NCBI GenBank assembly: GCA_945971245.1
Contig: CAMFOZ010000004.1
Coordinates: 1-34,530, forward strand
Direction: 5' to 3'
Source: an uncultured Lactobacillus sp.
GTDB taxonomy: Bacteria; Bacillota; Bacilli; Lactobacillales; Lactobacillaceae
DNA: 34,530 nt
Shown: one piece after another, positions 1 through 34,530 of the stretch
Layout of the letters: every line of letters begins with the position of its first letter
Numbering within the stretch: position 1 is the first letter of the stretch
Translations under genes and position numbers: made by a program
The notes under the pieces: generated by a model
Told to the model about the DNA's origin: nothing
Database searches by the model: none
What the model saw: only the letters and a program-made list of their open reading frames with translations

Positions 1-78
1 CGTTTTTTATTTACCACCAACTGGGTGGCTAACTTCATTCTATAATCCACCACAAAATTTCTATTTTGAAATGTAATA

Positions 79-107
79 TTGATCATTTCTTAAAAAACAA
101 GTATAAT
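79..107 (+). promoter_or_regulatory. Candidate sigma-A promoter P1
   Basis: TTGATC at 79-84, a 17-base gap and a perfect TATAAT at 102-107. It would give a leader of about 340 nt before nupC. Confidence 0.5.
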
Positions 108-180
108 TATGGTTCCTTGGCAGGGGCGGAGAAATGGTTACTGAAAAAGCATACTGTTTCTCTATTATTTTGTTACCATT

Positions 181-194
181 TGTTAGCGCTTCCA
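181..194. promoter_or_regulatory. cre-like site (CcpA)
   Basis: TGTTAGCGCTTCCA matches the cre consensus TGWNANCGNTNWCA at all but one specified position. It lies between the two nupC promoters, so CcpA could block readthrough from P1. Confidence 0.45.
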
Positions 195-234
195 CCAAAT
201 TGAAAAACTTTGTGAAATAAATTTTTTACTGGGT

Positions 235-263
235 TTGACCGGTGAATATATAGAAAGTAAAAC
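235..263 (+). promoter_or_regulatory. Candidate nupC promoter P2
   Basis: TTGACC at 235-240, 17-base spacing and TAAAAC at 258-263 (4 of 6 matches). It overlaps the inverted repeat at 256-279, which suits an operator-controlled promoter. Confidence 0.4.
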
Positions 264-279
264 GTTATAGCGCTTTACT
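256..279. repeat. Inverted repeat, possible operator
   Basis: AGTAAAACG (256-264) and CGCTTTACT (271-279) form an inverted repeat with one mismatch, around a 6-base centre. It covers the P2 -10 and start region. A DeoR-type regulator is a candidate ligand because one is encoded at 14633-15574, but nothing in the sequence proves the pairing. Confidence 0.35.
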
Positions 280-285
280 AAACGC

Positions 286-299
286 TGTAAACGTCATCA
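286..299. promoter_or_regulatory. cre-like site downstream of P2
   Basis: TGTAAACGTCATCA differs from TGWNANCGNTNWCA at one specified position. It lies just downstream of the predicted P2 start, where CcpA would act as a roadblock. Confidence 0.45.
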
Positions 300-455
300 T
301 TTCACAAAGATAGTAATAAATTGTGCTTTACAGGGGAGAAAAATTAAGATATTCTAAAGATGTCTTGAAGTTAGCTCACTGAACAAAGCAATTATTCTTT
401 CAATTTGAGTAGTCGGGCTAGCGAGCACATGTGTTTTATATTAAGGGGTGTAAAT

Positions 456-1658
456 ATGTATCTCGCAATCAATATTATTGGTCTGATTGTTTTCCTTGCT
501 ATTGGTTGGCTGTTCTCAAAGAACCGTAAGGCGATTAACTGGAAGACGGTCGGGATCATGATTGTCATTAACCTTATCCTGGCATGGTTCCTGACTGGTT
601 CCGCCGCAGGTCGTGCTGGTGTTAAGGCTGCTGCCGACGGTTTCGTTTGGATCGTTGACGTATCTGCAAAGGGTACGGTCTTCGCACTGGGTAATTGGTA
701 CAATCCTAAGAACTTGAACTTTATCTGTTCTGCATTGATGCCAATCCTGATGATTGTTCCACTGTTCGACATTTTGACTTACATCGGTTTCCTGCCATGG
801 ATTATTAAGTGGATAGGACGTGGACTTTCATACATCACTGGTCAACCAAAGTTCGAATCCTTCTTCGCTGTTGAAATGATGTTCTTAGGGAACACTGAAG
901 TTCTGGCCGTTTCTGGTATGCAGATTCGGAAGATGAGCAAGGAACGTAACTTGACCTTGGCCATGATGTCAATGTCTTGTGTTACTGCCTCAATTCTTGG
1001 ATCTTACATTTTGATGATGCCAGGTCAATACATTTTGACCGCTGTTCCAATCAACATCATGAACGCATTGATTGCGACGAGTATGTTGAACCCTGTTCAG
1101 GTTGCTCCTGAAGACGATACGATTGAAAAGGTTGGTAATACTGATAACGGTAAGAAGGAACCATTCTTCAGCTTCTTGGGTGACTCCATCCTGGGCGCTG
1201 GTAAGCTGATTCTGATCATTATCGCTAACGTTGTTGCCTTCGTTGCATTGGCTGCCTTGATCGACAAGATCTTAGGTCTGTTCTGGAAGCCACTGTCACT
1301 GGAAAGTATCCTTGGTGTCTTCATGTTCCCATTCTCCTGGCTGCTCGGTCTACCAGTTCACCAAGCATGGGACTTGGCACAAAACATGGGTATGAAGTTA
1401 GTTACTAACGAATTCGTTGTTATGGGTAAGGTTACTGGTTCTATCGACCACTATCCAGCTCACTTGAAGGCTGTTCTGACGGTCTTCGTTACCTCCTTCG
1501 CCAACTTCGGTACTTTAGGTATGATTATCGGTGCCTTCAAGGGTCTGGCAGACAAGGAAGATAACGACTACATCGCTCACAACATTGGTTACCTTCTGCT
1601 TTCTGGTATCTTGGTATCACTGTTGTCTGCTGCCTTCGTCGGCCTGTTCGTTTGGTAA
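456..1658 (+). CDS. nupC: NupC-family (CNT) nucleoside transporter
   Basis: A 400-residue polytopic membrane protein of the concentrative nucleoside transporter family, which imports nucleosides by cation symport. The family's two substrate-binding signatures are visible: GNTE at residues 145-148 (usually GQ[ST]E) and TNEFVV at 317-322. Hydrophobic segments run through the protein, with a polar loop near 215-240. The ATG at 456 follows AAGGGGTG (443-450); the frame stays open 51 bases upstream but has no ribosome site there. A terminator follows, then a nucleoside hydrolase, so import is paired with cleavage. Cre-like sites upstream suggest catabolite repression. The family is secure; the preferred nucleoside cannot be read. 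Confidence 0.93.
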   Translation: MYLAINIIGLIVFLAIGWLFSKNRKAINWKTVGIMIVINLILAWFLTGSAAGRAGVKAAADGFVWIVDVSAKGTVFALGNWYNPKNLNFICSALMPILMIVPLFDILTYIGFLPWIIKWIGRGLSYITGQPKFESFFAVEMMFLGNTEVLAVSGMQIRKMSKERNLTLAMMSMSCVTASILGSYILMMPGQYILTAVPINIMNALIATSMLNPVQVAPEDDTIEKVGNTDNGKKEPFFSFLGDSILGAGKLILIIIANVVAFVALAALIDKILGLFWKPLSLESILGVFMFPFSWLLGLPVHQAWDLAQNMGMKLVTNEFVVMGKVTGSIDHYPAHLKAVLTVFVTSFANFGTLGMIIGAFKGLADKEDNDYIAHNIGYLLLSGILVSLLSAAFVGLFVW

Positions 1659-1662
1659 AATT

Positions 1663-1692
1663 AAAAAGCAGCTTGTGAGGGCTGCTTTTTTT
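1663..1692 (+). terminator. Rho-independent terminator after nupC
   Basis: AAAAAGCAGC (1663-1672), an 8-base loop, GCTGCTTTTT (1681-1690) and further T residues. It should cut transcription between nupC and the hydrolase, at least in part. Confidence 0.85.
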
Positions 1693-1703
1693 AGCCAAAG
1701 ATT

Positions 1704-1717
1704 CGTAAACGCTTGCA
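1704..1717. promoter_or_regulatory. cre-like site before the nucleoside hydrolase
   Basis: CGTAAACGCTTGCA contains the strong cre core GTAAACGCTTGC. Two positions deviate from the TGWNANCGNTNWCA consensus. It lies between the nupC terminator and the hydrolase ribosome site. Confidence 0.4.
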
Positions 1718-1738
1718 TTTCTCAAGGAGGAATAGAAT

Positions 1739-2647
1739 ATGACTACTAAGATTATTATGGATACTGACCCGGGGATTGATGACGCTGCTGCTTTGACGAT
1801 GGCGATCAATGACCCATCAATTGACCTGAAGCTGGTGACGGCGGTTGCCGGGAACGTTACGGTCGATAAGACTACGGCCAACGCCTTAAAGATTATTCAC
1901 TTCTTCGGTAAGGACATTCCGGTAGCAGCTGGTGCTGAACAACCACTGATCAAGCCATTTGAAGATGCTGCCCGGATTCATGGTGAATCAGGAATGCCTG
2001 GCTATGACTTTGGTGATGACTATGGTGAGCCAATCAAGAAGACGGCGGTTGAGGCCCTTCATGATGCTATCATGGCCGAAGATGAAGTTATCCTGGTACC
2101 AACTGGTTCCTACACCAACATCGCCCTTCTGTTTAGCGAATACCCAGAAGTAAAGAGTCACATCAAGAAGATTGTGGCAATGGGTGGTTCCATGTCCGGC
2201 GGTAACATGACCAGTGCAGCTGAATTTAACGTCTTCACTGACCCAGATGCTGCCCGGATCGTGTACAATGCGGGTATTCCGATTGTCATGGTTGGACTGG
2301 ATGTGACTTTGAAAGCCCTCCTGACTAAGGACACGATTGAAAAGTTAGGTCAGATGAATAAGACCGGTGAAATGCTCCACGCCCTGATCACCCACTACAA
2401 CGATGGGACCGATGAGGGACGGCCAATGCATGATGTTAACACCATTTTCTACCTGCTTCACCCAGAAGCATTTACCACTAAGAAGATGTGGGTTGACGTT
2501 CAGACTGACGGCCCAGCCATTGGGGCAACGGTTGGCGACATCCGTGGTGCTTACCATAATGGCAAGACCAACGCGGAAGTTTGCCTGGATATCGATGCTG
2601 AGTACTTCAACAAGTGGTTCTTAGAAGAAGTCAGCAAGATGAAGTAA
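1739..2647 (+). CDS. Inosine-uridine preferring nucleoside hydrolase
   Basis: A 302-residue member of the IunH/RihABC family, which hydrolyses ribonucleosides to free base and ribose in the cytoplasm. The Ca2+-binding signature DTDPGIDD is at residues 8-15, and the HGESGMPG motif starts at residue 81. N164 lies in AEFNVF, and the family's C-terminal catalytic/metal pair is H231-D232. Length is normal for the family. The ATG follows AAGGAGG with good spacing. It sits directly after nupC but behind a terminator and a cre-like site, so it may be expressed separately. RihC-like breadth (purine and pyrimidine) is plausible, but specificity is not decided by these motifs. Confidence 0.92.
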   Translation: MTTKIIMDTDPGIDDAAALTMAINDPSIDLKLVTAVAGNVTVDKTTANALKIIHFFGKDIPVAAGAEQPLIKPFEDAARIHGESGMPGYDFGDDYGEPIKKTAVEALHDAIMAEDEVILVPTGSYTNIALLFSEYPEVKSHIKKIVAMGGSMSGGNMTSAAEFNVFTDPDAARIVYNAGIPIVMVGLDVTLKALLTKDTIEKLGQMNKTGEMLHALITHYNDGTDEGRPMHDVNTIFYLLHPEAFTTKKMWVDVQTDGPAIGATVGDIRGAYHNGKTNAEVCLDIDAEYFNKWFLEEVSKMK

Positions 2648-2657
2648 AAAACATTGT

Positions 2658-2693
2658 GCGGGAAGTGACAAATGTGTCACTTCCTGCCTTTTT
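2658..2693 (+). terminator. Terminator after the nucleoside hydrolase
   Basis: GGAAGTGACA (2661-2670), loop AATG, TGTCACTTCC (2675-2684), extended by flanking pairs and ended by TTTTT at 2689-2693. Confidence 0.88.
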
Positions 2694-2712
2694 ATTTACT
2701 TTTTCCTACTCA

Positions 2713-2726
2713 TGTAAGCGATTTCA
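2713..2726. promoter_or_regulatory. Perfect cre site before the dehydrogenase pair
   Basis: TGTAAGCGATTTCA fits TGWNANCGNTNWCA at every specified position. It lies 54 bases before the first dehydrogenase start, where it would overlap the promoter region, so CcpA repression is likely. Confidence 0.6.
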
Positions 2727-2779
2727 TGTTATGGTAGGGGCGGATGTTATTGAAAGGTATTCAGTAGGAGGCTGATATA

Positions 2780-3667
2780 ATGGCATTTCAAAACATAACA
2801 ATTGCCGGAACCGGTGTCCTGGGTAGTCAAATCGCCTACCAGACGGCACTCAACGGCTTTAAAGTTACGGCGTATGATTTAGATGTCGATGCCGCCAAGC
2901 AGCGGGTATTGGCGTTGAAGGACAGTTACAAGCGTGATCTGGACCTGACCGATGAAGACTTCCAAGCTGGACTAAACAACCTGACCTTTACGACCAATCT
3001 AGAAGAGGCGGTTCAAGACGCTGATTATGTTATCGAAGCTTTGCCTGAAGAACTGTCGATCAAGGCAGATTTTTATAAGCAGCTCTCAAAGTTAGCTACA
3101 GCTAAGGCGATCTTTGCCAGCAACTCGTCGACAATGGTCCCAAGTCAGCTGGTAAAGTACGTTGACCGGCCACAGAAGTTCCTCAACATGCACTTTGCTA
3201 ATATGATTTGGAAGTGCAACGTTGCTGAAATTATGGGAACGGACCAGACGGATCCAGCCGTTTACCAAGCAGTAGTTGACTTTGCTCGGGCCATCAAGAT
3301 GGTACCGATCGAGATTCACAAGGAGCAACCAGGTTATGTCTTAAATTCTCTGTTGATCCCGTTTGTTGTTAGCGCCATGAGCTTGTGGGTTAAGGGAGTA
3401 GCTGATCCGGAGACCGTCGATAAGGATTGGATGATCTCAACCGGGGCTCCAGTCGGTCCATTCATCATGCTTGATGATGTCGGTCTGCGGACGGTCTGGA
3501 ACATCGTCAACGAGCTTTATGCGACCCAACATAAGGAACTGTTCAAGCAGATTGCCGATAAGTTAAAGGAAAAGATTGATGCCGGTCAAGAGGGCCTTGA
3601 ATCCGGAGAAGGCTTCTACAAGTACCCGCATCCGGCCTTTGAAGATCCAGACTTTCTTAAGAAATAG
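2780..3667 (+). CDS. 3-hydroxyacyl-CoA dehydrogenase family protein, copy 1
   Basis: A 295-residue protein of the 3-hydroxyacyl-CoA dehydrogenase family: an N-terminal Rossmann domain (PF02737 type) and a C-terminal helical domain (PF00725 type). The dinucleotide motif GTGVLG is at 10-15, and the acidic D33 at the end of strand 2 fits NAD+. A catalytic His/Glu dyad is present as H138 and E150, with SNSS at 114-117. The usual HFFNP is here HFANM, so the substrate pocket differs from classical HbdA/FadB. No thiolase or enoyl-CoA hydratase is nearby, so beta-oxidation or butanoate synthesis is unlikely; a small hydroxy acid could be the substrate. ATG follows TAGGAGG. Confidence 0.85.
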   Translation: MAFQNITIAGTGVLGSQIAYQTALNGFKVTAYDLDVDAAKQRVLALKDSYKRDLDLTDEDFQAGLNNLTFTTNLEEAVQDADYVIEALPEELSIKADFYKQLSKLATAKAIFASNSSTMVPSQLVKYVDRPQKFLNMHFANMIWKCNVAEIMGTDQTDPAVYQAVVDFARAIKMVPIEIHKEQPGYVLNSLLIPFVVSAMSLWVKGVADPETVDKDWMISTGAPVGPFIMLDDVGLRTVWNIVNELYATQHKELFKQIADKLKEKIDAGQEGLESGEGFYKYPHPAFEDPDFLKK

Positions 3668-3678
3668 GGGCGAAAATT

Positions 3679-4569
3679 ATGACATTTAAGAATATTACGG
3701 TTGCTGGTGCAGGGGTTTTAGGTAGCCAGATTGCCTATCAGACTGCCCTGAGTGGTTTTAAGGTAACGGTATATAACCATCACATTGACACGGCCCAACG
3801 GCGAATCACAGCTTTGAAGAAGGACTACCAGCGTGATCTGGGGCTGAGCGATGAAGAATTTCAGGCAGGCTTGGATAATATTGTTAACATCACAACCGAC
3901 CTGCAGGAAGCGGTCCAAGATGCTGACTATGTTATCGAGGCGCTGCCAGAATCACTGCCTCTCAAGGAGAAGTTCTACACGGAACTGTCCAAACTGGCAC
4001 CTGCCAAGACGGTCTTTGCAAGCAACTCATCTTCCTTTGTACCGAGCCAGTTGGTGAAGTACGTTGATCGGCCGGCAAAGTTTCTTCACATGCACTTTGC
4101 TAACAAGATCTGGCGCTTCAATGTTGCCGAAATCATGGGAACTGACCAAACAGATCCGGCGGTTTACCAGGAGGTTGTTGATTTTGCCCGGGCGATTAAG
4201 ATGGTGCCAATTGAAGTTCATAAAGAACAACATGGCTACGTCCTCAATGCGGTTTTGATGCCGTTGATTGGGGCGGCCTTACAGCTGTGGGCTAACGGGG
4301 TTTCTGACCCGCACACCATTGATAAGGATTGGATGATCTCAACCCATTCACCAATGGGACCGTTCATGATCCTCGACATGGTAGGTCTCCGGACGCCACT
4401 ACAGATGGAAGACAACCTATATGAAGCGACCCATGCGGAAATCCACAAGCAGATTGCCGATAAGCTGAAGGCGATGGTTGACGCTGGTCACGTTGGCCAG
4501 GAATCGGGACAAGGGTTCTACCATTACCCACACCCCGAGTTTGAAGATCCGTCTTTCTTACGGGCATAG
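3679..4569 (+). CDS. 3-hydroxyacyl-CoA dehydrogenase family protein, copy 2
   Basis: A 296-residue paralogue of the preceding gene, 11 bases downstream and clearly from a tandem duplication (long identical stretches such as GSQIAYQTAL and VAEIMGTDQTDPAVYQ). GAGVLG lies at 10-15, and the dyad is H139 and E151. Copy 1's acidic D33 is replaced: the strand-2 end reads YNHH, which removes the usual NAD+ ribose ligand and adds basic side chains. This suggests, but does not prove, altered cofactor preference. The active-site motif is HFANK. It is cotranscribed with copy 1 and ends at a strong terminator. Confidence 0.85.
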   Translation: MTFKNITVAGAGVLGSQIAYQTALSGFKVTVYNHHIDTAQRRITALKKDYQRDLGLSDEEFQAGLDNIVNITTDLQEAVQDADYVIEALPESLPLKEKFYTELSKLAPAKTVFASNSSSFVPSQLVKYVDRPAKFLHMHFANKIWRFNVAEIMGTDQTDPAVYQEVVDFARAIKMVPIEVHKEQHGYVLNAVLMPLIGAALQLWANGVSDPHTIDKDWMISTHSPMGPFMILDMVGLRTPLQMEDNLYEATHAEIHKQIADKLKAMVDAGHVGQESGQGFYHYPHPEFEDPSFLRA

Positions 4570-4590
4570 ATAGTATGAATAGATAATAAA

Positions 4591-4625
4591 CAGCGGTACT
4601 GTCGGTTGACAGTGCCGCTCTTTTT
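4591..4625 (+). terminator. Terminator after the dehydrogenase pair
   Basis: AGCGGTACTGTC (4592-4603), loop GGTT, GACAGTGCCGCT (4608-4619), then CTTTTT. One mismatch in a 12-base-pair stem. Confidence 0.9.
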
Positions 4626-4642
4626 GCGATGACTGCCCACGT

Positions 4643-4656
4643 ATTTCCCGGGAAAT
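4643..4656. promoter_or_regulatory. Noc-binding site (NBS)
   Basis: ATTTCCCGGGAAAT is identical to the palindromic Noc-binding sequence described in Bacillus subtilis; the palindrome extends to 16 bases (4642-4657). It lies between the terminator and the promoter of the operon that encodes Noc itself. Confidence 0.7.
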
Positions 4657-4684
4657 AATAATGTTAAGCAGTGGGTGCTGGCGG

Positions 4685-4713
4685 TTGAAAGTGGGGCGCT
4701 TTTACGGTACAGT
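4685..4713 (+). promoter_or_regulatory. Promoter of the rsmG-noc-parAB operon
   Basis: TTGAAA (4685-4690), exactly 17 bases, TACAGT (4708-4713). Predicted start near 4720, just before the hairpin at 4724. Confidence 0.6.
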
Positions 4714-4723
4714 AATAAGGTAA

Positions 4724-4747
4724 CGTGAAACAATTTGCTGTTTCACG
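4724..4747. repeat. Hairpin of everted parS-like half-sites
   Basis: CGTGAAACA (4724-4732) and TGTTTCACG (4739-4747) are perfectly complementary around a 6-base loop. Each arm contains a half of the parS consensus (TGTTTCAC/GTGAAACA), but the halves point outward and are separated by 6 bases, so it is not a standard parS. In RNA it makes a 9-base-pair stem at the predicted 5' end, directly before the rsmG ribosome site. Confidence 0.6.
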
Positions 4748-4760
4748 AAAGGAGGATCTG

Positions 4761-5486
4761 ATGAATCCAGAACAATTTCAACAGGCGTTAGCGGATCGCG
4801 GTATCACGCTGACCGCTAAACAGCTAGAACAATTTGCAACCTACTATCGGATGCTAGTTGAGAGCAACAAACATGTTAACTTAACACGGATTACTGACCA
4901 GGATGAGGTCTACCTGAAGCACTTTTATGATTCTATTACTGGGGCGCTGGCTGAGCCACGTCTGCAGACAGAGCAGCTGACCCTGTGTGATATCGGTGCT
5001 GGTGCCGGTTTTCCATCGCTACCACTGAAGATTGCCTTTCCGCAGCTTAAGGTGACGATCGTGGACTCACTTAATAAACGGATTACTTTTCTTGAAGAGC
5101 TAGTCGCCAAATTGGGATTGTCCGACGTGGAATTAGTTCATGATCGGGCAGAGACGTTTAGCGCCAAGAAGAGTACTCACCGGGAACAATTTGACGTAGT
5201 GACGGCCCGGGCAGTAGCTCGCTTGGCAGTTTTAAGCGAATTGTGCCTGCCGGCTGCTAAAGTTGGTGGTGAGTTTATTGCTTACAAAGCACTGGCGGCA
5301 CCAGAAGAGCTACATGATGCTACTAAGGCGATTGCTAAGCTTGGTGGTCAGGTTCGCCAAACGGTGAAATTGACGCTGCCAGGGACGGATGATGAGCGTA
5401 ACATTATCCTGATCGATAAGACGGCCCCAACACCACAGAAATACCCACGGCGGCCGGGATTACCGAACAAGAAACCAATTCAATAG
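4761..5486 (+). CDS. rsmG: 16S rRNA (guanine-527-N7)-methyltransferase RsmG
   Basis: A 241-residue SAM-dependent methyltransferase (formerly GidB) that methylates G527 in the 530 loop of 16S rRNA. The SAM-binding glycine loop [10 protein letters not shown] is at 77-86, and the family-typical N-terminal HVNLT precedes it. Length is normal. The ATG at 4761 is set by GAAAGGAGG at 4747-4755; the frame is open upstream but that extension would run through the hairpin. It is the first gene of an rsmG-noc-parA-parB operon, as in Bacillus and other Firmicutes near oriC. mnmE/mnmG, often its upstream neighbours, are absent here. Confidence 0.95.
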
Positions 5487-5503
5487 CGTCAGGGGGAGAG
5501 AGT

Positions 5504-6451
5504 ATGCCATTTTCACTATTTAACTTTGGTAAAAGTGATTCAAATAATAAGAATAAGGTTGTCGATATTAAACTAGACCAGATTATTCCTAACCGCTATC
5601 AACCACGGAAGGTCTTTAACCAGGATGAGATCCGTGAGTTAGCTCATACGATTGAGGAACACGGGCTGTTACAGCCAATCGTCCTTCGGGAATACGAACC
5701 GGCAAAGTACGAGATTATTGCAGGTGAACGGCGTTATCGGGCAATGAAGCTGCTGGGCTGGGAGACGACCCCGGCTATTCTCAGGAAAATGACGGATGAG
5801 GAATCGGCATCGTTGGCGCTGATTGAAAACCTTCAGCGGGCCCAGCTGAGTTCCGTAGAAGAGGCCCAGGCTTATCGGCAATTAATGGACCTTAACCACC
5901 TGACTCAGGCGGCTCTCGCCAAGGGAATGGGGAAGAGCCAGTCCTTTGTTGCCAACAAGTTACGTTTGCTTAAGCTGATCACTCCTGTTCAGACGGCCAT
6001 TCTTGATCACCGGATTTCCGAGCGTCACGGGCGGGCGCTGCTTGACCTGGATGAGAAACAACAGCGGACCATGCTGATGCGAATCGTCAATGAGCACCTG
6101 ACAGTGCGGCAAACGGAAGATGAGGTTGCCAAGGCCCTGGGACGGCCAGTGCCATCAGAAGTTGCTAAACAGAAGAAGCTGGCTAAGGAGCAGGCAACAA
6201 TGACGGCGGCGCCAACAAGCGCTGAAGCCGAGCCCACCAAAAAACCGGCAAGGAAGGCCAAAAAGAAATCAACAAAGAAGAATAAGTCAACAGCGAAGAC
6301 GAATGCTAAGGCTGCTGATGGACGCTTGGCATTAAATACGATTAAGAAATCGATTAAGATGGCAACGGAAAATGGCTTTAAGGTTACTACCCACGAGAAG
6401 GAAATGGGGAATGCCTACCAGTTGACCATCGAGATTCCAAAAGAGCAGTAA
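5504..6451 (+). CDS. noc: Nucleoid occlusion protein Noc (ParB paralogue)
   Basis: A 315-residue ParB-family CTPase/DNA-binding protein. In Bacillus, Noc spreads from NBS sites and keeps the division septum off the nucleoid. The short N-terminal MPFSLFNFG resembles the membrane-targeting amphipathic helix. The CTP-binding box AGERRYRA is at 73-80, the ENLQR motif at 108-112, and the helix-turn-helix at about 134-156. The C-terminal dimer domain starts near 273 and ends TIEIPKEQ. Between them (about 221-272) is an unusually long, Lys/Ala/Thr-rich linker. Assignment as Noc rather than ParB rests on position between rsmG and parA, on a true ParB downstream, and on the perfect NBS upstream. Confidence 0.88.
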   Translation: MPFSLFNFGKSDSNNKNKVVDIKLDQIIPNRYQPRKVFNQDEIRELAHTIEEHGLLQPIVLREYEPAKYEIIAGERRYRAMKLLGWETTPAILRKMTDEESASLALIENLQRAQLSSVEEAQAYRQLMDLNHLTQAALAKGMGKSQSFVANKLRLLKLITPVQTAILDHRISERHGRALLDLDEKQQRTMLMRIVNEHLTVRQTEDEVAKALGRPVPSEVAKQKKLAKEQATMTAAPTSAEAEPTKKPARKAKKKSTKKNKSTAKTNAKAADGRLALNTIKKSIKMATENGFKVTTHEKEMGNAYQLTIEIPKEQ

Positions 6452-6463
6452 GGAGGCAATAGG

Positions 6464-7237
6464 ATGGGCGCAGTAATTGCGTTAGCAAACCAAAAAGGTG
6501 GCGTTGGAAAGACCACGACCAGTGTAAATCTGGGCGCCTGCCTTGCTGACCTAGGGAAACGGGTATTGTTAATCGACCTTGACCCCCAGGGAAATGCCAC
6601 CAGTGGCCTGGGGATCGAAAAGCGGCAGATTGAAAAGAGTGTCTATGATGTGTTGATCGATGAGGAAACGATGCTCAAGGACGTCATTAAGCCTTCTAGT
6701 CATCCGGGCCTTGATATTGCCCCGACGACAATCGCACTCTCGGGGGCAGAAGTCGAACTGACTAATTTAATGGCGCGGGAGACGCGGCTCAAGGACTCCT
6801 TTGGGACGATCAGGGATGATTACGACTTTATCCTGATCGACTGTCCACCATCGCTGGGTCTACTGACGATCAATGCCTTCACGGCGGCTGACTCGGTACT
6901 CATTCCGGTCCAGAGTGAATACTATGCGCTGGAGGGGTTGAGTCAGTTACAGAACACAATCAACCTGGTTAAACGACACTTTAACCCGCGGATGAAGATT
7001 GAGGGGGTCTTGCTGACGATGTATGATAAGCGGACTAACCTCGGTCAACAGGTCAATGCGGAGGTGCGGAAGGCCTTTGGTGATCGTGTCTATGAGACCG
7101 TGATTCCCCGGAATGTACGGCTGTCGGAGGCCCCGAGCCATGGCTTGGCAATTGTCGACTACGACAAACGGTCGACGGGGGCTCACGTGTATGAACAATT
7201 AGCAAAGGAAGTGTTGGCAAAACATGGTAAAGCGTAA
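6464..7237 (+). CDS. parA: ParA/Soj chromosome partitioning ATPase
   Basis: A 257-residue Walker-type ATPase (Soj) that acts with ParB-parS in origin segregation and, in Bacillus, regulates DnaA. The deviant Walker A KGGVGKTT with its signature lysine is at 11-18, LIDLDPQGN begins near 36, and the Walker B region LIDCPPS surrounds D126. Length is that of chromosomal Soj, without the N-terminal HTH of plasmid ParA proteins. ATG follows AAGGAGG. The end overlaps parB by 14 bases, which implies coupled translation. Confidence 0.95.
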   Translation: MGAVIALANQKGGVGKTTTSVNLGACLADLGKRVLLIDLDPQGNATSGLGIEKRQIEKSVYDVLIDEETMLKDVIKPSSHPGLDIAPTTIALSGAEVELTNLMARETRLKDSFGTIRDDYDFILIDCPPSLGLLTINAFTAADSVLIPVQSEYYALEGLSQLQNTINLVKRHFNPRMKIEGVLLTMYDKRTNLGQQVNAEVRKAFGDRVYETVIPRNVRLSEAPSHGLAIVDYDKRSTGAHVYEQLAKEVLAKHGKA

Positions 7238-8111
7238 AACGGGTGCCCTGGGCCGCGGGATCGAGGCCCTCTTTGAGGAAAATACCATTGCGACTCCGGA
7301 CGAGGGTGAGCAGGTCCAAGACATTAAGCTGACGGCCATCCGGGCCAATCCTTACCAGCCCCGGCGGACCTTTGATCAAGCGGCCCTTAAAGAATTGGCT
7401 GCCTCGATTGAAAAGTCGGGGGTTTTCCAGCCGATTATTTTACGGCAGCCGGATCCACAGCTGGAACGCTATGAGCTGGTAGCCGGTGAACGGCGATTCC
7501 GGGCATCAAAGCTTGCCAAGCAGTCGACGATTCCCGCAATTGTGCGGACGATGAGCGACGAGCAGATGATGGAGATTGCCGTCCTGGAAAACCTGCAACG
7601 TGAGGACTTAACTCCTCTTGAAGAGGCCCAGGCTTATCAGACCTTGATGGAAAAATTGTCTCTGACCCAGGCCCAAGTCGCTGCTAAGCTTGGTAAGAGT
7701 CGGCCTTACATTGCCAACTACCTACGCTTGTTAGGCCTGCCTGCGCCGATCAAGGAGGCCCTGAACGCTGGTAAACTGTCAATGGGGCAGGCCCGGACGA
7801 TTTTAGGACTGAAGAATAAGCGGCAGTTGACCCAGCTGGCTAACCGGGCGGTGAAGCAAAATCTGACGGTTCGGCAGCTGGAAAAGATCGTTGCCCAGAT
7901 GAACGGGACCGTCAAAGAGAAGGATCAACATAAGCGGCAACGCAAGCCGGTCTACATTCGGGAGGCCGAGAACCAGCTTCAGAGTAAGTTCGGTACCAAG
8001 GTCGCGGTTTCCCAGAGCCGGAAGCACGGCAGTGGAAAAATTGAGATTCCGTATAACTCAAACGATGATCTGACCAGGATCTTAGAACTGCTTGATATTT
8101 CACTCGATTAG
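7224..8111 (+). CDS. parB: ParB/Spo0J chromosome partitioning protein
   Basis: A 295-residue ParB CTPase that loads at parS, slides along DNA and recruits SMC. The N-terminus KTGALGRGIEALF is the family segment that stimulates ParA. The CTP-binding box GERRFRA is at 88-94, LENLQRE at 121-127, the helix-turn-helix at about 148-171, and a C-terminal dimer domain follows. It starts inside the parA end and is translationally coupled. No canonical parS was found in the window, although Bacillus carries one inside spo0J. Confidence 0.95.
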   Translation: MVKRKTGALGRGIEALFEENTIATPDEGEQVQDIKLTAIRANPYQPRRTFDQAALKELAASIEKSGVFQPIILRQPDPQLERYELVAGERRFRASKLAKQSTIPAIVRTMSDEQMMEIAVLENLQREDLTPLEEAQAYQTLMEKLSLTQAQVAAKLGKSRPYIANYLRLLGLPAPIKEALNAGKLSMGQARTILGLKNKRQLTQLANRAVKQNLTVRQLEKIVAQMNGTVKEKDQHKRQRKPVYIREAENQLQSKFGTKVAVSQSRKHGSGKIEIPYNSNDDLTRILELLDISLD

Positions 8112-8122
8112 GAGGGATGACA

Positions 8123-8320
8123 ATGGCAAGTTATGATAAGGGCGATATCGTGATGATGAAGAAGGCCCACCCGTGTGGCAGCAACCGCTGGGAAATTACC
8201 CGGGTCGGCGCTGACATCAAGATTCAATGTCAGGGCTGTGGCCACGTTGTGATGATGACCCGGCAAAAGTTCGACAAGGGCCTCAAGAAGGTCATTGAAA
8301 AAGCCCATCCGGCAGAATAA
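8123..8320 (+). CDS. DUF951 family protein (YyzM-like)
   Basis: A 65-residue protein of the DUF951 family, found widely in Firmicutes between parB and ychF. The sequence MASYDKGDIVMMKKAHPCG shows the conserved beginning, and IQCQGCGHVVMM carries a CxxC that might bind zinc. I chose the ATG at 8123 because AGGAGGG (8110-8116) lies seven bases upstream; the ATG at 8117 is too close to it. The ribosome site overlaps the parB stop, so it belongs to the same operon. Function is unknown; a nucleic-acid or ribosome-related role is only a guess. Confidence 0.88.
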   Translation: MASYDKGDIVMMKKAHPCGSNRWEITRVGADIKIQCQGCGHVVMMTRQKFDKGLKKVIEKAHPAE

Positions 8321-8398
8321 ATCCGGATAAAGTGGTCACAAATCAAGTAAGATAGCTTAAAATAAAAAAGATTAACGAAAAAGGAAAGTGAATTATTC

Positions 8399-9496
8399 AT
8401 GTCATTAACTGCAGGAATTGTCGGCTTGCCAAACGTCGGTAAGTCAACGCTGTTTAACGCAATTACCAAGGCGGGGGCCGAGATGGCCAACTACCCATTT
8501 GCCACGATCGACCCAAACGTGGGGATGGTGGAAGTTCCCGACAAGCGTCTTGACCGGATTCAGGAACTGATTCCCGCCAAGAAGATCGTTCCAACGACCT
8601 TCGAATTTACTGATATTGCCGGAATCGTCAAGGGGGCCAGCAAGGGTGAAGGACTTGGTAACAAGTTCTTGGAAAACATTCGGCAGACGGATGCGATCGT
8701 TCACGTTGTCCGGGCCTTTGATGATGACGACATCACGACAGTTTCCGGGAAGGTTGACCCGATCGAAGATATCGACACGATTAACCTGGAATTAGTCATG
8801 GCAGACCTTGACGCTGTTAACAAGCGTTTGGGTAAGGTTCAACGGGCTGCTAAGGGCCGTGATAAGGATGCCCTGGCTGAACTGGCCGTTTTGAACAAGA
8901 TCAAGCCAGTTCTGGAAGACGGTAAGAGTGTCCGGTCCATCGACTTCTCCGATGATGAGAAGAAGATTGTTAAGGGGCTCTTCCTGTTGACCAGCAAGCC
9001 AGTTCTTTACGTTGCCAACATCTCTGAAGACGACATGGCTGATCCTGACAACAGTAAGTACATGGCGGCCATCAAGGAACACGTCAAGGGTGATGGTGAA
9101 GTCATCGGTGTTGCTGCTGCTGCCGAAGAACAAATTGCCGAGATGGATGATGCTGACAAAGCTGACTTCCTGGAAATGGAAGGTGTAACGGAACCAGGAT
9201 TGAACCGGTTGATTCGGGCGGCTTACAAGCTGCTGGGTCTGGAAACCTTCTTCACTGCTGGTGGTCCGGAAACCCGTGCTTGGACCTTTAAGAAGGGAAC
9301 TAAGGCCCCTCAAGCTGCCGGGATTATTCACTCTGACTTTGAGCGGGGCTTTATCCGGGCTGAAGTGATGAGCTTTGACGACCTTGACCAACTGGGCTCT
9401 GCTGCGGCAGTCAAGGAAGCCGGGAAGCTGCGGCTTGAAGGTAAGGACTACGTAATGCAAGACGGCGACATTGTTGAATTCCGCTTCAACGTTTAA
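8399..9496 (+). CDS. ychF: YchF/OLA1-type P-loop ATPase
   Basis: A 365-residue Obg-superfamily protein that binds ribosomes and hydrolyses ATP in preference to GTP. The P-loop GLPNVGKS is at 9-16, the G3 region is DIAG after FEFT, a helical coiled insertion follows, and a C-terminal TGS domain ends with DGDIVEFRFNV. Full length for the family. Translation starts at ATG after AAGGAAAG. It follows DUF951 after a 78-base gap. In lactobacilli this gene is typically part of the origin-proximal block. Known roles in Escherichia coli include translation and the oxidative stress response; nothing here refines that. Confidence 0.96.
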   Translation: MSLTAGIVGLPNVGKSTLFNAITKAGAEMANYPFATIDPNVGMVEVPDKRLDRIQELIPAKKIVPTTFEFTDIAGIVKGASKGEGLGNKFLENIRQTDAIVHVVRAFDDDDITTVSGKVDPIEDIDTINLELVMADLDAVNKRLGKVQRAAKGRDKDALAELAVLNKIKPVLEDGKSVRSIDFSDDEKKIVKGLFLLTSKPVLYVANISEDDMADPDNSKYMAAIKEHVKGDGEVIGVAAAAEEQIAEMDDADKADFLEMEGVTEPGLNRLIRAAYKLLGLETFFTAGGPETRAWTFKKGTKAPQAAGIIHSDFERGFIRAEVMSFDDLDQLGSAAAVKEAGKLRLEGKDYVMQDGDIVEFRFNV

Positions 9497-9520
9497 TGCA
9501 CCACAGAGAGGAGTTTATTC

Positions 9521-10297
9521 GTGAGCGAAGAACAAGAGCGCAATCAGGCGCGGAATGCAGCGGCGGGCCAACGGCAAAAAGAACATGCTAAGGCCCAGCG
9601 GCAAGCACAGGGGAACGCGTTTGAGCAGTACCATTTGACGCGTAAAAATGAAGAATTTATGTACCAGCTGAACAAGCAGTTGGACCGGCAGGGCGTTGAA
9701 AGTGATAAAAAGCCTGAAATGCTCCAAGAGACGGCCCAACAGCTAGCTGCTGGGCAGAAGAAGGGTAAGACAGCTAAGGCCCTCTTTGGTACACCAACTG
9801 AATATGCCAAAGAATTAAAGAATCCTAAGAAGACACCAGAACACATGACTAAGCGGTCAATCTGGCTGTTAGCAATTGATAATGCTTTGATCTTCTTAAG
9901 TATTTTTACCTTCATGTTTGGCCTGATGTTCTGGCTGTCACCACTGGCCATGCACAGTAGCCGGGCCGGAAGCAGTGGGATCACGGCTATCCTGCTGGTT
10001 GCCATCCTCGGTGGGGTGCTGTTTGGCTACGTGGCTATGCAATTGCAGCCAACGAAGAATAAGGATGGCAAGTGGGTTCAAACCAAGCCAATGTGGTTCC
10101 GGGTATTGACCGTGGCCTTTGGACTGGTGGCCTGGTTGGCAGTCTACATGCTGGCATCGTTGTTACCGAACGTGGTTAACCCGCGGCTCAACCAGTGGGG
10201 TTACCTGGCAATTGCCGTGGTTACCTTTGTCGGTGATATTTACTACCGGCGTCGTTACCACATCACTGGAAGCTTCTACGGCAACCGACGTCGTTAA
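9521..10297 (+). CDS. DUF1129 family membrane protein
   Basis: A 258-residue protein starting at GTG (9521) after GAGAGGAG, 24 bases behind ychF. The first ~105 residues are hydrophilic and rich in Q, K, A and E, with likely helical or coiled structure. The rest has about four membrane segments (near 109-135, 145-168, 190-215 and 226-245) and a basic C-terminus ending GNRRR. This fits the DUF1129 family, which is mainly found in lactic acid bacteria; function unknown. A strong terminator ends the unit. The cytoplasmic head on a small membrane core would suit a scaffold or adaptor, but that is inference. Confidence 0.8.
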   Translation: MSEEQERNQARNAAAGQRQKEHAKAQRQAQGNAFEQYHLTRKNEEFMYQLNKQLDRQGVESDKKPEMLQETAQQLAAGQKKGKTAKALFGTPTEYAKELKNPKKTPEHMTKRSIWLLAIDNALIFLSIFTFMFGLMFWLSPLAMHSSRAGSSGITAILLVAILGGVLFGYVAMQLQPTKNKDGKWVQTKPMWFRVLTVAFGLVAWLAVYMLASLLPNVVNPRLNQWGYLAIAVVTFVGDIYYRRRYHITGSFYGNRRR

Positions 10298-10310
10298 TTC
10301 AGTCTATAAA

Positions 10311-10343
10311 AAGATGCGGAGAATTTTCTCCGCATCTTTTTTT
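10311..10343 (+). terminator. Terminator after the DUF1129 gene
   Basis: GATGCGGAG (10313-10321) pairs with CTCCGCATC (10328-10336), followed by T7. It closes the origin-proximal operon. Confidence 0.92.
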
Positions 10344-10434
10344 GTTACTTAAATTCATGGCTGAGCAATTAAATATTAATAATTTATGATAATTTTGATG
10401 AACTTATCTTAATTAATTTAGCAAACAAATAAAA

Positions 10435-10503
10435 TGGTCAAATGTTCAAAAAAGATATGGACAAATGTGCGGGAGATTGTTAAACTATAAACGTAGTCAA
10501 ATG
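10435..10503. repeat. Three CAAATG-type repeats at the deo promoter
   Basis: TGGTCAAATGT (10435-10445), TGGACAAATGT (10458-10468) and AGTCAAATG (10495-10503) share a CAAATG core. The second covers the -35 box and the third lies just after the predicted start. They are candidate operators, perhaps for the DeoR-type regulator at the end of this operon. Confidence 0.4.
10458..10486 (+). promoter_or_regulatory. Candidate deo operon promoter
   Basis: TGGACA (10458-10463), 17 bases, TAAACT (10481-10486). Confidence 0.5.
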
Positions 10504-10515
10504 AAAACGCATACA
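10502..10515. promoter_or_regulatory. cre-like site in the deo leader
   Basis: TGAAAACGCATACA matches TGWNANCGNTNWCA except for one position. It is downstream of the predicted start and upstream of the deoC ribosome site, a typical roadblock position for CcpA. Confidence 0.45.
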
Positions 10516-10538
10516 TATTTTCAAAGGAGATTTCAACT

Positions 10539-11216
10539 ATGAAGTTAACACAAGCACAATTAGCCAAGTACATGGACCACACGATGCTTAAGCCTGAGGC
10601 CACTGCCGAAATGATCGATAAGACCGTTGCCGAGGCACGGAAGTACAACACTGCTTCTGTCTGCATCAATCCGTACTGGGTTAAGCGGGTTCATGAGGGT
10701 CTCGCAGGAACTGACATTAACACCTGTACCGTAATCGGCTTCCCTCTGGGGGCAACCTCAACGGCAAGCAAGGTCTTCGAAACCAAGCAGGCCATTGAAG
10801 ATGGTGCCGATGAGATCGATATGGTCATCAACATCGGTGAGCTGAAGGGCGGCAATGACCAAGCGGTTGAAGATGATATCCGTGCCGTTGCCGAAGCTAC
10901 CCACGAGAAGGGCAAGCTCCTGAAGGTAATTATTGAAAACTGCCTGCTGACGGACGAAGAAAAGACCCGGGCAAGCAAGCTGACCGTTAAGGGTGGTGCT
11001 GACTTCGTTAAGACTTCTACTGGATTCTCAACTTCTGGTGCCAAGGTTGAAGACGTCAAGTTGATGCGTGAGGCTGTTGGCCCAGACTTCAAGATCAAAG
11101 CTGCCGGTGGTATCCACAGCCTGGCTGAGGCCTACGCCATGATTGAGGCCGGCGCTAACCGGTTGGGTGTTTCCGCATCCGTTAAGATCCTGGAGGAAGC
11201 TGCTAAGCAAGACTAA
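10539..11216 (+). CDS. deoC: Deoxyribose-phosphate aldolase
   Basis: A 225-residue class I aldolase that cleaves 2-deoxyribose 5-phosphate to glyceraldehyde 3-phosphate and acetaldehyde. The Schiff-base lysine is K158 in [10 protein letters not shown]. The supporting residues D94 (in DEIDMVIN) and K187 (in KIKAAGG) are present. ATG follows AAAGGAGA. It is the first gene of deoC-deoB-pdp-deoD-deoR, so the last catabolic step is promoter-proximal. In a heterofermenter, acetaldehyde can also serve as an electron sink. Confidence 0.96.
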
Positions 11217-11265
11217 GCAGACCACAATTTTTAGCTAACAAAATTTTCAAGATGGAGGGGTTAAC

Positions 11266-12459
11266 ATGTCATATAAACGTGTATTTGTAATTGTAATGGA
11301 CTCAGTTGGTACTGGTGCTGCACACGATGCCGATAAGTTTGACGACCTCGGTTCAGATACCCTTGGTCACGTTGGTGAATTTTACAAGGGCGACCTGAAA
11401 TTGCCTAACCTGGGCAAGATGGGTATTAGCAACCTCCGTGATACGCCAATTGAAGGTGTTCCAGTCGCTGACCCAGCAATCGGTGACTACGGCAAGATGG
11501 AAGAAATCTCTGCCGGTAAGGACAGTATGGATGGTCACTGGGAAATGATGGGACTGCCAGTTACTAAGCCACTGTCAACCTTCCCAAACGGCTTTCCACA
11601 GGAAATTGTCGACAAGCTGGAAAAGTTCTCCGGTCGGAAGGTGATCGTTAACAAGCCATACTCCGGAACTGAAGTTATTCACGATTACGGTGAACGGCAG
11701 ATGAAGACCGGGGAACTGATCCTCTACACTTCTGGTGACTCCGTAATGCAGATTGCGGCCCACGAAGATGTTATTCCAGTCAAGGAATTGTACAAGATCT
11801 GTGAATACGCTCGGACACTTGTTAACGGCCCTGAATACACCGTTGGACGGATCATTGCCCGGCCATACGTCGGCCCTGACAAGGACCACTTCACCCGGAC
11901 TGCTAACCGGCACGACTTCAGCCTGAAGCCAATTGGCAAAACCGATATGGACCGGCTCCGTGAGGCTGGTTATGACGTTATCGGTGTTGGTAAGATCAAC
12001 GATATCTTCTCTGGTCAGGGAATCGACCGTGGTTACCACAACGAGAGCAACATGGATGGAATGGACCACGTTGACGAAGTGATGAAGCAAGACTTCACCG
12101 GTTTCTGCTTCACCAACCTGGTGGACTTCGATGCTATGTACGGTCACCGGCGTAATCCAAAGGGCTTCGGTCAAGCGCTGATGGACTTCGATAAGCGCCT
12201 GGGAACGGTCCTCAAAGAGATGAAGCCGGACGACTTGCTGATGATCACCGCTGACCACGGTAACGACCCTGGCTTCCGGGGAACCGACCACACGCGTGAA
12301 AACGTGCCATTGCTGGTCTACTCCCCATCGATGAACAAGTCTAATCAATCACTAGGCCTGCGGAAGACCTTCTCTGACTTAGGGGCAACGATTCTGGAAA
12401 ACTTCAACGTTGACTCCGTCCGGGGAACCAGTTTCTACAAGGAAATTAGCAACGACTAA
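11266..12459 (+). CDS. deoB: Phosphopentomutase
   Basis: A 397-residue alkaline-phosphatase-superfamily enzyme that interconverts (deoxy)ribose 1- and 5-phosphate, linking nucleoside phosphorylases to deoC and the pentose pathway. Metal-ligand motifs are visible: MDSVGTG around D12, DFDAMYGH (287-294), TADHGND with D330-H331, and H342 in TDHTREN. The phospho-acceptor motif reads [12 protein letters not shown], with S87 where the Bacillus cereus enzyme has a threonine (T85). A hydroxyl is kept, so activity is expected. ATG follows GGAGGGG. Confidence 0.95.
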
Positions 12460-12487
12460 CAACGGTTAAACGAGAGGAGCGATTGCG

Positions 12488-13786
12488 ATGCGGATGGTTG
12501 ACATCATCGACACCAAGCGAAATGGTGGGACCCTGAGTGATGAACAATTGCAGTTCTTCGTGGATGGGGTGGTTGACGGTAGTATTCCTGACTACCAGAT
12601 CAGCGCCCTCCTGATGGCGATCTACTTTCAGGGGATGACCAGCAGTGAGCAGACCAGCCTGACCATGAAAATGATGCATTCTGGGGAACGCCTCGACCTC
12701 CATCAGATTCCAGGAATCAAGGTTGATAAACACTCTACCGGTGGGGTCGGTGATAAGGTCAGCCTGCCGCTTGCCGCAATGGTGGCCGCTACGGGGATTC
12801 CAGTTCCTATGATTTCGGGACGGGGCCTCGGTCACACCGGGGGTACGTTGGATAAGCTGGAGGCTATTCCGGGCTTTCGCGTGGAACTGAGTGAACAGGA
12901 ATTCATTAACCAGGTTGCCAAGGAGAAGTTGGCAATCGTTGGGGCTACCGGGGAAGTTGCCCCGGCTGACAAGAAGATCTATGGCCTGCGGGATGTTACA
13001 GACACAGTAGACTCCATTCCATTGATTGCCAGTTCGATCATGAGTAAGAAGATTGCTTCGGGCACGGACGCCCTGGTAATTGACGTCAAGACCGGGGCGG
13101 GAGCCTTCATGAAGACCCTCGATCAGTCCCGGGACCTCGCCCATGCCCTGGTTGATATTGGCAAGCAGGCTGGTTTGCAGTGCATGGCCGTAATTTCCGA
13201 CATGAATCAACCACTGGGTAACAAGATCGGGAACGCCCTGGAAATTGAGGAATCCATTGATGTCCTAAAGGGGAAGGGACCAGTGGACTTAACTGAATTA
13301 GTTTTGACCCTCGGTAGCTACATGGTAGTGATGGGTGGCAAAGCCAAGACACCAGACCAAGCCCGGCAACTACTTGAGCAAACAATCACTGATGGAACGG
13401 CCTACGACCGCTTCAAGGCGATGGTGGTTGCTCAAGGTGGTGACCCGCGGGTGATGGATGACTACCAGGTCATGCCACAGGCAAAGTATCAGATTCCATA
13501 CCTTGCTAAACGTGCCGGGGTGGTCACTAAGCTGACGGCCGATGAGATCGGTACTGCCAGTATGCTCCTCGGTGGGGGCCGGCAGAAAGCTGATGACCAA
13601 CTGGATTACAGCGTGGGAATCGAACTCCACCACAAGCTCGGCGATCGTGTCGAGGAAGGTGAACCATTGCTGACGATTTACAGCAACCGTCAGGAGATCA
13701 AAGATGTTGAGCAGCTCTTAGACGAGAGTATCGAAATCAGTGACCATGGTGAGCAACCAACACTGATTCATGAAATCATTGAATAA
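12488..13786 (+). CDS. pdp: Pyrimidine-nucleoside phosphorylase
   Basis: A 432-residue member of the thymidine/pyrimidine-nucleoside phosphorylase family, which converts uridine, thymidine or deoxyuridine plus phosphate to base plus pentose 1-phosphate. An N-terminal alpha domain begins [14 protein letters not shown], followed by the phosphate-binding signature [10 protein letters not shown] at 81-90, and [15 protein letters not shown] further on. The length and operon setting match Firmicutes Pdp rather than the purely thymidine-specific DeoA. ATG follows GAGAGGAG, 28 bases after deoB. Confidence 0.94.
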
Positions 13787-13803
13787 CTTGAGGAGGAACA
13801 AAA

Positions 13804-14514
13804 ATGAGTACACATATTGGTGCCAAGATGGGCGATTACGCAGACGTAGTATTACTTCCAGGTGACCCGCTGCGGGCAAAGTACATTGCGGAAAACTTCC
13901 TGGACAATGTTAAGCAGGTTAACTCCGTTCGGAACGCCTTTGGCTACACTGGTGAATACAAGGGACACCGGGTATCCGTTCAGGGTTCTGGAATGGGGAT
14001 CCCATCAATGTCCATCTACATTAACGAACTAGTTCAGTTCTTTGGTGTTAAGACCATCATCCGGGTTGGTTCCTGTGGAGCCATTGCCCCTGATGTTCAC
14101 CTGCGGGACGTCATCCTCGCCCAGGGTTCCTCCACAGACTCAGCGGTAACGATGAACACTTTCGGCCCAGGCTTCCATTACGCACCGCTGGCCGACTTCA
14201 AACTGCTGGACACGGCCTACCATGTTGCCGAAAAACTGGGGATCAATACGAAGGTGGGGGACATCTTCGCCGCTGATCGTTTCTACAACGATGAGTTGGA
14301 CATGAAGAAGCTCCGTGATTACGGGATCCTCGGGACTGAAATGGAGTCTGCTGGTCTGTACCTACTGGCCGCTAAGCTGCATTTCCGGGCCCTCTCCGTC
14401 CTGACCGTCAGTGATCTGATCTTTGGTGACGAGAAGACTACGGCAGAGGAACGGGAGAAGACGTTCAACGACATGATTAACATCTCGCTGGAGACGGCAA
14501 TCGCGGACAAGTAA
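13804..14514 (+). CDS. deoD: Purine-nucleoside phosphorylase DeoD
   Basis: A 236-residue NP-I family hexameric-type phosphorylase that releases purine bases and (deoxy)ribose 1-phosphate. Phosphate-binding [11 protein letters not shown] lies at the N-terminus, VRNAFGYTG follows, and the ribose/base motif [10 protein letters not shown] lies near 177-186. DLIFGDE corresponds to the catalytic aspartate region (SDxI). AGGAGG precedes the ATG, 17 bases after pdp. Together with pdp it funnels both nucleoside classes into DeoB and DeoC. A terminator follows. Confidence 0.95.
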
Positions 14515-14566
14515 TGTTCCGGTTTGAATATTATTGACCAATCAGTTAGAATTTAACAAAACAGAG

Positions 14567-14614
14567 AACAAGGGCCTGGCACGGAAATCCTGTGACGGTT
14601 CCCTTGTTTTTGTA
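14567..14614 (+). terminator. Hairpin terminator between deoD and deoR
   Basis: AACAAGGG (14567-14574) pairs with CCCTTGTT (14601-14608), with partial inner pairing and a T tract. It probably lowers, rather than stops, regulator expression, because the deoR ribosome site follows within 15 bases. Confidence 0.65.
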
Positions 14615-14632
14615 TATAAGGGAGGACAAAAA

Positions 14633-15574
14633 ATGGATGGTGAAAATAAGCGAATAGCCCTGGCCCTCAAGGTAGCGACTCTCTACTACCGGGACGGTTT
14701 CAACCAGCAGGAGATTGCCAGTGAACTGGGCATCTCCCGGGCGACCGTTTCCCGCCTACTGCAGTACGGTCGCGATAAGGGCCTGGTAACAATCAAGATC
14801 CACAACCCCCTCGCTCCATTGCACCAGTTGCAGACGGAATTATTGGCTAAGTATCCAAGCCTCAAGCAGGCAATCATTGTGCCAGGGAAGGACAATCCTT
14901 TGGAAGAGGTCGGGGTCGCCGGTGCCCGTTACATTGAAACAATCGTCAAGGACAATGACATCGTTGGCCTGGGCTGGGGGCGGACGGTTTATCAGGTGGC
15001 CCTCCACATCACTCCTAAGGATGTCTCCGGGATCAAGGTTGTCCAGATGAAAGGATCGATGGCTAACACCGAGACTCGCAACTATGCCTTCGAGACGGTC
15101 AACACCTTTGCGGGGGCCTTCAATACCCTGCCACAATATCTGCCAGTGCCGGTCATCTTTGACCATGCCCAAACCAAGGAACTGGTAGCTAACGATACCC
15201 ACATCAAGTACATCCTCAAGCTGGGGCAGCAGGCCGATATTGCGATATTTACGGTCGGGACGGTTCGTGATTCCGCCATGCTGTTTAAGCTGGGTTACTT
15301 CACTAAAGAGGAGCAGAAGACTCTTCAACAAGAGGCGGTGGGGGATATCTTCTCCCGGTTCATCGATGCCAAGGGCCAGATTGTGAACAAAGACATCAAC
15401 GAGCGGACGATTGGGATCCATCTTGATGAATTAAAGAAGAAAAAGCATAGTATCCTGGTGGCAGCCAATGTTGCTAAAGTTCCGGCAATTCACGGCGCGT
15501 TGGTGGCAGGATATGCCAATACCCTGGTGATTGACCAGGAAAGTGCGAACGATCTCCTGGAGTTTTCTCGATAA
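14633..15574 (+). CDS. deoR: SorC/DeoR-type transcriptional regulator of the deo operon
   Basis: A 313-residue SorC-family regulator, the family of Bacillus subtilis DeoR, which releases DNA on binding deoxyribose 5-phosphate. The helix-turn-helix is near residues 24-52 (NQQEIASELGISRATVSRLL), followed by a sugar-phosphate-binding domain with typical GLGWGRTVY and AIFTVGTV. I chose the ATG at 14633 because GGGAGG (14620-14625) precedes it; the frame is open for 33 codons upstream, but that extension lies across the terminator. In Bacillus deoR is first in the operon; here it is last. Targets are probably the deo promoter and perhaps nupC. Confidence 0.88.
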   Translation: MDGENKRIALALKVATLYYRDGFNQQEIASELGISRATVSRLLQYGRDKGLVTIKIHNPLAPLHQLQTELLAKYPSLKQAIIVPGKDNPLEEVGVAGARYIETIVKDNDIVGLGWGRTVYQVALHITPKDVSGIKVVQMKGSMANTETRNYAFETVNTFAGAFNTLPQYLPVPVIFDHAQTKELVANDTHIKYILKLGQQADIAIFTVGTVRDSAMLFKLGYFTKEEQKTLQQEAVGDIFSRFIDAKGQIVNKDINERTIGIHLDELKKKKHSILVAANVAKVPAIHGALVAGYANTLVIDQESANDLLEFSR

Positions 15575-15590
15575 TTTTAACATTTTGCTA

Positions 15591-15619
15591 TTGACCTAAG
15601 CGCCAATTCCTAGTAGAGT
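15591..15619 (+). promoter_or_regulatory. guaB promoter
   Basis: TTGACC (15591-15596), 17 bases, TAGAGT (15614-15619). No guanine riboswitch or other conserved fold was recognised in the short leader. Confidence 0.55.
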
Positions 15620-15651
15620 TGACCTAATCAAAAACTAAGGAGCGTGTTTGA

Positions 15652-16797
<1,146 letters not shown>

Positions 16798-16869
16798 TCA
16801 TTAAGTTGATTTTCTATCAGGGACTGTGACTTAAGTCTGTTATGTAGATCAAAAGTCAACAGCGCGGTA

Positions 16870-16921
16870 CACAAATGGCCTCAAGCATTCGGGAAACCCG
16901 AACGTTTGAGGCCTATTTGTG
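16870..16921. repeat. Long near-perfect hairpin behind guaB
   Basis: CACAAAT, GGCCTCAA and TTCGGG (16870-16893) pair with CCCGAA, TTGAGGCC and ATTTGTG (16897-16921) around an AAA loop. There is one bulged base and a short internal mismatch. No T run follows directly. It could be a 3' stabilising structure, part of a small RNA, or an intergenic repeat family. Confidence 0.7.
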
Positions 16922-16925
16922 CTCG

Positions 16926-16976
16926 CGGGGGCTCGAAGACGAAGTCGTAAACGACTTCTGTCTCGCTCCCTTTTTT
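16926..16976 (+). terminator. Terminator behind guaB
   Basis: GAAGTCG (16941-16947) pairs with CGACTTC (16952-16958), extended outward by AGAC/GTCT and GGGGGC/GCTCCC, and ends in T6 (16971-16976). Confidence 0.85.
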
Positions 16977-16999
16977 GTTGTGTTTGGCCTCCCAGAAGC

Positions 17000-17008
17000 T
17001 GGTACAAT
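17000..17008 (+). promoter_or_regulatory. Extended -10 promoter before the small membrane protein
   Basis: TGGTACAAT is a TGn extended -10 with TACAAT at 17003-17008. No good -35 is placed at 17 bases. Confidence 0.4.
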
Positions 17009-17062
17009 AAAGAAAGAACTAAATTGGTAGATTTGCTATTGATGATGAGGGGAGGGAAAACG

Positions 17063-17644
17063 ATGAATTATCAGATGATTTTGCTGTGCGTAGCGATCGT
17101 GTGCCTGCTACTGTTTTTAATTCAGTGGTTTCGTCAGGCACGGCACATCCTGCATGGGGGAACTCGTCCACTGACTTGGAACCATCCGGTATTAAACTGG
17201 TGCCTGCTGGTGGTTGCGGTGTTGGCGTTTGCCGGGATGGGGGTCGTCAATATGAAGACAGAGGCCGCCACCAGTCAGGTTGCAAAAACTGCTTCGTCTA
17301 AAGCACGTTCGGCATCCAGTAGTTCCCAACCCAAGCAACAAGCTAAACCACAGGCAGCTAATCCTAATCGCCAAGGAGAACAGAGTCAGGATAACCTGCC
17401 TGCTCCCGAACATCAGGACCTCAAACTTGACCAAAATAGCCATGCCGTCCTAAATAACTTTGCTGTTCCGGCAAAGAACCAATTGCAGATCATTGATGCC
17501 GGAAGTGGCAATGTCCTGCAGACATTTCCTAGTCAGCCAGCCGCGGGGAAGGTCAATTATACCTTTACCAAGGAGGGCAACTACTACTTGATCTTGACGA
17601 ATGGTGAACAGACCAAGACGGTTGCGGTCAGCGTCAGCCGCTAA
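17063..17644 (+). CDS. Small membrane-anchored protein of unknown function
   Basis: A 193-residue protein I cannot assign to a family with confidence (a DUF4811-like lactobacillus protein is one possibility). Two hydrophobic segments (about 4-22 and 44-62) are joined by a short basic loop. A low-complexity Ser/Ala/Gln/Lys linker (about 68-110) comes next, then a C-terminal region of about 75 residues with alternating beta-like pattern ending KTVAVSVSR. The simplest topology places the tail outside the cell. The start is set by GGGGAGGG before the ATG. It lies 99 bases before a response regulator and sensor kinase, so it may be an accessory to that system, although separate promoters are possible. 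Confidence 0.75.
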   Translation: MNYQMILLCVAIVCLLLFLIQWFRQARHILHGGTRPLTWNHPVLNWCLLVVAVLAFAGMGVVNMKTEAATSQVAKTASSKARSASSSSQPKQQAKPQAANPNRQGEQSQDNLPAPEHQDLKLDQNSHAVLNNFAVPAKNQLQIIDAGSGNVLQTFPSQPAAGKVNYTFTKEGNYYLILTNGEQTKTVAVSVSR

Positions 17645-17743
17645 GATTTCCTTAAGGTCGGAATCGATAGTCGGTCTAATCGAAGTAAATTAGTTATAAT
17701 TAATAAGTATGTAAAGACAGCTTGAAAAAGGAGTGGCCGCATA

Positions 17744-18433
17744 ATGAAAATTTTAGTTGTCGATGATGATAAAGAAATTGTTCAATTACTGGAAATTTAT
17801 ATCCGTAATGAAGGGTATGAGCCGGTAGCGGCTTACAACGGTAAGGAAGCCCTGACCAAGCTGAACACCAATCCAGATATTGGCCTGGTAATCCTGGACC
17901 TGATGATGCCCGAAATGGATGGGATGGAAGTCATCAAGCAGGTACGCAAGGACTCCGATATTCCAATCCTGGTACTGTCTGCTAAGACGACCGACATGGA
18001 TAAGATTCAGGGCCTGATCAGCGGGGCGGATGACTATGTAACTAAGCCGTTCAACCCGTTGGAAGTAATGGCCCGGGTTAAGTCACTGCTGCGCCGGAGC
18101 CAGGGTGAGGTCACCAATGACCAGCCAGACATCCTCAATGTGGGTCCGCTGATCATCAACAAAGATTCGCACGAGGTTAAGACGATCAAGGGCGACACGA
18201 TTCAACTGACGGCCCTGGAATTCGGGATCTTGTACCTCCTGGCCAGTCACCCGAACCGGGTCTTCTCCGCGGATGACATCTTCGAGCGGGTTTGGCAACA
18301 GGAAAGCGTGGTTTCTGCCAAGACGGTGATGGTCCACGTTAGCCACCTGCGGGATAAGATCGAAGAAGCCACAAATGGTGAAAAGGTGATTCAGACGGTC
18401 TGGGGCGTTGGCTACAAGATTGAGAACCACTAG
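17744..18433 (+). CDS. OmpR-family response regulator
   Basis: A 229-residue two-component response regulator. The receiver domain (about 1-115) has acidic VDDD at 6-9, phospho-acceptor D52 in LDLMMPEMDG, and the conserved lysine in YVTKPF. The C-terminal winged-helix domain (about 130-229) ends VWGVGYKI, typical of the OmpR/PhoB class. ATG follows AAAAGGAG. It is paired with the kinase that starts 20 bases downstream. Sequence style resembles VanR-like regulators. Regulated genes are unknown; azlCD directly downstream and the small membrane protein upstream are positional candidates. A TATAAT at 17695-17700 may be its -10 box. Confidence 0.93.
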   Translation: MKILVVDDDKEIVQLLEIYIRNEGYEPVAAYNGKEALTKLNTNPDIGLVILDLMMPEMDGMEVIKQVRKDSDIPILVLSAKTTDMDKIQGLISGADDYVTKPFNPLEVMARVKSLLRRSQGEVTNDQPDILNVGPLIINKDSHEVKTIKGDTIQLTALEFGILYLLASHPNRVFSADDIFERVWQQESVVSAKTVMVHVSHLRDKIEEATNGEKVIQTVWGVGYKIENH

Positions 18434-18452
18434 TAACTGAGGGGGTTCAAGC

Positions 18453-19589
18453 GTGAAGCTAACGGGACGTGAAAAAAGTTCACTGATATTTGAGGGGGTC
18501 ATCACAGTTGTCCTGCTGATCCTCTTGAACATGGCCATCCTGACCATCATTCAGGATGTCATCCAGTCTAATCCCGGGGTTAACAACGGGATTTTCATGA
18601 TCAAACAGTCGTTGCGGATCGGTCCGATGCAGGCCCAGATCTGGAGCTATCAGCGGATCCTGATCATCTTTCTGCTGTTGATTGATGTTTGGGTTGTCTG
18701 GTGGCGATTGCGCCGGCGTTATCACCTTTACTTGATGAACCACATTATCGGTGAGCTCCATTACATTGCCCAGGGCCACCTTGACCACCGGATTCCCTTC
18801 CGGCTCAAGGGAAACGAGCAGCATGTGATCACCAGTGTCAATGCGTTGGTTGATAGTGCAGTTCAATCGATGGATGATGAACGTAAGATTGAGAAGTCCA
18901 AGGATGAGCTGATCACTAACGTCAGCCATGACCTGCGGACCCCACTGACCAGCATCATTGGTTACCTGGGATTGATCGAGGATAAGCAGTACCAAAATGA
19001 GGAGGACATCCTCAAGTACACCCATATTGCCTACGAAAAGGCCAAGCAGATGAAGAACCTGGTGGACGACCTCTTTGAATACACCAAGGTCCAGCAGCAC
19101 GGGGCCCCCGTCAACATCATGCGGGTGGATCTTGACCAACTGCTGGAACAGCTGACGGCTAGCTTTGCCCTGGAGGCGGAACGGCGGGGGATTGAGATCA
19201 GCTCCAAAGTGGTTCCTAATCCCTTGATGATTGAGGCGGACCCGGAGAAGCTGGGTCGGGTCTTTAACAACCTGGTTGCCAACGCCTTCAAGTACGGTAA
19301 CGGGGCTAGCTATATTCGCATCACGGCGCACCAGGAGCAGGCTAACGTGGTTGTCAAAGTTGCCAACGACGGGACGCCAATTCCTAAGGAAGCCCAGAGC
19401 CACCTCTTCGAACGTTTCTACCGGGCTGAGGCATCGCGGTCCCGGGCAACCGGGGGGACCGGACTGGGACTGGCGATTGTTAAGAGCATCGTGGACCTAC
19501 ACCATGGTCAGGTTACGGTGACCTCTGACGAGAACGAGACGGCCTTCATTGTTACCCTGCCCCTTAAGCAGGAGAAACTGAATAAATAA
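18453..19589 (+). CDS. Membrane sensor histidine kinase
   Basis: A 378-residue kinase starting at GTG (18453), behind GAGGGGG. Two membrane helices (about 13-34 and 66-84) enclose an extracytoplasmic loop of only about 30 residues, followed by a HAMP-like linker. The HisKA domain carries the phospho-accepting H159 in SHDLRTPLTS, and the ATPase domain shows the N box NLVANAFKYG and the G box GGTGLGLAIV. The small outer loop suggests sensing inside the membrane or through a partner protein. It is cotranscribed with the preceding regulator and ends at an 18-base-pair terminator. Class resembles VanS-like kinases; the signal is unknown. Confidence 0.93.
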   Translation: MKLTGREKSSLIFEGVITVVLLILLNMAILTIIQDVIQSNPGVNNGIFMIKQSLRIGPMQAQIWSYQRILIIFLLLIDVWVVWWRLRRRYHLYLMNHIIGELHYIAQGHLDHRIPFRLKGNEQHVITSVNALVDSAVQSMDDERKIEKSKDELITNVSHDLRTPLTSIIGYLGLIEDKQYQNEEDILKYTHIAYEKAKQMKNLVDDLFEYTKVQQHGAPVNIMRVDLDQLLEQLTASFALEAERRGIEISSKVVPNPLMIEADPEKLGRVFNNLVANAFKYGNGASYIRITAHQEQANVVVKVANDGTPIPKEAQSHLFERFYRAEASRSRATGGTGLGLAIVKSIVDLHHGQVTVTSDENETAFIVTLPLKQEKLNK

Positions 19590-19592
19590 TTT

Positions 19593-19634
19593 AAAAAGAA
19601 TGAAGAATTTCACCGTAAATTCTTCATTCTTTTT
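19593..19634. terminator. Perfect 18-bp stem terminator
   Basis: Positions 19593-19610 are fully complementary to 19617-19634 around a 6-base loop. T5 ends the + strand arm, and an A5 start allows use on the other strand as well. Confidence 0.93.
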
Positions 19635-19663
19635 ATTTCACTGTATTCATTAAAAATGGAGTG

Positions 19664-19672
19664 TGTTAAACT
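19664..19672 (+). promoter_or_regulatory. Extended -10 promoter of azlCD
   Basis: TGTTAAACT is a TGn extended -10, with a weak TATTCA 17 bases upstream of TAAACT (19667-19672). Confidence 0.4.
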
Positions 19673-19731
19673 GAAAGAGCATTGTGTCGCCTCAATTTTA
19701 TTAATAGATGACGATAATTGGAGGAAATTCT

Positions 19732-20595
19732 GTGGCTAAAGCGCAAATAAATCCAGAAAAAGCACGATGGCTAGAAGTCTTGGGCATTGCCATGCCGCTC
19801 TGCCTTAGCTATATTCCAATCGGATTAGCTTGTGGAATTTTATTACACGCAGCGGGCTTTAACTTTATAATGACCCTTGTGGTGTCGATCGTGGTTTTCT
19901 CTGGCGGTGCTCAGTTTATTCTGGCTTCGTTATTGACGATTCACGCACCGTTAACGTCAATTTTCGTGACCCTATTCTTCTTGGAGCTGCGTTATGCACT
20001 CCTGGGATCGAGCCTTTCTAAATACATCAAAAATGAATCACAGCACTTCATCTGGCTCTTTGCCGTATCGATGAATGATGAAAACTATGCGGTGAACTAC
20101 CTTAAGTTTGCAACTGATAAGAAGTGGACCCCGAAGGACGGGTTGTTAGTGGAGCACTACTCCCTAATTTCTTGGTCCGTGGCCAACATGGTCGGGGGCT
20201 TAATCGTTAGTACGATCTCAATTAACCTGGAAGTGGTGGACTTCGCTTTGACGGCCCTGTTCTTGTACATGGTCGTAATGCAGGTTCGGAACCACCTGAC
20301 CCTGTTGATCTGCCTGTTTTCGGCAGTGCTGGCCGTATTCTTCCTGGTGCTTACCAGGAGTACGTTGGGGATTGTGATTGCAACCTTGATTGCCTCCTTC
20401 ACCGGTTTCCTGATTGAAAACACGGTTCGTAAGCACAGTAAGGATCCTGATAATAACTGGTTCTTGACCAAGATCTTCCGGCCAATCGCTACCCGGATTA
20501 CGGTGGAGGACCAGCAGGAACGGCGTGAAATGAAGAAAGTTAAGCAGCAACTGGATGAGGATCGTCAGGAAAAGGTCCCGTCCGAACACGATGAT
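19732..20595 (+). CDS. azlC: AzlC family branched-chain amino acid exporter subunit
   Basis: A protein of about 288 residues, the large subunit of AzlCD, which exports branched-chain amino acids in Bacillus. It has repeated hydrophobic segments and the typical start PLCLSYIPIGLACGILLHAAG, followed by FSGGAQFI and ELRYALLGSSLS. The C-terminus (about 235-288) is highly charged. The start is placed at GTG 19732 because GGAGG (19720-19724) precedes it by seven bases; the in-frame ATG at 19708 has no ribosome site. azlD follows 12 bases later. Substrate could also be other amino acids. Confidence 0.9.
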
Positions 20596-20610
20596 TAGTG
20601 GAGACTAGGT

Positions 20611-20991
20611 ATGGAACAACTATTTAGTAATTTACCTTTATTAATTTCCGATACTGGTAACAACAAGACCTTGTATCATATCATTGTCATTATTTTTGCG
20701 GCATTTGCGGCATTTATTCCACGTTATTTCCCAATTCTGTTCTTCTCCACCCGGAAGATTCCCGAGTGGTTTAACGAATGGATGAAGTATGTCCCCGTCA
20801 GCCTTTTCACCGCACTGATCGTGAAGAACGTCTTTGTGACAACGGCGGGCTACCACTTCGTTCCGTTTGGCCACGTTGATCAGATTGTGGCGGCCGTCAT
20901 CGTGATGGTCATTGCCTACTTTACCCGCTCGATGTCGATCTCAGTCATCAGCGGGCTGGTCGCAGTTTGGCTGCTGAGTATGGTAATATAA
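20611..20991 (+). CDS. azlD: AzlD family small subunit
   Basis: A 126-residue membrane protein, the usual partner of AzlC. Hydrophobic segments lie near 25-45, 68-85 and 92-125. The family motif around FIPRYFPILFF and a conserved KYVPVSLFTALIVKNV are present. It begins at ATG with a weak ribosome site (GGAGACTAGG), directly behind azlC, and ends at a strong hairpin shared with the convergent methyltransferase gene. Confidence 0.9.
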   Translation: MEQLFSNLPLLISDTGNNKTLYHIIVIIFAAFAAFIPRYFPILFFSTRKIPEWFNEWMKYVPVSLFTALIVKNVFVTTAGYHFVPFGHVDQIVAAVIVMVIAYFTRSMSISVISGLVAVWLLSMVI

Positions 20992-20994
20992 TTC

Positions 20995-21037
20995 AAAAGC
21001 ACCCTACCTCATTTAGTTGAGGGCAGGGTGCTTTTTT
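20995..21037. terminator. Bidirectional terminator between azlD and the methyltransferase
   Basis: AAAAGCACCCT and CCTC (20995-21010) pair with GAGG and AGGGTGCTTTT (21019-21035). The T run on + overlaps the stop codon of the - strand methyltransferase. Confidence 0.9.
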
Positions 21038-22010
21038 AATCTGCGGGATTATTGCTATGGTTACGACGATGGGCTTGCTGGACAGCGCGGGTGTTGCGTT
21101 CCCAGAAGACCCCGTCTGTGTAGCCCTGAATATCGTCGCCCGCCTTGGTCTGTTGAAGGCGGTATTCCCCCCAGGCGGTGTAGAGAAGGCTCTGCTCAAT
21201 CCCGATGAAGTGGCGATTAAGCTTCTTGGCGGTAACCAGGCTGGAGCCGGCGCCGGCGAAGGGGTCGAGAATCAGGTCGCCGGGGTTGGTGCTGGCCAGG
21301 ATGACCTTGGCTAACAGCTTTTCTGGCTTCTGGGTCGGGTGTCCGGTATTTTCGGGCATCGACCAGTAGGGGATGGAGATGTCATCCCAGAAGTTAGAGG
21401 GCATGGTGTCGCGGAAACGCCCGGCCGCTGTCTCCTGCCAATCCCGGGCCTTACCAGCGACACGGTAGGGGGCGATGACCTGCCGCCGCTGCTTAACCTG
21501 ATCAACGTTGAAGGTGTAATTGGACTGGTCACGAACAAGGAACCAGATATCCTCCATGCCGTTTTTCCAGTTAGTCTTGGCCCCCCGGCCTTTCTCACGT
21601 TGCCAGGTAATCCGGTTCTTGATAGTGAAGTTACTGGCTAGGACCGGGGCGAGGGCGATACTGGTCTGCCAATCGGCGAAGACATAGAGACTGGCGTGTG
21701 GCTTTAACTTAGCGGTCAGGGCATCAATCCAACGCTGGGTATAGGCCTGATAGTCCTGGTCGCTCATCTTCTTGAAGTTGAGACCATCATACTTTTTATC
21801 GAGGTTGTATGGCGGGTCGACAATTGCCAGATCAGCAACTTGATCCGGGAGTTGCTTGAGAATCCGAAACGCGTCCCCGTTGATGGTCTGGTCAATGACC
21901 GATGATAGCGTGCTAAGCTGGTCACCCTCATGGCGGATCCGTTCGAGGACGCCGGCTGGAGCATCCGCCAGCGGAAAGTCGATCGTCTTGTTGCGTGCCG
22001 ATTTAGTCAT
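21036..22010 (-). CDS. Beta-class DNA (adenine-N6 or cytosine-N4) methyltransferase
   Basis: A 324-residue SAM-dependent DNA methyltransferase. The catalytic motif IV DPPY is at 65-68 and precedes the SAM motif I DPFAGAGSS at 249-257, which defines the beta class. HPTQKP at 224-229 is also typical. Start at 22010 follows AAGGAGG; a longer reading from 22028 lacks one. No restriction enzyme or specificity subunit is next to it, so it looks like an orphan enzyme or one separated from its partner. DPPY fits N6-adenine methylation best, but N4-cytosine is not excluded. The recognition site cannot be read from the sequence. Confidence 0.9.
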   Translation of the reverse strand: MTKSARNKTIDFPLADAPAGVLERIRHEGDQLSTLSSVIDQTINGDAFRILKQLPDQVADLAIVDPPYNLDKKYDGLNFKKMSDQDYQAYTQRWIDALTAKLKPHASLYVFADWQTSIALAPVLASNFTIKNRITWQREKGRGAKTNWKNGMEDIWFLVRDQSNYTFNVDQVKQRRQVIAPYRVAGKARDWQETAAGRFRDTMPSNFWDDISIPYWSMPENTGHPTQKPEKLLAKVILASTNPGDLILDPFAGAGSSLVTAKKLNRHFIGIEQSLLYTAWGEYRLQQTKAGDDIQGYTDGVFWERNTRAVQQAHRRNHSNNPAD

Positions 22011-22091
22011 GATGGGCCTCCTTATCAAAATAAATACTAGTTAAGATCATACCATACCGGGCGCGTGATATGAGAAATTTAATAAAGAGTG

Positions 22092-22120
22092 TTGACAACC
22101 CCACTGAAAGCGTCTAGTAT
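22092..22120 (+). promoter_or_regulatory. pyr operon promoter
   Basis: Perfect TTGACA (22092-22097), 17 bases, TAGTAT (22115-22120). Predicted start near 22127, about 10 bases before the PyrR loop. Confidence 0.75.
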
Positions 22121-22137
22121 TATGGGCAATCGAAATA

Positions 22138-22168
22138 CCTTTAACTTAGTCCAGCGAGGCTAGGAAGG
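22138..22168 (+). promoter_or_regulatory. PyrR-binding loop (anti-antiterminator)
   Basis: The RNA folds as the classical PyrR site: a lower stem CCUUU with AAGG, an internal AA bulge, an upper stem AGUC/GGCU and the hexaloop CAGCGA (consensus CNGNGA). Its 3' part CTAGGAAGG (22160-22168) can instead pair with CCTTCTTAG (22196-22204) to make the antiterminator. PyrR bound with UMP would stabilise this loop and allow termination. Confidence 0.88.
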
Positions 22169-22192
22169 ATTTAATTGAGCGTTAGAATATCT

Positions 22193-22228
22193 CGGCCTTC
22201 TTAGTGCACCACTGAGGAGGCCGTTTTT
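22193..22228 (+). terminator. pyr attenuator terminator
   Basis: CGGCCTTCTTAGTG (22193-22206) pairs with CACTGAGGAGGCCG (22210-22223), then TTTTT. Its 5' arm is shared with the antiterminator, so it is a regulated terminator. Confidence 0.9.
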
Positions 22229-22311
22229 ATGCAGAATTTCCCGGGCCAACTCAGGGTGTCGGAAGGAAGTTTCGCCCACTTAATCAAATAGGTATTTTTG
22301 AAAGAACTGAG

Positions 22312-22344
22312 CCATTTAATTGTCTCCCGTGAGAGCAGAATCGG
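22312..22344 (+). promoter_or_regulatory. Possible second PyrR-binding loop
   Basis: CUC-CCGUGA-GAG gives a hexaloop fitting CNGNGA, with an AA on the 5' side and CC/GG at the base. The lower stem is imperfect, and I found no convincing antiterminator pairing with the next terminator. It may be a decayed or variant copy. Confidence 0.35.
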
Positions 22345-22386
22345 TGCAGTGTTTTCAGCCTATCTAACATAAGCAAAAAACACACG

Positions 22387-22440
22387 AAAAGCAGCGTGAC
22401 CGCAAACCAGGGGACTGGATCGGTTGACGCTGCTTTTGTT
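22387..22440 (+). terminator. Second terminator-like hairpin before pyrB
   Basis: AAAAGCAGCGT (22387-22397) pairs with ACGCTGCTTTT (22427-22437); inner ACCG/CGGT and CCAG/CTGG pairs extend it. It ends TTTTGTT, only 30 bases before the pyrB start. Confidence 0.7.
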
Positions 22441-22470
22441 ACTTATGCAAAGAAAAAGGAGATCTATTTG

Positions 22471-23400
22471 ATGATTAGTACTGAACGAATTCAACCAAAC
22501 GTTGTCACTGTTGCCGACATGGATGCTGAGGATGCCCTGGACCTGATCAACGAGGCCGAGGAATACAAGCACGGCAAGAAGGCGGAACTAACCCGGCCAG
22601 CCTACGCCGCTAACCTCTTCTTCGAAAATTCAACCCGGACCAAGACCAGCTTCCAGATGGCCGAGATGAAATTAGGGATGCACGTAATGCAGTTTGAAGC
22701 GGGCACCAGTTCCGTCAAGAAGGGTGAAAGCCTCTATGATACCGTTAAGACGATGGAATCAATTGGGGTTGATATCGCCGTCATCCGTCACCCCGAAAAC
22801 GAATACTACAAAGAACTGATCAAGCACCCGGGCCTCAAGATCGGGATTGCCAACGGTGGTGACGGCAGTGGCCAGCACCCATCCCAATGCCTGCTCGACA
22901 TGATGACGATCCACGAGGAATTCGGTAACTTCAAGGGCCTCAAGGTACTGATCATCGGTGACCTGTCCCACTCCCGGGTGGCCCACTCCAACGCCATGAT
23001 GCTCAACCGGCTGGGGGCCGAGGTCTACTTTGCCGGCCCTCAGGAATGGTACGACGACGAACTGGCCCAATACGGGACTTTCGGCGACTTTGACGAACTG
23101 CTTCCTAAGATGGACGTGGTCAACCTGCTACGGGTCCAGAACGAACGGCTGTCCGGTGCAGAAAACGGCGCATTCGATGCTGAGAAGTACCACCAGCAAT
23201 ACGGCCTGACCAAGGAACGTTACAACAAGATGAAGAAGGGTGCCATCATCATGCACCCGGCACCGGTTAACCGGGGCGTCGAAATCGACAGTGACCTGGT
23301 TGAGGCCCCGAATTCCCGGATCTTCCGTCAGATGCAAAACGGGGTCTTCACGCGGATGGCCATCTTGAGTCGGATCCTGCGCTACAAGGGTATTATGTAA
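22471..23400 (+). CDS. pyrB: Aspartate carbamoyltransferase, catalytic subunit
   Basis: A 309-residue enzyme joining carbamoyl phosphate and aspartate, the committed step of pyrimidine synthesis. The carbamoyl-phosphate loop [11 protein letters not shown] carries STRT at 54-57, and HPAPVNRG and the C-terminal domain are complete. The start is ATG 22471 after AAAAGGAG; the open frame upstream runs through the second hairpin. No pyrI regulatory subunit is present, as usual in Firmicutes. First gene of pyrBCDFE. Control is probably by PyrR attenuation in the leader; pyrR and carAB are not in the window. Confidence 0.96.
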
Positions 23401-23415
23401 GACGGGGGCGACACT

Positions 23416-24705
23416 ATGAGTCAAACCCTCCTGAAGAATGGCCGGCGTCTGGTCGGCGAGCAACTAGTTACCAGTGACGTTCTGATTGAGGACGGCAAGA
23501 TCATCGCAATTGGGACCGACCTTAATGCCAGTACTGACGCCCAGGTGATTGACCTGAATAATAACCTGATCACCCCGGGCCTGGTCGACATCCATGTTCA
23601 CCTCCGCGAGCCAGGTTACACCAACAAGGAAACAATTGCGACCGGGAGTCGGGCCGCGGCCCACGGTGGCTTCACCACGATCGCTGCAATGGCGAACCTA
23701 AAGCCCACCTGTGACACGCCCGAACGCTTCCGTGCCCAGGAAGCCCGTAACGCCAAGGACGGCGTAATCAAGATCATCCAGTACTCACCCGTCACCAAGA
23801 ACCGGGCGGGGAAAGAACCGGTCGACGTTACTGCCCAGTACGCAGCGGGGGCCCGCCTTTTCAGCGATGACGGGGCCGGTATTCAAGATGCTGGCGTCGT
23901 CTACCGGGCTATGCAACAACTCGCCAAGTATGACCTACCACTGTGTGACCACGCCCAGGATAACCAGCTGGCTAACGGTGGGGTGATCAACGACGGTCCG
24001 GTTGCCAAGAAGATGGGGCTGCCGGGGATGCCAAAGATCAGCGAGACGGCCCAGATTGCCAGAAACATCGTGATCGCCCAGGCCACCGGTGCCCATTACC
24101 ATGTCTGCCACGTTTCAACCAAGGAAAGCATTGAACTGGTCCGGCACGCCAAGCGGTTGGGGATCAACGTCACCTGTGAGGTTACCCCCCACCACCTCCT
24201 GCTAGCCGATGCAGATATTCCGGATGATGACGCGGAGTACAAAATGAACCCACCGCTGCGGAGTCGGGAAGATCAAGAAGCCTGCCTGGCCGGTCTGCTT
24301 GATGGAACCATCGATTGCATTGCAACTGACCACGCTCCGCACACGGATGTCGAGAAGCACCAGGGCTTCCTGGCCTCACCGAACGGGATTGTCGGTAGTG
24401 AAACCGCCTTTGCCCTGCTCTACACCCGCTACGTTAAGAACGGGATCTTCACTCTGGGCCAGTTAATCGACTGGCTGAGCGGGGCTCCGTGCCGGGTGTT
24501 CAAGCTGACTAACGCTGGTCAGCTCCAGGTTGGAGATCCTGCAGATATCGCGGTCTTCGACATTGATCACCAGACCACGATCAAGGAAGACCAGTTCTTC
24601 TCAAAGGGGCACAACACCCCGTTTGTTGATGACCAGGTCTATGGAGCAACCGTAAAAACATTCGTTGATGGCAAGTTGGTTTACGATCGGGAGGATGCAG
24701 AATGA
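23416..24705 (+). CDS. pyrC: Dihydroorotase
   Basis: A 429-residue amidohydrolase closing carbamoyl aspartate to dihydroorotate. The metal motif DIHVHLREPG is at 58-67, DDGAG at 151-155, and the catalytic aspartate region ATDHAPH is around D305. Length and sequence fit the Gram-positive type I dihydroorotase. The ribosome site is weak (GGGGGCG), 15 bases after pyrB, so coupling to pyrB translation is likely. It overlaps pyrD by four bases. Confidence 0.95.
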   Translation: MSQTLLKNGRRLVGEQLVTSDVLIEDGKIIAIGTDLNASTDAQVIDLNNNLITPGLVDIHVHLREPGYTNKETIATGSRAAAHGGFTTIAAMANLKPTCDTPERFRAQEARNAKDGVIKIIQYSPVTKNRAGKEPVDVTAQYAAGARLFSDDGAGIQDAGVVYRAMQQLAKYDLPLCDHAQDNQLANGGVINDGPVAKKMGLPGMPKISETAQIARNIVIAQATGAHYHVCHVSTKESIELVRHAKRLGINVTCEVTPHHLLLADADIPDDDAEYKMNPPLRSREDQEACLAGLLDGTIDCIATDHAPHTDVEKHQGFLASPNGIVGSETAFALLYTRYVKNGIFTLGQLIDWLSGAPCRVFKLTNAGQLQVGDPADIAVFDIDHQTTIKEDQFFSKGHNTPFVDDQVYGATVKTFVDGKLVYDREDAE

Positions 24706-25628
24706 ACGATGAACAACGGTTGGTAGTCGAACTGCCGGGCTTGTCCCTGAAGAACCCCGTGATCGCCGCTAGTGGTACCTGTGGGTATGGTCGAGAAATC
24801 GCCAGTAACTATGATCTCAACCGATTGGGGTCGTTGGTGATGAAGTCGACCACCCTGCACCCGCGTTCGGGTAACCCGCGGCCCCGGGTCTGCCATACGA
24901 GTGCCGGTTGGTTAAACGCCAACGGTCTACAGAACGTCGGTGTCCAACGGGTCGTGGATGAGAAGATCCCGTGGCTGCAGGTCAACTACCCCAAGCTACC
25001 TGTGATCGCCAGTGTGGCCGGTTTCTCCAACGACGAGTACGTGGAAGTAACTGATAAGCTGACGACCGGTGGCGGGGTTAACGCCCTGGAATTGAACGTC
25101 TCCTGTCCAAACGTCAAGCACGGCGGCCTGGCGATGGGCACCGATCCAGAGACGTTGGAACAGCTGGTTAAGCAGGTCGTTGCCGCGGCCCACGGGGTGC
25201 CGGTCTATGTCAAACTGACTCCCAACGTCACCAACATTGTGCCCCTGGCCCAGGCAGCCGAACAGGGCGGGGCCAATGGGCTGGTGATGATCAACACCCT
25301 GACCGGATTGAGCATCAACCTGAAGACCCGACGGCCGGTTCTGGCCAACGTGACGGGCGGTCTGTCTGGCCCGGCCCTGAAGCCCATGGCCCTGCGGATG
25401 ATCCACCAGGTCCGGAGCATTTCCAAGATTCCAATTATCGGTGTGGGCGGAATCGAGAGTGCTGAGGATGTCCTGGAATTCATGATGGCTGGTGCCAACG
25501 CGGTTGAGGTCGGGGCCGCCAGTTTTCATGATCCACTAGCCCTGCCGAAGATTGTGGCGGAACTGCCGATGACGATGGATAAGTATGAGATTGAGAAGTT
25601 AACGGACCTATGGGAGGTAAAGTTTTGA
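24702..25628 (+). CDS. pyrD: Dihydroorotate dehydrogenase, class 1B-like
   Basis: A 308-residue FMN barrel enzyme that oxidises dihydroorotate to orotate. The catalytic cysteine is C135 in NVSCPNVKHGG, a form typical of class 1B catalytic subunits, and the FMN-binding VGGIESAEDV is near the C-terminal end. Class 1B normally works with the iron-sulfur flavoprotein PyrK and NAD+, yet no pyrK lies between pyrC and pyrF or elsewhere here. Either PyrK is encoded elsewhere or this protein uses another acceptor. It overlaps pyrC by ATGA-type coupling. Confidence 0.93.
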   Translation: MNDEQRLVVELPGLSLKNPVIAASGTCGYGREIASNYDLNRLGSLVMKSTTLHPRSGNPRPRVCHTSAGWLNANGLQNVGVQRVVDEKIPWLQVNYPKLPVIASVAGFSNDEYVEVTDKLTTGGGVNALELNVSCPNVKHGGLAMGTDPETLEQLVKQVVAAAHGVPVYVKLTPNVTNIVPLAQAAEQGGANGLVMINTLTGLSINLKTRRPVLANVTGGLSGPALKPMALRMIHQVRSISKIPIIGVGGIESAEDVLEFMMAGANAVEVGAASFHDPLALPKIVAELPMTMDKYEIEKLTDLWEVKF

Positions 25629-26356
25629 AACGCTATGTACCAATGGTCGCAATTGACGTGGCTACAAAGGAAGAAGCGGTCAAGCTGTTTGACGAGCTCG
25701 ATGTGACGCCGAAGCCGATTGTTAAAATCGGGATGGAAATGTACTACGGGCTGGGTCAGGAGATCGTTCGGGAAGCCCAGAAACGCGGCTTCAAGATCTT
25801 CCTTGACTTAAAGCTCTATGACATCCCCAACACGGTCCACCGGGCCATGGCCGCCATCGGCCGGCTCGGCATCGACTTCACCACCATCCACGCGGCAGGT
25901 GGGACCGAGATGCTGACGGCGGGTCTGGCTGGCCTAGAAGAGGGCGCTGTTCAGGCGGGGGTCCGGCCTGCTAAGCTCCTGGCAATCACCCAGCTGACCT
26001 CGATTGATGATGAAATTCTGCATGATCAACAGCATGTTGACCTTTCCCTGATCGAGTCGGTCCAGAACTATGCCCAGCTGGCGGAAAGTGTCGGTCTGGC
26101 TGGGGTGATCTGCTCGGCCCATGAACTTCCGGCAATTCGCCAGGTGACCCGGCCGGACTTTCTGTGTATCACGCCTGGCATTCGGCCATCGCTGGCGGTC
26201 CACGATGACCAGAAGCGGGTGGTGACCCCAGCTCAGGCCCGAGAACTTGGTAGCAATGGCATTGTCGTGGGGCGGCCAATCACCCAGAGTGCCGACCCAG
26301 TCGCAGCATACCAGCAGATTCAACAAGCATTTTTAGCAAATGAGGAGGAAAAATAA
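25625..26356 (+). CDS. pyrF: Orotidine 5'-phosphate decarboxylase
   Basis: A 243-residue barrel enzyme that converts OMP to UMP. The catalytic Asp-Lys-Asp array is visible as DLKLYD at 61-66. I place the start at TTG 25625, because GGGAGG (25612-25617) precedes it by seven bases and the TTGA overlaps the pyrD stop. The in-frame ATG at 25610 has no ribosome site. The resulting start MKRYVPMVAIDVA aligns with the family. Position between pyrD and pyrE is standard. Confidence 0.94.
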   Translation: MKRYVPMVAIDVATKEEAVKLFDELDVTPKPIVKIGMEMYYGLGQEIVREAQKRGFKIFLDLKLYDIPNTVHRAMAAIGRLGIDFTTIHAAGGTEMLTAGLAGLEEGAVQAGVRPAKLLAITQLTSIDDEILHDQQHVDLSLIESVQNYAQLAESVGLAGVICSAHELPAIRQVTRPDFLCITPGIRPSLAVHDDQKRVVTPAQARELGSNGIVVGRPITQSADPVAAYQQIQQAFLANEEEK

Positions 26357-26358
26357 TT

Positions 26359-27012
26359 ATGACTTATTCACAAAGAGTTGCTAAGGCATTATTAGATATT
26401 CACGCGGTTACCCTGAGCCCTGACAAACCCTACACATGGGCAAGCGGTCTGAAGTCCCCAATCTACACGGATAACCGCCTGACGATCTCCTACCCGGATG
26501 TGCGCCAAGCTATCTATAACGGGATGGAAGAACAGATCAACCTCCATTTTGCGGATGTGGACGTTATCGCCGGGACCGCGACGGCGGGGATTCCCCATGC
26601 TGCTTGGGTTGCCCAGGAGATGGGCCTGCCACTGGTATACGTACGGTCTAAGCCGAAGGACCACGGCCAGGGGCACCAGGTCGAAGGGGTGCTCAAACCC
26701 GGTCAAAAGGTCGTTGTGATCGATGACCTGATCTCCACTGGTGGTAGTGTCCTCAATGCAGTCCGGGCGATCAACAATACCGGTGCCCAGGTCATCGGCA
26801 TGGTCGCTGTCTTCACCTACCAACTCCAGGCGGCCGAACAGAACTTCTTAGCCGACGACCTGAAGTACTATGCCGTTACCGACTACACAACTTTGATTAA
26901 GGAAGCTCAGACTACCGACCAGATCAGCGCTGACCACCTGAAGTCTCTTCAGCAATGGCGTGAAGACCCCATGAAGTGGAGCAAGGAACACAGCCTTAAT
27001 GCAGTTGGCTAA
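26359..27012 (+). CDS. pyrE: Orotate phosphoribosyltransferase
   Basis: A 217-residue type I phosphoribosyltransferase joining orotate and PRPP to OMP. The PRPP-binding motif VVVIDDLISTGGS spans 118-130, and the flexible-loop lysine/histidine segment RSKPKDHGQGHQ is at about 96-107. ATG follows AGGAGG at the end of pyrF, two bases after its stop. It is the last pyr gene; a strong terminator follows. Confidence 0.96.
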   Translation: MTYSQRVAKALLDIHAVTLSPDKPYTWASGLKSPIYTDNRLTISYPDVRQAIYNGMEEQINLHFADVDVIAGTATAGIPHAAWVAQEMGLPLVYVRSKPKDHGQGHQVEGVLKPGQKVVVIDDLISTGGSVLNAVRAINNTGAQVIGMVAVFTYQLQAAEQNFLADDLKYYAVTDYTTLIKEAQTTDQISADHLKSLQQWREDPMKWSKEHSLNAVG

Positions 27013-27048
27013 TCGTCACATTCAATTGATAGATTTCCATATACAAGT

Positions 27049-27093
27049 AAACGCACCAGCACAGCTTGATTAGACTATGCTGGCGCGTTTTAC
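27049..27093 (+). terminator. Terminator of the pyr operon
   Basis: AAACGC and CCAGCA (27049-27061) pair with TGCTGG and GCGTTT (27078-27090), then further T. Confidence 0.85.
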
Positions 27094-27096
27094 ATC

Positions 27097-27141
27097 AAAA
27101 AGAAAACCCGTGCCAGGCCTCAACAGAGGTTGGCACGGGTT
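27097..27141 (-). terminator. Terminator of the cfa gene
   Basis: AACCCGTGCCA (27105-27115) pairs with TGGCACGGGTT (27131-27141). Read on the - strand it ends in a TTTTCTTTTT run, placing it 10 bases behind the cfa stop. Confidence 0.85.
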
Positions 27142-27151
27142 ATTTAGTCTA

Positions 27152-28327
27152 TTACTTAGTCATGTAGTCCCGAGTCATCGGCAGGTTCTTGCCAGAAGCA
27201 CCCTTAGTGATCAGGTATTGAATTACGTCGATGTTACCGGACTCGAATGAAGCGGCACAGGCCTGCAGGTAGAGGTCCCACATCCGGGTGAAGCGTTCAC
27301 CCATCATGTCCTGGATCTGAGCGCGGTGAGCGTTGAAGTTCGCGTCCCAGATTTCCAGGGTCCGCTGGTAGTGACGACGCAGTATTTCGATATCGGCAAT
27401 CTGCATGTGGTTCTCTTCGATGTGTTGAACCATTTCAACCAGGCCGGGAACGTAGCCGCCAGGGAAGATGTACTTGTTGATCCAGCCGTTGTAGGCCCCG
27501 CCCTGTTGCCGGGTGATTCCGTGGATCAGTGCTACCCCGTCATCGGTGAGGTAGCGTTGGATATCCTTGAAGTAGAGGCCGAGGTTTTCCTTGCCGACGT
27601 GTTCGAACATCCCCACAGAGGTGATGTAGTCCCACTTTTGGTCACCGAGTTCCCGGTAGTCGACCAGCTTAACTTCGGCAACGTCTTCCAGACCATCCTT
27701 CTTGATCTGTTCTTGGACGAAGCGGTATTGTTCCTCACTCAGGGTAACCCCAGTGACCTTCAAGCCGTATTCCTTGGCCGCCGTCAACATCAAGGTTCCC
27801 CAGCCACAACCAATGTCCAGGAAGGTCTTGCCTGGCTTTGGATTGAGCTTCTTTAGGATGTGTTGAACCTTATCTTCCTGAGCCTTGGTCAGATCGTCAT
27901 GGTTGTCACCAGTGAAGTAGGCACAGGAGTAGGTCATCGTGTCGTCGAGCCAGAGCTTGTAGAAGTCGTTCCCGACATCGTAGTGGCTCTGCACATCGGT
28001 TTCACTTTCCTTTTCGGAGTGACCTTGCTTCGGCAGAAACTTACGGAACTTGGAGTTACGCATGAAACTACCGGCACTCTCATAGGCGGATTCAATCAAT
28101 TTTTGGATGCTACCCTGGATTTCGATCTTACCATCCATGTAGGCTTCCCCAAGTGCGATTGAGGCGTTCTTCGTAATGTCACGAATCGGGATCTTCTCCT
28201 TGAACGTGATGGTAACCTCGGGTTCGCCGTCACCGTAAACAACGCTCGAGCCATCCCAGAAGATGATCTTGACCGGGATGTTGAACGAGTGGCTTAACAG
28301 TGACTTGTAGAACGTCTTTTCTAACAT
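27152..28327 (-). CDS. cfa: Cyclopropane-fatty-acyl-phospholipid synthase
   Basis: A 391-residue SAM-dependent enzyme that converts cis-unsaturated acyl chains of membrane phospholipids to cyclopropane forms, giving lactobacilli their lactobacillic acid and acid tolerance. [10 protein letters not shown] is at 114-123 and the SAM motif LDIGCGWG at 170-177. ATG 28327 follows AAAGAAGG; a TTG at 28348 is less likely. It has its own promoter with an extended -10 and converges on pyrE, so it is independent of the pyr genes. Confidence 0.95.
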
Positions 28328-28359
28328 TAAAGCATCCTTCTTTCTCAAATAATGTCACT

Positions 28360-28368
28360 ATTATAACA
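28360..28368 (-). promoter_or_regulatory. cfa promoter (extended -10)
   Basis: On the - strand, TGTTATAAT gives a TGn extended -10 with perfect TATAAT (28360-28365). The -35 region is poor (TTACGA). Confidence 0.55.
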
Positions 28369-28483
28369 CTCAACTTTTAGGGTCGTAACTAAATGGAACA
28401 ACCAGACCAAAACGTTGCTGAAATTACCCCTTTAGGATTAAAATTGAATAAGTTTATTAGATTTTTGAAGGGTGATGATTAAT

Positions 28484-29542
28484 GTGACTGATGCCTGGCA
28501 TCGCTTCATCAAGAATGTGGAGCTACGCCGCTTTGTGGTCCTATTGTTAATCGTGTTTGCGCTGTGGATGATGCGGTCGATGATGAACATGATCTTGTTC
28601 ACCTTTATTTTGACCTTCATCGTGGTGAGCTGGGTCCACTTTGTTCAGCGATGGCTACCGCACTTCTCGACCAAACTGCTGGTGATCCTGACTTATCTGG
28701 TCCTCCTGATGCTCCTGTACTTTGGGATAACCAGGTATCTGCCCGTGCTGGTGCATCAGGTGGTCAAGCTGGTCAACTCGGTGCTTAAATTCTACAGTAG
28801 CCGGGACGCGACGAACCTCTACCACTACATTAACCAGTACGTCAGCTGGTCGACAATTATGGCGCAGGTGCGGCACGGGGTCAGCTTTGCCATCAGTGCG
28901 CTGACCAGTATCGGGGCCATCACGGTGACCTTCTTCCTGTCCTTTATCCTGAGCTTCTTCTTTGCCCTGGATCTGCAGGAGACGGCCACCTTTTCGAAGC
29001 TCTTCTTGAACAGCACCTTTGGCTGGTTCTTCCAGGATCTGGCCTATTTCGGTAAGAAGTTCGTGAATACCTTCGGGGTGGTCTTGGAAGCCCAATTCTT
29101 CATCGCCATCTGTAACACCGCCATTACTACGGTCTGCCTGCTGTTCATGAAGATGCCGCAGATCCTGGCCCTGGCCCTGGTCGTCTTTGTCTTCAGCCTG
29201 GTTCCGGTAGCCGGGGTAATTATCTCGACAATCCCCCTCAGCCTGGTGGCCTACTCGGTCGGTGGGATTCGTGACGTCATCTACATTATCATCATGGTGA
29301 TCGTTATTCACGCCCTGGAAGCCTATGTCCTCAACCCGAAGTTCATGTCGAGCCAGACCGACCTGCCGATCTTCTATACCTTCATCGTCCTCCTGGTCGG
29401 TGAGCATTTCTGGGGGACTTGGGGTCTGATTGTCGGAGTCCCGATCTTTACCTTCCTATTAGATATCCTAGGGGTAAAGTCAATTCACCAGGGGCCGCAA
29501 CTACGGCGGCGCACTGCTGCCAATTCTGGCGGTGAAAAATAA
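28484..29542 (+). CDS. AI-2E family membrane transporter (PerM/YdiK-like)
   Basis: A polytopic membrane protein of about 352 residues from the AI-2 exporter (AI-2E, formerly UPF0118) superfamily. Pairs of hydrophobic helices at the N-terminus, a central amphipathic loop (about 85-130) and closely spaced C-terminal helices match the family, as does the late motif LNPKFMSSQTDLP. Members export AI-2 or act as Na+/H+ antiporters, so the family name does not fix the substrate. I favour GTG 28484 because the AAGGG site (28468-28472) is too close to the ATG at 28475; the latter remains possible. A TTGCTG/TAAAAT pair (28415-28444, 18-base gap) may be its promoter. Divergent from cfa. Confidence 0.85.
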   Translation: MTDAWHRFIKNVELRRFVVLLLIVFALWMMRSMMNMILFTFILTFIVVSWVHFVQRWLPHFSTKLLVILTYLVLLMLLYFGITRYLPVLVHQVVKLVNSVLKFYSSRDATNLYHYINQYVSWSTIMAQVRHGVSFAISALTSIGAITVTFFLSFILSFFFALDLQETATFSKLFLNSTFGWFFQDLAYFGKKFVNTFGVVLEAQFFIAICNTAITTVCLLFMKMPQILALALVVFVFSLVPVAGVIISTIPLSLVAYSVGGIRDVIYIIIMVIVIHALEAYVLNPKFMSSQTDLPIFYTFIVLLVGEHFWGTWGLIVGVPIFTFLLDILGVKSIHQGPQLRRRTAANSGGEK

Positions 29543-29553
29543 AATTCGGAAAT
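29541..29553 (-). promoter_or_regulatory. PurBox-like site upstream of fhs
   Basis: On the - strand ATTTCCGAATTTT matches the lactococcal PurBox AWWWCCGAACWWT with one mismatch. It lies just upstream of the fhs -35 box and overlaps the stop of the preceding gene. Confidence 0.5.
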
Positions 29554-29558
29554 TACCC

Positions 29559-29587
29559 TTTACTTATCACTGAGATTACAGTATCTT
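29559..29587 (+). promoter_or_regulatory. Candidate fhs promoter
   Basis: TTTACT (29559-29564), 17 bases, TATCTT (29582-29587). The -10 is identical to that of purE. Confidence 0.5.
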
Positions 29588-29624
29588 AATGATATATCCT
29601 TATATTAAATAGTATTTTACAATT

Positions 29625-29637
29625 TTTGTTCGTATTT
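29625..29637 (-). promoter_or_regulatory. Second PurBox-like site before fhs
   Basis: On the - strand AAATACGAACAAA has the CGAAC core in an A/T setting. It is in the transcribed leader, 18 bases before the fhs start. Confidence 0.4.
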
Positions 29638-29654
29638 CAAGGAGGAAGCCAACG

Positions 29655-31316
29655 ATGATGACTGATATTGAAATTGCCGATCGCGCGGAAATGAAACCGA
29701 TCAAGGAAATTGCTGCCCAGATTGGCCTGGGTGAGGATGACATCGAACAGTACGGCAAGTACAAGGCGAAGATCACGCTGCCGGTCAAGGCCCACCCAGA
29801 TAAGAAGCACAAGCTGGTCCTGGTAACGTCAATCAACCCGACCCCAGCCGGTGAAGGGAAGTCAACGGTCCTGGTGGGACTCGGTGACGCCATGAACCAG
29901 CTGGGCCATCAGACCATCATCGCAATGCGGGAACCATCGATGGGCCCCGTCTTTGGGATCAAGGGGGGTGCCACTGGTGGTGGTTACAGCCAAGTAGTTC
30001 CAATGGAAGACATTAACCTCCACTTCACCGGTGACCTCCATGCCCTGACCAGCGCCAATAACACCCTGGCGGCCCTGGTGGATAACTACATCATGCGGGG
30101 GAACGAACTGGGACTTGACCCTCGTCGGATCATTTGGAAGCGGGTCGAGGACGTTAACGACCGGGCCCTGCGGAATGTCGTTACGGGCTTGGGCGGCATC
30201 ATGCAGGGAGTCCCACGCCAGACCGGCTTTGACATCACGGCGGCCTCAGAACTGATGGCTATCCTGTGCCTGTCCACTGACCTGATGGACCTGAAGAAGC
30301 GGGTGGGCCGGATCGTGGTCGGCTATACCTACGACAAGCAGCCGGTCACGGTGGCTCAACTCCACTTTGCCGACGCCATTACCATCCTGCTCAAGGATGC
30401 CATCAAACCGAACCTCGTCCAGACCCTGGACCACACCCCAACAATCATTCACGGTGGCCCATTTGCCAACATCGCCCACGGTTGCAACAGTGTCCTGGCT
30501 ACTAAGACCGCTCTGCAACTGGCCGATTACACCGTCACTGAAGCCGGCTTCGGTGCCGACCTGGGGGCTGAGAAGTTTATGGACATCAAGGAACGGGTCT
30601 TGGGTAAGAATCCTGACGCCGTGGTAATCGTTGCTACGGTCCGGGCGCTTGAATACAACGGGGGCGCCAAGCTGGCTGACCTGAAGGAAGAACACCTGCC
30701 AGAATTAAAGGCGGGATTAGCCAACCTGAACCGCCACATCAAGAACATGCAGCGGTATGGGGTGCCATTGGTTGTCGCCATCAATCACTTTGTAAGTGAC
30801 ACGGCTGCCGAAATCAAGATGATCGAAGACAACTGCCGGCAACTCGGGGTTAACGTGGTTACGGCCGACGCCTGGGCTAAGGGTGGCGCCGGTACCCAAG
30901 ACCTGGCCAAGGAGGTTGTCCGGCTGACTGAACAGGACAGCGACTTCCACGAGCTTTACAGCCTCGACGCCACACCAGAGGAGAAGGTTACGACCATCGC
31001 CACTAAGATCTATGGTGCCAAGAAGGTGGAATTCAGTCGGAAGGCCCAACGCCAACTCAAGCAGTTTAGTGAACTGGGCTGGGACAAGCTGCCGGTCTGC
31101 ATCGCCAAGACCCAGTATTCCTTTACCGATGATAAGAATCTGCTAGGGGCCCCAGAAGACTTTACCTTCCACATTCGGGAATTTGTCCCGAAGCTCGGTG
31201 CTGGCTTCATTGTAGCCCTGTCCGGTAACATGATGACCATGCCGGGCCTGTCAAAGGTCCCAGCTGCCGTTAACATGACGATTGATGCAGACGGTAAGAT
31301 CACCGGATTGTTCTAG
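29655..31316 (+). CDS. fhs: Formate-tetrahydrofolate ligase
   Basis: A 553-residue ATP-dependent ligase that makes 10-formyl-tetrahydrofolate, the one-carbon donor for purine rings and initiator tRNA. The nucleotide loop [11 protein letters not shown] is at 61-71, and full family length is reached, ending GKITGLF. ATG follows AAGGAGG; the second ATG, one codon on, is an alternative. It precedes purEKB, and PurBox-like sequences upstream suggest joint control with purine synthesis. It ends at its own terminator. Confidence 0.97.
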
Positions 31317-31325
31317 ATTTAACTT

Positions 31326-31359
31326 AAAAGAGGAGCAAAAGACCGCTCCTTTTTATTTT
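31326..31359 (+). terminator. Terminator after fhs
   Basis: AGGAGC (31331-31336) pairs with GCTCCT (31345-31350), extended by A/T pairs, then TTTTATTTT. Confidence 0.8.
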
Positions 31360-31369
31360 GCTTGCAATT

Positions 31370-31410
31370 AATACGAACAATATATAATTAAATACTAAAA
31401 AAGTTCGATA
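31370..31410. promoter_or_regulatory. Inverted pair of PurBoxes upstream of purE
   Basis: CGAAC (31374-31378) on the + strand and its inverse GTTCG (31403-31407) sit in A/T-rich flanks, 24 bases apart. They lie just upstream of the purE -35 box. Paired inverted CGAA motifs are the known PurR target in Bacillus, where PRPP relieves binding. Confidence 0.65.
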
Positions 31411-31416
31411 AATCTA

Positions 31417-31445
31417 TTGAAGTTGAATGCCGGCTTTGTTATCTT
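31417..31445 (+). promoter_or_regulatory. purE promoter
   Basis: TTGAAG (31417-31422), 17 bases, TATCTT (31440-31445). Confidence 0.55.
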
Positions 31446-31472
31446 TAAAGCAGATTTAAGGAGGAATCAAAG

Positions 31473-31958
31473 ATGAGTCAGATTAGTGTGGTAATGGGTA
31501 GTAAGTCCGACTGGCCAACCGTTAAGGAGGCCTGTCAGATCCTCGATCAATTTGGTGTTGATTATAATAAGAACGTCATTTCCGCTCACCGGATGCCGGA
31601 CGAAATGTTCGCCTTTGCGAAGGGGGCCGTGGCCAATGGCACCAAGGTAATCATTGCCTGTGCCGGTGGAGCTGCCCACCTGCCGGGGATGATTGCCGCC
31701 AATACCCCCCTGCCGATTATCGGGATTCCGGGGCAGACCCGAGCTCTTGGTGGTATGGACTCCCTTTTGTCGATTGTTCAGATGCCAGCCGGAATCCCGG
31801 TCGCTACGACTGCCATCGGCGTTGCAGGCGCTAAGAACGCGGCATTGCTAGCTTTGCAAATTCTCGGGATCACCGACCAGCAGATCCAGGACCAGATCGT
31901 TGCCTACCGGAAGCAGATGCACGACCAGGCGGCAGAAAGCGGGGCGCACCTTGACTAA
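31473..31958 (+). CDS. purE: 5-(carboxyamino)imidazole ribonucleotide mutase, PurE
   Basis: A 161-residue class I PurE, which turns N5-CAIR into CAIR in purine synthesis. The substrate loop GSKSDWPT is at 10-17, SAHRMPDEMF follows, and AGGAAHLPGM lies in the middle. The presence of purK directly downstream fits the class I mutase rather than a direct carboxylase. ATG follows AAGGAGG. Controlled probably by PurR through the boxes upstream. Confidence 0.96.
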   Translation: MSQISVVMGSKSDWPTVKEACQILDQFGVDYNKNVISAHRMPDEMFAFAKGAVANGTKVIIACAGGAAHLPGMIAANTPLPIIGIPGQTRALGGMDSLLSIVQMPAGIPVATTAIGVAGAKNAALLALQILGITDQQIQDQIVAYRKQMHDQAAESGAHLD

Positions 31959-33075
31959 GATGATTCAACAGGGCCAAACGATTGGCATTATCGGCGGTGG
32001 CCAGCTCGGCCAGATGATGGCCCTCGATGCTAAGCAGACCGGAATGAAGGTCATTGTCCTTGACCCGACTCCTGCTTGTCCAGCCGGTCAGGTGGCTGAC
32101 GACCAGATTATTGCTCCCTACGCCGACGTCAAGGCAATCACCGAATTAGCCCGGCGCGCGGATGTCCTGACGTATGAGTTTGAAAACGTCGATCTCAATG
32201 CCTTGGAAGACGTGGCAGACAAGGTCTATGTTCCCCAGGGGACGCACCTTCTCTATACAACTAAGAACCGGATCCGCGAGAAGACCTTCCTCCGTAATGC
32301 CGGTCTGCAGACGGCCCCCTTCATGGCGGTCAAGGATGCGGCTGACTTGAAGAAGGCTGTCGCTAAGATTGGCTACCCGAGTGTCCTTAAGACCTGCGAG
32401 GGTGGCTATGACGGTCATGGCCAGGAGGTCCTGCACAGTGATGCCGACCTGGCGAAGTGTGCGGGGATCCTCTCGACGAAGGACGCGATCCTTGAGGGCT
32501 GGGTCCCGTTTAAGCTCGAGTGCTCCGTAATGGTGGCCCGCAACGAAAATGGCGAGGTGACGGTCTTCCCGGTTTCTGAGAATATTCACCATAACGAGAT
32601 CCTCCACCTCAGCATCGTGCCGGCCCGGATCAGTCCGGAACTGCAGAAGAAGGCTCAGCAGATGGCAATTAAGATTGCCCATGCCATAGACCTGCGTGGA
32701 ATCCTCGGGGTCGAGATGTTTGTTACCGCGGATGGGCAGATCTACATCAACGAATTAGCACCGCGGCCGCATAACTCAGGCCACTACTCGATCGAGGCCT
32801 GCAACTTCTCCCAGTTTGCGATTCATAACCGGGCAATCTGTAACTGGCCATTGCCACAGATTAAGCTCCTCCAGCCGGTCGTGATGGTCAACGTTCTCGG
32901 TCAGCACGTCGCCGGTGTCCGCCGGCAGATCGCCAAGAAACCTAACTGGCATTTCCACGACTACGGGAAGGCAGAGGTTCGTCACAACCGTAAAATGGGA
33001 CACGTTACCATCCTGACTGATGATATCGACGCCACTCTGGAAGAAATTGACAATACTGGGATCTGGCAGGAATAA
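31951..33075 (+). CDS. purK: N5-carboxyaminoimidazole ribonucleotide synthase, PurK
   Basis: An ATP-grasp enzyme of about 374 residues that makes N5-CAIR from AIR, bicarbonate and ATP, feeding PurE. The N-terminal GIIGGGQLGQMM is the family signature; the ATP-grasp core has YPSVLKTCEGGYDGHGQ and ends with INELAPRPHNSGHYS. Start is uncertain: TTG 31951 has GGGGCG just upstream and overlaps the purE stop by eight bases, while ATG 31960 begins one base after it but is poorly spaced. Either way translation is coupled to purE. Confidence 0.95.
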   Translation: MTKMIQQGQTIGIIGGGQLGQMMALDAKQTGMKVIVLDPTPACPAGQVADDQIIAPYADVKAITELARRADVLTYEFENVDLNALEDVADKVYVPQGTHLLYTTKNRIREKTFLRNAGLQTAPFMAVKDAADLKKAVAKIGYPSVLKTCEGGYDGHGQEVLHSDADLAKCAGILSTKDAILEGWVPFKLECSVMVARNENGEVTVFPVSENIHHNEILHLSIVPARISPELQKKAQQMAIKIAHAIDLRGILGVEMFVTADGQIYINELAPRPHNSGHYSIEACNFSQFAIHNRAICNWPLPQIKLLQPVVMVNVLGQHVAGVRRQIAKKPNWHFHDYGKAEVRHNRKMGHVTILTDDIDATLEEIDNTGIWQE

Positions 33076-33083
33076 AGTTCGCC

Positions 33084-33113
33084 TTTACGCCGAATGGTAA
33101 CCTGTGCGATAAT
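33084..33113 (+). promoter_or_regulatory. Candidate internal promoter before purB
   Basis: TTTACG (33084-33089), 18 bases, GATAAT (33108-33113) with an upstream TG (extended -10). purB may therefore be expressed without purEK, which suits its second role in AMP formation. Confidence 0.45.
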
Positions 33114-33147
33114 GATGGAGAATAAGAATAGAGAGGATTTTTAACTG

Positions 33148-34443
33148 ATGATTGATCGTTACACAAGTCCGGAGATAAAGAAGATTTGGAGCCTGGAAAC
33201 TCAGTACCAGTGCTGGCTGGAAGTCGAAATTGCGGCCGACGAAGCCTGGAGCAAGCTGGGCCACATTCCGGCGGCTGACGTTGAGAAGATCAAGAAAAAC
33301 GCTAAGTTCAGTGTGGAGGGGATTGCCGAGATTGAGGCCGTTACCCACCACGATGTGATTGCCTTTACCCGGGATGTCTCCAAGTCCCTCGGCCCTGAGC
33401 GGAAGTGGGTTCACTACGGCATGACCAGTACCGACGTGGTTGATACTGCTCAAGGACTGCGCTTGAAAAAGGCGAACGATATCATCCGCCAGGACATCGA
33501 TAACTTCATGGATGTGCTGAAGGAGATGGCCGAAAAGTACAAGTACACCGTCTGCATGGGTCGGACCCACGGGGTGCACGCGGAACCAACGACCTTTGGG
33601 CTGAAGGCGGCTCGCTGGTACTCCGAGATGAAGCGGAACAAGGAACGATTTGAACACGCCGCCCGCGGGGTTGAAGCCGGGAAGATCTCCGGTGCGGTCG
33701 GTACCTTCGCGGAAATCGATCCTTTCGTTGAAAAGTACGTTTGCGACAAGCTCGGTCTGCGGGCCCAGGAGATCTCAACCCAGGTCCTGCCGCGTGACCT
33801 GCACGCCGAATACATCGCCACGATTGCCCTGATCGGGACCAGCATGGAAGAGATGGCCACCGAGATTCGTTCCCTCCAACGGACCGAAATCCACGAGGTC
33901 GAGGAACACTTCGCCAAGGGGCAAAAGGGCTCTTCCGCCATGCCACACAAGCGGAACCCGATCGGCTCAGAGAACATCTGCGGCTGTGCCCGGGTTCTGC
34001 GGGGTTACATGACGCCAGCCTACGAGGACGTTTCCCTCTGGCATGAACGGGACATCTCCCATTCCAGTGCCGAACGAATGATCCTGCCTGACGCTACCTC
34101 ACTGATCGACTACATGCTGCGGCGCTTTGGTCGGATCCTGAAGAACCTCGACGTCTTCCCAGAGACGATGAAGAAGAACATGGACAAGACCCTGGGCCTG
34201 ATCTACTCCGGCCGGGTTTTGCTCAAGCTAGTTAACTCCGGGATGTCCCGGGAGTCTGCCTACGACCTGATCCAGCCATACACCGCCAAGTGCTGGGCTG
34301 AACAGATCCCATTCCGGCCACTCCTGGAGGCGGACCCAACGATCCAAAAGCAGCTGACCAAGCAAGACCTTGATGATGCCTTTGATTACCACTGGCACCT
34401 CCGTCACGTCGACGATATTTACAAGCGGATTGGCTTGGACTAA
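33148..34443 (+). CDS. purB: Adenylosuccinate lyase
   Basis: A 431-residue fumarase/aspartase-superfamily lyase that acts twice: on SAICAR in IMP synthesis and on adenylosuccinate in AMP synthesis. The signature loop SSAMPHKRN is at 262-270 with the catalytic serine, and [10 protein letters not shown] carries H141. Length is normal. ATG follows AGAGAGGA. The gap after purK is 72 bases and holds a possible promoter. In related lactobacilli purC and the other pur genes commonly follow; only 87 non-coding bases remain here, so this cannot be tested. Confidence 0.97.
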
Positions 34444-34530
34444 CCGAATTAATAAAAAATAGTTCATGGCGAATGTGGGCACTAGTGCCTGTCAAGTATA
34501 CAGTTTAAATAGAAAAATAGTTTATGCGGC
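34444..34530. repeat. Short repeats at the window end
   Basis: AAAAATAGTTCATG near 34455 recurs as AAAAATAGTTTATG near 34513. Between them lie a 12-base palindrome GGCACTAGTGCC (34478-34489) and an imperfect one around CTGTCAAGTATACAG. No gene or terminator is visible. It could be the edge of an insertion element, but this is not established. Confidence 0.35.

Follow-up and report, generated by a model that had tools for sequence, protein, structure and literature searches.

In Bacillus subtilis, the nucleoid occlusion protein Noc recognizes a 16-bp palindrome, the Noc-binding site (NBS), whose sequence TATTTCCCGGGAAATA forms the core of an NBS oligonucleotide, GGATATTTCCCGGGAAATATCC, in the work of Jalal et al. 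2021 (PMC8429893), and four residues (QKKR) switch the specificity of ParB-family proteins from parS to the NBS (PMC7383237). About 70 bound sites cover most of the B. subtilis chromosome, they are biased towards the origin and leave the terminus free (PMC4331003). ParB proteins can also recognize less than a full parS site. The ParB of Pseudomonas aeruginosa binds hundreds of scattered half-parS sites (GTTTCAC/GTTCCAC) without spreading (PMC10419367, PMC7022226), however, no half-parS binding by the B. subtilis ParB was detected in a survey (PMC7022226), hence, half-site binding appears to be species-dependent. Furthermore, in the rsmG-parA-parB region of Mycobacterium bovis BCG a ParB site lies in the gidB (rsmG) promoter, where a full inverted parS overlaps the -10 box and autoregulation by ParB was proposed (PMC2346475). 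Finally, KorB of plasmid RK2, a CTP-dependent clamp of the ParB family, represses transcription both from afar and from OB sites situated 4-10 bp in front of promoters (PMC11790492). The regulation of par and noc genes on chromosomes is little understood, although their dosage is important.

The stretch of DNA analyzed here (the window, 34,530 nucleotides) belongs to a Limosilactobacillus near L. pontis; its Noc shares 100% identity with the Noc of the MAG UBA639, 93% with that of a Lactobacillus MAG and 85% with that of L. pontis. The operon order rsmG-noc-parA-parB given in the first-pass annotation is borne out by protein family matches for rsmG, encoding the 16S rRNA G527 methyltransferase (4761-5486; TIGR00138, PF02527), noc (5504-6451; TIGR04285 with 324 bits at a cut-off of 315), parA (6464-7237; PF13614) and parB (7224-8111; TIGR00180, PF23552). 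These genes on the plus strand are closely spaced or overlapping, and a gene for a small DUF951 protein (8123-8320, plus strand; PF06107, 101.8 bits) follows as the last one before ychF. Noc carries all four NBS-specificity residues (Q146, K152, K157 and R174), while R160 and G188 of ParB correspond to parS-type specificity. From the sequence and the comparison among loci, the promoter of the operon was assigned to a -35 box TTGAAA (4685-4690) and a -10 box TACAGT (4708-4713, kept as TACAGT or TAAAGT among loci) on the plus strand with a spacing of 17 bp, and the transcription start was deduced from these boxes. The Shine-Dalgarno sequence AAAGGAGG of rsmG is found at 4748-4755 on the same strand. 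Upstream, a 3-hydroxyacyl-CoA dehydrogenase gene ends in an intrinsic terminator (4592-4624, plus strand), which consists of a 12-pair stem (stem-loop 4592-4619) followed by CTTTTT. Two adjacent genes of this kind, tandem duplicates that are both PRK08293 equivalogs, occupy positions 2780-4569.

The NBS is situated in the short gap between this terminator and the -35 box, where it lies 22 bases downstream of the stem-loop. The motif ATTTCCCGGGAAAT at 4643-4656, which had been called an exact Noc target, shows no mismatch and is the sole match with fewer than three mismatches in a scan of the window; its flanking bases complete it to the full 16-bp NBS (4642-4657, assigned to neither strand), identical to that of B. 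subtilis. Together with the QKKR signature of Noc and the conservation of the site in place, this finding supports a true NBS. The location upstream of the -35 box is likewise correct, but the distance is 28 bases from the 16-bp form and not 29. According to base composition, 0.00014 exact NBSs are expected per window and 0.008 per genome. The genome-wide count that had been suggested as a check revealed 11 exact copies compared to none of the reversed control, and at least one exact NBS occurs in all 54 Limosilactobacillus genomes searched. The roughly 70 bound sites of B. subtilis thus compare to approximately 11 exact sites here. The genome of the window is split into 203 contigs, and the origin-terminus map was made on eight complete congeners. 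Their 77 exact NBSs lie on average at an origin-to-terminus fraction of 0.31 (KS p = 8e-7), the largest NBS-free gap spans the antipode in 7/7 genomes with more than one site, and rsmG lies at a fraction of 0.08-0.15 in seven of the eight. In these congeners the terminus is thus spared as in B. subtilis, and the earlier view of an origin-proximal loading site is supported.

At the rsmG position, the NBS was found with 0-1 mismatches in 20 of 50 Limosilactobacillus loci. It occurs on each of the two deep branches of Limosilactobacillus, with four changes on the RsmG tree. L. panis and L. oris have both the NBS and the half-site pair described below, and L. reuteri has the pair only. When the 17 distinct promoters were aligned on the NBS, identity reached 97% inside the site and only about 30% on either side. 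The preservation of the site while its flanks have drifted indicates that it is under selection, and the comparison argues for a genuine NBS. The first-pass annotation had regarded absence in close relatives as evidence against its reading. In this regard the result is divided, because the nearest relatives keep the site while many more distant ones are without it. Among other genera, no NBS with up to two mismatches was detected within 400 bp of rsmG at 100 loci, with the single exception of a 2-mismatch match at -295 in G064. In one Limosilactobacillus locus (L028, genome G183), the rsmG start codon abuts the stop codon of the upstream dehydrogenase gene, thereby the promoter, the NBS and the half-sites described below are gone; this genome contains only one exact NBS.

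The simplest reading of the rsmG NBS is that of an ordinary Noc loading site, one of about 11 in the genome, rather than a dedicated operator. We infer that Noc would nucleate here, load as a CTP clamp and spread, and the spread protein would carry origin-side DNA to the membrane, such that division is blocked over the nucleoid. Genomes with an rsmG NBS have more NBSs elsewhere (median 10.5 vs 8, p = 0.0025, uncorrected for relatedness), which fits a site that belongs to a larger set. Taken alone, the NBS is an ordinary new example of an already known kind of site, and any effect on noc transcription would be an unproven side effect. Alternatively, Noc bound at the NBS might slide or spread over the promoter, repress rsmG-noc-parA-parB and in this way sense its own level, as the first-pass annotation had proposed. 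The NBS indeed occurs in the promoter region of the noc operon, which distinguishes it from the B. subtilis comparison, it is strongly selected 11-28 bp upstream of the -35 box, and its geometry resembles that of KorB (PMC11790492). The distance to the -35 box is fairly tight at 25-28 bp in 16 of the 20 loci, which would be compatible with a promoter role, but it is 11-15 bp in the other four, i.e., there are two spacing classes about 15 bp apart. When 89 NBS neighbourhoods, taken from eight complete genomes and that of the window, were grouped according to how similar their neighbouring genes are, eight other clusters proved common to 4-6 genomes compared to four for the rsmG NBS (with one mismatch in G077), though such cluster counts are approximate because the grouping may merge paralogous loci. 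The rsmG NBS is therefore no better conserved than these eight. Moreover, 58 of the 89 NBSs are intergenic, and their gaps (39 tandem, 11 convergent, 8 divergent) give no sign of promoter preference. The 30 Limosilactobacillus loci without the site include genomes with 10-14 NBSs elsewhere, and other genera with a QKKR Noc also lack it here. Hence, autoregulation by Noc is not specifically favoured and appears rather unlikely.

A second element of the same promoter was missed by the first-pass annotation and, according to our comparison, is far more widely conserved than the rsmG NBS. Just after the -10 box, positions 4725-4746 read GTGAAACA-ATTTGC-TGTTTCAC, which corresponds to two parS halves facing outward across a spacer of six bases. 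The two putative ParB half-sites, both TGTTTCAC, lie at 4725-4732 on the minus strand and at 4739-4746 on the plus strand. The exact everted pattern with a spacer of 1-12 bases was found in 76 of 151 Lactobacillaceae genomes, almost always once, compared to one match for the control, and among the 75 exact matches listed, 64 stand in front of rsmG at a distance of 13-52 bases. When the pattern was relaxed to GTGRAAC-N0-20-GTTYCAC, 114 of 150 Lactobacillaceae rsmG loci had it, a count that leaves out seven order-level loci because these had been picked by the pattern itself. Outside the Lactobacillaceae and family f3, seven of eight Lactobacillales genomes have the pair, each time at rsmG. It was not found in 17 genomes of f3, probably the Streptococcaceae, nor in the sampled members of g2, g6, g7, g16, g18, g26, g28, g29, g32, g39 and g40. 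Beyond the Lactobacillales it was not detected at rsmG, the matches there being in parB of family f27 or at unrelated loci. Ten genera with the pair have sampled operons lacking noc, which points to ParB and not Noc as the likely reader, and g28 (one genome), the sole genus without parB at the locus, is also without the pair.

Collectively, we consider it reasonably probable that the NBS serves mainly as a Noc loading site, while the everted half-parS pair is a ParB operator that damps rsmG-(noc)-parA-parB. The operon thus probably regulates itself through ParB by means of the pair. We infer that ParB would bind the half-sites within the first approximately 30 transcribed bases and that the bound protein would reduce transcription of the operon. 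Owing to the everted order, ParB would be unable to form a closed sliding clamp at the half-sites, and because of this the protein would stay local. The heptamers GTTTCAC/GTTCCAC bound by the P. aeruginosa ParB are the same as the conserved arms (PMC10419367, PMC7022226), but each genome here has a single everted pair, fixed in the promoter of the ParB operon, instead of hundreds of scattered half-sites. The M. bovis BCG site shares the location in the rsmG promoter, however, the half-sites here are everted, lie downstream of the -10 box and belong to another phylum (PMC2346475). KorB provides a precedent for repression by a ParB-family clamp, but it is a plasmid protein acting with the co-repressor KorA, and its sites and specificity differ from those considered here (PMC11790492). 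The missing half-parS binding by the B. subtilis ParB counts against a ParB operator, as does the remaining ability of this sequence to fold into an RNA hairpin (z = -2.6). No report of the leader element was found in a literature search largely outside subscription papers, which is weak evidence of novelty. The pair represents an order-wide and directly testable candidate for ParB autoregulation. It would also allow one to ask, in a natural setting, if the orientation of half-sites determines whether ParB represses locally or spreads as a CTP clamp. It is conceivable, if unlikely, that one promoter reads both proteins, with ParB repressing through the everted pair without clamp closing across the Lactobacillales and Noc adding feedback via the NBS in part of Limosilactobacillus. 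In such a case, nucleoid occlusion and origin segregation would be coupled to their own gene dosage.

The inverted repeat could instead form a 5' RNA hairpin that stabilizes the message or tunes its translation. It folds into a 9-bp stem (-14.8 kcal/mol, z = -2.57), the length of the loop is variable, and one locus (L092) shows a compensatory change, GTGGAAC/GTTCCAC. However, a paired RNA stem as the target should select against A-C, and this impossible RNA pair is seen in 11 of the 97 unique elements (five genera) at arm position 4, compared to G-C in one (Fisher p = 1). In g25 and g11, natural arm changes disrupt the RNA pairing and retain the half-sites. Hence, one compensated element faces 11 uncompensated ones. 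C-A occurs at the outer pair in 29/97, and at both variable positions the two arms vary independently. Furthermore, conservation extends to the sequence of the stem, which is that of parS, including its variability: the arms vary at the very base where parS variants and the parS consensus TGTTNCACGTGAAACA are degenerate (PMC2346475). Independent arms that vary at this base look like a DNA operator bound by ParB and not like an RNA hairpin, and the GTTYCAC heptamers appear to owe their conservation to a function in DNA, not to pairing in RNA. The position is also tied to the -10 box, 10-11 bp downstream of it in 66 of the 97 elements, and not to the start codon, as the distance to the ATG ranges from 9 to 51. 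No Rfam family matched the rsmG leader. An RNA hairpin is thus improbable.

That some unrelated dimeric regulator, for example Rex or a protein of the CRP type, uses the repeat as its operator is highly improbable. The GTGAA...TTCAC arms are similar to the operators of such proteins, but these regulators need a fixed spacing, and here 2-16 bp separate the 7-bp arms. The repeat is also essentially single-copy at the parB operon only, and its arms equal parS half-sites, degeneracy included. ParB, in contrast, could bridge variable spacers, as its DNA-binding and dimerization domains are separate. Finally, the chance of the NBS match being an accidental palindrome is negligible, since nothing beyond the shortness of the site favours it, the 11 copies found far exceed the expected number, and it is already refuted by the conservation in place on drifted flanks.

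The element at 4725-4746 was rejected as a full parS centromere site, because its half-sites are everted and spaced, and no full TGTTNCACGTGAAACA, in which the half-sites are adjacent and face inward, occurs in the window with up to three mismatches. Four complete Limosilactobacillus genomes (G045, G077, G152 and G182) have no parS within one mismatch and keep ParB as well as the everted half-sites. In eight genomes of the non-Lactobacillales family f27 (L211-L218), a full parS inside parB is joined to an extra half-site at 6-bp spacing, GTGAAACA-N6-TGTTTCACGTGAAAC. As a further observation, the residue equivalent to T179 of the Caulobacter ParB is a tyrosine in every genus with the everted element and a different residue in most genera without it (g2, g6, g7, g16, g18, g29 and g39), which may reflect shared ancestry.
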